Positions 1-64,000 of a DNA stretch of 64,000 nt are shown one piece after another (the first letter of the stretch is position 1; every line of letters starts with the position of its first letter). A program made the position numbers and the translations under genes. The notes below the pieces were generated by a model. That model worked only from the letters and a program-made list of their open reading frames with translations. It was not told where the DNA came from and did not search any database. This stretch comes from an uncultured Bacteroidota bacterium. GTDB taxonomy: Bacteria; Bacteroidota; Bacteroidia; Flavobacteriales; Flavobacteriaceae. The stretch lies in assembly GCA_902584445.1 (NCBI GenBank), contig CACHZY010000001.1, positions 1 through 64,000 on the forward strand, in the 5' to 3' direction.

Positions 1-761
1 ATGAGGTTTTACCAAAAATTAAAGAGCAATTTGTGCTGCCAGCAATTTATCATAAAACGATTATGACTTATGGACTCGGAGAAAGTGCCATTGCTGAACG
101 AATTGAAAATTGGGAAGAGAGCCTTCCTAAGGATATCAAACTTGCTTATTTACCGAGTTTAGGTAGAGTAAGGTTAAGGTTGTCTTGTAGTGGTGTGGAT
201 ATGGCAATTGTAAAAAAAGCAGTTGATATACAGGTAAAAAAAGTAATTCCATTAATTAAGGATATATACTATGGCACGGAAGAAGATAAGCCCATCGAAG
301 TTTTAATCGGTGAAAAATTAATAGAAAAGGGACAAACATTAAGTTGTGCCGAAAGTTGTACTGGAGGCGCTATAGCCACGAGAATAACAGCTAATTCAGG
401 AGCATCTGAGTATTTTATTGGAAGCGCTGTTACTTATTCCCCCTCCTCCAAAACAAAATTATTAGGTGTACCAAAATCTTTAATGGATCAAAACGGATTA
501 GTCAGTTTGGCTGTTGCGGAGTCAATGGCAATGGGAGCCAAAAAAAATTATAGAAGTGATTTTGCTATAGCTACCACCGGAAATGCTGGTCCCTCTAAGG
601 TAGATCAAGGGCAAGATGTTGGTACTGTTTACATTGCAATTGCTTCACCTGAAAAGCTTGAAAGCTTTAAGTTTAATATGGGTAACAATAGAACTCGCGT
701 AATTCATAAAACTGTCAATCAAGCTTTTGAAATATTGTTCCGTATCATACTAAATTCCTGA
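1..761 (+). CDS. cinA: CinA family protein, C-terminal part (5' end outside window)
   Basis: The reading frame is open from base 3 of the window (EVLPKIKEQF...) without a start, so the gene begins upstream; the GTG used by the ORF track at base 33 is internal. About 252 residues are visible, the last 60 percent or so of a typical CinA of roughly 415 residues. The C-terminal domain with 'LSCAESCTGGAIATRIT' is the CinA/PncC nicotinamide-nucleotide amidase signature, so the protein probably recycles NMN in the pyridine nucleotide salvage pathway; the N-terminal half (molybdopterin-binding-like/ADP-ribose pyrophosphatase in known CinA) is mostly missing here. It lies upstream of rpmB, an order common in flavobacteria. 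Family assignment is firm; activity of the N-terminal domain cannot be judged. Confidence 0.93.
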   Translation, partial: EVLPKIKEQFVLPAIYHKTIMTYGLGESAIAERIENWEESLPKDIKLAYLPSLGRVRLRLSCSGVDMAIVKKAVDIQVKKVIPLIKDIYYGTEEDKPIEVLIGEKLIEKGQTLSCAESCTGGAIATRITANSGASEYFIGSAVTYSPSSKTKLLGVPKSLMDQNGLVSLAVAESMAMGAKKNYRSDFAIATTGNAGPSKVDQGQDVGTVYIAIASPEKLESFKFNMGNNRTRVIHKTVNQAFEILFRIILNS

Positions 762-804
762 TTTTAATTATTTTATAAATTTTTTTAAACTAATTAAAAA
801 AATG

Positions 805-812
805 TACATTTG
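805..812 (+). promoter_or_regulatory. Putative -7 box (TACATTTG) for rpmB
   Basis: TACATTTG matches the Bacteroidota -7 consensus TAnnTTTG exactly and lies 23 bases before the rpmB ATG, in the only gap between cinA and rpmB. No TTG is present at the usual 17-23 base distance upstream, only T-rich sequence, so the -33 element is weak or absent. Confidence 0.5.
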
Positions 813-835
813 CATGCTGTTAAAAGAGAATATTT

Positions 836-1069
836 ATGTCTAGAGTATGTGAAATAACAGGAAAAAGAGTAATGTTTGGGAACAACGTTTCTAAATCTAT
901 CAACAAGACTAGAAGAAGATTTGATATAAATCTTATCAAAAAGCGCTTTTATATCCCTGAGGAAGACAAATGGATTACTCTTAAAATTAAAGCATCTGTT
1001 TTGAAAACCATAAACAAAAAAGGCATAAGTGCAGTAATCAAAGAAGCAAAAGCCCAAGGTTTTTTATAA
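836..1069 (+). CDS. rpmB: 50S ribosomal protein L28 (bL28)
   Basis: 77 residues, the normal length for bL28. It opens with '[19 protein letters not shown]' and contains the basic 'TRRRFDINL' stretch typical of the family, and lacks the paired CxxC motifs of zinc-binding versions. It is a structural protein of the large ribosomal subunit. It is first in a small operon rpmB-rpmG-DUF4295 (gaps of 8 and 1 bases) that ends at the hairpin at 1437. A TACATTTG promoter box lies just upstream. Confidence 0.97.
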
Positions 1070-1077
1070 GTATTACT

Positions 1078-1260
1078 ATGGCAAAGAAAGGAAACCGTAT
1101 TCAGGTAATATTGGAATGTACAGAGCATAAGGAGTCTGGAAAGCCTGGAACTTCAAGATATATTACAACTAAAAATAAAAAAAATACGCCAGACAGATTG
1201 GAAGTAAAAAAGTTTAATCCAATCCTAAAGCGTATGACTGTTCACAAAGAAATTAAGTAA
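1078..1260 (+). CDS. rpmG: 50S ribosomal protein L33 (bL33)
   Basis: 60 residues, beginning '[21 protein letters not shown]', the standard start of bL33. Only one cysteine is present, so this is the C-minus (non-zinc) form; zinc-dependent paralogues carry two CxxC pairs. It belongs to the large ribosomal subunit near the E site. It sits 8 bases after rpmB and 1 base before the DUF4295 gene, so the three are almost certainly co-transcribed and their products made together. Confidence 0.97.
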
Positions 1261-1261
1261 T

Positions 1262-1414
1262 ATGGCAAAGAAATCAGTGGCTTCACTTCAAACCGGCTCA
1301 AAGAGGTTGACTAAGGCTATTAAAATGGTAAAAAAAGACGAATCTAACTCATACTCTTTTGTTGAGACAATTATTGCACCCAGTCTAGCAAATGAGTGGT
1401 TGAGTAAAAAATAA
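1262..1414 (+). CDS. DUF4295 family small basic protein (Bacteroidota-specific, probable ribosomal protein)
   Basis: A 50-codon ORF missing from the supplied track because of its length. It starts with ATG one base after the rpmG stop and reads 'MAKKSVASLQTGSKRLTKAI' to '...APSLANEWLSKK'. It is lysine-rich. The sequence and its place directly after rpmB-rpmG match DUF4295, a family confined to Bacteroidota. From memory, a flavobacterial ribosome structure assigned such a protein to the large subunit as a lineage-specific protein (bL38); I hold that naming loosely. The terminator at 1437 follows, so it is the last gene of the ribosomal operon. Confidence 0.93.
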   Translation: MAKKSVASLQTGSKRLTKAIKMVKKDESNSYSFVETIIAPSLANEWLSKK

Positions 1415-1436
1415 TTTGGACTTTGATTCAAAATAT

Positions 1437-1461
1437 AAGCTACTTTTACAGTAGCTTTTTT
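1437..1461 (+). terminator. Rho-independent terminator of rpmB-rpmG-DUF4295
   Basis: A perfect 8-bp inverted repeat, AAGCTACT / AGTAGCTT, with a 5-base loop TTTAC, runs straight into six T residues. It lies 22 bases after the DUF4295 stop and 13 bases before the ftsY start. It should end the ribosomal-protein operon and separate it from ftsY. Confidence 0.88.
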
Positions 1462-1474
1462 CATTTCTATACGA

Positions 1475-2428
1475 ATGAGTTTTTTAAAATCAATCTTTAC
1501 TAAAGAGAAAAAGGAGCGCTTAGACAAGGGATTAAGCATTTCAAAAAAATCTTTTTTCTCAAAACTAGGAACCGCAATTGCTGGAAAGTCGAGGGTTGAC
1601 GAGTTGGTTCTAGACGAATTAGAAGAAGTACTTATCCGATCAGATGTTGGAGTAGCTACCACAATAAAAATTATCCAGGCCTTGGAAAATAGAGTTGCAA
1701 AAGACAAGTATTTGGGCACAAAAGAGCTTAGCCAGATATTACGGGATGAAATTGCTTCAATCTTAAAACAACAGCATCAGGATGAGGTCGATCCTTTTGA
1801 ATCTGAGCTTCCAAATAAACCTCATGTTATTATGGTAGTTGGAGTCAATGGAGTTGGAAAAACTACAACTATTGGTAAACTGTCTTATCATTTTAAAACA
1901 GCTGGTAAAAAAGTGATTCTTGGAGCAGCTGACACTTTTCGCGCAGGTGCTATAGATCAGTTGCAAATTTGGGCAGATAGAGTAGGTGTTCCTTTGGTTA
2001 AACAGCAAATGGGTAGTGACCCTGCATCTGTAGCTTTTGATACTTTGGAGTCGGCTGTAGCTCAAAAATCCGACTTGGTTATTATCGATACTGCCGGAAG
2101 ACTTCACAATAAAATAAATCTAATGAACGAGCTATCTAAGGTGAAGAAAGTTATGGATAAAGTAATACCCCATGCTCCGCATGAGGTTCTCTTGGTTTTG
2201 GACGGTTCAACGGGGCAAAATGCATTTGAACAAGCCAAACAATTCTCGGCTTCCACAGATGTCTCTTCTTTGGCAATTACGAAGCTTGACGGGACTGCCA
2301 AGGGAGGGGTTGTAATGGGAATTTCCGATCAATTTAAAATTCCAGTAAAATATATTGGAGTTGGTGAAGCAGCAGAGGATTTGCAGATTTTTCATGCAGA
2401 TACTTTTGTTTCAACTTTTTTTAGTTAA
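1475..2428 (+). CDS. ftsY: Signal recognition particle receptor FtsY
   Basis: 317 residues containing the NG GTPase module of the SRP receptor: N domain in the first 110 residues, G1 loop 'GVNGVGKTTTIGKL' near residue 123, 'DTAGR' near 205 and 'TKLDGTAKGG' near 268. It receives ribosome-nascent-chain-SRP complexes at the inner membrane and delivers them to SecYEG/YidC; yidC lies 9 kb downstream. The long acidic A domain of E. coli FtsY is absent, leaving a short basic N-terminus 'MSFLKSIFTKEKKERLDK' that could act as the membrane-contacting helix, as in other A-domain-less FtsY proteins. Its start lies 13 bases after the terminator T-run, so its promoter must overlap the end of the ribosomal operon. 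Confidence 0.96.
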   Translation: MSFLKSIFTKEKKERLDKGLSISKKSFFSKLGTAIAGKSRVDELVLDELEEVLIRSDVGVATTIKIIQALENRVAKDKYLGTKELSQILRDEIASILKQQHQDEVDPFESELPNKPHVIMVVGVNGVGKTTTIGKLSYHFKTAGKKVILGAADTFRAGAIDQLQIWADRVGVPLVKQQMGSDPASVAFDTLESAVAQKSDLVIIDTAGRLHNKINLMNELSKVKKVMDKVIPHAPHEVLLVLDGSTGQNAFEQAKQFSASTDVSSLAITKLDGTAKGGVVMGISDQFKIPVKYIGVGEAAEDLQIFHADTFVSTFFS

Positions 2429-2437
2429 TTGATATAA

Positions 2438-3451
2438 ATGAAGCTAATTGAAAAAATAGTTTTTTCTTCGTCCGTCATTTTTGGATTATTTTTAATTGGA
2501 CCAGAAGTGAAGGCTCCTGATTTAGAAAAGGCCTTACCTATTCTAGATGATAATCTTGAGGCGCTTAAAGATTGGATTGAAGACCGGGAAGCAGTTATAG
2601 ATAATCTGAAGCCAAATAACGCCTCCAAACTGATCTATTTTGATTCGGTTCCAAAAAAAACTCCTTTCAGCGTAGTTTATCTTCATGGATTTTCTGCGAG
2701 TATAGAGGAGGGGAGTCCTGTTCATTATAATATAGCCAATGCATTGCGAGCTAATTTATATTTACCACGTCTTGCTGGACACGGGCTGATCGAGGAAGAG
2801 CCTCTTTTAGGCTTTACTGCTGATAAATATTTAGATAGCTCAAGGGAGGCCCTCGCAGTTGCAAAAATAATAGGTGAAAAGGTAATTGTAATATCCAGTT
2901 CAACTGGTGGCACACTATCATTGATACTGGGTAGTGACCCTCAAATTGCCGCCTTGTTGTTATTTGGTCCTAATGTAGAAATATTTAATCCTGCAGCGAA
3001 ATTGTTGACTCTCCCATGGGGCCTTCAAATTGCACGATTATATATGGGTAGTAAATACCATGTAATGAATAATATCACTGAGAAAAAAAAAAATTATTGG
3101 ACAACAAGATATCGTTTAGAGCCTACGGTTCATCTTCAGAAATTAGTCGATGTGGGCATGCGGTCTAAAATATTTAAAAAAGTTACAGCGCCAGTTTTTA
3201 TGGGATATTATTATAAAAATGAACTGGAAAAGGATGATGTAGTTTCAATACCTGCAATGTTGAAAATGTTTGACGAATTGGGAACTCCACGGGATAAAAA
3301 ACAAAAAATGACTTTTGCAAATTCTGGTGATCACGTTATTATTTCTCAGTTGACCACTAACCATTTCAAAGAAGCTGAATTAGAAGCTCTTAAATTTTTA
3401 AATAATCAACTGGGAATTGTTCCCACCAAAAAGGAATTTGTTGAGAACTAA
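2438..3451 (+). CDS. Alpha/beta hydrolase (esterase/lipase-like), exported or membrane-anchored
   Basis: 337 residues. Residues about 5-22 form a hydrophobic N-terminal segment (signal peptide or anchor). The mature part has the oxyanion-hole motif 'YLHGFSAS' (81-88) and a strand-elbow 'VISSSTGGTL' (151-160), in which Ser155 would be the nucleophile; the first glycine of GxSxG is replaced by serine. 'NSGDHVI' near residue 305 supplies the likely catalytic histidine. The substrate cannot be predicted. It lies between ftsY (9-base gap) and rimO, whose probable TTG start overlaps its 3' end by 11 bases. Fold call is good; activity is inferred. Confidence 0.8.
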   Translation: MKLIEKIVFSSSVIFGLFLIGPEVKAPDLEKALPILDDNLEALKDWIEDREAVIDNLKPNNASKLIYFDSVPKKTPFSVVYLHGFSASIEEGSPVHYNIANALRANLYLPRLAGHGLIEEEPLLGFTADKYLDSSREALAVAKIIGEKVIVISSSTGGTLSLILGSDPQIAALLLFGPNVEIFNPAAKLLTLPWGLQIARLYMGSKYHVMNNITEKKKNYWTTRYRLEPTVHLQKLVDVGMRSKIFKKVTAPVFMGYYYKNELEKDDVVSIPAMLKMFDELGTPRDKKQKMTFANSGDHVIISQLTTNHFKEAELEALKFLNNQLGIVPTKKEFVEN

Positions 3452-4763
3452 AAGTATTAAGCAGAATAAAATTAATGTCATCACAATGGGATGCTCCAAA
3501 AATCTCTACGACTCTGAGGTATTAATGGGGCAGCTAAAAGCAAGTGAAAAAATAGTTAATCATCAAGAGGAAGGTAATATTGTTGTGGTAAATACCTGCG
3601 GTTTTATTGATAACGCAAAGGAGGAATCGGTAAATAAGATTTTAGAACAAATACAAAAAAAGAAAAGTGGCATTATTGATCAATTGTTTGTTACAGGTTG
3701 TTTAAGTGAGCGTTATAAGCCTGAATTAGAGAAAGAAATGCCTGAAGTAGATGCTTATTTTGGCACTACTGATTTACCTCAATTACTTAAAGCGCTTGGA
3801 GCTGATTATAAACACGAATTGCTTGGGGAGCGTATTAGTACGACCCCCAAAAACTATGCATACTTTAAGGTGTCTGAAGGTTGTGACCGTCCATGCTCTT
3901 TTTGCGCCATCCCTCTGATGAGGGGAAAACACCGTTCTACTCCTATTGAAGAATTGGTGTTACGAGCTGAAAAACTGGCTCAAAATGGAGTAAAAGAATT
4001 ACTTTTGATTGCTCAAGATTTAACATTTTATGGTTTGGACCTTTATAAAAAGAGATGTTTGGCTGATTTACTTCTCGCACTTACAAAGGTTGAAGGGATT
4101 GAGTGGATTAGATTACATTATGCATTTCCGACTGGCTTTCCAATGGAAGTGATTGAGGTGATGAAAAATGAACCTAGAATTTGCAATTACCTGGATATTC
4201 CACTTCAACACATTTCAGATCCTATTTTAAAATCCATGCGTCGAGGGACAACAAAACAAAAAACTACTGATCTAATTCTGAATATTAGAAAAATGCTTCC
4301 TGAAATTGCCATCAGAACAACAATGATTGTTGGCTATCCTGGTGAAACCAAGGAGGATTTTGAAACTCTAAAACAGTGGGTTAAGGATATGCGATTTGAG
4401 CGCCTGGGTTGTTTTACTTACAGCCATGAAGAAAATACTCATGCCTATAATTTAAAGGATGATGTATCTCAAGAGATAAAACAAGAAAGGGCCAATGAGA
4501 TTATGAAAATCCAATCTGAAATTTCCTGGGAACATAATCAGAAAAAGGTAGGTAAAACTTTTCGATGTGTTATTGATAGGAAACAAGGTGATTATTTTGT
4601 TGGTCGTACAGAAATTGATTCTCCCGACGTGGATAATGAGGTTTTGATTGATGCTAAAAAGTATTATTTGAAGATAGGTGATTTTACTGATTTATCAATT
4701 TTTAAGGCGACCGACTTTGATCTATTTGGAATACCAGTAAATATTTCAACACTTGTAGATTAA
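3441..4763 (+). CDS. rimO: Ribosomal protein uS12 methylthiotransferase RimO
   Basis: Radical-SAM enzyme that methylthiolates a conserved aspartate of ribosomal protein uS12. The N-terminal MTTase domain carries three cluster cysteines ('ITMGCSKNLYDSEV', 'NTCGFIDNAK', 'VTGCLSERY'), followed by the radical-SAM triad in 'SEGCDRPCSFCAIP' (about Cys148/152/155) and a C-terminal TRAM-like segment. I start it at the TTG giving 'MRTKSIKQNKINVITMGCSKN', the usual flavobacterial N-terminus, with AAGGA five bases upstream; the ORF-track start 24 bases earlier adds non-homologous residues. With this start it has 440 residues and overlaps the hydrolase gene by 11 bases. Confidence 0.94.
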   Translation: MRTKSIKQNKINVITMGCSKNLYDSEVLMGQLKASEKIVNHQEEGNIVVVNTCGFIDNAKEESVNKILEQIQKKKSGIIDQLFVTGCLSERYKPELEKEMPEVDAYFGTTDLPQLLKALGADYKHELLGERISTTPKNYAYFKVSEGCDRPCSFCAIPLMRGKHRSTPIEELVLRAEKLAQNGVKELLLIAQDLTFYGLDLYKKRCLADLLLALTKVEGIEWIRLHYAFPTGFPMEVIEVMKNEPRICNYLDIPLQHISDPILKSMRRGTTKQKTTDLILNIRKMLPEIAIRTTMIVGYPGETKEDFETLKQWVKDMRFERLGCFTYSHEENTHAYNLKDDVSQEIKQERANEIMKIQSEISWEHNQKKVGKTFRCVIDRKQGDYFVGRTEIDSPDVDNEVLIDAKKYYLKIGDFTDLSIFKATDFDLFGIPVNISTLVD

Positions 4764-4782
4764 AAAAACACCGTTATATTTA
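4753..4782 (+). promoter_or_regulatory. Putative Bacteroidota promoter for bshC (TTG-N19-TATATTTA)
   Basis: TTG at 4753-4755 is followed after 19 bases by TATATTTA at 4775-4782, one base off the TAnnTTTG consensus and with ideal spacing. It starts inside the last codons of rimO and ends 13 bases before the bshC ATG. Confidence 0.5.
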
Positions 4783-4795
4783 ACTTAAAAATTTA

Positions 4796-6400
4796 ATGAA
4801 AGCACAATATCTTCCACTTCGTGATACTGGATTCGTTTCCGAGCTTATATGCGATTACCTGGAAGGTGTCCAAAGACTTAAAGCCTATCATAATGGCGCT
4901 CCTTCGTTTGAAAACTTACACAGACAGGCACTAAAAAAAAAATCGTCCTATCCCTCTGACATTAGGTCATCACTTTGCACTGTGTTGGCTATGCAATATA
5001 AGGGGATTGAGACTTCTCCGAAGGTTGTTGAGCATATCAAATTACTTGAAAAAAAAACCACTTTAACTGTTACTACAGGGCATCAATTATGTTTGATGAC
5101 AGGACCACTTTATTTTATTTATAAAATTATCAGTACCATCAAACTTTCGCAACAATTAAAGAAAAAATTTTCAGATTTGGATTATGTTCCTGTATATTGG
5201 ATGGCATCTGAGGATCACGATTATGAAGAGATTAGTTCCTTTTTTTTTAAAGGTAAAAAATTTCAATGGAGGAGTACAGAAGGGGGTGCAGTTGGCAAAA
5301 TTAAAACGGAAAGTTTATCCTCTTTATTGGAACTATTTAAAAAGGAATTAGGAGATAGTATGGACGGAGTAGAGCTTCGAGAGTTAATTGAGCGAAGTTA
5401 TGAATCGGGAAATAATCTTTCTGATGCGACCCGTATTTTTGTCAATCATTTGTTTGGTCATTATGGACTTGTAATTCTGGACGCTAATCATCGCGAATTG
5501 AAACATTACTTTACCCCAATAATAAAAGAAGATTTACTTAATCATACATGTAATCAGCAAGTTTTAAGTCAAATTGCGTCGATTAAAAAAAACTATTCAA
5601 AAGCTTTTAAACCTCAAGTAAACCCTAGAGAAATAAATCTTTTTTTACTTGAAGACGGGCAGCGAAGTCGGATTATGAAAACTGAAAACGGTTATCGTTT
5701 AGAGGGATCAGATCAAATTTTTTCTGTAAAGGAAATAATGGATAAAGTAGATCAAAATCCTGAAAAATTTTCACCCAATGTACTTTTACGACCACTTTAT
5801 CAAGAACTTATACTTCCTAATATAGCCTATTTTGGTGGGGGAGGAGAGTTGGCTTATTGGTTAGAGTTAAAATCTTTTTTCGATTCTCAAAAATTATTAT
5901 TTCCAATACTATGTTTGCGTAATATGGCTTTGATCATTCCTGAAAAAAGTGCTAAAAAAATTCGAAATCTAAAATTAGATGTAAGTGATCTATTCCTTAA
6001 AAGAAATGCTTTGATTAATAAAAAAGTTAGGCAAATTAGCAATATTGATTTGGATTTGTCTTCATTGAAAAAAGACTTGGAAATAAAATTTGATCAGCTG
6101 GAGGTTTTAATCAATAAAACAGATGCCTCATTTGAAGGAGCTGTCAGAGCTCAAAAATCAAAACAATTTAAAGGTATTGATCATTTGGAGAAAAGGCTAT
6201 TAAAAGCACAAAAAAAGAAATTAAAAGATCAAGTTGAACGTTTGGTGTTAATTCATGAGGAGTTGTTTCCTGGAGGTAATCTTCAAGAGCGTGTGGAGAA
6301 CTTCAGTGTTTTTTATGTAGAAAATGGCAATGACTTTAACTCTTTTTTGATGGAAACTTTTGATCCACTTTCGAATGAATTTACTTTTATTGAAATCTAA
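4796..6400 (+). CDS. bshC: Bacillithiol biosynthesis cysteine-adding enzyme BshC
   Basis: 534 residues, the usual BshC (YllA) length. Recognisable blocks are 'TVTTGHQLCLMTGPLYFIYKI' (about 94-114), 'YVPVYWMASEDHDYEEI' (about 136-152), 'PNIAYFGGGGELAYWLELK' (about 345) and a charged coiled-coil region near 435-500. BshC catalyses the last step of bacillithiol synthesis, adding cysteine to glucosaminyl-malate; bacillithiol replaces glutathione in Firmicutes and many Bacteroidota. The partner genes bshA and bshB are not in the window. It has its own promoter-like sequence upstream and a 76-base AT-rich gap before guaA. Confidence 0.93.
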   Translation: MKAQYLPLRDTGFVSELICDYLEGVQRLKAYHNGAPSFENLHRQALKKKSSYPSDIRSSLCTVLAMQYKGIETSPKVVEHIKLLEKKTTLTVTTGHQLCLMTGPLYFIYKIISTIKLSQQLKKKFSDLDYVPVYWMASEDHDYEEISSFFFKGKKFQWRSTEGGAVGKIKTESLSSLLELFKKELGDSMDGVELRELIERSYESGNNLSDATRIFVNHLFGHYGLVILDANHRELKHYFTPIIKEDLLNHTCNQQVLSQIASIKKNYSKAFKPQVNPREINLFLLEDGQRSRIMKTENGYRLEGSDQIFSVKEIMDKVDQNPEKFSPNVLLRPLYQELILPNIAYFGGGGELAYWLELKSFFDSQKLLFPILCLRNMALIIPEKSAKKIRNLKLDVSDLFLKRNALINKKVRQISNIDLDLSSLKKDLEIKFDQLEVLINKTDASFEGAVRAQKSKQFKGIDHLEKRLLKAQKKKLKDQVERLVLIHEELFPGGNLQERVENFSVFYVENGNDFNSFLMETFDPLSNEFTFIEI

Positions 6401-6476
6401 TTTTTACGAACATTTTTTTTTGATAAATACTCTTTTAATGAATTCATTCAATTTGAATTAATTGTATTTTTAGTGA

Positions 6477-8006
6477 ATGCAAAACAAAGTATTGATTCTT
6501 GATTTTGGGTCACAATATACCCAATTGATTGCTAGAAGAGTTAGAGAGCTTTTCATTTATTGTGAAATATACCCCTTTAATAATCCCCCTTCTGAGATTA
6601 AAGAATTTAATGCTGTAATTTTATCTGGTTCTCCTTATTCTGTTCGCTCTGAGAATGCTCCACACCCTGACTTGAAAGATATTAAAGGTAAACTCCCGTT
6701 GTTGGCGGTTTGTTATGGTGCTCAATATTTAGCTCATTTTTCAGGAGGTAATGTAAAGCAGTCCAATTTGAGGGAGTATGGAAGAGCCAACCTTTCAAAA
6801 ATTAAGGGTGGAGAAATTTTTTTCGAGGGTATTGAATCAGGGAGTCAAGTTTGGATGAGTCATGGTGATACCATTGATAAATTACCCAGAGGTGGTGTTT
6901 TATTGGCGAGTACACAGGATGTTACCAATGCTGCTTTTAGAGTTGAAGGTGAACCAACTTTTGGTATTCAATTTCATCCTGAGGTTTACCATACCTCAGA
7001 TGGAAAAAAGCTTTTGGAAAACTTTTTGTTAAAAATCGCAAGATTAAAACAAGACTGGACGCCCGATTCCTTTGTTGAAATGACCTTGAGTGAAGTCAGA
7101 GAAACTGTTGGATCTGAGAAAGTTATTTTCGGTTTATCTGGTGGTGTAGATTCAACTGTTGCGGCTGTTTTGCTTCATAAATCTATTGAAGATCAGTTGC
7201 AATGTATATTTGTTAATAATGGCTTGTTGAGGAAAAATGAATTTAATAGTGTTTTAAAACAATATATGGGGATGGGTTTAAAAGTTAAAGGAGTTGACGC
7301 TTCTGACCTATTTCTAAAAGCTTTAAAGGGTGAGTCAGATCCTGAGATGAAGAGAAAAATTATTGGTAATACTTTTATTGATGTTTTTAATATTGAGTCA
7401 AATAAAATAGACGGGGCTAAATGGTTAGGGCAAGGCACTATTTATCCAGACGTGATTGAATCAATTTCTGTGAATGGCCCCTCAGCTACTATTAAATCTC
7501 ATCATAACGTTGGAGGATTACCAGAATACATGAAATTAAAATTGGTTGAACCTTTAAAAATGTTATTTAAAGATGAAGTAAGAAGGGTTGGTGCAAGCCT
7601 AGGTATCAATGGAGAACTACTTGGTCGTCATCCTTTTCCAGGTCCTGGTTTAGGAATTCGTATATTAGGAGATATCACTGCTGAAAAAGTGACAATATTG
7701 CAGGAAGTTGATGCGATCTTTATTGATGGCTTAAAATCCTGGGATTTATATGATCAAGTGTGGCAAGCGGGAGCAATGTTATTGCCAGTTGATAGTGTTG
7801 GTGTTATGGGAGATGAAAGAACTTATGAGAAATGTGTTGCCCTACGGGCAGTTCAATCAACTGATGGTATGACTGCTGATTGGGTAGATCTACCCTATGC
7901 TTTTCTTCAGAAAATGTCTAATGAAATAATTAATAAGGTTAAGGGCATAAATCGCGTGGTCTATGACATTAGTTCCAAGCCACCCGCAACCATCGAATGG
8001 GAATAA
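6477..8006 (+). CDS. guaA: GMP synthase (glutamine-hydrolysing)
   Basis: 509 residues. The class I glutamine amidotransferase domain has its nucleophile in '[13 protein letters not shown]' (Cys79) and the His/Glu pair in '[11 protein letters not shown]'. The ATP-pyrophosphatase domain begins with the PP-loop '[13 protein letters not shown]' near residue 217, and the GMP-synthase C-terminus has '[14 protein letters not shown]'. It converts XMP to GMP in the cytoplasm using glutamine and ATP. Upstream is a TATTTTTA sequence 4 bases before the ATG. The LysM gene follows closely (7 bases if its GTG start is used). Confidence 0.98.
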
Positions 8007-8013
8007 TTTGCGG

Positions 8014-9759
8014 GTGAAAAAATACAGGTTACTTATTATTTTTTTTATGGTTTTTGTTTTTTTGGCTCCTCAAGCCCAGCAAACGCCGGAGAGCTTTATA
8101 TCGCATAAAGTTAAAAAGAGGGAAACTATTTTTGGAATTACTCGAAGCTATAATATCAGTGAGAGGCAGTTAATCCAATTCAACCCCTTAATTGAAAAAG
8201 TAGGATTAAAGAAACGAATGTTACTGCGAATACCAGTTTACAAACAACAAAAAAAAGAAGTGTTTGATACTTTAGTAGCTGAAGATAAGAGCACTCAGAT
8301 CTATATTGTTAAGCCAAAAGAAACCAAATGGCGTATAGCATATAATTTTAAAATAACTATTCCTGAGCTAGAAGCTTTAAATCCGAAAATACAAGAAGGA
8401 TTAATAGCAGGTCAACAGATCAAAGTACCTATAGCAATTGCTTTGACGGCAAGTCAAACCTGGAATAGTGAATATAACTACTACACTGTCAGACCAAAGG
8501 AGGGCTATTATCGAATTGAAAAAAAAATCGGTGTTACCCGAACGGTTTTGGACTCGTTAAACCCCCAAATTTCTGAGCTTGGATTACAGGCAGGTATGGT
8601 GCTTCGGGTTCCAGGAGAAGCCAAGGGAGAGTTTAGAATAGAGAATGATTTACTAGTTGAAAAGCTCTCTCTTTTGGATTCAATTAATCGATTTAAAGCT
8701 GTTAAGCTGGCAGTCTTACTCCCTTTTAAGGCAAATGAAATTGAATACGACTCCATTGAAGATACCCAGAAGCTGCTAAAAACAAGAAATTTACACACAA
8801 TATCCACGGACTTTTACTCTGGTATTTTACTTGCTGCTGATACTTTGAGTAAAAGAGGTATATCCATAAAGCTGAATACATTCGACACTGAGAATAGTAT
8901 TTCAAAGATCAATCGAATCATCAATAACAATTACTTGTCAGAGTCGGATATAATAATAGGTCCATTGATTCCCTCGAATTTTGATTTCTTGTCTACTAAG
9001 CAGAAATTATTAAAAACACCTAAGGTAGCGCCTCTTTCGACAAACCCCATATCCTTGCGCCCTGCTGTATTCCAATCAGTTACTTCAAAAGATTTTTTGA
9101 GAGCCCGAATGTTAGAGTACTTGGATCGAAAATTAAATCGTGAGGATAATATTGTATTGGTCGTTGACTCAATTAATCGTCCTGTTGAACGGGAACTATT
9201 AAAATTATTTCCTAAGGCTACAATTCTAAGACCAGAAAAAAGTAATTACTTAATACCTGAGTTGGTTGATTCCTTATTGGTAGATTCCCTCCCCAATCGT
9301 GTGATTTTGGAAAGTCAAGATTTTTCACTTATATCAAGTGCGAGTTCACAAATGAGCGCCCAGCAATCTGATTTAAGGGAGGTTCAGTTGTTTACTACCT
9401 ACCGCGGAAATGCCTATGAAAACCAAAGCTTATCTAGGAAACAGTTGGGGTCTCTAAATTTTACTTATACTGCTGCGAGCTTACCATATCGATTAGGCAC
9501 TTATAATGATTTTCAAAAAAGATTTATAAAAGTATTTGGTAAACCACCTAGTCGTACTGTGATTCGTGCTTATGACCTTACCATGGATTTAGTCTTAAGG
9601 TTTGCCCTCACTGGGGACCTAGAAAAAATTGACACACTTGGTGAGACAGATTATGAAGAAAACCGATTTTTGTATGTAAGACAAAATAATAGTTTTTCAA
9701 ATAGGGGTTATTACTTGCTCCAGCACCGTGAACTTGATATTATTGAGGTTAAGAAATAG
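8014..9759 (+). CDS. LysM domain protein with periplasmic-binding-protein-like C-terminal domain
   Basis: I use the GTG giving 'MKKYRLLIIFFMVFVFLAPQAQQ', a clear Sec signal peptide; the ORF-track ATG lies inside guaA and puts a polar extension ahead of it. The 581-residue product then has three LysM-type repeats ('HKVKKRETIFGITRSYNISERQ', 'YIVKPKETKWRIAYNF', 'YTVRPKEGYYRIEKKI') that bind peptidoglycan or similar glycans. From about residue 225, 'VKLAVLLPFKANEIE' opens a type-1 periplasmic-binding-like domain ('SDIIIGPLIPSNFDFL'). No catalytic domain is evident, so it may sense or bind something in the periplasm, perhaps cell-wall fragments. It lies just after guaA, a linkage I recall from flavobacteria. 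Confidence 0.85.
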   Translation: MKKYRLLIIFFMVFVFLAPQAQQTPESFISHKVKKRETIFGITRSYNISERQLIQFNPLIEKVGLKKRMLLRIPVYKQQKKEVFDTLVAEDKSTQIYIVKPKETKWRIAYNFKITIPELEALNPKIQEGLIAGQQIKVPIAIALTASQTWNSEYNYYTVRPKEGYYRIEKKIGVTRTVLDSLNPQISELGLQAGMVLRVPGEAKGEFRIENDLLVEKLSLLDSINRFKAVKLAVLLPFKANEIEYDSIEDTQKLLKTRNLHTISTDFYSGILLAADTLSKRGISIKLNTFDTENSISKINRIINNNYLSESDIIIGPLIPSNFDFLSTKQKLLKTPKVAPLSTNPISLRPAVFQSVTSKDFLRARMLEYLDRKLNREDNIVLVVDSINRPVERELLKLFPKATILRPEKSNYLIPELVDSLLVDSLPNRVILESQDFSLISSASSQMSAQQSDLREVQLFTTYRGNAYENQSLSRKQLGSLNFTYTAASLPYRLGTYNDFQKRFIKVFGKPPSRTVIRAYDLTMDLVLRFALTGDLEKIDTLGETDYEENRFLYVRQNNSFSNRGYYLLQHRELDIIEVKK

Positions 9760-9791
9760 AATAAATAATCATAATTTAAGACTAGATTTTG

Positions 9792-9799
9792 TAAATTTG
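9792..9799 (+). promoter_or_regulatory. Putative -7 box (TAAATTTG) for pyrG
   Basis: An exact TAnnTTTG match in the 72-base gap before pyrG, 32 bases upstream of its ATG. There is no TTG at the expected -33 distance. Confidence 0.45.
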
Positions 9800-9831
9800 A
9801 GCCCGGTTAGTTATTATAGACACATTATTGA

Positions 9832-11448
<1,617 letters not shown>

Positions 11449-11462
11449 CCGAATTAATACCA

Positions 11463-13295
11463 ATGGAAGAAAAAAGATTTGATCCCTATCAATTTATTGG
11501 ATTTGTTCTCATTGCTCTTATACTTACCTGGATGCTTTATGTCAATCGTCCAGAGGAAACAGTTGTTTCAGACGTACAGCCAACAAATACTGAGGCAGCA
11601 GTTATGGAAAATAAACAACCATCTCCAATTCAATTAAACGATTCTTTAAAAAGAATCAACTTGCAAAGTACTTTTGGTATTTTTAGTAATTGGATGGATG
11701 ACAAGGGGGCAAAAATTCAAAGGATAGAAAATAAGCATCTTTTGATAGAGGTTAACCCTAAAGGAGGGGTTTTGTCGCTTGTAAGATTAAAAGAGTATTC
11801 AGATTATTTAGATAAGCCACTCGATTTAATAAAAGCGGGGAATAACAAATTTAATATCCAATTCATCACTAAAGACGGAAGAAGATTAAATACTAAAGAT
11901 TTTTACTTTTTTCCTAGTTTAACGAATGATAACGGTAAACAAAAACTATCCTTAAAAGCCAATATTAATCTTAATCAATATTTGGAGTTTATATATCGGA
12001 TAGACACAGAAGATTTTTTGGTTGACTTTAGTGTAAAATCCACTGGAATAGCCTCCCTGCTGGATAAAAGCGAACCTGCTATACTGGAATGGGAAAAGTC
12101 AGCCTACAGAAACTCAAGAAGTATCGATTACGAAAGTCGATACACTGAGCTGACCTATGGTTATGAGGACGATAAAGTTGATTACCTTTCCCTTAGCAGT
12201 ATTGATGAGGAAACGGTTCAGGAGGCAAGATGGGTTTCATTCAGACAGCACTTCTTTAGTGCAATTCTTATTCCTGAAGAAACGGTTGATCAATTAACAG
12301 TGACATCTGAAAATTTGTCGAGTAATGAATCTCTCGACCAGGTATTCACCAAAAAGTTTGGCCTTAGACTACCACTTGCCTATAAGTCCGGTGAATTTGA
12401 TAGTAATTTCGAATACTATTTTGGGATCACAGATTATCAAACCTTAAAATCCTATGATCGAGATTTAGAATCGTCTATACCTGTCGGTTGGGGAATTTTT
12501 GGATGGTTAAACAGATTTGTCTTCATGCCCCTTTTTGGATTTTTATCCTCTTTCTTACCTCATGGTTTAGCGATTATTTTAATGACGATTATTGTTCGAT
12601 TGGCGATGTCTCCAGTGACCTATAAGTCCTATGTTTCACAAATTAAAATGAAGGTTCTCCGTCCAGAGATTGAGGAGTTAAATAACAAGTACAAAGACAA
12701 TGCTGTTAAACGTCAACAGGAAACAATGAGTCTATATAATCGCGCTGGGGCCAATCCGATGGCGGGTTGTATTCCTGCTTTACTCCAATTGCCTGTATTT
12801 TACGCTTTATTTACCTTTTTCCCAGTAGCTTTCGAATTGCGTAAAAAGAGTTTCCTTTGGGCTGATGACTTATCCTCTTATGACTCGGTATTGGAGTTAG
12901 GTTTTAACATTCCTTTCTATGGTGATCACGTGAGTTTATTTCCAATTTTGGCCTCCATAGCCATCTTCTTTTATACGCAGATGACAACTGGCCAGCAAGC
13001 TATGCCTCAGCAGCCTGGAATGCCCAATATGAAAGTAGTGATGTATCTGATGCCACTGATGATGTTGTTCTTTTTTAATAACTATGCGAGTGGATTAAGT
13101 TTGTATTATTTTGTTTCCAATCTGCTTACCATAACACTTATGTTGGTTATCAAGAATTACATTATTGACGATCAAAAAATTCATGCTAAAATTGAGGAGA
13201 ATAAAAAGAAACCTAAAAAGGTAGGGGGTTTTTCAGCAAGATTACAAAAAGCGATGGAAGAAGCAGAAAAACAAAGAAAAGCAAGAGGTAAATAG
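11463..13295 (+). CDS. yidC: Membrane protein insertase YidC
   Basis: 610 residues. An N-terminal transmembrane helix (about 12-26) is followed by a large periplasmic domain to about residue 345, then the conserved insertase core from 'GWLNRFVFMPLFGFLSSFL' with five membrane segments, including 'ILMTIIVRLAMSPVTYKSY' and 'NPMAGCIPALLQLPVFYALF'. The basic tail 'QKAMEEAEKQRKARGK' fits a ribosome-contacting C-terminus. It inserts and folds inner-membrane proteins, alone or with SecYEG. It follows pyrG in a probable operon, as in many Bacteroidota. Confidence 0.97.
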   Translation: MEEKRFDPYQFIGFVLIALILTWMLYVNRPEETVVSDVQPTNTEAAVMENKQPSPIQLNDSLKRINLQSTFGIFSNWMDDKGAKIQRIENKHLLIEVNPKGGVLSLVRLKEYSDYLDKPLDLIKAGNNKFNIQFITKDGRRLNTKDFYFFPSLTNDNGKQKLSLKANINLNQYLEFIYRIDTEDFLVDFSVKSTGIASLLDKSEPAILEWEKSAYRNSRSIDYESRYTELTYGYEDDKVDYLSLSSIDEETVQEARWVSFRQHFFSAILIPEETVDQLTVTSENLSSNESLDQVFTKKFGLRLPLAYKSGEFDSNFEYYFGITDYQTLKSYDRDLESSIPVGWGIFGWLNRFVFMPLFGFLSSFLPHGLAIILMTIIVRLAMSPVTYKSYVSQIKMKVLRPEIEELNNKYKDNAVKRQQETMSLYNRAGANPMAGCIPALLQLPVFYALFTFFPVAFELRKKSFLWADDLSSYDSVLELGFNIPFYGDHVSLFPILASIAIFFYTQMTTGQQAMPQQPGMPNMKVVMYLMPLMMLFFFNNYASGLSLYYFVSNLLTITLMLVIKNYIIDDQKIHAKIEENKKKPKKVGGFSARLQKAMEEAEKQRKARGK

Positions 13296-13350
13296 TCTTT
13301 ACTTCTAAGTCAATTCATTAAAATTTAATTTGTTACCGTAAATTTATACC

Positions 13351-14526
13351 ATGAAAAAGAAAAGAGTCATTGTCGGACTGTCCGGTGGTGTTGACTCTAG
13401 TGTTGCCGCCTATTTACTTACGAAGCAAGACTATGAGGTGATTGGCTTATTTATGAAAAACTGGCATGACAAGTCTGTAACCCTTTCTAGCGAATGTCCT
13501 TGGTTGGAGGATAGTAATGATGCAATGTTAGTAGCTGAAAAATTGAATATTCCATATCAGACCGTTGATTTGAGTATGGAGTACAAAGAGCGTATCGTGG
13601 ACTATATGTTTGATGAATATGCTTCTGGCAGAACTCCAAACCCAGACATTTTGTGTAATCGAGAGATTAAGTTTGATGTTTTTCTAAAATTGGCACTTTC
13701 CTTGGGTGCAGATTATGTTGCTACAGGACATTATTGCCAAAAAGACACTATTATTAATTCGAATGGTAAAATCCAACACCGCCTAATCAGCGGAGCTGAT
13801 GCCAACAAAGACCAATCCTATTTTCTTTGTCAATTAACCCAAGATCAACTTGCAAAAACCTTATTTCCAATTGGTCATTTACAAAAGATAAAGGTACGTG
13901 AAATAGCGAGGGAATTGAATTTGGTTACAGCAGAGAAAAAAGATTCCCAGGGACTGTGTTTTATAGGTAAAGTAAGTCTACCAGAATTTTTACAACAGCA
14001 ATTGCAAGCCAAAAATGGGGATATCATTGAGATTCCCCTTGATTTTTATAAGGACAAACCAGCTCCAAAAGAGACAATTAGCCAATCAAAAAAAATAACT
14101 TATAATCCCTCCGATGGTGAAACCGTTGGTAAGCATTTAGGGGCTCATTTTTTTACGATTGGCCAACGTAAAGGATTGGCTGTTGGGGGGACTTCTGAGC
14201 CACTTTTTGTTATTGACACGGATATAGATGAAAACATTGTTTATGTAGGGCAAGGGAAAGACCACCCAGGGTTATTTCGCAAAGCTTTAAAGGTAATTCG
14301 TGATGAGATCCATTGGGTTAGAAATGATTTGAAAATTAAACTGGGAGTTGAGTTGGAAGTTAAGGCACGAATTCGTTATAGACAGCCACTGCAAAAAGCC
14401 AAGCTTGTTTCGAAAAAGGACGCCATGTATATTGTCTTTGATCAGTCCCAATCTGCTATTACCTCTGGTCAGTTTGTTGCATGGTATCAAGGTAAAGAAT
14501 TGTTAGGTTCGGGAGTTATTTTTTAA
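13351..14526 (+). CDS. mnmA: tRNA-specific 2-thiouridylase MnmA
   Basis: 391 residues. PP-loop 'SGGVDSS' at 11-17; Cys102 in '[12 protein letters not shown]' and Cys203 in 'QGLCFIGKV' are the catalytic pair that carries persulfide sulfur to U34 of Lys, Glu and Gln tRNAs. 'ATGHYCQ' and '[13 protein letters not shown]' are further family blocks. It has the roughly 15-residue insertion ('CPWLEDSND') seen in Bacteroidota MnmA. A TAAATTTA sequence ends only 4 bases before the ATG, suggesting a very short leader. The next gene starts 8 bases after its stop. Confidence 0.96.
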
Positions 14527-14534
14527 ATTTTCCT

Positions 14535-15485
14535 ATGAATAAAATTTGTGAGTTATTTAAAATCAAATATCCAATTATTCAGGCTGGAATGGTCTGGACT
14601 AGTGGTTGGCGTTTGGCTGCAGCCGTAAGTAATTCTGGGGGTTTAGGATTGATTGGTGCTGGATCAATGTATCCTGATATTTTAAGAGAACACATTCAAA
14701 GATGTAAAAAGGCGACGGACAAATCATTCGGGGTTAACGTTCCTTTATTTTATCCGCAACTAGAGGAAATCATGTCAATTATTATTGAGGAAAAAGTCCC
14801 AATTGTTTTTACTTCAGCAGGCAGTCCAAAACTTTGGACAGCTTCTTTGAAAAAAAATAATATTAAGGTTGTTCATGTAGTCAGTTCCGTAAAATTTGCC
14901 TCAAAATCTCAGGATGCAGGTGTGGATGCTATTGTTGCCGAAGGTTTTGAAGCAGGGGGGCATAATGGTAGGGAAGAAACCACAACATTTACACTAATTC
15001 CAATGGTTAAAGCAGCTATAACTTTGCCACTTATTGCGGCGGGTGGAATAGCTACTGGTGGCGCTATGTTAGCTGCTACTGCTCTGGGAGCAGATGGCGT
15101 TCAGGTAGGAAGTCGATTTGTCGCATCAGATGAGGCATCATGTCATCCAAACTTTAAAGATGAAGTAATTAAAGCAGCGGAGGGAAGTACGGTACTGACC
15201 TTAAAAGAAATTACTCCAGTTAGGATGCTCAAAAATTCCTTTTTTCAAAAGATTGCTTCGCTTTATGAAAAGGGTGTCGATGTTGAGGAATTAAAAACCA
15301 CCGTAGGAAGGGGAAGGGCAAGAAAGGGAATGTTTGAAGGTGACTTGGAAGAGGGTGAACTCGAAATTGGACAAATTGCTGGATTGATTAATGAGGTGAT
15401 ACCTGCAGCACAAATAATAGATAATTTTATCGAGGAATACGATCAGGCTCTTAAAAATTTAAAAGTTATTTACTACGATCCCTAG
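14535..15485 (+). CDS. Nitronate monooxygenase-like flavoprotein (2-nitropropane dioxygenase family)
   Basis: 316 residues in a TIM-barrel FMN-binding family. The N-terminus 'YPIIQAGMVWTSGWRLAAAVSNSGGLGLIGAG' and the phosphate-binding 'EGFEAGGHNGREETTTFTLIP' and 'LIAAGGIATGGAMLAATALGADGVQVGSRF' are typical. Members oxidise alkyl nitronates or act as FabK-like enoyl-ACP reductases, and sequence alone does not separate these. It starts 8 bases after mnmA and overlaps the 3' end of the convergent lysA gene by 20 bases, so no separate terminator is visible. Confidence 0.86.
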   Translation: MNKICELFKIKYPIIQAGMVWTSGWRLAAAVSNSGGLGLIGAGSMYPDILREHIQRCKKATDKSFGVNVPLFYPQLEEIMSIIIEEKVPIVFTSAGSPKLWTASLKKNNIKVVHVVSSVKFASKSQDAGVDAIVAEGFEAGGHNGREETTTFTLIPMVKAAITLPLIAAGGIATGGAMLAATALGADGVQVGSRFVASDEASCHPNFKDEVIKAAEGSTVLTLKEITPVRMLKNSFFQKIASLYEKGVDVEELKTTVGRGRARKGMFEGDLEEGELEIGQIAGLINEVIPAAQIIDNFIEEYDQALKNLKVIYYDP

Positions 15486-16725
15486 GGTTAAAAGATAATT
15501 CCACTTGGTTCCGAAGAATATCGTCGAAAGTTTCTCTTTTACGAATTAAATGTCCTTGACCTTCGTTCCAGAATACTTCTGCAGGACGATAACGAGAATT
15601 ATAATTGCTGGCCATCGAAAAACAATAGGCACCACAATTCCGAAACACCAATAGATCGCCCTCTGTAATCTCAGCAATTTTTCGGTTACTGCCAAAGTTA
15701 TCCGTTTCGCATATATAACCGACTATGGAGTAAAAACGCTCTTTACCTTGGGGATTAGATAGATTTTCAATATGGTGGTAAGAGCCATAAAGCATGGGTC
15801 TGATAAGGTGGTTAAAACCACTGTCAACTTGAGCAAAAACCGTAGAAGTGGTCTGTTTAACTACATTGACCTGTGTTATAAAATGTCCTGCTTGACTAAC
15901 CAAAAATTTACCAGGTTCAAAAATGAGTTGGAGTTCACTACCGTACTCCATACAGAATTTAGAAAATCTAACAGAGAGTTTTTCACCTAATTCTTCAATA
16001 TTGGTTTCGATATCATTATTGTGATAAGGTACTTTAAAACCACTTCCAAAGTCTAAAAACTCAAGTTCTTTAAAATGCTTGGCAGTATCAAATAAAATCT
16101 CAGCAGCATGAAGAAAGACATCTATATCTAGAATATCGCTTCCTGTATGCATATGGATACCGTTGATATTCATAGCTGTATTTTCTACTATACGTAACAA
16201 ATGGGGTATTTGATGAATGGAAATTCCAAACTTAGAATCGATATGACCTACCGAAATATTACTATTTCCTCCTGCCATGACATGAGGATTTATCCGAATA
16301 CAAACAGGTATTTTGGGATGACTAGTTCCGAATTGTTCTAGTATCGAAAGGTTATCAATGTTGATTTGAACACCCAATTTAGCTACATTTTCAATTTCAT
16401 TTAGTGAAACGCCATTAGGGGTATATATAATGGCTTTTGGCTCAAACCCTGCATTTAATCCCAACTGGACTTCCTGAATAGATACCGTATCTAAACCAGC
16501 TCCCAAATGTCGCATAAACTTTAAAATGGAAACATTAGAAAGCGCTTTAGCGGCATAATTAATCCTTAGGTTATTAACTCTAGCAAAAGCCGAAGTCAGT
16601 CGCTTATATTGAGAGGTAATCTTTTCGCCTTCGTATACATAAAGGGGCTTACCAAAGTTTTCGGCAACGCCCAATAAATCACTATTCGTCAATTCTTTAT
16701 TTTTTTTTGACAAATTTAAAATCAA
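15466..16725 (-). CDS. lysA: Diaminopimelate decarboxylase
   Basis: Up to 419 residues of a fold-III PLP enzyme that decarboxylates meso-diaminopimelate to lysine. PLP lysine in 'LRINYAAKALSN' (Lys60), glycine loop 'LDFGSGFKV', and the C-terminal 'ENLSNPQGKERFYSIVGYICETDNFGSNR' with the catalytic cysteine. The start is uncertain: in-frame TTG codons at 16725, 16713 and 16692 all give plausible N-termini, and TAAATTTG at 16711-16718 on this strand could be a promoter box that would favour the last. dapB and dapD, which act earlier in the same pathway, are also in the window but at separate loci. Confidence 0.94.
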   Translation of the reverse strand: MILNLSKKNKELTNSDLLGVAENFGKPLYVYEGEKITSQYKRLTSAFARVNNLRINYAAKALSNVSILKFMRHLGAGLDTVSIQEVQLGLNAGFEPKAIIYTPNGVSLNEIENVAKLGVQINIDNLSILEQFGTSHPKIPVCIRINPHVMAGGNSNISVGHIDSKFGISIHQIPHLLRIVENTAMNINGIHMHTGSDILDIDVFLHAAEILFDTAKHFKELEFLDFGSGFKVPYHNNDIETNIEELGEKLSVRFSKFCMEYGSELQLIFEPGKFLVSQAGHFITQVNVVKQTTSTVFAQVDSGFNHLIRPMLYGSYHHIENLSNPQGKERFYSIVGYICETDNFGSNRKIAEITEGDLLVFRNCGAYCFSMASNYNSRYRPAEVFWNEGQGHLIRKRETFDDILRNQVELSFNPRDRSK

Positions 16726-16823
16726 ATCCTAATTTAAAGGATAAATACATGAGATGTTATAAAAATTGAACATATTGTTTTAAATGTAACAATATAAGCA
16801 TGCTTATTTCGAAGGTGATTTAC

Positions 16824-16831
16824 TATTTTTG
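16824..16831 (+). promoter_or_regulatory. Putative -7 box (TATTTTTG) for sucC
   Basis: An exact TAnnTTTG match in the divergent lysA/sucC gap, 21 bases before the sucC ATG. No TTG lies at the optimal -33 spacing. Confidence 0.45.
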
Positions 16832-16852
16832 GCTTATAATATAATTTTAAAG

Positions 16853-18043
16853 ATGAATCTACACGAATATCAGGGAAAAGATTTACTGGCTGACTTTGGT
16901 GTTGGTATACAACGTGGTATAGTGGCGAATAATAAATCCGAGGCAGTCGATGCTGCAAAAAAATTGAAGGCTGATACAGGTACGTCATGGTATGTTGTTA
17001 AAGCACAAATTCACGCTGGAGGAAGAGGTAAAGGTGGTGGTGTAAAGCTTGCCAAAAATTTAAATGAGTTAGAAACGATTGCTGATCAAATTATTGGCAT
17101 GCAATTGATTACGCCCCAGACTCCACCAGAGGGTAAAAAAGTAAATAAAGTACTGGTTGCTGAAGATGTTTATTATCCAGGAGATTCAAAGACTAAGGAG
17201 TATTATGTTTCGGTTTTACTTAATCGTGAAACAGGAAGAAATATGATCATGTACTCCACAGAGGGAGGAATGGATATAGAACAAGTGGCTGAAAATACTC
17301 CAGAGCTAATTTTTACAGAAGAAATTCATCCTGCTCACGGGTTGCAGTCTTTCCAGGCTCGAAACGTTGCTTTTAACTTAGGACTAAGCGGGATCGCTTT
17401 TAAAGGAATGGTTAAATTTATCACAGCACTTTACGAAGCATATTTAGGAGCTGACGCTTCATTATTTGAAATTAATCCTGTTCTAAAAACATCTGATGAT
17501 AAAATTTTAGCAGTAGACGCCAAGGTTACTCTGGATGAAAATGCTTTGTTTAGGCATAAGAACTTCGCAGAATTACGAGATTTATCAGAGGAGAATTCTA
17601 CTGAGGTTGAGGCACGTGAAGTCGGATTGAATTATGTTGCCTTGGATGGTAATGTAGGCTGTATGGTTAATGGAGCTGGATTGGCTATGGCTACGATGGA
17701 TTTAATTAAGCAATCTGGGGGGTCACCTGCAAATTTTTTGGATGTGGGTGGTACAGCGGATGCTACTCGAGTAGAAACCGCCTTTCGTTTAATTCTTAAA
17801 GATCCAAATGTTGAGGCAATCTTGGTCAATATTTTTGGTGGAATTGTACGATGCGATCGTGTCGCGCAGGGTGTTGTAGATGCCTACAAAAACATGGGTG
17901 ATGCCATAAAAGTGCCTATTATCGTGAGATTACAAGGAACCAATGCTGATATAGCTAAAAAGTTAATCGACGAATCAGGATTAAATGTTTTGTCTGCTAC
18001 TGCATTTGAAGAAGCCGCTAAAAAAGTGAAAGAAGCTTTATAG
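16853..18043 (+). CDS. sucC: Succinate--CoA ligase [ADP-forming] beta subunit
   Basis: 396 residues from the ATG giving 'MNLHEYQGKDLLADFGVGIQRG', the standard SucC start; the ORF track's earlier ATG adds 8 residues. The ATP-grasp domain includes 'VVKAQIHAGGRGKGGGVKLA', and the C-terminal CoA-ligase domain has 'GCMVNGAGLAMATMDLIK' and 'GGSPANFLDVGGTA'. It makes ATP or GTP from succinyl-CoA in the TCA cycle together with SucD. sucD is not adjacent; separate sucC and sucD loci are, to my knowledge, usual in flavobacteria. A weak hairpin with a T-run follows. Confidence 0.97.
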   Translation: MNLHEYQGKDLLADFGVGIQRGIVANNKSEAVDAAKKLKADTGTSWYVVKAQIHAGGRGKGGGVKLAKNLNELETIADQIIGMQLITPQTPPEGKKVNKVLVAEDVYYPGDSKTKEYYVSVLLNRETGRNMIMYSTEGGMDIEQVAENTPELIFTEEIHPAHGLQSFQARNVAFNLGLSGIAFKGMVKFITALYEAYLGADASLFEINPVLKTSDDKILAVDAKVTLDENALFRHKNFAELRDLSEENSTEVEAREVGLNYVALDGNVGCMVNGAGLAMATMDLIKQSGGSPANFLDVGGTADATRVETAFRLILKDPNVEAILVNIFGGIVRCDRVAQGVVDAYKNMGDAIKVPIIVRLQGTNADIAKKLIDESGLNVLSATAFEEAAKKVKEAL

Positions 18044-18044
18044 A

Positions 18045-18066
18045 TGTCAATTTGACACCTTTTTTT
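18045..18066 (+). terminator. Weak intrinsic terminator after sucC
   Basis: TGTCA / TGACA (5-bp stem, 3-base loop ATT) begins within 2 bases of the sucC stop and is followed, after CC, by a seven-T run. The stem is short, so function is uncertain. Confidence 0.45.
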
Positions 18067-18083
18067 GTTAAAAAAACGACAAA

Positions 18084-18114
18084 TTGTCATTAATATTTAT
18101 ACGGCATAGGTTTT
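18084..18114 (+). promoter_or_regulatory. Putative promoter of hsp20 (TTG-N20-TAGGTTTT) with palindromes
   Basis: TTG at 18084-18086 and TAGGTTTT at 18107-18114, 20 bases apart, resemble the Bacteroidota consensus except for the last base. The -33 TTG lies inside an 11-base palindrome GACAA-A-TTGTC, and a second one, TTTCTT-A-AAGAAA, lies at 18124-18136 in the predicted leader. No CIRCE element was seen. An operator role is inference. Confidence 0.4.
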
Positions 18115-18157
18115 GAATTAAGTTTTCTTAAAGAAAGTTTAATTTAAATCTTAACAT

Positions 18158-18574
18158 ATGAATTTATTAAAAAGACAAAACCCCGCTTTTACCTCTTTAT
18201 TTGATGACTTGATCTTTAATCAAGATTGGAACAATCAAAATTTATCCCTACCAGCAGTAAATATTATTGAGGCAGATGACCATTTTGATGTTCAATTAGC
18301 TACACCTGGTATGAAAAAATCTGATTTTCAAATAGAAGTAGATGAGGGGGTGTTGATCATTTCCTCCGAAACAGTAACTCAGTCTAATGAGACCGAAACC
18401 AGTTTTACTCTTAAGGAGTTTGGTAACCATTCGTTTAAACGCTCATTTAATATTCCAGATACTATTTATGTAGACAAAATAACTGCTGCATACAAAGAAG
18501 GGATTTTAACGGTAAGTTTACCAAAAAAAGAGGAAGCCTTACCGCAACCCAAAAAATTGATTTCCATAAACTAG
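18158..18574 (+). CDS. Small heat shock protein, Hsp20/alpha-crystallin family
   Basis: 138 residues. After a short N-terminal arm ('FTSLFDDLIFNQDW') comes the alpha-crystallin domain, about residues 30-135, with 'PAVNIIEADDHFDVQLATPGMKKSDFQIEVDEGVLIISSE' and the conserved 'YKEGILTVSLPK' end. Such proteins form oligomers and hold unfolding proteins without ATP under heat or other stress. Monocistronic: weak promoter upstream, strong hairpin directly downstream. Confidence 0.94.
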   Translation: MNLLKRQNPAFTSLFDDLIFNQDWNNQNLSLPAVNIIEADDHFDVQLATPGMKKSDFQIEVDEGVLIISSETVTQSNETETSFTLKEFGNHSFKRSFNIPDTIYVDKITAAYKEGILTVSLPKKEEALPQPKKLISIN

Positions 18575-18596
18575 ATTAATTAATTGGTTTGTTTGG

Positions 18597-18630
18597 AAAA
18601 GCTTGGTAATTTATTTTGCCAAGCTTTTTT
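18597..18630 (+). terminator. Rho-independent terminator between hsp20 and uvrB
   Basis: A 10-bp perfect stem AAAAGCTTGG / CCAAGCTTTT with a 12-base loop, followed by further T residues on the + strand. It is 22 bases after hsp20, and the T-run touches the stop codon of the convergent uvrB. The AAAA at its left end would give TTTT on the other strand, so it may also end uvrB transcription. Confidence 0.85.
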
Positions 18631-20620
18631 ATTCTAATTGATTTTGTAATGACTTTATTTCATCTCGTAAACGGGCTGCTTCTATAAAATCAAGATCCTT
18701 AGCTGCTTTTTCCATTTCTTTTCTCGAAACCCTAATTTTCTTCTCAATTTGATCTTTTGTCAAAAAACGGTTCTTTGCCTCCGCTACCTTCCGCTCACTT
18801 AGTTCTTGAGCAAATGTGGCAATAGAATTTTTTGAAAGGGCATTATCTAGAGATTTATTGAGAGCAGTCGGCGTTATTTTATTTTTTAGATTGTAAGCGT
18901 GCTGCTTATTGCGTCGGTAGTTTGTCTGGTCAATGGTTTTTTGCATGCTTTTGGTAATATTATCCGCATACATTATAGCTTTTCCATTGACATTTCTCGC
19001 AGCCCTGCCGACCGTTTGTGTCAATGAACGATGACTTCTGAGAAAACCTTCTTTATCTGCATCTAAGATCGCTACTAATGAAACTTCAGGTAAATCCAAA
19101 CCTTCCCTAAGAAGATTGACACCTACCAAAACATCAAAGAGTCCCTTTCTCAAATCTTGCATGATTTCTACTCTTTCTAATGTATCGACATCACTATGGA
19201 CGTAACGACATCTAATATTTAGTCTACTTAAATATTTAGTCAATTCCTCTGCCATTCTTTTGGTAAGTGTTGTTACTAGTGTACGTTCGTCTTTTTCGAC
19301 TCTTTGCTGAATTTCTTCTATTAAGTCATCAATTTGGTCTAGACTAGGTCGAATTTCAATTTCGGGATCCAGTAGACCTGTCGGTCGAATAACTTGTTCA
19401 ATATAAACACCTTCTGTTTGTTTAAGTTCATAATCAGCTGGAGTAGCACTTACATACAAAACTTGATTTTGTAGTATTTCAAACTCTTCAAATTTTAATG
19501 GTCGGTTATCCATAGCAGCAGGAAGTCGGAAACCGAAATTTACAAGGTTTTCTTTTCTACTGCGATCTCCTCCATACATGGCATGAACCTGAGATATAGT
19601 GACATGACTTTCATCTACAACCATTAAGTAATCATTTGGGAAATAGTCTAATAAGCAAAACGGTCGCGTCCCTGGGTCTCTTCCGTCCAGATAGCGTGAG
19701 TAATTTTCTATACCTGAACAATAACCTAGTTCTCTTATCATTTCTAGATCAAATTCTGTTCGCTCATGAAGTCTTTTTGCCTCTAAAAAACTACCTATAG
19801 ATTTAAAATAATCGACTTGTTTTGTCAAATCATCTTGAATTTCTGTAATAGCATTTTGAAGAATATCTGGAGAAGTAACAAACATGTTGGCAGGAAAAAT
19901 TTTAAGACTGTCGTAATTCTCTAAAATGCGATTTTCAATAGGATCAAAGGCCTCTATATCCTCTATTTCATCTCCAAAAAAATGTAGTTTAAAGGCAATA
20001 TCTGCATATCCAGGAAAAATATCGAGAATATCACCGTTTACCCTAAAGTTACCACGATTAAAATCTCCAGTGGTTCTTGAATATAAACTTTGCACCAGTT
20101 GGTAAAGTAATTTTGTTCTTGAAACTACTTGATCTTTTTCTATCGTAATAACATTTTTTTCAAATTCAACTGGATTACCAATCCCATAAAGACAGGATAC
20201 TGAGGCAACAACTAATACATCTCTTCTCCCGGAAAGTAGAGAAGAGGTAGTGCTTAATCGCAACTTTTCAATTTCCTCGTTAATGGAAAGATCTTTTTCA
20301 ATATAAAGACCACTGCTAGGAATGTAGGCCTCTGGCTGGTAATAATCATAGTAAGAAACAAAGTACTCGACGGCGTTATCTGGAAAAAATTGCTTGAATT
20401 CAGAATATAACTGCGCGGCAAGGGTTTTATTGTGTGCCAAAACTATCGTAGGGCGTTGCAATTCTTTTATGGTATTGGCAACGGTAAATGTCTTTCCCGA
20501 ACCAGTTACCCCTTGAAGTGTTACGTGTTTTTCTCCTTCGGAAAAACTATTAACAATTTGTCTAATTGCCTCGGGTTGGTCACCTGTGGGAAAAAAATCT
20601 GATTCAAGATTGAATTGCAT
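18629..20620 (-). CDS. uvrB: Excinuclease ABC subunit B
   Basis: 663 residues, the standard UvrB length. Walker A 'GVTGSGKT' at 37-44, beta-hairpin 'YFVSYYDYYQPEAYIP' (damage probing) near residue 86, helicase motif 'LREGLDLPEVSLVAILDADKEGF', and a C-terminal UVR motif 'EMEKAAKDLDFIEAARLRDEIKSLQNQL' that binds UvrC. It loads on damaged DNA with UvrA and recruits UvrC. uvrA and uvrC are not in the window. The promoter box lies only 4 bases before the ATG. Confidence 0.98.
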   Translation of the reverse strand: MQFNLESDFFPTGDQPEAIRQIVNSFSEGEKHVTLQGVTGSGKTFTVANTIKELQRPTIVLAHNKTLAAQLYSEFKQFFPDNAVEYFVSYYDYYQPEAYIPSSGLYIEKDLSINEEIEKLRLSTTSSLLSGRRDVLVVASVSCLYGIGNPVEFEKNVITIEKDQVVSRTKLLYQLVQSLYSRTTGDFNRGNFRVNGDILDIFPGYADIAFKLHFFGDEIEDIEAFDPIENRILENYDSLKIFPANMFVTSPDILQNAITEIQDDLTKQVDYFKSIGSFLEAKRLHERTEFDLEMIRELGYCSGIENYSRYLDGRDPGTRPFCLLDYFPNDYLMVVDESHVTISQVHAMYGGDRSRKENLVNFGFRLPAAMDNRPLKFEEFEILQNQVLYVSATPADYELKQTEGVYIEQVIRPTGLLDPEIEIRPSLDQIDDLIEEIQQRVEKDERTLVTTLTKRMAEELTKYLSRLNIRCRYVHSDVDTLERVEIMQDLRKGLFDVLVGVNLLREGLDLPEVSLVAILDADKEGFLRSHRSLTQTVGRAARNVNGKAIMYADNITKSMQKTIDQTNYRRNKQHAYNLKNKITPTALNKSLDNALSKNSIATFAQELSERKVAEAKNRFLTKDQIEKKIRVSRKEMEKAAKDLDFIEAARLRDEIKSLQNQLE

Positions 20621-20624
20621 ATTG

Positions 20625-20655
20625 CAAAATTAAAGTTTAAATACTCATTCCACAA
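20625..20655 (-). promoter_or_regulatory. Putative uvrB promoter (TTG-N20-TAATTTTG)
   Basis: On the minus strand, TTG (20655-20653) and an exact TAATTTTG (20632-20625) are 20 bases apart. The box ends 4 bases before the uvrB ATG, so transcription would begin at or within a few bases of the start codon, giving a leaderless or nearly leaderless mRNA. Confidence 0.6.
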
Positions 20656-20690
20656 CATTAATTATTATTAAGCCTGAATGACAATTAGGT

Positions 20691-20722
20691 TTGGATGAAT
20701 TCAGAATAAGGTGTTATTTTTG
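20691..20722 (+). promoter_or_regulatory. Putative promoter (TTG-N21-TATTTTTG) of the kinase-like gene
   Basis: TTG at 20691-20693 and an exact TATTTTTG at 20715-20722 with 21-base spacing, ending 14 bases before the GTG start at 20737. It is back-to-back with the uvrB promoter in a 116-base divergent gap. Confidence 0.6.
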
Positions 20723-20736
20723 AAAAAAGTTAAATT

Positions 20737-21798
20737 GTGAAAGAAAAATTAATTTCGAAAAAAAAACCTTTTTTTTCAATTTCCAAAGAGTTGTCACTTT
20801 TTTTAAAAAAGTATGATCGTTGGATGGACATTTCAATATGTTATGACGACCTATTACGTTTTTCAGGTTCCGTTACTGTCTATGATAAAAATGATGAGGA
20901 TACTCTTTGGGTTAGAGTTTATTATTCTGATTCTGACCGAGAAGAAATAGATTTTAATTTAAAAACGATATACACTTCTCTTCACTCTGATGGTAATATT
21001 TCTTCTTTACCTGACCTAAATATTGATGCAATTGATTACTGCACCTTTGGAAATTCAAAACCCTTTAGGATAAAAATCCGAAATATTTTAAACGATAATT
21101 TCACCTATTTCTACGTTAAAAAAACCGATGCTTCAAGGGTTTATGGATTGGAATTTGAGCATATACTTTCTCCATATAACCTAAATTATATGGTCAATAG
21201 TGATACATTAGTTGAGGAGCATATTTCTGGTATTCCTGGGGATATTTTTATTAAAGATTATTTATCGGATTGCACTTCATCAGAAAAAGCTCAAATTGCA
21301 AAAGAATATGTAAAATTCAATGAGCGTTGCATGATTAGGCTACTTGGTGATATGCGTGCTTATAATTATGTTGTGATTCCTATTCACGATTTTGATCACG
21401 TAATCTATCGAATCAGAGCCATCGATTTTGATCAACAAAGTTTCGAAGGAAAGTTATCTGTTTATCGGCCTCAGTTTTTTAAAGAAAATCACCCACTAAT
21501 TAAGGTTGTTAAGGAGAAACTAAATCATGAATCAATTATTCAATATAAAATTGAAGAACGTTCTATTCTTTCCCGAAGATTAATCAATTCAGGAAATCGT
21601 ATTGATTTTTTGATTTCGATTATGAAAAATGATGTACTCTCAACTGCTGAAAATTTGGAGCAACTTAAAAACGAGATTTTTGTTTTCACCAATGATCCTG
21701 CTTTTAAAGAAAGCCAATCCATGGGTGAGTTGATGCAGGCCGCATTTGATTATACACGAAAAAATTATGAAAATGTTAGCCTAAGTGATTTGCTCTAG
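20737..21798 (+). CDS. Conserved hypothetical protein with protein-kinase/APH-like motifs
   Basis: 353 residues from a GTG start; no signal peptide or membrane segment. I do not recognise a named family, though I believe similar proteins occur in other flavobacteria. The middle of the protein reads like a kinase or aminoglycoside-phosphotransferase core in the right order: 'YFYVKK' (possible beta-3 lysine, 128/129), 'RVYGLEFEHI' (possible alpha-C glutamate, 139/141), 'TLVEEHISGIPGD' (hinge-like, 157-169), 'LLGDMRAYN' (Asp205, Asn210, like HxDxxxxN) and 'RAIDFDQQ' (Asp230, like DFG). The C-terminal 100 residues look helical. It starts divergently from uvrB and its stop overlaps the convergent pRiA4b-like gene by 4 bases. 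Fold and ATP use are inferences. Confidence 0.7.
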   Translation: MKEKLISKKKPFFSISKELSLFLKKYDRWMDISICYDDLLRFSGSVTVYDKNDEDTLWVRVYYSDSDREEIDFNLKTIYTSLHSDGNISSLPDLNIDAIDYCTFGNSKPFRIKIRNILNDNFTYFYVKKTDASRVYGLEFEHILSPYNLNYMVNSDTLVEEHISGIPGDIFIKDYLSDCTSSEKAQIAKEYVKFNERCMIRLLGDMRAYNYVVIPIHDFDHVIYRIRAIDFDQQSFEGKLSVYRPQFFKENHPLIKVVKEKLNHESIIQYKIEERSILSRRLINSGNRIDFLISIMKNDVLSTAENLEQLKNEIFVFTNDPAFKESQSMGELMQAAFDYTRKNYENVSLSDLL

Positions 21799-22268
21799 TA
21801 AAAATTGTCATAATCATCTTCATCCGTTTTTAAATCATCGCTTAGATCATTTGATCCCCCAAATTCCTTATTTGGTGGAGTTTCAGGAACTTCACCATGG
21901 GTAAATATTAAACTTGGGTATCCTTTAGATACTTCTTTTTGAGCAATTTCAATTAACTCAACATAAAAGGTCCAAAGATTTAGAAAATCATAAACGTAGA
22001 TTAAACGATTTTCTGATTCAGAAAGGATTTTTTCTAAGGGTTTATCATTCAAAGGCTTTTCCCCTAAACCCATATCTAACAATGGCATTTCCTCTCCTTG
22101 GTTCCATTGCTCATCAGAACGGTAAAAAGAGGCCATTTCATTACCTGCAAAACCAAAAGATTGGGACAACGCATCATGAAGTTCCTCTAAGCTTGAACTT
22201 GACTCAATTTCAAAGTCTCGGATAACATCTTCCTCAGTATCCAAAATGGCTCTCATTCTATATATCAT
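21795..22268 (-). CDS. Plasmid pRiA4b ORF-3-like / IS1096 TnpR-like family protein
   Basis: 157 residues. 'YRMRAILDTEEDVIRDFEIESSSSLEELHDALSQSFGFAGNEMASFYRSDEQW' matches the start of the PRiA4_ORF3 family (named after a plasmid ORF and an IS1096 passenger), whose function is unknown. The C-terminus 'SDDLKTDEDDYDNFY' is very acidic. Despite the name, nothing mobile surrounds it: no inverted repeats or transposase. It is the last gene of a minus-strand run after ctaA (7-base gap) and overlaps the kinase-like gene by 4 bases. Family call fairly firm; role unknown. Confidence 0.85.
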   Translation of the reverse strand: MIYRMRAILDTEEDVIRDFEIESSSSLEELHDALSQSFGFAGNEMASFYRSDEQWNQGEEMPLLDMGLGEKPLNDKPLEKILSESENRLIYVYDFLNLWTFYVELIEIAQKEVSKGYPSLIFTHGEVPETPPNKEFGGSNDLSDDLKTDEDDYDNFY

Positions 22269-22275
22269 AAAATTA

Positions 22276-23277
22276 TTATTTTACTATTATTCTAAATATA
22301 AATAAAGATTGTGCTCCAAACAAAAGGGCGGCGATAATCAAATGTAATGGTTGTGAACTGAAAGGAAAGTCCAGATAAAACATTAAAATTCCAGTAAAAA
22401 TTTCTAAACCAATAAGTCCAAGTATTTGATTGAAAATCCTTAGGTTGAGATTTATTTTACGTAACATCCAAAATAAAGTCAGGTGAACTGCAAGAACTAT
22501 TAGGGATAAACTTCGGTGGAAATAAAATTTCAGTGGAGCTGGATCAAGCCATTGGCTAGCTTGTAGATGCATTTTTAAATCGACAAATTGTCTTACTTGG
22601 GTTCCTAAGCCAATTTGGAAAAGGGTAAGCACTACAGCGAAGATCGCAAGTATTTTCATTAATTGACTAGCAGGTATTGGGGTTATTTTTCTTTGACTAA
22701 TGAACAATAGGATTATTAAACCTAATACGATAAGTAATGCCATAACCATATGAATAGTAATTCGGTATGGCAATAAATTAGAATCGACTACTGTTTTTCC
22801 AAGCCAAGCCTGAAGAACCATTGCCATCAAAATTAAAAATGAAATAATTGGTGTAATTTTCTTTTTTTTCTTCAACAAAAATGATTGTACGGTCATAACG
22901 AGAACTGCTAGCCCAGCTAAGGCTCCCAACAATCTGTTTAGGTACTCGATCCATGTATGATATGGATTAAATAAGGCATAGTCATGTTGAGTGTAAAACC
23001 CCCAATTTTTTGGATTATAATCAAACCTGGAGTTAAAATCACTTTTGGCAACTCGAAGCTCCTCATCTAAAATAATTACTTGCCCCTTTAAGTATACGTG
23101 ATTGGGTTTCCAGTCAAGCTGAGATCTCTCGGTAGGAGGTATCCAATATCCAAAACATTTGGGCCAGTCAGGACAGCCCATTCCACTTCCGGTCATACGA
23201 ACAATTGCTCCAGCTGTGATCACTAAATAAACAATGATCAAGCTAAATTTAACCGATTTTATAAAACTATTCTCCAT
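22276..23277 (-). CDS. ctaA: Heme A synthase (COX15/CtaA family)
   Basis: 333 residues, about eight membrane helices. The N-terminal 'VYLVITAGAIVRMTGSGMGCPDWPKCFGYWIPP' and 'WIEYLNRLLGALAG' are characteristic of the family; conserved histidines for heme occur in 'ITIHMVMALL', 'FYFHRSLSLI' and 'QPLHLIIAAL'. It oxidises heme O to heme A for aa3-type cytochrome oxidase, pointing to aerobic respiration. The start overlaps the 3' end of cca by 11 bases, so the two are translationally linked. The rest of the oxidase cluster (ctaB, coxABC) is not here. Confidence 0.94.
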   Translation of the reverse strand: MENSFIKSVKFSLIIVYLVITAGAIVRMTGSGMGCPDWPKCFGYWIPPTERSQLDWKPNHVYLKGQVIILDEELRVAKSDFNSRFDYNPKNWGFYTQHDYALFNPYHTWIEYLNRLLGALAGLAVLVMTVQSFLLKKKKKITPIISFLILMAMVLQAWLGKTVVDSNLLPYRITIHMVMALLIVLGLIILLFISQRKITPIPASQLMKILAIFAVVLTLFQIGLGTQVRQFVDLKMHLQASQWLDPAPLKFYFHRSLSLIVLAVHLTLFWMLRKINLNLRIFNQILGLIGLEIFTGILMFYLDFPFSSQPLHLIIAALLFGAQSLFIFRIIVK

Positions 23278-24697
23278 TGGTCACTAAACCTATTTCGTTA
23301 CCTTTTCTTAGCATTAAATTAAATGCTGCTTCATAATCATTGGGAATTTCGCCTTCCAAAATAGCCTCTTTAATTGCCTCTTTTATCACACCAATCTCTT
23401 TACACGGTTTTAAGTTAAAATGTCTCATGATCATTTCACCTGTTACTGGAGGTTGAAAATTTCTAATACGATCTCTTTCTTCTACTTCAGTTATCTTTTG
23501 TCTTACAATTTTAAAGTTGTTGTGATATCGCTTAAAACGAGTTGGGTTTTTTGTTGTGATATCAGCTTCACAGAGGGTAATTAAATCTTCTAATAAATCC
23601 CCAGCATCAAACACCAAGCGCCTTACCGCTGAGTCTGAAACGATGTCTTCCGAAATAATAATAGGTCTTGAACTCATCATTACAAGCTTTTGAACGTATT
23701 TCATTTTTTCATTCAATGGCATTTTTAATCTTTTAAAAAGCTTGTAAACCATTTTTGAGCCGACGAATTCATGTCCATGAAAAGTCCATCCTATTTTTTG
23801 GTGGAATTTTTTAGTGGGAGCTTTACCGATATCATGAAGTAAGGCCGCCCACCGAAGCCACAAGTTATCTGATCTTATACATAAATTGTCTACAACCTCC
23901 AGGGTATGGTAAAAATTATCTTTATGTTTTTGCCCCTCAATTTCTTCGATACCTTTAAGATTAACCAATTCTGGGATTATTTTTTCTAGTAATCCGGTTT
24001 GCTCCAATAACAGATAACCTACAGAGGGTATTTGGGTCATCAAAATTTTATTTAGTTCATCAACGATTCGCTCACTGTTAATTATTGATAAGCGATTTAC
24101 ATTTTCTTTAATTGCATTTAATGATCGGTTCTCAATTTTGAATTTTAGTTGAGCAGCAAATCGAATTGCGCGCAACATCCTAAGAGGGTCATCAGAATAA
24201 GTAATTGAGGGATCTTGAGGTGTTTTGATGACACCATTTTTCAAATCTTGCAATCCATTGAACGGATCAATTAGTTCACCGATATTTTTTGGATTTAGAC
24301 TCACTGCCAGTGCATTAATGGTAAAGTCTCTTCTTTTTTGGTCGTCTTCAAGCGTTCCTGAAAATATTTTTGGATTTCTACTTTCTCGAGAATAGGATTC
24401 CTTTCTGGCACCGACAAATTCTATGGTAATTCCTTCCCATTGAATCATTGCAGTTCCATAAGATTTAAAAATTTTTATGGGACTGGCGTTGGTTAGTTTT
24501 TTTTGTATTACCTGCGCTAATTCAATACCTGATCCTATAGCTACTATATCGATATCTTTAGCCCTTTCAGTTCCTAGGAGGTGGTCTCTTACAAAACCTC
24601 CTACAAGATAAGTTTCTATACCCAGTTCCTTTACACTTTGAAGAAGTACTTCAAAAATTTTTTGCTGCAGAACACCATGGAAATTATTATTTAACAT
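23267..24697 (-). CDS. cca: CCA tRNA nucleotidyltransferase with HD domain
   Basis: I start it at the ATG giving 'MLNNNFHGVLQQKIFEVLLQ' (476 residues), one base after the stop of the upstream tsaC-like gene; the ORF-track start 13 codons earlier overlaps that gene. Nucleotidyltransferase head: 'ETYLVGGFVRDHLLGTERAKDIDIVAIG' with catalytic DxD, then 'DDPLRMLRAIRFAAQLKF'. A C-terminal HD domain has 'RWAALLHDIGKAPTK'. It adds or repairs the 3' CCA of tRNAs; the HD part may act as a phosphohydrolase. It lies between tsaC and ctaA in one minus-strand operon. Confidence 0.94.
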   Translation of the reverse strand: MLNNNFHGVLQQKIFEVLLQSVKELGIETYLVGGFVRDHLLGTERAKDIDIVAIGSGIELAQVIQKKLTNASPIKIFKSYGTAMIQWEGITIEFVGARKESYSRESRNPKIFSGTLEDDQKRRDFTINALAVSLNPKNIGELIDPFNGLQDLKNGVIKTPQDPSITYSDDPLRMLRAIRFAAQLKFKIENRSLNAIKENVNRLSIINSERIVDELNKILMTQIPSVGYLLLEQTGLLEKIIPELVNLKGIEEIEGQKHKDNFYHTLEVVDNLCIRSDNLWLRWAALLHDIGKAPTKKFHQKIGWTFHGHEFVGSKMVYKLFKRLKMPLNEKMKYVQKLVMMSSRPIIISEDIVSDSAVRRLVFDAGDLLEDLITLCEADITTKNPTRFKRYHNNFKIVRQKITEVEERDRIRNFQPPVTGEMIMRHFNLKPCKEIGVIKEAIKEAILEGEIPNDYEAAFNLMLRKGNEIGLVTNGE

Positions 24698-24698
24698 A

Positions 24699-25244
24699 TT
24701 ATGCTCTAATAAGTGTTGTTTTTCCTGTTTTTTCAAGTTTTATTATTCTTGAGACCTTATCATTTACCTTATCAATGTCTTGTTTAATGATATAGTCGAC
24801 ACCACTGATGATTTCCTCAGAAATATCAGCATACTTTTTGGGGTGGTCATGACCACTTAAGTTGGCAGAGGTTGAAATCAATGGTTTTCCAAAAGCTGAA
24901 ATCAATGGAGTACAAAAATGATGATTAACTATTCTGATTGCTACTGTTTTCTCTTCAGCAATAGCATTAGATGCAATTGCTATTGGGTTTGATAAAATTA
25001 CTGTAGTTGGTCGATCACAGTAAATATATTTCTTAATATTTACAGGCAATTTGGGAATATACTTTTTGAGCATTTCAAGATCTGATACCATGCAAATCAT
25101 AGCTTTACTATCAGATCTTTTTTTCAACTGATATACTTTATCAACAGCATAGGCATTGGTTGCGTCGCAAAGTATACCCCAAATTGTATCTGTTGGTGAA
25201 AGTAATAATTTTCCATCTTCGAGGATTTTTAGTAAATTTTTCAT
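24699..25244 (-). CDS. L-threonylcarbamoyladenylate synthase (Sua5/YciO/YrdC family)
   Basis: 181 residues, a single YrdC domain. 'LLSPTDTIWGILCDATNAYAVDKVYQLKKRSDSKAMICMVS' contains the KxR...SxN-type nucleotide/threonine-binding signature, and 'PLISTSANLSGHDHPK' the other. These enzymes make threonylcarbamoyl-AMP from threonine, bicarbonate and ATP for the universal t6A37 tRNA modification. YciO-type paralogues have a similar fold but less certain roles. It heads a minus-strand operon with cca, ctaA and the pRiA4b-like gene, and has a well-spaced promoter just upstream. Confidence 0.9.
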   Translation of the reverse strand: MKNLLKILEDGKLLLSPTDTIWGILCDATNAYAVDKVYQLKKRSDSKAMICMVSDLEMLKKYIPKLPVNIKKYIYCDRPTTVILSNPIAIASNAIAEEKTVAIRIVNHHFCTPLISAFGKPLISTSANLSGHDHPKKYADISEEIISGVDYIIKQDIDKVNDKVSRIIKLEKTGKTTLIRA

Positions 25245-25526
25245 TTATACTTCAAAAATAGGGCTTTTGGGTAGCTTGACAAACATTACTCTTGCACTAT
25301 AATTATTTCAGATGATTTTTTAGATTTGTTATTTTCTATTGGGTTAAAAGAATATTTATTAACTAATTATTTTGTTAATAGTTGAATTTTAATTTCAAAT
25401 ACTAATTATAATATTTATTGATGAATCAGATCAATTTTAATTAATTCACATCTATTAAAACTTGATTAATATCTTTTCAAATTGAAAGACTAAATTTTTA
25501 ACTTTTAATAAAACTTTAAAGATTTA
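25245..25526 (-). other. 282-base AT-rich intergenic gap, longest in the window
   Basis: Between the tsaC-like gene (start 25244) and the end of dapD (25527). The first 40 bases carry the tsaC promoter. The rest is extremely AT-rich with no ORF, tRNA-like or riboswitch-like structure that I can recognise. TATTAAC (25357-25363) and GTTAATA (25374-25380) form a 7-bp inverted repeat with a 10-base loop but no adjoining T-run. It may hold the dapD terminator or nothing specific. Confidence 0.5.
25253..25282 (-). promoter_or_regulatory. Putative promoter (TTG-N19-TATTTTTG) of the tsaC-cca-ctaA operon
   Basis: On the minus strand, TTG (25282-25280) and an exact TATTTTTG (25260-25253) with 19-base spacing, one of the best consensus matches in the window. 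The box ends 8 bases before the ATG, so the leader would be only a few bases. Confidence 0.65.
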
Positions 25527-26333
25527 TTAAACTGCAACGTCATGTTCTCTTAAAGCTGCATTTAAAGATGTCTTTTTATCAGTGCTCTCTTTTCTTTTAC
25601 CAATAATTAAGGCACAAGGAACCTGAAATTCTCCTGCAGCAAAACTTTTTGTGTAGCTTCCAGGAATTACCACTGAGCGCTCAGGAACCTCTCCCCTATA
25701 TTCAATAGGTCTTTCGACTGAAACGTCAATCACCTTTGTCGTGGCAGTTATGACCACGTTGGCTCCCAAAACGGCTTCTTTTCCAATTTTAGCACCCTCA
25801 ACTATAATACACCTAGACCCAATAAAGGCATTGTCTCCAATGATTACAGGAGCGGCTTGTAGAGGTTCTAAAACACCACCGATTCCAACTCCACCACTTA
25901 GGTGTACATTTTTGCCTATTTGTGCACAGCTTCCAACTGTTGCCCAGGTGTCTACCATTGTTCCTGAATCAACATAGGCACCAATATTTACATAACTTGG
26001 CATGAGAATTACTCCACTGGAAATATAGGCTCCATGCCTTGCAATCGCATGAGGAACGACTCGAATACCTTTTTTTTTATATCCATTTTTAAGTGGTATT
26101 TTATCATGAAACTCTAAGGGACCTACCTCGATGGTCTCCATCTTTTGAATTGGAAAATAAAGTACAACAGCTTTTTTGACCCATTCATTTACCTGCCATC
26201 CATTTTTCAAAGGGCTAGCAACTCTAATTTTTCCTGTATCTAATTGATTGATTACTTGTCTTATGGCCTCTTGTGTTTCGCTCTTTTCTAATAACTTGCG
26301 GTCGTCCCAAGCCGATTCGATTATTTTTTGCAT
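25527..26333 (-). CDS. dapD: 2,3,4,5-tetrahydropyridine-2,6-dicarboxylate N-succinyltransferase
   Basis: 268 residues. The N-terminal helical domain is followed by a left-handed beta-helix of hexapeptide repeats ('VPHAIARHGAYISSGVILMPSYVNIGAYVDSGTMVDTWATVGSCAQIGKNVHLSGGVGIGG'), then 'NAFIGSRCIIVEGAKIGKEAVLGANVVIT'. DapD succinylates tetrahydrodipicolinate in the succinylase route to meso-diaminopimelate and lysine, so this organism uses the succinylated branch. dapB (57.1 kb) and lysA (15.5 kb) act before and after it. It is divergent from ruvX, with a 83-base shared gap. Confidence 0.96.
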   Translation of the reverse strand: MQKIIESAWDDRKLLEKSETQEAIRQVINQLDTGKIRVASPLKNGWQVNEWVKKAVVLYFPIQKMETIEVGPLEFHDKIPLKNGYKKKGIRVVPHAIARHGAYISSGVILMPSYVNIGAYVDSGTMVDTWATVGSCAQIGKNVHLSGGVGIGGVLEPLQAAPVIIGDNAFIGSRCIIVEGAKIGKEAVLGANVVITATTKVIDVSVERPIEYRGEVPERSVVIPGSYTKSFAAGEFQVPCALIIGKRKESTDKKTSLNAALREHDVAV

Positions 26334-26346
26334 TTTTATCTTTTTT

Positions 26347-26354
26347 CAAAAATA
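26347..26354 (-). promoter_or_regulatory. Putative -7 box (TATTTTTG) for dapD
   Basis: Exact TAnnTTTG match on the minus strand, 13 bases before the dapD ATG, in the dapD/ruvX divergent gap. No TTG at the normal -33 distance. Confidence 0.45.
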
Positions 26355-26400
26355 CTGAATTCAGTAGTTTTAGACTATATAATCGTCTTTTCAAAAAAAG

Positions 26401-26408
26401 TATATTTG
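26401..26408 (+). promoter_or_regulatory. Putative -7 box (TATATTTG) for ruvX-def-DUF5606-mazG
   Basis: Exact TAnnTTTG match 8 bases before the ruvX ATG; the implied leader is only a few bases. It is back-to-back with the dapD box, 46 bases apart. No clear -33 TTG. Confidence 0.5.
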
Positions 26409-26416
26409 CAATTAAT

Positions 26417-26842
26417 ATGGGGGTTATAATTGGAATTGATTACGGAAAAAAACGAATTGGGCTAGCTCACACAGATCCCAATCAAATGATTGCTAGTGGT
26501 TTGTGTACGCTATCAACCCCTAAAGTGATTGAATTCTTAGAAAATTATTTGAATCATACACCCATTGAAAAGTTTGTCGTCGGACAGCCCAAGCAGAAGG
26601 ATGGTAAATATTCAGGGGTTGAAAATGACATTCTGAAATTTATTACAGAGCTACAAAATAATTTTGAAACAATTCCTGTTTTGCGCCAGGACGAACGCTT
26701 TACCTCAAAAATTGCCTTTAAAAGCCTAATTGAAAGCGGTGCGAATAAAAAAGCAAGAAAAGACAAGGCTTTGGTTGACCAAATTAGCGCTACATTGATT
26801 TTACAATCTTTTTTGGAGTCTATTTCTAAAACAGTGATATGA
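26417..26842 (+). CDS. ruvX: Holliday junction resolvase-like protein RuvX/YqgF
   Basis: 141 residues from the ATG giving 'MGVIIGIDYGKKRIGLAHTD', the canonical YqgF start; the longer ORF-track version runs back through the promoter and dapD. RNase H-like fold with the first acidic residue in 'GIDYGKKRIG', then 'VGQPKQKDG', 'LRQDERFTSK' and 'KDKALVDQISATLILQSFL'. The family is linked to Holliday-junction resolution and, in E. coli, to pre-16S rRNA 5'-end maturation. It is the first gene of a four-gene operon with ATGA overlaps. Confidence 0.93.
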   Translation: MGVIIGIDYGKKRIGLAHTDPNQMIASGLCTLSTPKVIEFLENYLNHTPIEKFVVGQPKQKDGKYSGVENDILKFITELQNNFETIPVLRQDERFTSKIAFKSLIESGANKKARKDKALVDQISATLILQSFLESISKTVI

Positions 26843-27429
26843 TTTTACCTATTGTAGCGTATGGCTCAAATGTATTAAAGACCAAAGCAGTAAATATAAC
26901 TCCTGATTTCCCGGATTTGGAGACACTAATTGAAAATATGTGGGAAACAATGTACAATGCTAATGGTGTTGGAATAGCGGCTCCACAAATTGGTAAATCG
27001 ATTAGATTATTTGTGGTTGATGCTTCACCTTTCTCGAAGGACGATGAAATATCTGATGATGAGATTTCTACTTTAAAAAACTTCAAGAAAGTATTTATAA
27101 ATCCAGAACTGATCGAAGAGACAGGTGGGGAATGGGATTTTACAGAAGGTTGCTTAAGTATACCGAATATAAGAGAGGATATTTCCCGAAGGGAAATGAT
27201 TACCATTAGATATTATGACGAATCCTTTGAGGAAATTGAATTAACCTTAAAGGGTTTAGCTGCTAGGATTGTTCAACATGAGTATGATCATATTGAAGGG
27301 GTTTTATTTATCGACAAATTAAGTTCTCTCAAGAAAAAACTACTTAAAGGAAAGCTAAATGATATTTCTAAGGGTAAAATTAAAACTGAATATAAAATGC
27401 GTTACCCCCAAGGAAAAATTAAAAGATGA
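26839..27429 (+). CDS. def: Peptide deformylase
   Basis: 196 residues with all three motifs: 'NGVGIAAPQIG' (42-52), 'EGCLSIP' (Cys105) and 'QHEYDHIEG' (His147, Glu148, His151), which hold the catalytic metal. It removes the formyl group from nascent proteins. About ten extra residues ('SPFSKDDEISDDEISTLKN') between motifs 1 and 2 are common in Bacteroidota type enzymes. It overlaps ruvX and DUF5606 by 4 bases each, so translation is coupled. Confidence 0.97.
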   Translation: MILPIVAYGSNVLKTKAVNITPDFPDLETLIENMWETMYNANGVGIAAPQIGKSIRLFVVDASPFSKDDEISDDEISTLKNFKKVFINPELIEETGGEWDFTEGCLSIPNIREDISRREMITIRYYDESFEEIELTLKGLAARIVQHEYDHIEGVLFIDKLSSLKKKLLKGKLNDISKGKIKTEYKMRYPQGKIKR

Positions 27430-27866
27430 GTAGGAATATTTTAGATAAAATCATATCAATTTCTGGTAAACCTGGCTTATTCAAATTGCTTTCGCAAACT
27501 AGGAATGGAGTTATTGCAGAGTCAATCATAAGTAAAGAAAAGACCTCTACCAATTCTATCCAACATGTTAACTTATTGTCCGAAATACAAGTTTATGGTT
27601 TGGTCGAAGAATTTCCTTTAATTAACGTTTTTGAAAAAATATTTCAGCATGAATCAGGTAATAAAACAAAAATAAATCCCAAATCAGATGCTAAATTTTT
27701 AGAGGCTTATTTTTATGAGGTTTTTCGAGAATATGATCGAGACAAGGTATACCCTAGTCATATAAAGAAAATTATTCAATGGTATAATATATTATTAGAA
27801 GTTGGTGTTTTAAAATTCGAACATGAAACATTACCTAGTAATGTTTCAAAAAATAATAATAAATGA
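27426..27866 (+). CDS. DUF5606 family protein
   Basis: 146 residues, cytoplasmic, no signal. 'LDKIISISGKPGLFKLLSQTRNGVIAESIISKEKT' is the conserved N-terminal block of this Bacteroidota family of unknown function; its beta-rich start resembles small barrel or RNA-binding folds, but I would not assign one. The remainder is helical. It sits inside ruvX-def-DUF5606-mazG with 4-base overlaps on both sides, so it is made with a deformylase and a nucleotide pyrophosphatase. Function unknown. Confidence 0.85.
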   Translation: MSRNILDKIISISGKPGLFKLLSQTRNGVIAESIISKEKTSTNSIQHVNLLSEIQVYGLVEEFPLINVFEKIFQHESGNKTKINPKSDAKFLEAYFYEVFREYDRDKVYPSHIKKIIQWYNILLEVGVLKFEHETLPSNVSKNNNK

Positions 27867-28636
27867 GTTCACGTAAAGACCAATTAAAAGCAATTGAAAG
27901 GCTTCTAGATATAATGGATAACCTCCGTGAAAATTGTCCTTGGGATCGAAAACAAACTTTTCAATCCTTAAGGCATTTGACTATTGAAGAGACCTATGAA
28001 TTGGGAGATGCAATTTTGGAAAATGATTATGAGGAGATAAAACAGGAATTAGGTGATTTATTGTTGCATATTATATTTTATGCCAAAATTGGAAGTGAAA
28101 AAAAAGCCTTTGATATTGCAGATATTGCTAATCTAATTTCTGATAAATTAATAATTAGACATCCTCATATTTATGGCACTGTAAATGTAACTGATGCAGA
28201 TGAAGTCATTAATAACTGGGAGACAATTAAACTCAAAGAGGGTAAAAAAAGTGTTCTTGAGGGGGTTCCGAACAGTTTACCTGCTCTTGTTAAAGCTTTC
28301 AGAGTTCAAGAAAAGGCTTCTGGAGTTGGTTTTGATTGGGATGATATTGAGGGTGTTTTGGATAAAGTAAAAGAGGAATTGGATGAGTTAAAAGAAGAGG
28401 TTACCAAGAAAAATAAAAGTGAGATGGAGATGGAGTTTGGTGATTTACTATTTTCAGTGATTAATTATGCTCGTTTTTTAAAAATCAACCCTGAGACTGC
28501 ATTGGAGCTAACAAATAAAAAATTTATTAATAGATTTAAATACATAGAATCAGAAGCATTTAAACTAGGAAAAAAAATTAACCAGTTATCACTTGAGGAG
28601 ATGAATTTTTTTTGGCAGCAAGCCAAATCTAATTAG
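27863..28636 (+). CDS. mazG: Nucleoside triphosphate pyrophosphohydrolase MazG
   Basis: 257 residues, the full two-domain MazG. The first domain has 'NCPWDRKQTFQSLRHLTIEETYELGDAILENDYEEIKQELGDLLLHIIFYAKI' with the EExxE(12-28)ExxD metal motif; the second has 'EELDELKEEVTKKNKSEMEMEFGDLLFSVINYARF'. It hydrolyses non-canonical or excess NTPs to NMP and pyrophosphate; in E. coli it also lowers (p)ppGpp and counters MazF toxicity. No mazEF genes are nearby. It ends the operon and overlaps the convergent DUF349 gene by 4 bases. Confidence 0.95.
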   Translation: MSSRKDQLKAIERLLDIMDNLRENCPWDRKQTFQSLRHLTIEETYELGDAILENDYEEIKQELGDLLLHIIFYAKIGSEKKAFDIADIANLISDKLIIRHPHIYGTVNVTDADEVINNWETIKLKEGKKSVLEGVPNSLPALVKAFRVQEKASGVGFDWDDIEGVLDKVKEELDELKEEVTKKNKSEMEMEFGDLLFSVINYARFLKINPETALELTNKKFINRFKYIESEAFKLGKKINQLSLEEMNFFWQQAKSN

Positions 28637-30585
28637 TTAGGATTTTCTTCTGATTTTTCTTCGATATCACTTTCATTAAAACTATTATCCAATTCTCTTT
28701 TCATTTTTCTAAGAGGAACTAATTCTTCTTTCAAGTCCTGCTCTGCAGATTTTAATTCCTTCAGTTTTGAGCTCACTTCTAAAAGTAGTGGATTTTCATT
28801 ACTGGAGCTGGAAAAATAATCCATATTATTCTCTAACTGAAGGACCTCTGACTTAATTTCGTCCATCTTTTTTTTGATGCTTTTAATTTCCTTTGACAGC
28901 TCTTTTTCATCATCCTTAATGAGGAAAAACCGAATATGATTTTTAGCTTCTTTCTTGAGATTAATATCCATTTGTGACTTATCAATAATTGAAATAAATT
29001 CTTTATTGTAATTATCTGATAAATTCTTATTTATATTTCCTTTTAGGATACCTAGATTAATAAATTCTTCCCATTGATTGGCAGAAAAGATTTTAAAGTC
29101 TTCAAATTCATGAGGTATTTTAAAGTCTTTAATACTGTTTATGAAAACTTCTTTTTTCTTTTGAATCTCTAACTCCTTTTCACTAATCTTTTCATATCCA
29201 GTCTTAATACGATCAAAATATATATTACAATTTGAACGAAACTCCTCCCAAAGCTGATCAGATAATTTTCTTGGAATAAAACCAATGCTTCTCCATTCTC
29301 TTTGAATTTTTTTCATTTGGTTAGCGTATTCATTCCAATCTTCCTTTTCAAGAATATCTTTTACTTCTTTAATCAGTGCTTTTTTGAGCTCTATATTTTT
29401 TCGGTGTTCAGTTTTTTGTGATTTGTAGAAATTGTTCTTTTCTCGATTAATTTCTCTGCTAATTTCTCTAAATCGAGTCCAAGTTAATTTACTGTGTTTT
29501 TTTGTTACCTGACCAATTAATTTAAATTCCTCTCTAATTTTATTTAAATTTTCAATAGACTTTTTCCATTCGGTATGATTTTTCGGAGAACTATTTTTGA
29601 TATTCTCCATTTTTATTATTAGTTCATTTTTTTTATTAAGATTGTCCTCAAGGATAGTATCGTATTCTTTATCAAACTCTTGTCTTCTATTGTGGATGAC
29701 GTGACTAGCTTTTTGAAATCTTGTCCACAATTCTTCTCTATGCTCCTTGGCCACAGGACCTAAATCATTTTTCCAAAGTCTATGAAGAATATTTAAATCC
29801 CGAGAAGCCTTTAGTATATCTGAAATTTTAGACAATTTTTCAGCCTGATTAATTATCTTAATTTTCTCTTCATAATTGTGTTTAAAATCTAAATCGCGTA
29901 ATTCTCTATTGAGATGAAGAAAATCATAAAAAATTTCAGTATGATGTTTAAAGGTTTGCCATATATTATTACTGTGAGCTCTTGGGACAGGCCCAGTTTT
30001 GTGCCAAATTTCCTGTAAGTTTCTAAATTTTTTATAAATAGCATTAATATTTTCATCGACGTTAATGAGATTTTTAAGATTTTCAATAATCTCAAGTTTT
30101 TTTTCAAGATTTAACTTTTGTGTTTGCTCTCTTTCTAGAAAAAAACTTCTTTTTTTCTTTTTATGATCCCTTAGAATCTGATCAAAATCATTCTTATAAT
30201 TGGGTCTAAAATAGAAATCAATTTCATTACCACCTTCTTTAATAAATTCGTCTTTTTTAGCCTTAATTTCGTTTTTAAATTTCCTTTCAAACTGTTGGGA
30301 GAGTTCTTGGATATTTATACCCTGATTAAACCAATTGTCTTGCTTAGTGAGTTTTTCTAACTCACTTACAAGTTCTATCATACTAAATGAACTATAATCT
30401 ATTTTTTCGTCATGGTTTGTATCCTTTTTAGTTTTAAAGAACTGATTTTTTTTGACGGAGGGCTCTGGGATAAATTCAGTCAATACATTTTTTATATCAC
30501 TAGCACCTTCAGGAGTAACCGTTTTCTTTGCAGTCAACAAATTTTCTTCCTGAGGATCTTTGGCTTTTTCTTCTTTCTTGGCCAT
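28633..30585 (-). CDS. DUF349 domain-containing protein, four repeats
   Basis: 650 residues, highly charged and almost wholly helical, with long coiled-coil-like stretches, no signal peptide. Four DUF349-type units of about 77 residues can be seen by their W-x-x-[x]G...W/[LT]W cores: 'WHKTGPVPRAHSNNIWQTF' (W194), 'WKNDLGPVAKEHREELWTRF' (W271), 'FKLIGQVTKKHSKLTWTRF' (F354) and 'WRSIGFIPRKLSDQLWEEF' (W431). The third has lost the first tryptophan. The C-terminal 180 residues are coiled coil and acidic. Function unknown. It follows aroE after 67 bases. Confidence 0.88.
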   Translation of the reverse strand: MAKKEEKAKDPQEENLLTAKKTVTPEGASDIKNVLTEFIPEPSVKKNQFFKTKKDTNHDEKIDYSSFSMIELVSELEKLTKQDNWFNQGINIQELSQQFERKFKNEIKAKKDEFIKEGGNEIDFYFRPNYKNDFDQILRDHKKKKRSFFLEREQTQKLNLEKKLEIIENLKNLINVDENINAIYKKFRNLQEIWHKTGPVPRAHSNNIWQTFKHHTEIFYDFLHLNRELRDLDFKHNYEEKIKIINQAEKLSKISDILKASRDLNILHRLWKNDLGPVAKEHREELWTRFQKASHVIHNRRQEFDKEYDTILEDNLNKKNELIIKMENIKNSSPKNHTEWKKSIENLNKIREEFKLIGQVTKKHSKLTWTRFREISREINREKNNFYKSQKTEHRKNIELKKALIKEVKDILEKEDWNEYANQMKKIQREWRSIGFIPRKLSDQLWEEFRSNCNIYFDRIKTGYEKISEKELEIQKKKEVFINSIKDFKIPHEFEDFKIFSANQWEEFINLGILKGNINKNLSDNYNKEFISIIDKSQMDINLKKEAKNHIRFFLIKDDEKELSKEIKSIKKKMDEIKSEVLQLENNMDYFSSSSNENPLLLEVSSKLKELKSAEQDLKEELVPLRKMKRELDNSFNESDIEEKSEENPN

Positions 30586-30632
30586 ATCAGTCAGGTTTTA
30601 AAAGTTAAACACGAAATTTTCTCAAAATTTAC

Positions 30633-30662
30633 AAAAAAAAAAAGAACTGTTTCTATTTGTTC
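30633..30662 (-). terminator. Possible weak terminator after aroE
   Basis: On the minus strand GAAC/GTTC (4-5 bp with a GU pair) with an 11-base loop overlaps the aroE stop and is followed by eleven T residues. The long T-run is striking but the stem is poor. Confidence 0.3.
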
Positions 30663-31405
30663 CAAATCTCCCAGGATTTTTCTGCTTGATATTCAAGCAT
30701 TTTTAATCCGTTTGAAATTATTGCCCCTCTTCTCTTACCCTCTTTAAGAAATAATGTTTCTATAGGGTTGTAGATCAGGTCAAATAAAATATGAGTCTCA
30801 TTGATTTCTTCGTATGGCAGTTCTGGAGATAAATTAACCTTTGGGAATGTTCCGACCGGAGAGGCATTTATAATTAATTGATGATTTTTCAACAAATCTG
30901 CATTTACGGCTTGATAGCTAATTTGATCATTTTTAGGATTTCTTGAAACATACTGATAATGTATTTCAAGTTTGTCTAATACAAATGCAACTGCTGAAGA
31001 GGCCCCTCCTGAACCTAATATCAATGCTTTTTTAGGCAGTAGAGATTTAAGTTTTGTTAGGGATTTCTCAAAACCATAAACATCCGTATTATGCCCGATT
31101 GTTCTTCCATCTTTTTCAAACCGAATTGTATTTACCGCTTGCATTTTTTTTGACGGTTCTGATAGGTCATCCAAAAAACGGATTACTTCTCTTTTATAGG
31201 GTGTCGTGACATTCAGGCCTGAAATATTATCATGAGATAAAATAGATGGAAGTAATTCGATAGAATCCAGATCAAAGTTTTCGTAATAACAATTGGCCAG
31301 ATGATCTCGCCTAAATTTTTTATTAAAATAGCCTTTGGAAAATGAATAATCAATATTCCTCCCTATTAGACCAAAAAGCTTTTTATTTATTTTTTTTGAC
31401 GCCAT
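30653..31405 (-). CDS. aroE: Shikimate dehydrogenase
   Basis: 250 residues, slightly shorter than E. coli AroE (272). Substrate motif 'NIDYSFSKGYFNKKF', catalytic lysine and asparagine in 'GLNVTTPYKREV' (Lys71), 'GHNTDVYGFE', and the nucleotide-binding loop 'LILGSGGASSAVAF'. It reduces 3-dehydroshikimate to shikimate with NADPH in aromatic amino-acid synthesis. Its ATG lies inside the end of the preceding DUF368 gene (23-base overlap), so the pair is probably translationally coupled. Other aro genes are elsewhere. Confidence 0.94.
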   Translation of the reverse strand: MASKKINKKLFGLIGRNIDYSFSKGYFNKKFRRDHLANCYYENFDLDSIELLPSILSHDNISGLNVTTPYKREVIRFLDDLSEPSKKMQAVNTIRFEKDGRTIGHNTDVYGFEKSLTKLKSLLPKKALILGSGGASSAVAFVLDKLEIHYQYVSRNPKNDQISYQAVNADLLKNHQLIINASPVGTFPKVNLSPELPYEEINETHILFDLIYNPIETLFLKEGKRRGAIISNGLKMLEYQAEKSWEIWNK

Positions 31406-32399
31406 ATCTCTCGAGAAGTGTTACAACAATAGCCCCTAAAATTATAAATAATATAAGGAACCAAAAATCAATTGTTTTTATATTAGGAAGAAGATAATCA
31501 TAATAGGCAATTTCAGGATTACCTACTGAGTTATTGACGATATCTCCTTCTTCATTTAGTTTAAAAATTTTTTCTCTCCAAGGCCATATGACTCCTAATG
31601 ATCCACTAATAAAACCAATTATAATTGCAATTGTGATTTGATAGTATTTCTTTAATACATAGCTTAGAATATTGGAAAAAAATATTAGTCCTGAAATAGA
31701 TCCTAAAGAAAAAATAACTGCCAACCGAAGTAATTTCATTCTATGTGTATCGTTGGTAAATTCTAAATTCATTTTTATTAAATCACCCAGTGTATAATAA
31801 ATGGCATTCACTGAATCTACTAAAAGTAGAGTGTAATTGCCTAGGAGTAATAAAAGGAATGATCCTGAAAGTCCTGGCAAAGTCATTCCACTGACACTTA
31901 TAACTCCACAGAAAAAAACAAAGAATAACCCATCATTTTCAGTGAGGGGTTTAGATAACATAATTGTAAGACCAATGACTAGTCCAATAACAAAAAAAAG
32001 AATTGTTTTAAATTTCCATTTATCTATTTCGTGATAAACGAAATAGAGCGAAGCTAAAATCATCCCGAAAAAAACAGCGAGAACTTGAATTTCATAATAT
32101 TTGATTAAATAGTCCAATATTAGTGAAACACTAAAGTAGCTAATAATGACCCCTGAAAATAATAGAGTTAAAAATCTACCATTTACATATACGTAGAACT
32201 CATACCATTCTCTTTTAAACAAAAGCGACAAAGCTTTTAAATTAAATTTTTGGAGAGAATCTATCAACTCTTCATAGAAACCAGCCACAAAGGCTACAAT
32301 GCCTCCAGAAACCCCCGGGACTTTATTGGCAGCACCCATTGCAACACCCTTTAAAATCAAAATAATATTTTGCAATAAAATCGGGGTGAACCAACCCAT
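31383..32399 (-). CDS. DUF368 membrane protein (PopT-like polyprenyl-phosphate transporter), copy 1
   Basis: 338 residues, about nine membrane helices. It has the paired DUF368 signatures 'GAANKVPGVSGGIVAFVAGFYEELI' near the N-terminus and 'GMTLPGLSGSFLLLLLGNYTLLL' in the middle, an internal-repeat architecture. Family knowledge: DUF368 proteins (PopT) recycle undecaprenyl phosphate across the inner membrane for peptidoglycan and surface glycan synthesis. It follows a second DUF368 gene after 2 bases and overlaps aroE by 23 bases. The 50-residue segment near the C-terminus ('KLNEEGDIVNNSVGNPEIAYYDYLL') is a loop. Confidence 0.92.
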   Translation of the reverse strand: MGWFTPILLQNIILILKGVAMGAANKVPGVSGGIVAFVAGFYEELIDSLQKFNLKALSLLFKREWYEFYVYVNGRFLTLLFSGVIISYFSVSLILDYLIKYYEIQVLAVFFGMILASLYFVYHEIDKWKFKTILFFVIGLVIGLTIMLSKPLTENDGLFFVFFCGVISVSGMTLPGLSGSFLLLLLGNYTLLLVDSVNAIYYTLGDLIKMNLEFTNDTHRMKLLRLAVIFSLGSISGLIFFSNILSYVLKKYYQITIAIIIGFISGSLGVIWPWREKIFKLNEEGDIVNNSVGNPEIAYYDYLLPNIKTIDFWFLILFIILGAIVVTLLERYGVKKNK

Positions 32400-32401
32400 G
32401 A

Positions 32402-33346
32402 TTATATTTTTTTTTCCTTCTGACTATTTAAAATCAATACCAACCCTGAGCCAAATAAAAAAAGGATAGTAGCCCATAATAAATGGGCATCTTCAGAATA
32501 GTTTAGAGGAGATATAGGTCTAAAAAATGACTTATTTTGATCACCTATGGTTACCTTAAAAACTTCCTGCCAAGGCCATATTTTATGAATAGCTCCAATC
32601 ATTAGTCCAATAAGTATAGACATGGTTTTATCATTTTCATTATCCAATAACCACTTTAATATTGAAGAAAAAACCCGAAGTCCAATAAGAATGCCTAATC
32701 CAAAAATGAATAATTTAGTATAGATTGGAATTAGGATATTTATATCGAAACTAATCGAACTTTTAATTGCCATCTTAATTAAATTTAACACGGTCTGGTA
32801 TGCCCCCAGAATAAGCAATATGTATGCTCCAGAGATTCCAGGTAATATCATAGCAATTATACCTATAAAACCGCAAAAGAAAAGGTAGATTAATCCAATA
32901 TCATTACTTTTAGGGCTGATTTGAGTTATAAAAAAACTTATGACGGATCCTAAAATTAGAAGTCCAATATTAAGATAACTCCACTGATTAACATGCCTTT
33001 TTAGAATAAATATACTGGTGACTAAAATTCCAAGAAAAAAAGACCAAAGAAAAATAGGGTAGGTATTTATTAAAAAATCTATGATAAATGAAAATGCAAA
33101 AACCGCACTTAAAATTCCAGAAAAAAGACTTAGAAGGAAATTACCATTTATTTTTTTCCAGAATAAATCTACTGTTAATGTTTTAAAGTTTTTTATACTA
33201 ATAGCATTAATGGAGTGGATTAATTTTTTGTAAATACCAAGAATAAGGGCAATCGTACCTCCAGAAATACCAGGCATAAGATCAGAACAACCCATTGCAA
33301 CTCCCTTTATAAATACACTTAAATTATTTGAAATGAAATTTATCAA
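32402..33346 (-). CDS. DUF368 membrane protein (PopT-like polyprenyl-phosphate transporter), copy 2
   Basis: 314 residues from a TTG start, about nine membrane helices. Signatures 'GCSDLMPGISGGTIALILGIYKKLI' and 'AMILPGISGAYILLILGAYQTVL' correspond to those in the adjacent copy, but overall identity is clearly low, so the two are old paralogues rather than a recent duplication. Both retain the conserved 'GAIHKIWPWQEVF' / 'GSLGVIWPWREKIF' block. Predicted to translocate C55-type polyprenyl phosphate. It is upstream of copy 1 with a 2-base gap, and 65 bases downstream of the TPR gene. Confidence 0.91.
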   Translation of the reverse strand: MINFISNNLSVFIKGVAMGCSDLMPGISGGTIALILGIYKKLIHSINAISIKNFKTLTVDLFWKKINGNFLLSLFSGILSAVFAFSFIIDFLINTYPIFLWSFFLGILVTSIFILKRHVNQWSYLNIGLLILGSVISFFITQISPKSNDIGLIYLFFCGFIGIIAMILPGISGAYILLILGAYQTVLNLIKMAIKSSISFDINILIPIYTKLFIFGLGILIGLRVFSSILKWLLDNENDKTMSILIGLMIGAIHKIWPWQEVFKVTIGDQNKSFFRPISPLNYSEDAHLLWATILFLFGSGLVLILNSQKEKKI

Positions 33347-33411
33347 GTATTAAATTTTAGCACAATATATAGCGAAAAACCCAAATTCAATTTCTTGGAC
33401 TTATTTAAATC

Positions 33412-34767
33412 CTAGCGGGCGTTGGCTAATTCGGGAAATAATTGTTTAAACCCCTCAGGGATTTTGAAATTACTTTTAATTTTATCAAAGATACTTATTG
33501 CCTCATCTTTTTTACCCAACCGCATTTTACACCCAGCTAATCGATATAATATGGCTGACCTATTGTTAAAGTATTGCAAGGCAAGTTGGCAAATAGATAA
33601 TGCAGATTGCCATTCTTTCAGATACATTTGAGCATCCATCCAAATAATCCACATTTTAAAATCATGGTTACCTAGTTCATTTGCATTTTGACACGCAATC
33701 GAAGCTTCTTTGAAAAAATTTAATTTGAAATGAATTTCAGCACTTTTTTTCCACAAATCCTTACTATCAGAATTTGATTTTAGCGATTTTTTCACATAGT
33801 ATTTAGCCTTGGGAAAAATTCCACTTTTAAAGAAGTAATCAACTAATGAAATCCAGCTTTTTTCATGATTTGGCTCCAACTTTATAGATTCTTTAAAATA
33901 TTGAACAGCTAATTGTTCATTGCCTAATTTAAGATGGCATTCTCCTATTCTATGAATTACATATGCATTAGAGCCATTTAATTTTACTGAAAACTCGTAA
34001 TTATCAATTGCTTGATTAATTCTACCTATTTTTTCTAAAAGTTTACCTTTTTCAACATACGCTCCAGTAAAAGTATCATCACTTATAATGGCAAATTCAA
34101 AAGCTGAGAGAGCCTCTTCAAACTTATTTATTTTTGCATACAATTTACCCAACTGATGCCAGGCAACCTCAGAGTATGGGTTGGCCTCTAAGATTTTATT
34201 TAGAGTATTGATTGCCTCAATATTCTCTTCCAACTGCTCGTGGCAATAAAGTAGGTTATAAAGAGACTGATAATCCATAGGGTTTTCTCCAACACATTTT
34301 AAAAAAAAATCTTTTGCTTTAATATAATCCTCTAAAAAAAGATATTCCATTCCAATTAAACTCCAAATTTCCGTGGGCTCATCCGTGGAATTAAGAGCCT
34401 TCAAGAGATATAATACGGCTTTGGTATGGTCTTTCTGTTTGGACGATATATTTGCCCTTTGTAAAAAAATTTCCTCATTTTCAGGGGATAATTGTTCAAT
34501 TTGTTCAAGTAGATTTTCAGCAGCATTAAATGAACCATCAAATAACAAGATTTCACTTTTTAACAACATTAATTCAATATTGTGGGGATGCTGTTCCATA
34601 GCCATTTTAAGGGCTTTTTTTGCAAGATTAAATTGAGCAAAATCAATGTAATAATGAATAATACCTTCAAATTCTATTGCATCAAAAAAAAGAATTTGAT
34701 TGGTTTTAAGCATATTTTCAAACTTAACTAAGGATGAATTGTTTTCTTCGAATGAAGGATTGTTCAT
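33412..34767 (-). CDS. Tetratricopeptide repeat protein
   Basis: 451 residues made of about eleven TPR units, visible as repeated 34-residue patterns ending '...A...LN/P.' such as 'EVAWHQLGKLYAKINKFEEALSAFEFAIISDDTF' and 'AYVIHRIGECHLKLGNEQLAVQYFKESIKLEPNH'. No signal peptide, so it is probably a cytoplasmic scaffold or adaptor; the binding partner is unknown. It lies upstream of the two DUF368 genes and may be in one transcription unit with them, an arrangement I recall from other flavobacteria. Confidence 0.9.
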   Translation of the reverse strand: MNNPSFEENNSSLVKFENMLKTNQILFFDAIEFEGIIHYYIDFAQFNLAKKALKMAMEQHPHNIELMLLKSEILLFDGSFNAAENLLEQIEQLSPENEEIFLQRANISSKQKDHTKAVLYLLKALNSTDEPTEIWSLIGMEYLFLEDYIKAKDFFLKCVGENPMDYQSLYNLLYCHEQLEENIEAINTLNKILEANPYSEVAWHQLGKLYAKINKFEEALSAFEFAIISDDTFTGAYVEKGKLLEKIGRINQAIDNYEFSVKLNGSNAYVIHRIGECHLKLGNEQLAVQYFKESIKLEPNHEKSWISLVDYFFKSGIFPKAKYYVKKSLKSNSDSKDLWKKSAEIHFKLNFFKEASIACQNANELGNHDFKMWIIWMDAQMYLKEWQSALSICQLALQYFNNRSAILYRLAGCKMRLGKKDEAISIFDKIKSNFKIPEGFKQLFPELANAR

Positions 34768-34865
34768 GTAGCTTTAATTATAAATTTAAAGTTATAGAAC
34801 AATTAAAGATTCATTTTGCGTGAGTGTCTATTGTTTTCAACAAAAATATTAACATATCACTCTAG

Positions 34866-36044
34866 CTAAATTTCATCAAGTGTGTCAGATATTATTTTAC
34901 ATCCTTGAATAATTTCCTCTTCTAAAATTGTCAGAGGAGGAGAGATTCTTACTGCATTTTTTTCCCAAAGAAGCCAGAATAGAAGTAATCCTTTTTTTAA
35001 ACATTGATGGACTAAATAATTTGGAATCTTATCGTTTTTAAAAATAGGGGCAAGCATCAGTCCTTTGCCTTGTATTTTTTTTATCTTAGGATTGACTAAA
35101 TGCTCTCTGAATAGTTTTTCTTTGTCAGCAATTTTATTAATAATTTCTGAGTCATCAATTTCTTTCAAAGTAGCCAATGCTGAGGCTGCTATTACTGGAT
35201 TACCCCCAAATGTAGTTATATGGCCAAGTTTTGGGTTTAATTCTAGTTTTTTCATAAGCGATGAGCTAGCAGAAAAAGCTCCAATGGGAAGCCCACCTCC
35301 AAGAGCTTTACCCATGACGACAATATCAGGTGAAACACCATAGTTTTCAAACCCAAACATTTTACCTGTTCTTCCAAATCCAGGTTGAATTTCGTCAAGA
35401 ATTAATAACGCACCCATTTCACTACACCTTCCCTTTACTTTTTTCAAATAATTATCTTTGGGTTCGATGAAACCTGCACCTCCTTGAATAGTTTCCAATA
35501 GAACTGCAGCAGTTTTTTCATTGATTTTTTTCAAATCACTTTCTTTATTGAATTCGATAAAAGTAACCCCGGTCAGCAAGGGACGATACCCCTTTTTTTG
35601 CTCTTCATTTCCCAATAAGCTTAGTGCACCATGTGTACTGCCATGATAGGATTGATCTGCAGCTATTAACCCTGATCTTTGGGTGACCCTTTTCGCTAGT
35701 TTTAATGCTCCCTCAATAGCTTCTGTCCCTGAATTAGTCAAGTAGACAACTTCTTGATTTTCTGGAAGTAGCTGTACCAGTTTTTTACAAAGTTTAACAG
35801 ATGGTGCCTGGACAAATTCTCCATAAACCATAACGTGCATATATTTGTTGGTCTGATCTTGAATTGCCTTTATTACATTGGGATGAGAGTGACCAAGAGG
35901 ACAAGCTGATACCCCTGCTATAAAATCTAGATAGGATTTTCCATCAGTGTCATATAGATAATTACCACTCGCTTTTGCAATTTCTAAACCCATTGGATAG
36001 GGAGAAGTTTTGGCTTGGTATTTTAAAAAATCCTCTAGCATCAA
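34866..36044 (-). CDS. Class III (ornithine/4-aminobutyrate-type) aminotransferase
   Basis: 392 residues, fold-type I PLP enzyme. PLP lysine in 'PDIVVMGKALGGGLPIGAF' (Lys246), 'LLILDEIQPGFGRTGKMFGFE' (Asp217), 'TNSGTEAIEGALKLAK' and 'QSYHGSTHGALS'. The family covers acetylornithine, ornithine, GABA and related transaminases; the substrate cannot be settled from sequence, and no arg genes surround it. Its start overlaps the OstA-like gene by 4 bases, so it is translated after that gene. Two adjacent ATG codons are possible starts. Confidence 0.9.
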   Translation of the reverse strand: MMLEDFLKYQAKTSPYPMGLEIAKASGNYLYDTDGKSYLDFIAGVSACPLGHSHPNVIKAIQDQTNKYMHVMVYGEFVQAPSVKLCKKLVQLLPENQEVVYLTNSGTEAIEGALKLAKRVTQRSGLIAADQSYHGSTHGALSLLGNEEQKKGYRPLLTGVTFIEFNKESDLKKINEKTAAVLLETIQGGAGFIEPKDNYLKKVKGRCSEMGALLILDEIQPGFGRTGKMFGFENYGVSPDIVVMGKALGGGLPIGAFSASSSLMKKLELNPKLGHITTFGGNPVIAASALATLKEIDDSEIINKIADKEKLFREHLVNPKIKKIQGKGLMLAPIFKNDKIPNYLVHQCLKKGLLLFWLLWEKNAVRISPPLTILEEEIIQGCKIISDTLDEI

Positions 36045-37708
36045 TCAACACTATTTCTTAGGAATACTTCAGGCGTTTTTATATTTTCTATTGCCTTTAT
36101 TTGATATTGTTTATCTTCCTCACTGAATAGGTCAGAGATAATCTTTGGACGCTCAAATTCCCTCCAATAAAATCCTTTTAATTTTCTTTCGTTTAGTGGT
36201 AAATCCTTTTCAGGAAGTAATTGCCCGTCTGGGCTTACAAAAAAAGTGATATCTTCGATTTGATTGTCCTTGGTAATCATCTTTAAGCTACTGCAAGTCG
36301 TCTTATCGATTCCTATTAGCTCATTATCTTCGTCTGAGTACATGTAATATATTACCTCAGTATTTTTTGTTACGTCAATTTCTGTTAATTCCCCATCTTC
36401 AAATAAGCCATCCAAAAGACCTCCTTTAATCTGATTAAAACCTGTTTCACTAAGTGAATCTTTTTCTATAATCCAACTATTACCAATAATTTTCAATGAA
36501 TCCAATTTTTGGTTTTTCATATTAGAAGTAAGAAAAATTTTATTTCCTGACATTTGACTTTTACCAAACCACAAAATAGGATTTCTAGCATTTTTTTGAC
36601 TCTCTGTGAAGATTTGATTTTCTTTTCTACTCAGAGGGAGTTTAAGCATTTTGATTAAACCCGAACTTTGATTTAGATGTAAAGAATCTGATTTACCTCT
36701 TAAATCAGATTTGAAAATTCTTACGTCGTAATAACCTCTTAAAATTCTTTTTTCTTGAGGACCTGTAGCGATAAGTGTATCAGCATGAATGAATAGGGAG
36801 TCTTTATCAACAATATTAATTGCCATGGCCCTTCTAGTTATGATTGCAGAATCTCTCGATTTAAAAATTTCACCGTAATGGCCATTGATTACTGATTTGT
36901 TAAGAGTGTCAATAATACTAATATTATTTGTAGCTGCTGCATAATCTCTTTCATTTTCAAAATAAAGGCTGTCACCTCTGATTTCTTTGTTATTGTAGAA
37001 AATAATTGCATTTTTTTGAAAACTACCTTTTTGTAGTTTTGTATCATAATTACCTTTTTCGCAATAGATGTCATATTCTTTACCTATAATGGATGTCTTT
37101 CCATAAAAAAACGCCTTATCACTTTCGGTAAAGTAATCAAGTTGCTGCGATTTTATTTTATATTCAGGGTCATTAATTTTTACATCGGATATAAATCGGT
37201 ATTTTTTCAAATCCATAAAGTAAATCCCTCTTTTACTCGTCAGCTTTGTTTGTTCGTCTAAGATGGTTCCAAATGTGTTATAGTAGGCTTTTGACTTTAG
37301 ACGATCTAAATAAAGAGTGTCTGTTTTTAAGTTCATATCAGTCCGTTCAAGTAATACTTTACCCCAGGCTATAGCTAGTTTTTTTGTGCCGTCGTATTCA
37401 ATATAGTCACAAGTTATTTTTAAAGTATCTCCTTGAGTAAAAATTACATTACCATTTGCCTTAAAAAAATTTTGTTTAGGATAGAAATAAGAAATATTTG
37501 ATTTTATTAAAGCTCCTTCGTGTAATAGGTGAACTCGAATATTATCTTTTTTAACTAATATATTTGCACCAGGAAATTTTTGCTGATCTTGAGTTGATCC
37601 TCCAGCCTGAAGAATTTGAATAATTTTTGGTCCTTCTTGAGCAATTATGGAATTAAACCAAACACCTAATACCAAATTTATAATAATGAAATATAACTTC
37701 TTTTTCAC
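36041..37708 (-). CDS. OstA-like (LptA/LptD N-terminal-type) exported protein
   Basis: 555 residues with a signal peptide 'MKKKLYFIIINLVLGVWFNSIIAQ'. The mature protein is beta-rich with repeated short strands such as 'NGNVIFTQGDTLKITCDYIEYDGTKKLAIAWGKVLLERTDMNLKTDTLYLDRLKSKAYY', typical of the OstA/LptA beta-jellyroll. By homology it would take part in lipopolysaccharide transport across the periplasm. No LptD-type outer-membrane barrel follows in this frame. It lies between purA (30-base gap) and an aminotransferase (4-base overlap). Confidence 0.87.
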   Translation of the reverse strand: MKKKLYFIIINLVLGVWFNSIIAQEGPKIIQILQAGGSTQDQQKFPGANILVKKDNIRVHLLHEGALIKSNISYFYPKQNFFKANGNVIFTQGDTLKITCDYIEYDGTKKLAIAWGKVLLERTDMNLKTDTLYLDRLKSKAYYNTFGTILDEQTKLTSKRGIYFMDLKKYRFISDVKINDPEYKIKSQQLDYFTESDKAFFYGKTSIIGKEYDIYCEKGNYDTKLQKGSFQKNAIIFYNNKEIRGDSLYFENERDYAAATNNISIIDTLNKSVINGHYGEIFKSRDSAIITRRAMAINIVDKDSLFIHADTLIATGPQEKRILRGYYDVRIFKSDLRGKSDSLHLNQSSGLIKMLKLPLSRKENQIFTESQKNARNPILWFGKSQMSGNKIFLTSNMKNQKLDSLKIIGNSWIIEKDSLSETGFNQIKGGLLDGLFEDGELTEIDVTKNTEVIYYMYSDEDNELIGIDKTTCSSLKMITKDNQIEDITFFVSPDGQLLPEKDLPLNERKLKGFYWREFERPKIISDLFSEEDKQYQIKAIENIKTPEVFLRNSVD

Positions 37709-37738
37709 GCTAGATGTTTTCCTAGGCTAAATTAAAAA

Positions 37739-39010
37739 CTACCTGAAAATAGTTTGTTTTCTATCTGGACCCACAGATACGATTTTGATTGGGACTTGGA
37801 GTTCTTTTTCAAGAAAATCGATGTAGTCAGAAAATTTCTTTGGAAGCTCACTAATTTCTTCAATTCCGGTAAGGTCTTCCTCCCACCCTGGAATATCAAC
37901 ATACTGAGGCGTAACACTTTCTGATTGGATATCAAATGGAAGGTAATCGATAATCTTTTTTTGGATTTTATAGTGAGTACATACTTTTATGGTTTTAATA
38001 CCTGAAAGAACATCACCCTTCATCATCATGAGTTGTGTCACACCATTAATTCTAATGGCGTATTTAAGCGATACCAGGTCAATCCAACCGACCCTTCTAG
38101 CTCTTCCAGTAGTTGCTCCAAATTCGTGCCCAACTTTAGCTATTTGTTTTCCTATTTCATCAAATAGCTCTGTAGGGAATGGGCCACTTCCTACACGAGT
38201 AGTATAAGCTTTAAAAATCCCAAAAACTTCTTTTATTTTATTTGGAGCTATTCCTAAACCAGTGCAAGCTCCAGCCGCGGTTGTAGTAGAAGAAGTAACA
38301 TAAGGGTATGTCCCAAAATCAATATCTAAAAGAGACCCTTGCGCTCCTTCAGCTAAAATCTTTTTACCAGCCTCTTGTGCTTTGTGTAAGTAGTTTTCAC
38401 TGTCAACAACTTTACACTTTTTTAATATACCTAAAGCTTCGAAAAATTCACTTTCTAATTCACTAATATCAAATTCCAGAGCAGAGTCATGATATTCAAG
38501 CATTCTTAGGTGTTTTTTAACTAGAGTCTTATAGCGTTTTTTCCATGTTTTGGTAAAAACATCACCAACTCGCATTCCATTCCTGCCTGTTTTGTCCATG
38601 TATGTTGGCCCAATTCCCTTAAGAGTGGATCCAATTTTTGCTTTCCCTTTGGATGCCTCTGAAGCCGCGTCTAGCAAACGGTGCGTTGGTAAAATTAAAT
38701 GTGCTTTTTTGGAAATCAGCAGTTTTGAAGTAAAATCAATATTGTAAGGGGCAAGGTTTTCAAGCTCTTTTTTGAAAATCACAGGATCAATCACTACACC
38801 ATTTCCAATTAAATTAACTGCTTTAGGATGGAAAATACCTGAGGGGATTGTATGAAGTACATGTTTAATTCCCTCAAACTCTAAAGTATGACCAGCATTA
38901 GGTCCACCTTGGAAACGAGCTATAATATCGTAAGATTGAGTTAATACATCTACGATTTTACCTTTACCCTCATCTCCCCACTGGAGACCTAACAATAAGT
39001 TTACAGACAT
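37739..39010 (-). CDS. purA: Adenylosuccinate synthetase
   Basis: 423 residues. 'LLGLQWGDEGKGKIVDVL' (P-loop, catalytic Asp), 'FQGGPNAGHTLEFEG' (catalytic His), 'GIGPTYMDKTGRNGMRVGD', 'LAEGAQGSLLDIDFGTYPYVTSS' and 'TTGRARRVGWIDLV' are all present. It joins aspartate to IMP with GTP, the first step from IMP to AMP. It follows fur directly (fur TAA next to purA ATG), so they share a transcript. guaA, for the other purine branch, is at 6.5 kb. Confidence 0.98.
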   Translation of the reverse strand: MSVNLLLGLQWGDEGKGKIVDVLTQSYDIIARFQGGPNAGHTLEFEGIKHVLHTIPSGIFHPKAVNLIGNGVVIDPVIFKKELENLAPYNIDFTSKLLISKKAHLILPTHRLLDAASEASKGKAKIGSTLKGIGPTYMDKTGRNGMRVGDVFTKTWKKRYKTLVKKHLRMLEYHDSALEFDISELESEFFEALGILKKCKVVDSENYLHKAQEAGKKILAEGAQGSLLDIDFGTYPYVTSSTTTAAGACTGLGIAPNKIKEVFGIFKAYTTRVGSGPFPTELFDEIGKQIAKVGHEFGATTGRARRVGWIDLVSLKYAIRINGVTQLMMMKGDVLSGIKTIKVCTHYKIQKKIIDYLPFDIQSESVTPQYVDIPGWEEDLTGIEEISELPKKFSDYIDFLEKELQVPIKIVSVGPDRKQTIFR

Positions 39011-39466
39011 TTAAATTACAGATTTGCTCTTCTTTTTCGTACCATAGAAATATAAAGAATGGTTATGGATTTCTACATCAAAGATTTCCTCAATTGTTTT
39101 TTTTATATTTTCTATTCTTGGATCACAAAATTCTTTTACCTCTCCTGAATCTGTTAAAATTATATGATCATGTTGGCGGTCAAAATAAGATTTTTCATAC
39201 TGAGCTTGATTTTTACCGAACTGATGTTTCCTCACCAAATGACATTCTAAAAGTAATTCAATAGTATTGTATAAAGTCGCTCTACTTACCCGATAATTTT
39301 TATTCTTCATGGTGATATATAGAGACTCTATATCAAAGTGTTCATCACTGTCATATATTTCGAAAAGAATAGCAAAGCGCTCAGGAGTTTTTCTGTGCGC
39401 GTGCTTGTTTAAGAATTTTACGAAAACTTCTTTTACAATTTCTTGGTTTGATTTGTTAATATCCAT
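39011..39466 (-). CDS. Fur-family transcriptional regulator lacking structural-zinc cysteines
   Basis: 151 residues. The winged-helix half has '[53 protein letters not shown]', and the dimerisation/metal half '[38 protein letters not shown]' and 'NHSLYFYG'. The CxxCG of canonical Fur is here 'LTDSG' (104-108), and no C-terminal CxxC follows, so the structural zinc site is missing; the only cysteine in this half is Cys114. Histidines His99, His101, His134 and His136 for the regulatory metal remain. It probably senses iron or another metal or peroxide; which cannot be said. It lies between relA/spoT and purA. Confidence 0.9.
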
Positions 39467-39471
39467 TACAA

Positions 39472-39479
39472 CAAATATA
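39472..39479 (-). promoter_or_regulatory. Putative -7 box (TATATTTG) for fur-purA
   Basis: Exact TAnnTTTG match in the 22-base gap between relA/spoT and fur, ending 5 bases before the fur ATG. No -33 TTG at normal spacing. If real, the fur-purA mRNA is almost leaderless. Confidence 0.45.
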
Positions 39480-39488
39480 AGTTTTAAA

Positions 39489-41699
39489 TTATTCTCTTAG
39501 AACTTTATCGATACCTTTCAGCCTGAGAAGTTTGGAGACTAGACGATTTAGTATTGTTTGATTTTTTACGCTTACACTAATTAATCCTGTAAAAATTCCA
39601 TCGTCACTGTCAAATCTTATTTTATCAATATTTACATTCATTTCATTAGAAATTAATTGAGTAACATCACTTACAATTCCCATATTATCTATCCCAGATA
39701 ATTTTAATAAGGCTTTATATTCGTTAGAAGAGGAGTCGACCCATTTGGATGATATTATTCGATATGCAAAATTTGACTGTAAAGACAAAGCATTGGAACA
39801 TTCTTTTTTATGTACTTTGATTCCATCATTTACGGTTATATATCCAAATACACGGTCTCCAGGTATTGGATTACAACATGATGCCAAGCTATGCTTTAAA
39901 GTTTCTTTTTCTTTTCCAAAGACTAATGTGTCAAAACGTTCTGTAATTTCTTCTTTATCAATCTTTTTAACATCTAAGGTTTTTTTTCTAATCCGTTTCT
40001 TGAAAAAATTAAGGAAGGTGCTGTTATACTCATTGTAAAAAGCTTTTAGCTGTTTATTGTCAATTGTTCCAAGTCCTACACGGTAAAATAAATCTAAACT
40101 ACTGTTTAGATTAAAATATCTTAATAAATAAGCTGTAGTATTGTCATTAAGTTTGATTTTTAGATGTTTAAGTTTTCTTCTGAGTGATTCTTTTCCATCA
40201 TCAGCAATTCTCTTCTTTTCCTCATTTAGCGAAGATTTAATTTTAGATTTTGCTCTAGAAGTTTGAACAAAATCCAACCAGTTGGCTGTAGGTTTAATAT
40301 TTTCAGAGGTTATAATTTCAATATGTTCACCACTTTTTAAGGTTCTACTTAATGGAACTAATTTCCCATTTACTCTGGCGCCTCTAGTTTTCATTCCGAT
40401 TTCAGTATGTATATTAAAAGCAAAATCTAATGCTGTAGCTCCTTTTGGTAATGATTTAATATCTCCCGTAGGAGTAAAAACAAAAATTTCTTTGGCGTAA
40501 AGGTTTAATTTAAAGTTTTCAACAAAATCAACTGGATTTTCTGCATTATTTTCCAATACTTCCTGAAGCTTATCTAGCCAAGATTCAATACCGATATCTT
40601 TCTGACCTCCGTGCTTATATTTATAATGTGCAGCATAGCCTTTTTCAGCAATTTCATTCATTCTTTCTGATCTAATTTGTACTTCTACCCACTTATTATC
40701 CGGCCCCATAACTGTTATATGTAAAGCTTCGTATCCATTTGATTTGGGTGAAGTAATCCAGTCTCTTAATCGAGTTGGATTAGGCACAAAATGATCGGTA
40801 ACTATTGAATAAATTTTCCATGCCAAAAACTTTTCATTCCGGTGGGTACTTCTATAAATAACACGAATAGCAAATTTGTCAAAAACTTTATCAAAAGGTA
40901 TATTTTGCCTAATCATTTTTCTATTTATTGAAAAAATAGACTTACTTCTTCCTTTAATTGAGTACTCTAAAGATTCTTCAGCTAAAGCATTTTTTATGAT
41001 TTTTGAAAAAGATTTAATGTATGAACTTTGTTCTTCCTTACTTTCCTCAATCTTGTTTTTAATTGATTTAAATCGAATTGGTTCAGTATATTTAAAACTC
41101 AAGTCTTCTAATTCTGTTTTAATATTGTATAAACCTATCCTATGTGCTAGCGGAGCATAAATATAAAGAGTCTCAGAAGATATTTTAAGCTGTTTGTCTT
41201 CAGGCATAGCATCTAGGGTTTGCATATTATGAAGTCTATCGGCAATCTTTATGATGATTACTCTTACATCGTCATTCAGGGTGAGAAGTAGTTTTTTGAA
41301 ATTCTCAGCTTGAAGAGATATATCACTTTCTTTACTAAGCTTGGATATTTTAGTAAGACCCTCAACAATTTTGGCAACACCCTTTCCGAAAAGTTTCTCT
41401 AACTCTTCGGTTTTAAAATCGGTATCCTCCAATACATCATGCAATAAAGCCGAAGCAATTGAAGTTGCATCCAAACCTATTTCATGGGCCACAATTTTAG
41501 CAACATTAATGGGGTGATGAATATAAGGTTCTCCCGTTTTTCTTCTCTGATTTCTGTGTGCATGAACGGCCGTATCAAATGCAGAGCGAATTAATTTTTT
41601 ATCCTCTTCTGAAAGCGTTTGATAACTGATCTGCAAAAGCTCTTTATATTGTTTTGCGATCTGTTTGTTCTCTATTTCATCACTTACAATCATAGGCAT
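39489..41699 (-). CDS. RelA/SpoT bifunctional (p)ppGpp synthetase/hydrolase
   Basis: 736 residues with the full long-RSH layout: HD hydrolase (about 45-155, '[19 protein letters not shown]' and '[14 protein letters not shown]'), synthetase (about 240-355, '[13 protein letters not shown]', '[41 protein letters not shown]'), TGS (about 400-460, '[25 protein letters not shown]') and C-terminal ACT. Both active-site HD motifs are present, so it should make and break (p)ppGpp in the stringent response. The ORF begins 'MPMIVSDE'; because the promoter box ends 2 bases before the first ATG, the second ATG (41693) may be the true start. Confidence 0.96.
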
Positions 41700-41701
41700 A
41701 A

Positions 41702-41731
41702 TAAAGGTACAGGAAACTTTTAATTCCTCAA
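41702..41731 (-). promoter_or_regulatory. Putative relA/spoT promoter (TTG-N19-TACCTTTA)
   Basis: On the minus strand TTG (41731-41729) and TACCTTTA (41709-41702) lie 19 bases apart; only the last base departs from consensus. The box ends 2 bases before the annotated ATG. Confidence 0.5.
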
Positions 41732-41733
41732 AA

Positions 41734-42504
41734 TCAATATTCTATGCAATGATATATCAAAACCCCCGCCGAAACTGATAAATTTAGAGAATCGATTGGG
41801 AATTTAACAGGAATTTGTACTAATTGATCAGATTTTTTTATCCAAATATTGTTCAACCCTTTCTCCTCAGAGCCAAAAACTAATGCAAAAGGCTTTTCAT
41901 ATTTAACCCTTTTATAGTGTTTAGCCTTATTAACTAAAGCGGTTACTATTATATTAAAGTTATTTTTTTTTAAAAAGGAAATAACCTTATCAGAGGTTTC
42001 CATGGCTACTGGAATAGAAAACACCCCTCCGAGGCTGTTTCGAATAATATGGGGATGATATAGATCAGTTTTTGGATTAGCTATTATTACTGCATCCATT
42101 CCTGCAGCAGCAGCGGTTCTTAATAAGGGGCCAATATTTCCAGGTTTTTCAGGTGATTCCAATACCAATATCTTACTTTCTAGATTTACATCTAAGTTTT
42201 CTAAATCGTGATTTATTGTTTTCACAATTGCTAAAACCTCCTCAGATCCTGATCGTATACTTATTCTATCAAAGAGTTTTGCAGAAACCTCGTAACAAGC
42301 ATCAAAATCTTTATCAAATAATTCAATCCCAGTGTCCTCCCGGTAGAAAATAGTTTCCAAAGAATACCCCATTTCCAGTGCTCTAGATAATTCTCGTTTA
42401 CCCTCTATAACGAAGCATTGCTGTTTTTTCCGCTCTCTAGATTTAGATTGAAGAACAGTCAAACGTTTAATAATTTTATTACTACTACTGCTTATATATT
42501 TCAA
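41734..42504 (-). CDS. SpoU/TrmH-type RNA 2'-O-methyltransferase
   Basis: 256 residues from a TTG start. The N-terminal substrate-binding part ('SNKIIKRLTVLQSKSRERKKQQCFVIEGKRELSRALEM') is followed by the SPOUT catalytic domain with the three motifs 'NIGPLLRTAAAAGMDAVII', 'FALVFGSEEKGLN' and 'IPIDSLNLSVSAGVLIYHCI' (knotted SAM site). It probably methylates a ribose in rRNA or tRNA (TrmH/RlmB-like); the exact target is not clear. It precedes relA/spoT by 34 bases in the same direction. Confidence 0.92.
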   Translation of the reverse strand: MKYISSSSNKIIKRLTVLQSKSRERKKQQCFVIEGKRELSRALEMGYSLETIFYREDTGIELFDKDFDACYEVSAKLFDRISIRSGSEEVLAIVKTINHDLENLDVNLESKILVLESPEKPGNIGPLLRTAAAAGMDAVIIANPKTDLYHPHIIRNSLGGVFSIPVAMETSDKVISFLKKNNFNIIVTALVNKAKHYKRVKYEKPFALVFGSEEKGLNNIWIKKSDQLVQIPVKFPIDSLNLSVSAGVLIYHCIEY

Positions 42505-42518
42505 TGGAGAAGTTTTTC

Positions 42519-42526
42519 CAAAGATA
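42519..42526 (-). promoter_or_regulatory. Putative -7 box (TATCTTTG) for the SpoU methyltransferase gene
   Basis: Exact TAnnTTTG match on the minus strand, 14 bases before the TTG start at 42504. No -33 TTG at normal spacing. Confidence 0.42.
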
Positions 42527-42550
42527 CAGGGTTTAGTGTAATAGTTTTGA

Positions 42551-43609
42551 CTAAAATTCCTCTATATTTTTGTGATAGTTGATTACTAGCCCAACCATTT
42601 CATCATAACTTTTTAAACCACTTGGTTCTCCGTTAGCTTTTAAAAAAGTATCATAGATTTTTTCGAAGATCATCTCAAAAGGATTTTCATATTTTTTCCA
42701 AAAATCAGATGTTTCCTTAAAATTCTTTAAAACACCAGAGTTAATTTTCTTTGCTAAATGATTTGCTCTAAATCGATCAATAGAATTAAGCTCTGAAAAA
42801 AAGTATCTAAGTGCAAAGCTATATCCTGCATAACGTACATAAGGATTATCATTTTTTATGGCAGATTGATAAGCTATAAAATTAGCTTCTTTTTCAGATG
42901 CATAGCCCATTTGATGAGCAGTTTCATGAAGTGTGGTAGTAATTAAATTAAGTGTTGGTATTTTTGAATTAATTTGCGATTCAAGAGTAAAAGGATTCAG
43001 ATATCCTGCATAACCCATGTAACTCAGAGGGATACTAAATAAAGATCGTTTTGCATACAATGATTCAAATGTTAGACTTGGGTTTGTTGGATGATATACA
43101 GTAGTAGATTTTAAAAAAAAGGATTTTGAATTATTTGGGATGACGGGAAGACTGTCCACTTTAATTAATTCTGTCTGTAATTGATTAACATTTACTATTA
43201 ACTCTTTTATTCCTCCTGTCAGTTCTTCTAAATTATAATCAGTAGATATACCAAGTTGTTTACTTAATTCTAATCTGTGATAATTTAAACCCCAACTCAA
43301 ATGAAAAATCCACAAAAAAAGAATCAAAACTACTCCCAAATCATTAAAAAATGACAAGGGTTTTAAATACCAATAATAACTTTTCCTTATGACTCGATTA
43401 ATTATTAATAGGGCAAAAGTTAAGTACAGTATATCACCAAATGAAAAAGGAAATTTATTAAAAAAAAACCGGTGGATTTCAAACACCCATGGGTATAATA
43501 ATTTACTATAATATGCTTCTGTAAAAGAAGGGTTTTCTTTTGCAAACTTAACAATAAATATCAAGGGAATTGCAGAAATCCATATAGTTAATTTTGAATT
43601 TTTTAGCAT
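42551..43609 (-). CDS. DUF3810 membrane protein with zinc-peptidase-like HETAH motif
   Basis: 352 residues. Three hydrophobic segments in the first 105 residues (about 8-22, 58-71, 90-104) anchor it in the inner membrane, with the rest on one side. Residues 228-232 are HETAH in 'TTTLHETAHQMGYASEKEANFIAY', an HExxH zinc site with Glu239/Glu241 as possible third ligand. The Pfam name is DUF3810; function is unknown, but the motif suggests a membrane-bound metallopeptidase. It lies between the cyclophilin-FKBP lipoprotein and an RNA methyltransferase. Confidence 0.85.
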   Translation of the reverse strand: MLKNSKLTIWISAIPLIFIVKFAKENPSFTEAYYSKLLYPWVFEIHRFFFNKFPFSFGDILYLTFALLIINRVIRKSYYWYLKPLSFFNDLGVVLILFLWIFHLSWGLNYHRLELSKQLGISTDYNLEELTGGIKELIVNVNQLQTELIKVDSLPVIPNNSKSFFLKSTTVYHPTNPSLTFESLYAKRSLFSIPLSYMGYAGYLNPFTLESQINSKIPTLNLITTTLHETAHQMGYASEKEANFIAYQSAIKNDNPYVRYAGYSFALRYFFSELNSIDRFRANHLAKKINSGVLKNFKETSDFWKKYENPFEMIFEKIYDTFLKANGEPSGLKSYDEMVGLVINYHKNIEEF

Positions 43610-43643
43610 TTTCTCTCTCCTATAATCGGGGAATTATTTTTCA

Positions 43644-44723
43644 TTATTCCACAAGAGAAACGACTTCAATTTGAAATATTAGATTTGAGCGTGCTGGGAT
43701 CATTCGGCTGCCTTCTTCTCCATAGGCCAAATTATAGGGTAAAAAAAGCGTCGCTTTATCACCAACTTTCAATAGCCTGACCCCCTCTTTAAAACCTTCT
43801 ATCATAGCTGCTTCTTTGTTAACATCAGCAGTAATTGGCTTATAAGCGTCAGCAGCTAGTCTGTTTGGATCAACTTTCTGGTAAGATTCAGCAATATTCA
43901 AGAGACTTGTGTCTAAAAGCACGCCATCTTCAAAATAGACAGCATAATTTACATTAGCTATATTGGTATTAGTGACACTTGGTCCGTCTCCATTTTCATA
44001 AATAAAATACTCTAATCCAGAGGCTGTTTTTGTAGCCTGAGATTTTTGAATTGCAAACACTTCGAGCGTTTTTTTGATAACTAAAGCAGTTCGTTCTAAA
44101 GCTTTTTTAGCCAAATTTTCTTTTTCTTCAAAATAATTTGAGAAGATTTCTGGAGCATCAAATTTTTTGGCTTTACTCCCTTTTCGAATAATATTAACTT
44201 TGAAAATTGTATCGTTTTGAGCGATACTATCAACAACTGCCTGACCCTTAACTACTTTACCAAAAACAGTATGTTTTCCGTCAAGCCACGGGGTTTCCTT
44301 GTGTGTTATGAAAAACTGACTACCATTAGTCCCTGGTCCAGCATTTGCCATTGAAAGTATTCCAGGACCACTATGTGACAGATCAGTAAACTCATCAGTA
44401 AATTGATAACCTGGACCACCTGAGCCACTTGCTGTAGGATCTCCTCCCTGAATCATAAAATCATCTATTACCCTATGAAAAATTAATCCATCATAATATT
44501 TTTTACCTGTAAATTGTTCTGCTACTTTTTCATTTCTTCCTTCAGCAAGTGATACAAAATTAGCTACAGTTACTGGTGTTTTTTCTATTTCTAATTGTAA
44601 AATAATTTCTCCTTTACTGGTCTGTAAATTAGCATATAATCCTTCATCTAGAGACGGATTTTGATCTGAACAGCTAAAAATTAAAGCTAATAAGAGCAGA
44701 ATATATAATGCGTTTTTTTTCAT
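43644..44723 (-). CDS. Peptidylprolyl isomerase lipoprotein: cyclophilin-FKBP fusion
   Basis: 359 residues. Lipoprotein signal '[18 protein letters not shown]' with lipid-modifiable Cys18. Residues about 30-190 are a cyclophilin ('[27 protein letters not shown]', '[20 protein letters not shown]'); residues about 230-358 an FKBP domain ending '[41 protein letters not shown]'. Two unrelated prolyl isomerases in one chain suggests a periplasmic folding helper for exported proteins. It follows gldI by one base, an FKBP-type lipoprotein linked to gliding motility, so they form one unit. Confidence 0.93.
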
Positions 44724-44724
44724 T

Positions 44725-45264
44725 TTATTTATTTTTTTCGATTTTTAGCATTTCAATAGTAAATCTAAGAGGTTGATTGATTCCAATTTTTTCACCGTCT
44801 CCCTGATAACCAAAACAAAGGTAGGAAGGAAAAAGAAATACGACAACATCTCTTTCAGTCAAGTATTTCACTCCTTCTCTTAAAGCAGGAATTAAATCTT
44901 CCTGATCTACATGGAATGAAACAATACCTAATTGGTCCTCGTCGTACAGTAAATTTTGATTAAGGTCTTCAATTCGGTATTTAAAGGTGACTCGATCTCC
45001 TTTAACTGGTCTTTTGTATGGAATTTCCCCTTTTTTTTTGAAAGCATACCAAAATCCTAGTGGACTAGAATAAAACTTCAGAGTTGTGTCTTTCTTTATA
45101 ACTTGATCAAATAGATTCTGTTCAATATTTATTTTACTTCTGTTTCGTTTTGCCGATTCTTTAAGGAAAATCTGCTTTTGTTTATTAATAGGTCTTCTAG
45201 GTTCTGACTCTCCACAAGAAGAAGCCATTGATATTGTAAATAATATTAAAATAATTTTATGCAT
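44725..45264 (-). CDS. gldI: Gliding motility-associated peptidyl-prolyl isomerase GldI
   Basis: 179 residues, lipoprotein signal '[17 protein letters not shown]' (Cys17). The C-terminal FKBP domain '[27 protein letters not shown]...[34 protein letters not shown]' matches GldI. In Flavobacterium johnsoniae GldI is needed for gliding; it is thought to help fold Gld/type IX secretion proteins in the periplasm. No other gld or spr gene is in the window. It overlaps nrnA by 8 bases and is one base from the cyclophilin-FKBP gene. Confidence 0.88.
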
Positions 45265-46270
45265 TAAGCTGTATCTTTATTTTATCCAATACAGATAGAA
45301 ATTTAGATTCAGTTTCTTTTAATGATAGCCTAGAAACACCCCCAGCTGCATTCACGTGCCCTCCACCGTTAAAATATGTTTTGGCAAACTGATTAACGTC
45401 AAATCCGCCTTTAGATCTGAAAGACATTTTGATGATTTTGTCTTGTTGATTTTCTATCATAATAACGGCAAATAAAATACCTTTTAAATTTAAACCGTAA
45501 TTCACAAAACCTTCGGTATCTCCTTTTTTAAAATCATTTTGATTAAGCTCCTCATGAGAAAGTGTCATATATACAACAGGTAATGAATTAATTTTTTTTA
45601 GGTTTTTTAGAGCAGTTCCTAAAAGTTGCATTCGATTGAATGTATAACTGTCATAAATATGTTGGTGAATTTCACTATGATTAGCACCCTTTTCAATTAG
45701 TTTGGAAATAATTTGGTGAGTTTTTGCAGTGGTAGAGGGGAATCTAAATGACCCAGAGTCGGTCATAATACCGGTATATAAACAGGTTGCTATTTTTTCA
45801 TCAATAAGATCTTTATTTAACTCACAAATCAGGTTAAAAATCATTTCACATGTTGATCCGATTGATGAATCTGAATAAGTGATTTGGGCATAATTAGCAG
45901 GATTTTCGTGATGATCTATCATGATTTTGATAGCTTTACTATTTTTGACGAAAAGTTCCAATTCATCTATCCTAGATAGATTATTGAAGTCTAAAGTAAA
46001 AATTAAATCAGCAGATTGAATTAGTGTTTTTGACTTTTTTTCTTCATCTGAAAATTTTATTATTTCTTCTTGTCCAGGCATCCATTTTAAAAAATCAGGA
46101 TAATGATTGGGAGATATAATTTGTGATCTGTGACCAATTTTATTTAAGAAAAAATTAAGTGATAATGTACTTCCAATTGCGTCACCATCTGGATTTTTGT
46201 GGGGAATTATAATAATTTTTTTGGTACTGCTTAATAGTTCATTGAACGCTACAATTAATTTTTTTTTCAT
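45257..46270 (-). CDS. DHH-family phosphoesterase (NrnA-like oligoribonuclease/pAp phosphatase)
   Basis: 337 residues. DHH domain 'IIPHKNPDGDAIGSTLSLNFFL' and 'IKIMIDHHENPANY', then DHHA1 with 'SFRSKGGFDVNQFAKTYFNGGGHVNAAGG'. NrnA degrades nanoRNAs and cyclic-dinucleotide breakdown products (pGpG, pApA) and hydrolyses 3'-phosphoadenosine 5'-phosphate. It heads the nrnA-gldI-PPIase-DUF3810 run; its ATG is 5 bases after a consensus TATATTTG box. Confidence 0.93.
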   Translation of the reverse strand: MKKKLIVAFNELLSSTKKIIIIPHKNPDGDAIGSTLSLNFFLNKIGHRSQIISPNHYPDFLKWMPGQEEIIKFSDEEKKSKTLIQSADLIFTLDFNNLSRIDELELFVKNSKAIKIMIDHHENPANYAQITYSDSSIGSTCEMIFNLICELNKDLIDEKIATCLYTGIMTDSGSFRFPSTTAKTHQIISKLIEKGANHSEIHQHIYDSYTFNRMQLLGTALKNLKKINSLPVVYMTLSHEELNQNDFKKGDTEGFVNYGLNLKGILFAVIMIENQQDKIIKMSFRSKGGFDVNQFAKTYFNGGGHVNAAGGVSRLSLKETESKFLSVLDKIKIQLNA

Positions 46271-46275
46271 CAGCT

Positions 46276-46283
46276 CAAATATA
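46276..46283 (-). promoter_or_regulatory. Putative -7 box (TATATTTG) for nrnA-gldI operon
   Basis: Exact TAnnTTTG match on the minus strand ending 5 bases before the nrnA ATG. No TTG at -33 distance. Implies an mRNA with little or no leader. Confidence 0.48.
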
Positions 46284-46390
46284 CCAAATTTTAGAGCTTG
46301 TTCATTGTCTGTTTAGGATGAATTAAGAATTTTAAAGAGTTGAAAATACAAGCGATCACATTTTTTTTAATTTTACAACAAAAATTAATA

Positions 46391-46819
46391 ATGGCTTTGA
46401 ACCGGACTTTTATAATGATAAAACCAGATGCAGTTAAAAAGGGTTATATTGGCGCTATTTTAAATAAAATCACTGCCTCTGACTTCAAAATCGTTTCCAT
46501 AAAGATGACCCAGCTATCAAAAAGAGATGCAGAAATTTTTTATGCTATTCATAAAGATCGCCCTTTTTTTAATGACTTAATAGCCTTTATGTCAAGTGGA
46601 CCAATTGTGGCAGCGGTACTAGAGAAAGAAAATGCTGTCGACGATTTTAGAACGCTTCTTGGTGCTACAAATCCTGAGGAAGCTGCTGAAGGTACTATCA
46701 GAAAACTTTATGCTAACTCCGTTGGAGAAAATGCAGTTCATGGTTCTGACAGTGATGAGAACTCACTTATTGAAACTCAATTTCATTTTTCGCAAAGTGA
46801 AATTTTTAGCGAAATATGA
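46391..46819 (+). CDS. ndk: Nucleoside diphosphate kinase
   Basis: 142 residues from the ATG giving '[21 protein letters not shown]', the usual start; the ORF-track start adds 17 residues of upstream sequence. The active-site histidine is His117 in '[13 protein letters not shown]'. It equilibrates NTP and NDP pools in the cytoplasm. It is divergent from nrnA and has a weak TAATTTTA box at 46368-46375, 15 bases before the ATG. The 3' end overlaps the convergent DUF721 gene by 14 bases. Confidence 0.97.
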
Positions 46820-46825
46820 TTTTTT
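46788..46825 (+). terminator. Possible terminator at the ndk/DUF721 junction
   Basis: TTTCGC / GCGAAA (6-bp stem, 15-base loop) lies across the ndk stop region, followed after TATGA by a short T-run. The stem is modest and lies in overlapping coding sequence, so function is uncertain. Confidence 0.3.
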
Positions 46826-47111
46826 CTATCACTTTAACACCTGTTTCTTCATTAATCATTTTAATTATCTTTTCCTTTCCATAGGTTAACTCCTCCCTCA
46901 AAGGAGCGCTTGAAAGAGAGATTGTTAGTGTTTTGTTTTTGACTATGATTTTATCAGTATATCTTTCGATGTTCTCTCCCATCAACTTAGACCATAGTTG
47001 AACAACTTTTGCATTAGTTAAACCAGTTTTCAGGGCTTTAGAACCCACAATATCATCCAAAACTTCACCTATGGTTTGTGGTTCAAACTTCTTTTTCGGT
47101 AACCTCATCAC
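46806..47111 (-). CDS. DUF721 (DciA-like) protein
   Basis: 101 residues. '[76 protein letters not shown]' is the whole DUF721 fold (a KH-like domain). The family contains DciA, which recruits the replicative helicase DnaB in most bacteria lacking DnaC, so a replication-initiation role is plausible. It is last in a recF-lipoprotein-DUF721 minus-strand operon, which adds a second DNA-replication link. 14-base overlap with ndk. Confidence 0.88.
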
Positions 47112-47113
47112 TT

Positions 47114-47524
47114 TCAGTCTTTAACAAATCTAACATAATGATATCTTTTTTCTTGGTGTTCCAGAACTAATTCGGATTTATTTAATTTAATAATTTTTTC
47201 TCTCCATTGATCCCATCTGGTCTCAAATTGAATGAAAAAATCTTTCCCATTATCAATAATTGTAAAGGGATTTTGATCGTCTGTAATTATAAAATTATTA
47301 TTAATTAATGGCTCAACCTTTTTTCTTATTCCATTATTTTTTTCGATGAAATAATAATCTAAAAGCCTATTTATTCCTTTAGGGTGGAACGTTTCGTTTT
47401 TTTGTGTGATAAAATCAATCCTCCAATATCCAGCTAGAAGTCCAACGTCAGTTTTTACAGGTCTTGAATGGCATCCAATCTCAAGAAATAATAGTATTAA
47501 TAGAGGCCAGTTATAAATTTTCAT
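47114..47524 (-). CDS. Small putative lipoprotein, lipocalin-like
   Basis: 136 residues. Hydrophobic start 'MKIYNWPLLILLFLEIGC' gives a plausible lipoprotein signal with Cys18, though the residue mix before the cysteine is not ideal. 'GLLAGYWRIDFITQKNETF' near the N-terminus and 'NKSELVLEHQEKRYHYVRF' at the end resemble lipocalin-like beta-barrel proteins of Bacteroidota. Its position, 2 bases from DUF721 and directly after the recF stop, is seen, from memory, in other flavobacteria. Function unknown. Confidence 0.72.
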   Translation of the reverse strand: MKIYNWPLLILLFLEIGCHSRPVKTDVGLLAGYWRIDFITQKNETFHPKGINRLLDYYFIEKNNGIRKKVEPLINNNFIITDDQNPFTIIDNGKDFFIQFETRWDQWREKIIKLNKSELVLEHQEKRYHYVRFVKD

Positions 47525-48607
47525 CTAGTTTAAATTAAAAATTTCATACTTTGAAGATGTACTTGACAATGCCAATTTTATTCTATCCTCATGTGTATCA
47601 GATATAAATATTTGTCCAATACTTTCATTTTCGAATAGTTTAATAGTTTGACTCACTCTATTTTGATCCAATTTATCAAAAATATCATCCAACAAAACAA
47701 TTGGATTAACTTTAGCTACTTTTTTTATAAAGTCAAATTGAGCAAGTTTGAGTGCAATAAGGAAAGTTTTTTGCTGCCCTTGACTACCAAATTTTTTTAT
47801 AGGTACTTCTGTTATCTCAAAATCTAAATCGTCCTTGTGTAAACCTATACTAGTATACTGAAGGACTTTATCTCTTTCTAAATTTTGAGATAATAGTTTA
47901 TTCATATCATTTTTATTCAAGTCAGAATAATACTTAATATCGACTGATTCTGTTTTTGTACTAATACTATCGTAACGTTTTTTAAAAATTGGAATAAAGG
48001 CTTTCATAAAAGCTATCCTTTTTTTATGAATTGGCTTTGAAAGCTCACTCATTTGGTAATTGTAAATTTCTAGATTGTCTCGATTAAATGTTCGATTCAT
48101 TGCAAAAAACTTAAGAAGTGCATTCCGTTGTGCTAATGTTTTATTGTAATCCACTAAGTTTTTTAGGTAATCCTTGTCTGTTTGTCCAATTACACTGTCA
48201 ATGAACTTTCTCCTAGTGCTACTACCTTCAATAATTAAATTTCTATCGGCAGGGGAAATTATTACCAAAGGAATTAGTCCAATATGATTAGCAATTCTTT
48301 CGTAGCGTTTACCATTTCGTTTTATAACTTTTTTTTGCCCCTTTTTTAGGCTGCAATTTATTTTTTCATCTTTATTTTCTATTTTAAATTGTCCTTCGAT
48401 CATGAAAAAATCCTTGCCAAACTGAATATTTTGTTGGCTTGAAGGGTTAAAATAACTTTTAGTAAAAGCCAGGTGATAGATACTATCCAAAACATTTGAT
48501 TTTCCTATACCGTTGTTTCCAATAAAACAATTAATGCGTGCTTCAAAATCGAATCGTGAAGCTTCAATATTTTTGTAATTGTTAAGCGATAACCTTTTTA
48601 GAAACAT
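47525..48607 (-). CDS. recF: DNA replication and repair protein RecF
   Basis: 360 residues, an ABC-type/SMC-like ATPase. Walker A '[19 protein letters not shown]' (30-37), signature '[20 protein letters not shown]' and Walker B '[14 protein letters not shown]' are present. RecF with RecO and RecR loads RecA onto gapped DNA at stalled forks. It is followed by a lipoprotein gene with no gap and DUF721. Its ATG is 6 bases after a TATATTTG box. dnaA, dnaN and gyrB, frequent recF neighbours in other phyla, are not here. Confidence 0.96.
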
Positions 48608-48613
48608 TTAATA

Positions 48614-48621
48614 CAAATATA
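48614..48621 (-). promoter_or_regulatory. Putative -7 box (TATATTTG) for recF
   Basis: Exact TAnnTTTG match on the minus strand ending 6 bases before the recF ATG; no -33 TTG at usual spacing. Confidence 0.48.
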
Positions 48622-48691
48622 ATCTACCTCTGAAAGGTAAAATAAATTTAGTCTTAATAATATTCATTGTTTTTCATTATTTATTCAGTTT

Positions 48692-48721
48692 TTGTTATTG
48701 GTCTAAAAAAGATTAATTTTG
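48692..48721 (+). promoter_or_regulatory. Putative promoter (TTG-N19-TAATTTTG) of TPR-ribH
   Basis: TTG at 48692-48694 and an exact TAATTTTG at 48714-48721, 19 bases apart, ending 18 bases before the ATG of the TPR gene. One of the best promoter matches in the window. Confidence 0.65.
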
Positions 48722-48739
48722 AAATTCTAAAAATCATAG

Positions 48740-49504
48740 ATGTCAACCTATAAAAAAAGAGGCCAAAAAAAATCCAGATCAACTAATTCGGTAAATCAAG
48801 AACATTTAGAGAGTACAACTGCCGAAGTATTTAATACTCTGGAAACCTCAGCTTCCAAAACTGAACAGTTAGTTTCTAAATATCAAAATTTGATTTTAAT
48901 GGCAATTATTTTAATTGCATTATCAGTTCTTTGTTATTTGGGATATAGAAACTATATATATGAACCAAAAAAAATAGAGGCTGTTGGAGAATTAAGCCAA
49001 GCTCAATATTACTTTGAGTTAGCAATTAATAGCGATGATTCTGACTCTCTTTTCTTGCGTGCATTAAATGGAGGAGATGGTAAATATGGATTTTTAGACA
49101 TTATAGAAAATTATGCAGGGACACCTGCTGGGATGTTGGCTAACTACAGCGCCGGTATGTCCTACTTAAACCTCAAAGATTATGTAAACGCCATTAATTA
49201 TTTAGATAAATTCAAATCTAAAGATGTAATATTGAACGCACTTGCTAAAGGAGCTATTGGTGATGCATTTGCCCAAATAGGACAGCCAGAAGATGCATAT
49301 GATTATTATGTTGCTGCTTTCAAAGCGAGCAATAATCTTTTCAGTGCTCCTAAATATCTCTATAAAGCTGGAATGTTAGGAGCTAATCTTGGTAAAAATA
49401 AAGTGGCTTTAAGTTATTTTAAGCGTATAAAATCTGATTATCCTGACGCTGATGAGGCAAAACTTGTAGAGGTTCAAATAGGTCGATTAGAAAATCTTAG
49501 ATAA
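48740..49504 (+). CDS. Tetratricopeptide-repeat membrane protein (YfgM-like)
   Basis: 254 residues. A charged cytoplasmic N-terminus, one membrane helix 'NLILMAIILIALSVLCYLGYRNYIYEP' (about 50-76), then a periplasmic-side region with TPR-like helices ('AGMLANYSAGMSYLNLKDYVNAINYLDKFKSKD', 'LAKGAIGDAFAQIGQPEDAYDYYVAAFKAS'). The topology matches YfgM, an ancillary SecYEG/PpiD chaperone factor, but that equivalence is inferred. It overlaps ribH by one base (TAATG), so the two are translationally coupled. Confidence 0.86.
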   Translation: MSTYKKRGQKKSRSTNSVNQEHLESTTAEVFNTLETSASKTEQLVSKYQNLILMAIILIALSVLCYLGYRNYIYEPKKIEAVGELSQAQYYFELAINSDDSDSLFLRALNGGDGKYGFLDIIENYAGTPAGMLANYSAGMSYLNLKDYVNAINYLDKFKSKDVILNALAKGAIGDAFAQIGQPEDAYDYYVAAFKASNNLFSAPKYLYKAGMLGANLGKNKVALSYFKRIKSDYPDADEAKLVEVQIGRLENLR

Positions 49505-49977
49505 TGGCTTCTGCCAACAAAAATATTTCTTCTTATGATGATTTAAATATTCCGGATGGAAAAGATTTACGGATTGCTATAGTTGTTGCTCAGTGGAACC
49601 AAGCAATCACGAATAAACTTTATTTAGGCGCTAGAGAAAAATTGCTCAAGCATAACGTAGTGGCTGAAAATATAGTTAAATTTAATGTGCCTGGGAGCTT
49701 TGAACTTATTTATGGAGCAACTAAAGCTCAAGCTCAAAATTTTGATGTTGTGATTGCGATTGGATGCATCATTCAAGGGGAAACAAGACACTTTGAGTTT
49801 ATAGCTAATGCTGTTGCCCAGGGGATAAAAGACTTGAACCTAAATGGTAAGTCTCCTGTAATTTTTTGTGTTTTAACAGACGATAATATTAGGCAATCTC
49901 AGGCTCGTAGTGGAGGAAAATTAGGCAATAAAGGAGTAGAGGCGGCAATTGCTGCACTCAGGATGATTTTGCTTTAA
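49504..49977 (+). CDS. ribH: 6,7-dimethyl-8-ribityllumazine synthase
   Basis: 157 residues. 'RIAIVVAQWNQAITNKLYLGAREKL', 'FNVPGSFELIYGATKAQ', 'VVIAIGCIIQGETRHFEFIANAVAQGI' and 'VIFCVLTDDNIRQSQARSGGKLGNKG' are the standard blocks, including the catalytic histidine in 'TRHFEF'. It condenses the pyrimidine and butanone intermediates in riboflavin synthesis and usually forms icosahedral shells. Other rib genes are not nearby. Translationally coupled to the TPR gene; a 102-base gap with a promoter follows. Confidence 0.97.
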   Translation: MASANKNISSYDDLNIPDGKDLRIAIVVAQWNQAITNKLYLGAREKLLKHNVVAENIVKFNVPGSFELIYGATKAQAQNFDVVIAIGCIIQGETRHFEFIANAVAQGIKDLNLNGKSPVIFCVLTDDNIRQSQARSGGKLGNKGVEAAIAALRMILL

Positions 49978-50009
49978 CTTGTTTTCCCCCTATTAATTTC
50001 AAACTGTGA

Positions 50010-50039
50010 TTGCATTTTAAGTTGCTTTAGTTAAATTTG
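50010..50039 (+). promoter_or_regulatory. Putative promoter (TTG-N19-TAAATTTG) of the small-membrane-protein/mutL unit
   Basis: TTG at 50010-50012 and an exact TAAATTTG at 50032-50039 with 19-base spacing in the 102-base gap after ribH. It would give a leader of about 35 bases before the ATG at 50080. Confidence 0.63.
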
Positions 50040-50079
50040 ATATGGCATTTTTAACAAAATTTCAACTTTTTGATTAATC

Positions 50080-50373
50080 ATGAAAGTCAGCCTTTTTAAA
50101 CTTAAAAAAAACCGTAGGTTTAATTATACCCCTAGATACTTTAAAGGTAAAGACCAGGGTAACCTTTATGATTTTGATTCTAAGTTTTCAAAATACCGAG
50201 ACACTCATAATAAAAATGATTTGGGTTACCAATGGAATGAGGCAAGATTGAAAATGAGAATTCGCAGTAACCGAGGACTCCCTATTAGATTATTTATTAT
50301 AATATCCTTTTTATTACTAATATTCCTTTATATTATTGACTTTGATTTTTCCATTTTTACTGTTTTTAATTAA
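50080..50373 (+). CDS. Small single-pass membrane protein, unknown function
   Basis: 97 residues. A basic, aromatic-rich N-terminal region ('KLKKNRRFNYTPRYFKGKDQGNLYDFDSKFSKYRD') is followed by a C-terminal membrane helix 'RLFIIISFLLLIFLYIIDF' (about 70-88). Orthologues between ribH and mutL are common in flavobacteria and are often labelled 'riboflavin synthase subunit beta' because of the neighbour; nothing here supports that. Its stop overlaps the mutL ATG by one base and it has its own promoter, so it is translated with MutL. Function unknown. Confidence 0.82.
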   Translation: MKVSLFKLKKNRRFNYTPRYFKGKDQGNLYDFDSKFSKYRDTHNKNDLGYQWNEARLKMRIRSNRGLPIRLFIIISFLLLIFLYIIDFDFSIFTVFN

Positions 50374-52160
50374 TGGCTGACATCATTTCACTTTTGCCGG
50401 ATCATGTCGCTAATCAAATAGCTGCTGGAGAGGTAATCCAAAGACCGGCATCCGTAGTTAAAGAATTACTTGAAAATGCTATAGACTCAGGAGCAGACGA
50501 AATTAAGTTATTGATTAAAGACGCTGGTAAAACAATGATTCAGCTAATTGATAATGGGATTGGGATGACAACTAGTGATGCTCGTTTGGCTTTTGAGAGA
50601 CATGCTACTTCAAAGATAAGATCTGCAGATGATCTATTTTCAATTAGCTCAAAAGGTTTTAGGGGAGAAGCACTTGCATCTATTGCTGCAATTGCCCATG
50701 TTGAAATTCATACTAAAACCGAAGATGACGAAATAGGGACTTGCCTCAAGATATCAGGAAGTAAATTTGAAATGCAGGATGTTTCAGTTGTCCCAAGGGG
50801 GACCTCAATTTCTGTGAAAAATCTTTTTTTTAACGTTCCAGCGAGAAGAAATTTTCTAAAGTCAGATAAAGTTGAAATTCGTCACATTATAGATGAATTT
50901 AACCGCGTTGCACTCTCTCATCCAGAGGTCAAGTTTGTTTTCTATCAAAACGAAACGGAACTGTTTTCGATTTCTGAAAGTAATTTCAGAAAAAGAATTG
51001 CCAATATTTTTGGAAATAAGATTGAAGAAAAATTAATTCCTGTTGAAGAAATGACATCGGTTGCAGGTTTTGAAGGTTTTATTGTTAAACCTGAATTTGC
51101 AAAAAAATCAAGAGGTCAGCAATTTTTCTTTGTCAATCGAAGATTCATTAAAAGTCCTTTCTTACACCACGCTATATGTTGTGCTTTTCAGGGTTTAATT
51201 AAGGATCGATATCATCCTGGTTATTTTTTACATATTCAGATTGATCCTAAGACGATAGATATAAATATACACCCTACCAAAACTGAAATCAAATTTGAGG
51301 AGGAGCAAAATCTTTACGCAATAATTAAATCAATGACAAAACATAGTTTGGGAATGTTTCAGGTATCTCCCATTTTAGATTTTGATCGAGATCCTGCGTT
51401 TGACACCCCATATTCAATGGCACAAAATAACCTTACTAAAATTCCTTCAGTTGAGATTGACTCTAGTTTCAATCCCTTTCAGCAAGTCGATTTAACTCAA
51501 ACCAAAGCATCCAAGGACAAATGGGAAAGCTTATATTCAGGACTAAATATAGCAGGAACCAAAACAAACTCTGATGATGAGCTTAAAATGGCGATTGAAC
51601 AAACACCGAAAGTTTTTCAGTTATTCAAAAAATATATCGTTACAAGCACCCGATCTGGGTTGCTAATAATTAATCAAAACCGCGCTCACCAAAGGGTACT
51701 TTATGAGGCTTTTTTGTCCAGTATTACAGAAAGAAATATTCACAGTCAACAGCTAATGTTTCCTAAAGAATTAGAATTGTCAACCAAGCAATTGGCGTTA
51801 TTTGATGATTTTGAAGATAACCTTAAGGCTATGGGTTTTATTTTAGAGAGACATAATAATAAATTGATGATCATAGGAATTCCTTCAATTTGTGACGACC
51901 GTCAAGTGGAACAATTGTTTGATGAAGTTCTTACTTCTTCAGATTCATCAGAAGATCTTGAGAGTTTTAGTCAAGCAGATTACATAGCAAAACTTATGTC
52001 AAGATCACTTGCTGTAAATAGTAATAAACCCCTCTCTACAATTGAACAACAGGTACTTGTTGATGATCTTTTTGCTTGTAAAGAGCCACTGACCTCCCCT
52101 TTTAATCGTAAGATTTTTATTACTTTAGATAAAGATGAATTAGATAAGAAATTGAATTGA
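50373..52160 (+). CDS. mutL: DNA mismatch repair protein MutL
   Basis: 595 residues. The GHKL ATPase domain is intact: 'VVKELLENAIDSGADEI', 'LIDNGIGM', 'SSKGFRGEALASIAAIAHVEI', 'FFNVPARRNFLKS'. The C-terminal dimerisation domain starts about residue 410. Its endonuclease motif, DQHA(x)2E(x)4E in nicking MutLs, reads 'NQNRAHQRVLYE' (434-445): Asp, His and the first Glu are replaced by Asn, Asn and Gln, so metal-dependent nicking is probably lost here. The final region 'LFACKEPLTSPFNRKIFITL' also lacks the CPHGRP motif. It overlaps its neighbours by 1 base on each side. Confidence 0.95.
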   Translation: MADIISLLPDHVANQIAAGEVIQRPASVVKELLENAIDSGADEIKLLIKDAGKTMIQLIDNGIGMTTSDARLAFERHATSKIRSADDLFSISSKGFRGEALASIAAIAHVEIHTKTEDDEIGTCLKISGSKFEMQDVSVVPRGTSISVKNLFFNVPARRNFLKSDKVEIRHIIDEFNRVALSHPEVKFVFYQNETELFSISESNFRKRIANIFGNKIEEKLIPVEEMTSVAGFEGFIVKPEFAKKSRGQQFFFVNRRFIKSPFLHHAICCAFQGLIKDRYHPGYFLHIQIDPKTIDINIHPTKTEIKFEEEQNLYAIIKSMTKHSLGMFQVSPILDFDRDPAFDTPYSMAQNNLTKIPSVEIDSSFNPFQQVDLTQTKASKDKWESLYSGLNIAGTKTNSDDELKMAIEQTPKVFQLFKKYIVTSTRSGLLIINQNRAHQRVLYEAFLSSITERNIHSQQLMFPKELELSTKQLALFDDFEDNLKAMGFILERHNNKLMIIGIPSICDDRQVEQLFDEVLTSSDSSEDLESFSQADYIAKLMSRSLAVNSNKPLSTIEQQVLVDDLFACKEPLTSPFNRKIFITLDKDELDKKLN

Positions 52161-52900
52161 TGCGCAACATCACTGAAACAGTAAAGCATTTACTGATCAT
52201 TAATGGTATTTTTTTCTTAGCCACACTTACACTAGGTAATCAAGTATATGATTGGTTTGCTTTACATTACCCAACTAATTCGAAGTTTGAATATTGGCAG
52301 CCATTAACTCACATGTTCATGCATGGAGATTTTTCCCATATATTTTTTAATATGTTTGGATTATGGATGTTTGGAACTCCATTAGAGCAAATGTGGGGAA
52401 AGCAGAAATTCATATTTTTTTATATTTCAACAGGTCTAGGGGCTGCCTTACTTCAATTATTACTTTACTACTATCAAATAGATATGGTCAATTCCTTACT
52501 TACCGATTTTGGTTTGTCAGGCTATGATATAGGTCAATTTTATGAATCTGCCCAACTGCCTACTCAAGCAATAAATGAGGTTGGAGAGAAAAGTCTTTCA
52601 GGAGCATACAATGCTTACCGCTCTGTTATGGTTGGTGCTTCAGGAGCTCTCTATGGTGTTTTGGTTGGCTTTGCAATGTTGTTCCCAAATGCTCAATTAA
52701 TGTTATTGTTCCCGCCTATACCTGTGAAAGCAAAAATACTTGTTCCTATTTTAATCCTGGCTGATCTTTTCTTTGGCTTTTCCTCATATTCCATTGGTCC
52801 AATTGCCCACTTTGCTCACGTGGGTGGAGCACTTACAGGACTTGCAATGATGTGGTACTGGAAAAAGCATCAGTTTAAAAATAACCGTTGGGATTTATGA
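52160..52900 (+). CDS. Rhomboid family intramembrane serine protease, copy 1
   Basis: I use the ATG that overlaps the mutL stop (TGATG), giving 246 residues; the ORF track starts one codon earlier at a TTG. Six to seven membrane segments, with the rhomboid catalytic pair: Ser161 in 'VMVGASGALYGVLVGFAML' and His220 in 'PIAHFAHVGGALTGLAM', and 'HMFMHGDFSHIFFNMFGLWMFG' as the first conserved block. Rhomboids cleave membrane helices; the substrate is unknown. Followed at once by a second rhomboid gene. Confidence 0.93.
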   Translation: MRNITETVKHLLIINGIFFLATLTLGNQVYDWFALHYPTNSKFEYWQPLTHMFMHGDFSHIFFNMFGLWMFGTPLEQMWGKQKFIFFYISTGLGAALLQLLLYYYQIDMVNSLLTDFGLSGYDIGQFYESAQLPTQAINEVGEKSLSGAYNAYRSVMVGASGALYGVLVGFAMLFPNAQLMLLFPPIPVKAKILVPILILADLFFGFSSYSIGPIAHFAHVGGALTGLAMMWYWKKHQFKNNRWDL

Positions 52901-53757
52901 ATTTCTTGGATAACATGCGCTACAGAATTTCTACTTTCTCCATTGCGGAAAAAATAATTTTATTCAACGTATTTTGTTTTTTAGTACCAATGCTGCTTAA
53001 TACAGTTTTTTTCTTGCTAAAAGTACCTTCAGGAGCTTATATGAATTGGATTCAACTTTCTCCTAAATTCGACACCTTTATTACAAGACCTTGGACCTTG
53101 ATTTCCTATAGTTTTTTTCACAGTAGTTTTTTTCATCTATTATGGAATATGCTTTTGCTTTTCTACGCAGGCAGGTTATTACTTAACCTATTTCCAGATA
53201 AAATATTTATAAATAATTATTTTTTGGGAGTCTTTGCTGGAGGTTTAATTTTTGTTATTAGTTATGCGCTTTTTCCAGTTTTCAAAGGGACTTATCCCCC
53301 TATGATAGGAGCCTCAGCTGGAGTGATGGCAGTATTTATATTTATCTGTACTTATAACCCTGATCAAGAAATTAGGGTTTTATTTTTTAACATTAAACTA
53401 AAATATCTTGGGATGGTATTTTTCTTCCTAGATATTATTCAAATACCCTATGGGAATGCTGGTGGTCATTTGGCACACATTGGTGGAGCGTTATTAGGCT
53501 TTTTCTATGCAAGACAACTGGAAAATGGGCGAGATATTGGAATTGGATTTGAGCGAGTTTGGCGATACTTATTTATGTCAAAGCAACTTAAAACTATTTA
53601 TAAATCCCAAAAAAAAGAACGTTCCAATTCAAATAATAAAAATAGTGCTGACCGTCAAAAAAAGATTGATGCTATTTTAGATAAGATTAGTAAGTCAGGA
53701 TACGACAGCCTTTCTAATGAGGATAAAGACTTTCTTTTTGAAGCAGGAAAAAAATGA
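52897..53757 (+). CDS. Rhomboid family intramembrane serine protease, copy 2
   Basis: 286 residues from the ATG overlapping the upstream stop (ATGA); the ORF track starts three codons earlier. Catalytic Ser140 in 'PPMIGASAGVMAVFIFI' and His194 in 'AGGHLAHIGGALLGFFYARQ'; 'SYSFFHSSFFHLLWNMLLLFYAGRLL' is the first block. A cytoplasmic C-terminal tail of about 85 residues ends with 'RQKKIDAILDKISKSGYDSLSNEDKDFLFEAGKK', a short helical domain seen at the end of many Bacteroidota rhomboids. The tandem pair after mutL is conserved in flavobacteria as I recall. Confidence 0.92.
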   Translation: MNFLDNMRYRISTFSIAEKIILFNVFCFLVPMLLNTVFFLLKVPSGAYMNWIQLSPKFDTFITRPWTLISYSFFHSSFFHLLWNMLLLFYAGRLLLNLFPDKIFINNYFLGVFAGGLIFVISYALFPVFKGTYPPMIGASAGVMAVFIFICTYNPDQEIRVLFFNIKLKYLGMVFFFLDIIQIPYGNAGGHLAHIGGALLGFFYARQLENGRDIGIGFERVWRYLFMSKQLKTIYKSQKKERSNSNNKNSADRQKKIDAILDKISKSGYDSLSNEDKDFLFEAGKK

Positions 53758-53791
53758 TTAGGGAGTTTCATTTGGATTTAATTGCTAAAGC

Positions 53792-54799
53792 ATGAAATTA
53801 AATTTTATAAGTAAATCCTTGATGTTTATCAATCTTATATTATTGATCCTACAGCTCCTTCTGATGGGTTCATTTGGTGGAGGGTATTATTATTATCCTT
53901 TTTTAAACTTGATGGTCCCTTTTATTATTTTGATTAATTGCTTCTTTTTTATTTTTTGGATTATCAAGCTTAAGTGGCCATTTGTAATGTTTGTTTTTTC
54001 TCTTTTAATAAGTTATACTGAGTGGGAACGCTTTTATAAGCTTCCAAATAATGGAATTCCTGTTTCAAAAGGACTTAAACTGATGAGCTTTAACGTTAGA
54101 TTGTTTAATAGTTATAACTGGATAGATCAGGAAAATGTTCCTGAATCCATTTTATCTTTTGTTAATGAGGAGAGTCCAGATATTTTATGTTTACAAGAAT
54201 TTTCAAAAGAATTTAGTCCACCATTCAAAAGTTATCCTTATACCTATATTCAATCTTCAAGCAAAAATGGTCAAAACGGCCTTTGTATTTTATCTAAATA
54301 CCCCCTTTATAATAGGGGCTTTATTCCTTTTGAAAATTCAAATAATGGCGCTGTGTTCGCAGAAATATTTTATAAAAGGGATACGCTTAGAATTTATAAC
54401 CTTCACTTAGAATCATTGAGAATTAATTTCAAGGACACTCTTTTAACCAGAGTAAACTCTAAGAAATTTATTAATCGAATTACTGATGTAATAAAGAAGC
54501 AAGAAGTTCAAATGGCTGAATTTGAAAAGATTGATAAAAAAAATTTAAATCCTTCCATCATTTGTACTGATTTAAATAATAATGCTTTTTCTAAGATTTA
54601 TAAAGGCATTAAAAATAAAAGGATAGATGCTTTTTCAATTGCAGGAAATGGATTAGGTGGGACTTATAATTTGGCCAATTTTCCTTTTCGAATCGATTTT
54701 ATTTTTTTTGACCCCAGAATGGAGATAATTGAGTTTAATACCCACAGTATTAATCTCTCTGATCACAACCCAGTAAGTGCAGTTTTAAGGTGGAAATGA
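53792..54799 (+). CDS. Endonuclease/exonuclease/phosphatase family membrane protein
   Basis: 335 residues. Three hydrophobic segments within the first 80 residues, then an EEP domain (about 95-335): 'LKLMSFNVRLFNSYNW', 'PDILCLQEFSKEF' (metal Glu), 'IYNLHLESLRI', 'IICTDLNNNAFS' (GDFN-equivalent) and 'LSDHNPVSAVLRWK' (catalytic Asp-His). All catalytic positions seem intact. Substrate (nucleic acid, lipid or phosphate ester) unknown; the catalytic part is probably extracytoplasmic. Last of the mutL-rhomboid run; convergent to wbqC with a 3-base gap. Confidence 0.9.
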   Translation: MKLNFISKSLMFINLILLILQLLLMGSFGGGYYYYPFLNLMVPFIILINCFFFIFWIIKLKWPFVMFVFSLLISYTEWERFYKLPNNGIPVSKGLKLMSFNVRLFNSYNWIDQENVPESILSFVNEESPDILCLQEFSKEFSPPFKSYPYTYIQSSSKNGQNGLCILSKYPLYNRGFIPFENSNNGAVFAEIFYKRDTLRIYNLHLESLRINFKDTLLTRVNSKKFINRITDVIKKQEVQMAEFEKIDKKNLNPSIICTDLNNNAFSKIYKGIKNKRIDAFSIAGNGLGGTYNLANFPFRIDFIFFDPRMEIIEFNTHSINLSDHNPVSAVLRWK

Positions 54800-54802
54800 T
54801 AA

Positions 54803-55399
54803 TTAAACCTTAAGTTTTTTTAGATAATTATTACTTTCCGGGCCTAAATTAAAAATCAAATCCAGAATGCTTAAATTATTGATAAATCCATATTTTGAAT
54901 TAAATACCTGATGATAAATCGGTATTTTATAAATGGTTTTTTGTTTAGCATTAATTAATTCGGAAAATTCGTCAACCTTATTTGTTTTTTTAAATTTTAT
55001 TACTATTTCTAGCAACGAAAATATTTTTTTAATCAAAGCCATGTTTAGATCCATCAATTTCAAGTGTTTCTCGTGAAAAAAAGGATAAAGATCATCCTCA
55101 TAAAATTCAAAGAAAGGAGACGAACGATATGAAGATTCTAACGATTTCCAGTGATCTCTTTGCCAAGAGGAGTCATTAAAAATATTAACGTCCCTATCTA
55201 GTTGATTTTTTTGATTTTTATTGTTTGAAATGGGAATAGTGAGATTTAATTTACCATTTGCGCCATAAATTTCTGTACGATTGCGATATGTTTGTTTTTG
55301 GTAATGATTTGTTAAAACAAATGTAATCTCTTTTTTTGCAACTATCCATGCCATATATCTAATTGAAGGAAGATATGCAGGACAAACCCCAGCGTTCAT
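54803..55399 (-). CDS. WbqC family protein
   Basis: 198 residues from the ATG overlapping the lepB stop (TAATG); the ORF track begins 17 codons earlier inside lepB. 'NAGVCPAYLPSIRYMAWIVAKKEITFVLTNHYQKQTYRNRTEIYGANGKLNLTIPIS' is the family N-terminal block. WbqC-like proteins occur in O-antigen or sugar-modification loci and are thought to be transferases, but the reaction is not well defined. Here it lies in the parA-parB-DUF5683-dapB-lepB block rather than in a glycan locus. Confidence 0.87.
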   Translation of the reverse strand: MNAGVCPAYLPSIRYMAWIVAKKEITFVLTNHYQKQTYRNRTEIYGANGKLNLTIPISNNKNQKNQLDRDVNIFNDSSWQRDHWKSLESSYRSSPFFEFYEDDLYPFFHEKHLKLMDLNMALIKKIFSLLEIVIKFKKTNKVDEFSELINAKQKTIYKIPIYHQVFNSKYGFINNLSILDLIFNLGPESNNYLKKLKV

Positions 55400-57102
55400 T
55401 AGCTTGCTTTTTTCTTTTTTCTTTTTCGGATAAATAAGTAGCCTTGCCAAATTATTATTGATATTAAGAAATATGGAAAGTATGAAACACGTTTTCCGTC
55501 ACCACCTACAGTGCTAAACACTCTATCCCATCTGACTTTCCAATTGCTTAACCCATCATTAATTCCAGAAATACTAAACCAAATAAATACAGGTTTTCCA
55601 ACAATATGATCTTCAGGCACAAACCCCCAAAAACGACTGTCTTCTGATCGGTGGCGATTGTCACCCATCATCCAAAAATAGTCTTGTAAGAAGGTGTATT
55701 GATTGACTTTTTTATCATTTATGAAAATTTCATTTCCTATTGTTTTAAGGCTATTATTTTCATAATCTACAATGATCTTTTTATAAAGAGAAAGATTAGA
55801 TAAATTTATTGCTATGGTTTGACCGCTAGCAGGTATTTCAATAGGTCCAAAATTATCTTGATTCCAATCAAATGGAATTTTATTGGGAAAGAAGTTAGTA
55901 TTAGGAGTTTTTATTTTTTGATTTTTTTGAACCAAACTATCAATCCAGCCTTGTTTTTCTATTTCTTCTGCCTCTTCAATTGTTAGATTAAGTTCTTTAG
56001 ACTTTTCCAATACTTCACTTATCCTTAAGCCCAAGGACCTGACCAGGGAAATAGGTATTCCACTTTCTCGGGTTATAACTATAAAATTATCTGAGCTATT
56101 ACCACTTGTTCCAACTATGTACGGTGAAAGTTTGGAGTAACTATTTTGTGTGATATTTTCTATTCGAAATCTTCGGTAGAAATCCGTTAGTCCTAATTGA
56201 GAAAGTTTTCTAGAAGAAATACCTTTGTTACTGAAAGCAGTAAAGTTGAATTGGATCCTAGCTCTATCTGGCAGTACATTTTTATTCTCATTAATATAAA
56301 CAAACCCTTTTTTAATTTCAAGCTTATCTCCAGGTAAACCAACACACCTTTTAACATAATTAGATTTTTTATCTGTTGGTTTTTTTACTCCTGCTTCTTT
56401 AACAAAAAACTGCCTCACTGTATCTGCTGGCCAATTAAATACAACGATATCGTTCCGTTTGATTTTTTGAAATTTGGGAAGGCGAATATAGGGTAGCTGT
56501 GGTTTTTTTAGGTAAGATCTACTTTTAATTAATGGCAGTGTGTCATGTACCATTGGAAAAGCAATAGTAGTTGAGGGAACTCTAGCTCCATAATGGAATT
56601 TACTAACAAACAGAAAATCCCCAATTAATAATGATTTCTCTAATGATCCAGTGGGTATGATGTAGGGTTGAAAAAAATAATTATGGACAAAAGTTGCAGC
56701 TACAACAGCAAAAATTATCGAACCAATCCATTCATTAAAAGTTGATCTTACGATCATCGATTCATCGGAAATATATTTTGGATTTTTTTGGTAATTAATA
56801 GTGTAGATAAAGAAACCAAGTGATAAAATAGCAAAAAGACCATCTATAGGACTTTTTTTACCAAAGTGTTTTGCTGTATCTACCCAAAGGACCATAAACA
56901 TCATAAGGTTAATGACTGGAAGAAATAAAAGTAAAACCCACCATTTAGGACGATGTAATATTTTTAAGAATATAATTGCGTTATAAACCGGTACAATTGC
57001 TTTCCAAGGGTCTTCTCCAGCTGTTTTATAGAGTTTCCATGTTCCTAAGAAATGAATTACTTGTATTGAAAGAAAAAATAAAATCCACTGAAATTCATTC
57101 AT
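55399..57102 (-). CDS. lepB: Signal peptidase I
   Basis: 567 residues. Three N-terminal hydrophobic segments, then the membrane-proximal catalytic start 'NYFFQPYIIPTGSLEKSLLIGDFLFVSK' with Ser153, and lysine general base Lys251 in 'SNYVKRCVGLPGDKLEIKKG'. The end 'FWMMGDNRHRSEDSRFWGFVPEDHIVG' is box E. It is much longer than E. coli LepB (324): about 190 residues separate the catalytic lysine region from box E, a known feature of Bacteroidota enzymes. It cleaves signal peptides of Sec-exported proteins at the inner membrane. Confidence 0.95.
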   Translation of the reverse strand: MNEFQWILFFLSIQVIHFLGTWKLYKTAGEDPWKAIVPVYNAIIFLKILHRPKWWVLLLFLPVINLMMFMVLWVDTAKHFGKKSPIDGLFAILSLGFFIYTINYQKNPKYISDESMIVRSTFNEWIGSIIFAVVAATFVHNYFFQPYIIPTGSLEKSLLIGDFLFVSKFHYGARVPSTTIAFPMVHDTLPLIKSRSYLKKPQLPYIRLPKFQKIKRNDIVVFNWPADTVRQFFVKEAGVKKPTDKKSNYVKRCVGLPGDKLEIKKGFVYINENKNVLPDRARIQFNFTAFSNKGISSRKLSQLGLTDFYRRFRIENITQNSYSKLSPYIVGTSGNSSDNFIVITRESGIPISLVRSLGLRISEVLEKSKELNLTIEEAEEIEKQGWIDSLVQKNQKIKTPNTNFFPNKIPFDWNQDNFGPIEIPASGQTIAINLSNLSLYKKIIVDYENNSLKTIGNEIFINDKKVNQYTFLQDYFWMMGDNRHRSEDSRFWGFVPEDHIVGKPVFIWFSISGINDGLSNWKVRWDRVFSTVGGDGKRVSYFPYFLISIIIWQGYLFIRKRKKKKAS

Positions 57103-57107
57103 ATTAA

Positions 57108-57806
57108 TTAAAAATTTAAAACATCATCCATTTTAAAAATCCCTTTTTTACCAACTATCCATTCAGCAGCAATTAATGCTCCATAGGCAAACCCTTTCCT
57201 ATCAAATGCCTCATGCCTAATTGTTATTGAATCAATATCAGATTTATATTGGATAGTATGAATTCCAGGGACTTCGCCCTCTCTAATTGATTTAATTTCT
57301 AATTCATCTTCACCAGCATCTTGCTCACACCATTTTTTCAAATTAGAGTTTTCGATAATTCCTTCTGCAAGCGTTATGGCAGTTCCACTAGGTGCATCTA
57401 ATTTGTGAATATGATGTATTTCCTCCACGGAGGCTTTATAATCTGAATGGTTCTGTACTATTTTTGCCAGAGTCTTATTTAGCTTAAAAAACAAATTTAC
57501 TCCTATACTGAAGTTCGATGCGTATAAAAAAGCAGTCTTATTGTGTAATGCAATTTTGGTAACTTTTTTATATTGGTCTAACCACCCTGTTGTTCCGCAG
57601 ATTACAGGGATTGAATTTTCTAATGCAGTAATTACGTTATTAACCGCGGCGGAAGGGATGCTAAAGTTTATAGCAACATCTGCTTTAATTAGATTACCGT
57701 GATTATAATCTTTGTCTATTTTATAGACTATTTCGTGTCCTCTTTCTAGGGCAATTTTTTCAATTGCTTTTCCCATTCGACCATAACCTAATAGCCCTAT
57801 CTTCAT
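57108..57806 (-). CDS. dapB: 4-hydroxy-tetrahydrodipicolinate reductase
   Basis: 232 residues, short compared with E. coli (273) but usual for Bacteroidota. Nucleotide-binding 'GLLGYGRMGKAIEKIA', middle 'VICGTTGWLDQ' and catalytic 'VEEIHHIHKLDAPSGTAITLAEGI'. It reduces 4-hydroxy-tetrahydrodipicolinate with NAD(P)H in diaminopimelate/lysine synthesis. It is separated by 5 bases from lepB and 9 bases from the DUF5683 gene, so it is part of the parAB operon. Confidence 0.95.
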   Translation of the reverse strand: MKIGLLGYGRMGKAIEKIALERGHEIVYKIDKDYNHGNLIKADVAINFSIPSAAVNNVITALENSIPVICGTTGWLDQYKKVTKIALHNKTAFLYASNFSIGVNLFFKLNKTLAKIVQNHSDYKASVEEIHHIHKLDAPSGTAITLAEGIIENSNLKKWCEQDAGEDELEIKSIREGEVPGIHTIQYKSDIDSITIRHEAFDRKGFAYGALIAAEWIVGKKGIFKMDDVLNF

Positions 57807-57815
57807 TTAAAACTT

Positions 57816-58370
57816 TTAAATTTTGACTAAAACTTTCAATCCCACATTGGTTTGTGAGCCTAAAAAATCAGAGTTGAATTGAGGTTTTACACTTAAATTG
57901 TCTTTAACATTAAATTGCATTAAATGTGCGCTAACATTAGCATCTAAAATATTTAACATATAAGTCCCTAATATAAAAAGAAATGACATATCTCTATAAT
58001 TTTTGTGGAACTTCATACCTTCAATTAATTTACTTTTATCTGGTATCAGTTCGATAAATTCGTCATCCTTATACCCAGCATTTCTTCTTTTATATGCAGT
58101 TCTATATCGACTTAATTCGTCCTGATTATAAACATAGCCGTATACTGATCCACCTATCGCAGCAAATACAAGAGGAACCTTCCAGACTTTTCCAATATAT
58201 ATTTGACCTAAACCGGGAAAAATTGCTGAGTAAAATGCTGCTTTTGATGGAGTTAGAGGATCTTCTATCAAGCGTTGTTTTCGGCTTTTAGGATTCTCTT
58301 TGGGGAGTTCTTGAGCTAAAAGTTGCAGATTGACTATAAATAAAAATAAGAGAAAGACACTAGTCTTCAC
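57816..58370 (-). CDS. DUF5683 family membrane protein
   Basis: 184 residues. N-terminal signal peptide 'MKTSVFLLFLFIVNLQLLAQ', then 'DPLTPSKAAFYSAIFPGLGQIYIGKVWKVPLVFAAIGGSVYGYVYN' with one or two membrane helices and another 'MSFLFILGTYMLNILDANVSAHL'. This matches DUF5683, a Bacteroidota family of unknown function with a GlpM-like 'PGLGQIY' motif. It overlaps parB by 11 bases and precedes dapB. Probably envelope-located; role unknown. Confidence 0.85.
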   Translation of the reverse strand: MKTSVFLLFLFIVNLQLLAQELPKENPKSRKQRLIEDPLTPSKAAFYSAIFPGLGQIYIGKVWKVPLVFAAIGGSVYGYVYNQDELSRYRTAYKRRNAGYKDDEFIELIPDKSKLIEGMKFHKNYRDMSFLFILGTYMLNILDANVSAHLMQFNVKDNLSVKPQFNSDFLGSQTNVGLKVLVKI

Positions 58371-59256
58371 GTTTGATTCTTTTAATTAAATCGTTTAAAC
58401 TTTTATTGGAGCCAAAGGGTATTATAATTGAACCTTTACCTTTTTTATTTACTTTAACAAATACACGAGAATTCAAATATTTCTTAAGTTCATTTTCAGC
58501 ATCGGTATGAACCTTAGAAATTTTAGCGTATTTTTTCTTACTTTCTATACCTAAATTGAGTTTTTTAACTAACTCCTCAGTATTCCTTACAGAAAGTCCT
58601 TTTGAAATGATTTTTTCATAAATTTTTAATTGCTCTTCCTGCTGTTCAATATTTATTAAAGCTCTACCATGCCCCATAGATAAAAAACCATCTCTAATTC
58701 CTGACTGAATAATAGGGTCTAATTTGAGAAGCCTCATGTAGTTTGCGACAGTTGACCTCTTTTTACCAACCCTTTGGCTTAGTTGGTTTTGAGTAAGATT
58801 TATTTCTTCAACCAATCTATTATAAGAAAGTGCTATTTCAATAGGGTCAAGATCTCTTCTCTGAATATTTTCAACCAAAGCCATCTCAAGGATTTCTTGG
58901 TCATTCGCAATTCTAACATAAGTAGGAATGGTTTTGAGTTTAATAGATCTTGCAGCTCTTAATCGCCGTTCACCTGAAACTAATTGATATTTATTATTAT
59001 CTAATTTTCTTACTGTTATGGGCTGGATTATGCCAAGTGTTTTAATAGATTCAGCCAATTCTAAAACAGATTCTTCATTAAAATTTGTTCTGGGTTGAAA
59101 AGGATTGATTTCAATTTGTTTTAATTCTAAATCGATAATATTACCTGTAATCTTATCTGCACTAATCTCATTTATTGAATTGATCTCATTTTGAGGATCG
59201 TCTAGAAGAGCAGACAAACCTCTACCCAAAGCCTGTTTTTTATTTTTCTTAGCCAT
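58360..59256 (-). CDS. parB: Chromosome partitioning protein ParB
   Basis: 298 residues. The ParB N-terminal CTPase fold is marked by 'IEINPFQPRTNFNEESVLELAESIKTLGIIQPITVRKLDNNKYQLVSGERRLRAARSI' (with the arginine-rich GERR motif), followed by a helix-turn-helix ('NLTQNQLSQRVGKKRSTVANYMRLLKLD') for parS binding, and a basic C-terminal dimerisation part. With ParA it segregates chromosome origins. The start overlaps the parA stop by 8 bases. No parS site was found in the window by eye. Confidence 0.96.
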   Translation of the reverse strand: MAKKNKKQALGRGLSALLDDPQNEINSINEISADKITGNIIDLELKQIEINPFQPRTNFNEESVLELAESIKTLGIIQPITVRKLDNNKYQLVSGERRLRAARSIKLKTIPTYVRIANDQEILEMALVENIQRRDLDPIEIALSYNRLVEEINLTQNQLSQRVGKKRSTVANYMRLLKLDPIIQSGIRDGFLSMGHGRALINIEQQEEQLKIYEKIISKGLSVRNTEELVKKLNLGIESKKKYAKISKVHTDAENELKKYLNSRVFVKVNKKGKGSIIIPFGSNKSLNDLIKRIKRED

Positions 59257-60037
59257 TAACAGTTTGTTTTTTTTTCTTCTTCAAAATTTCGTTGGCAAGG
59301 GATAGATAATTTTTCGCCCCTCTACTCGTAGCGTCGTAATCAATAATATTTTCTCCAAAACTAGGAGCTTCACTCAATCTAATATTACGTTGAATTATTG
59401 TTCTGAAAACCATCTTTCCAAAGTGCTTTCTAACTTCCTCCACTACTTGATTAGATAATCTTAAACGAGAGTCATACATCGTAAGCAGAAGTCCTTCAAT
59501 ATCAAGGTTTTTATTGTGAATTTTCTGTACACTTTTTATAGTATTTAAAAGCTTACCTAATCCTTCTAAAGCAAAGTACTCACATTGTATTGGAATCACC
59601 AAAGAATCTGCTGCAGCAAGTGCATTAAGGGTAATCAATCCTAATGATGGTGCACAATCTATAATTATATAATCATATAAATTAACGACAGGATCCAAAG
59701 CTTTTTTTAACATATACTCCCTGTTTTTTTTATCAATTAATTCAATTTCTGAGGCAACTAAATCAATATGAGATGGAACTATATCTAGATTTGGTGTATT
59801 AGTAGTTAATATTGTGTCATTGGTCTTAGCGGTGTGCTCTAATAATTGGTATGTACCTAATTTCTGACTCTTAACATCTATACCTAAACCAGAAGTTGCG
59901 TTGGCTTGTGGATCTGCATCAACCAAAAGAATTTTTTTTTCAAGTATTGCTAAAGCTGCCGCCAGATTGACAGCAGATGTTGTTTTACCAACACCCCCTT
60001 TTTGATTTGCAATTGCTATGATTTTGGCCTTTACCAA
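59249..60037 (-). CDS. parA: Chromosome partitioning ATPase ParA
   Basis: 262 residues from a TTG start, with the deviant Walker A 'NQKGGVGKTTSAVNLAAALA' (residues 12-19) and Walker B 'YDYIIIDCAPSLGLI', plus 'PIQCEYFALEGLGKLL' and 'RLSEAPSFGENIIDYD'. It is a ParA/Soj-type ATPase that moves ParB-bound origins. The alternative starts downstream are not methionine-like, so TTG is favoured. Its gene is first in the parA-parB-DUF5683-dapB-lepB-wbqC operon, with a TTG/TATTTTTA promoter-like sequence upstream. Confidence 0.96.
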   Translation of the reverse strand: MVKAKIIAIANQKGGVGKTTSAVNLAAALAILEKKILLVDADPQANATSGLGIDVKSQKLGTYQLLEHTAKTNDTILTTNTPNLDIVPSHIDLVASEIELIDKKNREYMLKKALDPVVNLYDYIIIDCAPSLGLITLNALAAADSLVIPIQCEYFALEGLGKLLNTIKSVQKIHNKNLDIEGLLLTMYDSRLRLSNQVVEEVRKHFGKMVFRTIIQRNIRLSEAPSFGENIIDYDATSRGAKNYLSLANEILKKKKKQTVNG

Positions 60038-60053
60038 GTAGATGAAATTTGTT

Positions 60054-60080
60054 TAAAAATACAATTAAAATTATGGTCAA
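60054..60080 (-). promoter_or_regulatory. Putative parA operon promoter (TTG-N16-TATTTTTA)
   Basis: On the minus strand TTG (60080-60078) and TATTTTTA (60061-60054) lie 16 bases apart, one base short of the usual range, in the 74-base gap before parA. Ends 16 bases before the TTG start. Confidence 0.38.
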
Positions 60081-60111
60081 AAAAATAATACTGAAATTAG
60101 ATGATTATAAC

Positions 60112-60411
60112 TTATTTTAAATCTAAACCATCTTCAAATTCAATATAAAATATTGTCTCATCTTCTTTTTTATGACCATAATTTTCTCTTGCATAATGTT
60201 CGAGACTATCTTTATCATTTAACTGTTGAAGACTTCTTTTGTCATCTTCAATAATATCAATCAATGCCTTCTTTTGCTCTTCAAGCTTATCCAACTCTTG
60301 GTTTAATTCGCGATGAATTTTAAAAGAGTTGGTATCAAGAAAAGCCATCCAAAAGACAAAAATTAAAAAAATTGAAATATATAAATAGCGGTATATATTT
60401 TTTACAGACAT
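60112..60411 (-). CDS. DivIC/FtsB-like septum formation initiator
   Basis: 99 residues: short cytoplasmic N-terminus, one membrane helix 'YRYLYISIFLIFVFWMAF' (about 7-24), then a periplasmic coiled coil 'HRELNQELDKLEEQKKALIDIIEDDKRSLQQLNDKDSLEHYARENYGHKKEDETIFYIEF'. The 'LEHYARENYG...DE' block is the FtsB/DivIC hallmark. It would act with FtsL/DivIB-like proteins in the divisome. It lies 74 bases upstream of parA and 14 bases downstream of the cytochrome c gene, so it may be cotranscribed with the sugar-oxidation genes. Confidence 0.88.
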   Translation of the reverse strand: MSVKNIYRYLYISIFLIFVFWMAFLDTNSFKIHRELNQELDKLEEQKKALIDIIEDDKRSLQQLNDKDSLEHYARENYGHKKEDETIFYIEFEDGLDLK

Positions 60412-60425
60412 ACTAAGCTTATTAA

Positions 60426-60827
60426 TTATTCAGATACCTGAGAAACACGCTCTTTTGTTATTATCTCATCTGACTTGTTTCCCCAGCTATTTAAAATATA
60501 ATTCATTACATCAGCGATTTCTTCATCATCTAGTCCGTTATTTAACATGACAGCATTATACTCCTCATCATTTACAATTATTGGTCCAGAAAGACCATAT
60601 TTAATGTTACTTATACTTCTATCAATGTTATCAAATAAGTAATCGGATTTAGCTAGTGGAGGGTTAATTCCAGAAACACCCTCTCCTTTACCTAGATGAC
60701 ATTGAACACAAAATTCCTCATAAATAAGGGCACCATCAGCTATACTTTCTTGTATTGGCTTATTTTGAATAAGCCATGAAGTTTGAAAGAAAATATAACA
60801 GCAGAATAAGGCAATGCCTAGTTTCAT
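60426..60827 (-). CDS. Mono-heme c-type cytochrome
   Basis: 133 residues. A hydrophobic N-terminal signal ('MKLGIALFCCYIFFQTSWLI') and heme motif CVQCH at 40-44 in 'EEFCVQCHLGKGEGVSGINPPLAKSDYL'; 'NAVMLNNGLDDEEIADVMNYILNSWGN' supplies the distal methionine and C-terminal helix. A soluble class I cytochrome, periplasmic or anchored. Its start overlaps the sugar dehydrogenase stop by 4 bases, making it the natural electron acceptor of that enzyme; this partnership is inferred from position. Confidence 0.92.
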   Translation of the reverse strand: MKLGIALFCCYIFFQTSWLIQNKPIQESIADGALIYEEFCVQCHLGKGEGVSGINPPLAKSDYLFDNIDRSISNIKYGLSGPIIVNDEEYNAVMLNNGLDDEEIADVMNYILNSWGNKSDEIITKERVSQVSE

Positions 60828-61948
60828 TCTTTTAAAATTACTTTTAAAATTCCTTTACCATCAACTCCTAGGTAAAGGTACCCATCAGGTCCTTCTTTTA
60901 CGTTTCTTACTCTACCAATTTCATTAAGAATTTTTTCTCGCTTTGTGACCTTGTTATTTTTTATGACTAACCTCTCTAGGTATTTAAATTTTAGAGAACC
61001 AACAAATAAGTCTCCTTCCCAATCTTTATATACTCCTGAAGTTGAAAATGCGATACCACTAGGAGCTATTGATGGTACCCAATAATATAACGGTTGTTCC
61101 ATGCCTGGCATTTCCCTTTTGTCAGTTATAGAAGTACCGCTATAATTAATACCATAAGTAATTACTGGCCAACCATAGTTTTTTCCTTTATCAAGAATAT
61201 TTATTTCATCTCCACCTTTTGGCCCATGTTCGTGCTCCCATAAGTCTCCTGTATTTGGATGAAAAATTAGACCTTGAGGGTTTCTGTTCCCATAAGTATA
61301 TATAGCCTTTTTAGCTCCCTCTTCATTAATGAAGGGATTGTCATCGGGAATACTTCCATCTAAATTTAATCTATAAATCTTACCTCCGTCTTTTTTAAGA
61401 TCTTGAGGATTAACATCTCGATTTCCCCTGTCTCCAACTCCGAAAAATAAATGGCCCTCATCATCAAAAACAATTCTTGAGCCCCAATGTTGGCCTTTTT
61501 TGGTATTAGGTACCGCTTTATATAATAATTCTATATTTTTTAATTTAAATTCTTCATAAGTCCCTCTATATAGAGCTGTATTTCCTCCTTCATCTCCTTC
61601 AATATTAACTGAAATAGCTAAGTAAACTAATCCATTAGATTTGAAATTTGGATGAAGAGCTACATCAAGAAGACCACCTTGACCTCTCACATAAATTTTT
61701 GGTAAACCACTTACTTCTGTTTTTACCCCGTTTAAAACATGGTATAAAGTACCTTTTTTATCAGTTACGAGTAATTCTTCTTCATTGATAAAATCCATTC
61801 CCCAGGGAATATCAATACCATCTACTATTAATTCAGTAGTATACTTTGATTGATCAGGTGTCTCAATCATAGGAGGATTCTCCTGAGAAATACATGAAGT
61901 AATGTAGAAAATAGAATTGATTAATATTAAAAAAAAATAACTTTTCAT
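60824..61948 (-). CDS. PQQ-dependent aldose sugar dehydrogenase-like lipoprotein
   Basis: 374 residues. Lipoprotein signal 'MKSYFFLILINSIFYITSC' (Cys19), then a six-bladed beta-propeller of the sGDH/Asd family: 'DIPWGMDFINEEELLVTDKKGTLY', 'QGGLLDVALHPNF', 'HWGSRIVFDDEGHLFFGVGDRGN', 'NPQGLIFHPNTGDLWEHEHGPKGGDEIN' and 'DKGKNYGWP' with the catalytic His and PQQ/calcium residues. Oxidises aldoses in the periplasm and passes electrons to a cytochrome; cyt c is translated directly after it. Substrate unknown. Confidence 0.92.
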   Translation of the reverse strand: MKSYFFLILINSIFYITSCISQENPPMIETPDQSKYTTELIVDGIDIPWGMDFINEEELLVTDKKGTLYHVLNGVKTEVSGLPKIYVRGQGGLLDVALHPNFKSNGLVYLAISVNIEGDEGGNTALYRGTYEEFKLKNIELLYKAVPNTKKGQHWGSRIVFDDEGHLFFGVGDRGNRDVNPQDLKKDGGKIYRLNLDGSIPDDNPFINEEGAKKAIYTYGNRNPQGLIFHPNTGDLWEHEHGPKGGDEINILDKGKNYGWPVITYGINYSGTSITDKREMPGMEQPLYYWVPSIAPSGIAFSTSGVYKDWEGDLFVGSLKFKYLERLVIKNNKVTKREKILNEIGRVRNVKEGPDGYLYLGVDGKGILKVILKE

Positions 61949-61965
61949 AGAGATATTATTTATGA

Positions 61966-63333
61966 TTAATTTTTGATTGCTAATTTGTACGCCTCAATAG
62001 TGGTGTAATATTTTGCTTTCATATTGGGAATTTCCCAATCAGGTAACATCCCTTCTTTAAAATATTTTAGGAAATTATTAGTTACTTGTCCAAAGTGAGC
62101 TTCATGTCCAATTTTTAATACATTTGGAATAAGAATCTTCCATACTGAATCGGATATTTTTTTAGCTTTAATTCCAGGAAATTCGGATTGTAATTCAGTC
62201 ATAGTAAAATTTAAATCTGCTTCAAAGCTACCACCAATTTTAGAATTCACATATAGGGTCGGTTTAAAGTTTTCATCGGCACCTTGTTTGATTACTAAAT
62301 CACTTTTTGTTCCTCTCATAATACTTTGGTGAGTATCCCCAGTTCCCTCCGGTGCTCTGTAATTCCAAATAACAGAGACTTTAGCATGTTTGCCCTTTAT
62401 GGTGTAATTCATTTCTCCATTACAATATACGTGTAAATCATTTTCTATTTTATCTTTCTCTAAGTAGTTTGGATAGGAATCTAGCCCAGTAATTTTTTTA
62501 AATTGATCCTTTGATAGTATAGTTGGCCATCTTTTTGCGCTTAGCATATCGATGTCAGTTTTTTGAATGATTTGATTTGGAAAAGCCTCCCATTGAATTA
62601 AATCTACTAAATGGGTGGTTACATCAATAATACCCTCACCTTGTTGCTCTGTATCTAGAAACCAGGCTGGTCTTACCAATGGCTTTCCAGATACATACTT
62701 AAATAAGTGGTGAATACTTTCCTTACTGATAGCAGGATTTTCCGGTGTTCCATCTAAAAGTTCTCCAAAAACAGAGGAAACCATTGAAAGTGCCTTTTGG
62801 ATTCCTGTAGTAACCTCAAAACGCTCAGTCATAATATCATAAACTAAAACATTATTATCTTTGGCAACTCTAAATACCTCCTCTAGTTTTTTCAATCCAT
62901 CTGGATTGGTTACTAGTGGCTTATCTGCATAAACATTCAATCCAGCAGTAACTGCCGCTAGTATATAATCAATTTTTTTTGAATTTTTTCCCGATACAAC
63001 CATTACGTTTCCTGGCTTTTCAAAAATCATTTGCTCAAGATAATTGTTGCCTAAATGGGTATTAATGGACCAATTAGTAGGGTTGGTTTCTCTATTATTG
63101 TATGCATCAATACTTTTTAAAAATGTACTTACTTCAGGTCCTTCTGGTGCATAAACATCTACAGTCGAATCAATGTTTTCATAGGAAGTTTTTTGGATAA
63201 GTGCAGCATGAAAGTGACCTGGATCGAGCGTCATAAGCTTGACTATTTTGTTGTCTTCATTAGAAGAACAACTTAAAATTGTAAAAGCTGTCAATAATAG
63301 ATATGTTAGTTTCATTCGTTTTTCTTTTTTCAA
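61966..63333 (-). CDS. Gfo/Idh/MocA-like lipoprotein with putative oxidoreductase C-terminal domain
   Basis: Up to 455 residues. The N-terminus is a lipoprotein signal ending 'TAFTILSC' (Cys22 from the first ATG); a second ATG 6 codons later (63315) is equally plausible. 'IVKLMTLDPGHFHAALIQ' stands where most Gfo/Idh proteins have GxGxxG; 'YADKPLVTNPDGLKKLEE' is the EKP-like motif. C-terminal half is a beta-sheet substrate domain. The combination is typical of exported Bacteroidota Gfo/Idh/MocA members whose chemistry is unclear. Starts 2 bases after the next gene upstream and ends 17 bases before the sugar dehydrogenase. Confidence 0.87.
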   Translation of the reverse strand: MKKEKRMKLTYLLLTAFTILSCSSNEDNKIVKLMTLDPGHFHAALIQKTSYENIDSTVDVYAPEGPEVSTFLKSIDAYNNRETNPTNWSINTHLGNNYLEQMIFEKPGNVMVVSGKNSKKIDYILAAVTAGLNVYADKPLVTNPDGLKKLEEVFRVAKDNNVLVYDIMTERFEVTTGIQKALSMVSSVFGELLDGTPENPAISKESIHHLFKYVSGKPLVRPAWFLDTEQQGEGIIDVTTHLVDLIQWEAFPNQIIQKTDIDMLSAKRWPTILSKDQFKKITGLDSYPNYLEKDKIENDLHVYCNGEMNYTIKGKHAKVSVIWNYRAPEGTGDTHQSIMRGTKSDLVIKQGADENFKPTLYVNSKIGGSFEADLNFTMTELQSEFPGIKAKKISDSVWKILIPNVLKIGHEAHFGQVTNNFLKYFKEGMLPDWEIPNMKAKYYTTIEAYKLAIKN

Positions 63334-63335
63334 AA

Positions 63336-64000
63336 TTAAGTATTTAAGTGATCAGTTCCATAAGGTTTTCGTTGCGATCTGCTTAGTAATCTATTTGCTT
63401 CATCGTCATTAATGAATCTCTCCTTTTTAGAGTCCCATTTTAATTTTCTGGGTATTTTCATTGCAATGTGACTAATCAAACACACGACACACGCCATATG
63501 ACCAATATCAACGGGTGATATAGGTTGATTTCTGCTTTGAATACAATCCAGCCAATTACCGTGTTGATCATCTATTTTGTATAGATTAGTTTCATTAGCG
63601 TCAATCTCAGATAATAATATCTTAGGGTCTGACGCATCCAATGCTTTTTTACTTTCTTCCATTGCCACTGGGTCTGAGCTTGAAGCAACATAACTACCTC
63701 GAGAAACGAAAATCCAACCCTCAGATCCCTCGTATCTAACACCATTAGGATAGCCTCCACTGGTTAAAACACTTATACCATTACTGTATTCATGCTTTAC
63801 CATAAAATCACCGTGTACATTCCATAGTCCTGATTTTGGGAAATCTGCAATAGATTGAACAGATATTGGACCTTTAAGTTCTGTATCCATTCCCCACGCA
63901 GCAGAATCATAATGATGTTGTCCCCAGCCAGTAATCATTCCAGCACCATAATTTTCATGTCTTAACCAACCAGGTCTGCTGTATCCCTCCTGAGGGTGAA
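63336..64000 (-). CDS. Gfo/Idh/MocA-family oxidoreductase, C-terminal part (5' end outside window)
   Basis: The frame stays open to the window edge ('HPQEGYSRPGWLRHENYGAGMITGWGQHHYD'), so the gene starts beyond 64000; the ORF-track ATG at 63938 is internal. About 220 residues are visible, containing the conserved 'GWGQHHYDSAAWGMDTELKGPISVQ' segment and a C-terminal end 'RKLKWDSKKERFINDDEANRLLSRSQRKPYG' typical of secreted Bacteroidota Gfo/Idh members. The Rossmann half is not visible. It is the upstream gene of the sugar-oxidation operon. Confidence 0.88.
   Translation of the reverse strand, partial: HPQEGYSRPGWLRHENYGAGMITGWGQHHYDSAAWGMDTELKGPISVQSIADFPKSGLWNVHGDFMVKHEYSNGISVLTSGGYPNGVRYEGSEGWIFVSRGSYVASSSDPVAMEESKKALDASDPKILLSEIDANETNLYKIDDQHGNWLDCIQSRNQPISPVDIGHMACVVCLISHIAMKIPRKLKWDSKKERFINDDEANRLLSRSQRKPYGTDHLNT

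Follow-up and report, generated by a model that had tools for sequence, protein, structure and literature searches.

The gene at 20737–21798 of the window (the whole 64,000-nucleotide stretch of DNA analysed here, from an uncultured member of the Flavobacteriaceae) very probably encodes the founder of an unnamed protein-kinase-like (PKL) family, whose motif style is closest to that of the APH/choline-aminoglycoside kinases (PF01636, CAK). Judged from its conserved residues and a predicted structure, the protein most likely binds Mg-ATP and transfers phosphate to a cytosolic substrate. We consider the kinase-like fold highly probable and active phosphotransfer, for which the argument comes from conserved sequence, probable. 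A small molecule is somewhat more likely than a protein as the substrate.

The gene and its conserved residues

Translation of the open reading frame places every motif cited in a preliminary description of this DNA at its cited position: K128/K129, E139/E141, EEHISGIPGD at 160–169, GDMRAYN at 204–210 (D205/N210) and IDFDQQ at 229–234 (D230/D232). The spacing from K128 to E139/E141 is 11–13 residues, and that from N210 to D230 is 20. The start codon position is shared with orthologues, as GTG or ATG. The gene and its parts are as follows.

20737..21798, plus strand: kinase-like gene, 353 aa, GTG start, stop TAG
20737..21015, plus strand: N-terminal segment, residues 1–93; R28, Y36, W58 and Y79 nearly or fully invariant
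21016..21123, plus strand: predicted N-lobe strands b1 (94–101), b2 (110–116) and b3 (121–129); loop G105-N106-S-x-P109-x-R111; invariant K128
21130..21168, plus strand: predicted helix 132–144 in the alpha-C position, carrying E139 and E141
21205..21243, plus strand: strand 157–161 and hinge E160-E-H162-I-x-G165-I-P-G-D169, from model and alignment
21343..21366, plus strand: putative catalytic loop L203-G204-D205-M206-R/H-x-x-N210; low pLDDT at 203–208
21421..21438, plus strand: I229-D230-F231-D232-Q233-Q234, by likeness a DFG-like metal-binding motif, from model and alignment

A Tudor-like Pfam match (PF21743) to residues 41–73 (20857–20955; E 1.1e-4, below the cut-off, seen in 11 of 56 members) is probably spurious.

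Protein searches, which covered Bacteroidota, found the family gene in 238 of 301 Flavobacteriaceae genomes, nearly always as a single copy, and in 92 of 346 genomes phylum-wide, other classes included. A second match occurs in a few genomes (L179 (G388:C3), G062, G177 and G279); the one in G388, at only ∼35% identity, is a possible diverged paralogue. Among homologues, identity to the window protein drops to about 34–40%, and the most distant full-length orthologue groups lie at ∼38–45%.

Despite this divergence, 26 positions are identical in all 178 aligned homologues: R28, W58, Y79, C102, N106, P109, R111, K128, R134, G137, P146, E160, H162, G165, F194, G204, D205, M206, N210, D230, F231, D232, Q233, Y243, P245 and N251. 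The expectation that Lys128, Asp205, Asn210 and Asp230 would be invariant among orthologues was thus borne out. E139 and E141 are each kept in 177 of 178 homologues, position 203 (two before D205) is Leu in 177, and G105 is kept in 174 and replaced by Ala in 4. K128, rather than its neighbour, is the conserved lysine, since K129 is variable (116/178). Eighteen members carry His at position 207, mostly as GDMHSGN or a close variant, an APH-style loop, where the window protein reads GDMRAYN; distant members read LLGDMHSGNF(V).

A motif expression that we tuned on the family itself recovered 179/179 members and 0/644 unrelated neighbouring ORFs. Its performance on known kinases is poor, and relaxing it brought in 27/644 unrelated ORFs. 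We do not use it as proof of a kinase because it works for the family and not for known kinases. On the alignment evidence the ordered motif set is not a product of chance, and the weight lies with conservation and not with the motif by itself.

The preliminary description had left room for a pseudokinase. This is unlikely because no expected catalytic position is degraded in any homologue; all are invariant.

Predicted structure

We predicted the structure with AlphaFold2 from 70 sequences (the window protein and related loci, with homologues from other classes left out). The model has a pLDDT of 75.6 and a pTM of 0.74. After the three N-lobe strands and helix 132–144 come b4 (151–153), b5 (157–161) and the hinge, then helices 168–178 (aD) and 181–201 (aE), the catalytic loop, b7 (210–218), b8 (221–229), D230 and a long, helical C-lobe. 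K128 ends strand 121–129, E139/E141 lie in helix 132–144, and the hinge follows strand 157–161; D205/N210 stand before, and D230 after, the strand pair 210–218/221–229. The pLDDT is below 50 over 203–208 and 231–245, the catalytic loop included.

Foldseek comparison of this model with the PDB returned 116 chains at E≤0.001 (best E 3.8e-5, probability 1.00). All 50 of the chains listed are protein kinases or pseudokinases, and there is no APH among the matches listed. Against BFVD, named kinases account for 16 of the 18 matches at E≤0.001; the other two are nidovirus polyproteins. The likeness does not extend to the global packing of the two lobes, however, as TM-scores are 0.23–0.31 (query-normalised) and the rmsd is mostly 14–20 Å. 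The model therefore bears out the kinase/APH-like reading of the preliminary description in element order and in its kinase matches, alongside the invariance of D205, N210 and D230, but not in the packing of the lobes. Overall, a kinase fold is strongly suggested by the prediction.

The N-terminal segment (∼90 residues, W58 and Y79 invariant) appears to be part of this fold. A core model of residues 86–347 fell to a pLDDT of 61.0 and lost b7–b8; it gave no PDB match at E≤0.001, and 50/50 listed chains were still kinases. From the drop in pLDDT on removing residues 1–85, the segment appears to be required for the fold; beyond this hint we take no evidence from the shortened model.

Kannan et al. 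(2007) list ten key residues of the PKL superfamily (PMC1821047), and six have counterparts here. G52, the b1–b2 loop glycine, corresponds to G105 between strands 94–101 and 110–116; K72, the ATP-binding lysine of b3, to K128; and E91 of helix C to E139 or E141. The catalytic D166 and N171, five residues on, correspond to D205 and N210, and the metal-binding D184 after b8 to D230, directly after strand 221–229. One residue is replaced: H164, two before the catalytic Asp, is Leu in this family (L203). The remaining three (P104, H158 and D220) are not placeable without superposition. Accepted PKL members also have single key residues replaced, the H164 equivalent included (PMC1821047).

Taken together, we infer the following chemistry. 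Mg-ATP would be bound between the two lobes, with K128, held by E139 or E141, positioning the phosphates and the E160–H162 hinge holding the adenine. D205 would act as catalytic base; N210 and D230, perhaps with D232, would bind metal; and phosphate would be passed to a cytosolic substrate.

Relation to named kinase families

No named kinase family claims the protein. Pfam kinase families gave no match for the window protein, nor among the matches listed for 56 divergent members (E≤1), PF01636, Pkinase (PF00069) and HipA_C (PF07804) among them. NCBIfam and PHROGs likewise gave no match to a kinase family, PADLOC gave no match, and a profile search of PDB sequences with the family gave no kinase. 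Profile–profile comparison with phylum-matched APH, HipA and Pkinase sets yielded nothing significant (probability 1.2% for APH), although the best alignments to the APH and HipA sets placed D205/N210 on the catalytic Asp/Asn. The test lacks the power to speak against a relation, since it also missed accepted superfamily pairs (APH–HipA 5%, HipA–Pkinase 1.9%). Nor did PF00454 (PI3_PI4_kinase) match the family, any of 61 genomes or the locus in its own genome. We found no name for the family in the literature and no relatives in phages, plasmids or viral contigs.

The closest likeness is to APH. Both share the order K, E, hinge ExxxG, GDxHxxN and IDF, and the LLGDMHSGNF of distant members recalls the APH motif HGDxHxxN; the family protein is likewise a single domain with no apparent sensor. 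By contrast, the family has L-G-D where APH has H-x-D, separates Asn from the metal Asp by 20 residues rather than about 16 (in the APH examples compared), carries the conserved N-terminal segment, and gave no PF01636 match at any sensitivity tried. With protein kinases (PF00069) it shares the predicted element order, the D-x4-N catalytic loop and all the listed Foldseek PDB chains, but it lacks HRDxK and DFG, shows no profile similarity and has the longer Asn-to-Asp spacing (20 versus 13 in the Pkinase examples compared). HipA resembles it in the alignment of D205/N210 on DDHxxN, which was not significant, and differs in its metal motif (PAYD versus IDFD). The loop and IDFD also resemble the GDRHxxN loop and IDFG motif of PI3/PI4 kinases and PIKKs, a likeness that serves only as a lead; these kinases are absent from the structural matches listed, as from the profile matches.

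None of PF01636, PF07804, PF00069 and PF00454 finds a match in the window's own assembly (69% complete), so the family protein may be among the few kinase-fold proteins of a small genome.

Promoter

The preliminary description gave the gene its own well-spaced promoter. The -7 box of that promoter is well supported by relatives, whereas the full -33/-7 pair is found in few.

20715..20722, plus strand: TATTTTTG, bacteroidetes-type -7 box (TAnnTTTG), 14 nt before the start codon
20691..20693, plus strand: TTG, a candidate -33 element 21 nt upstream of the -7 box, with weak conservation

Of 79 relatives, 61 have TAnnTTTG no more than 60 nt from the start and 23 have TATTTTTG itself, the latter against 0.9% of random 60-nt windows; 12 have the full pair (background 1.6%). 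In many relatives the -7 box is fixed 13–14 nt before the start. If transcription begins a few nucleotides past this box, the 5' leader would be very short or nearly absent. Rfam gave no match over 18500–23500.

Genomic neighbourhood

In the window the kinase-like gene stands alone on its strand, with uvrB upstream and divergent and one gene converging on it.

21795–22268, minus strand: PRiA4_ORF3 (PF07929) gene, converging on the kinase-like gene with overlapping stop codons (21795–21798)

Across Flavobacteriaceae the recurring neighbours are PRiA4_ORF3 (87 loci), COX15 (81 loci) and uvrB (57 loci, 42 of them directly adjacent), and an ABC-transporter ATPase-like gene holds the adjacent place in 52 loci. 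None of these neighbours is kept outside Flavobacteriaceae, and on present evidence uvrB is therefore not a functional partner. The gene does adjoin uvrB, as first described, but as a divergent and lineage-limited neighbour. A place in flavobacterial signalling, the other part of that proposal, is unsupported: the loop looks closer to APH than to Ser/Thr kinases, family members occur in other classes of the phylum too, and the uvrB neighbourhood is of the limited kind just described.

In 13 of the 15 loci examined from other classes the gene lies 0–114 bp downstream of bshA, in the same orientation, and these 13 span seven family labels. Four sampled bshA neighbours score as BshA equivalogs.

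L150, L157, L161, L164, L165, L166, L171, L172 and L174–L178: bshA directly upstream, same strand, 0–114 bp
L270:4977–7706, Flavobacteriaceae, same strand: bshA 531 bp downstream of the kinase-like gene, with no ORF of at least 90 aa between

In 80 Flavobacteriaceae loci with flanks of up to 5 kb, bshA was not found near the gene. Among the 346 genomes, bshA scores over the cut-off in 335 and bshC in 332, and no family-positive genome lacks either. Because both are near-universal, this co-occurrence is uninformative; and because the kinase-like gene is present in 92 genomes, its protein is not required for the bacillithiol pathway. A proximity to bshC in one genus, at a constant 60–66 kb, is plain regional synteny.

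In four further loci (L151, L152, L154 and L173) the kinase-like gene is followed, within 44–488 bp, by one that resembles a class II fructose-bisphosphate aldolase. No common pathway emerges. In L153 and L163 the gene sits between a flavodoxin-like gene and an RseC/SoxR-reducing-like gene, with gene order conserved on both sides. The bshA adjacency is the only functional lead; it is weak, and the link may be incidental.

Alternative explanations

Could the protein have an unrelated fold, with its conserved residues in kinase-like order by chance? The lack of profile-level similarity to any kinase family and the weak superposition are in keeping with this. But five spaced invariant residues lie in the right elements, distant members carry the APH-like loop, the PDB chains listed by Foldseek are kinases only, and the profile test misses even accepted relatives; we regard chance as improbable. 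Equally improbable is a kinase-fold enzyme with other chemistry (AMP transfer as in SelO, or glutamylation) or an ATP-binding scaffold. PKL folds are known to carry out such chemistry, as in SelO (PMC12663964). The IDFD motif and LGD loop of the present family are unusual, which also speaks for this explanation. Against it, the SelO catalytic loop differs from the family's, and the complete K-E-D-N-D set, of standard polarity and invariant, predicts ordinary phosphotransfer.

If the protein is indeed a kinase, its target may be asked after. A real signalling kinase acting on protein, like HipA or the Ser/Thr kinases, is rather unlikely, though less so than the two explanations above. The protein kinases and pseudokinases that fill the listed Foldseek chains, the long helical C-lobe after D230, and the fit of single copy and strong conservation with a housekeeping regulator are in its favour. 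However, the Foldseek ranking says little about substrate because the PDB is rich in protein kinases; moreover, GDM(R/H)xxN lacks the lysine of HRDxKxxN, IDFD replaces DFG, the ExHxxG hinge is APH-like, neither translation nor predicted structure of the 353 residues reveals an apparent sensor or transmembrane domain, and the Pkinase and HipA profiles do not match. A role in bacillithiol synthesis, whether by modifying a precursor of this thiol or by regulating BshA, is supported by the bshA loci of the other classes and of one Flavobacteriaceae genome, and by the absence of family-positive genomes among those without bshA or bshC. Against this stand the much narrower distribution of the kinase-like gene and the 80 Flavobacteriaceae loci with no bshA nearby, and we know of no kinase step in the bacillithiol pathway. 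We think such a role quite improbable, only a little less so than chance resemblance. The preferred reading remains an APH-style PKL enzyme.

Significance

It is rare for a protein this widely kept within a phylum to be dispensable, yet the family has no name among the models of Pfam, NCBIfam or PADLOC. Its interest is that of an unnamed, conserved and testable enzyme: point mutants of K128, D205 and D230 make the kinase reading directly testable. As a kinase it would add to the PKL superfamily a member family marked by its LGD loop and IDFD metal motif. A bolder proposal, which we put forward tentatively and consider doubtful as it stands, is that of an active kinase family, with one copy in most Flavobacteriaceae and in other Bacteroidota classes, that phosphorylates a core metabolite, such as one of thiol or sugar metabolism, in a step that pathway maps do not yet show. 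If kinase activity is real, these maps lack a core phosphorylation step of an abundant marine bacterial group.
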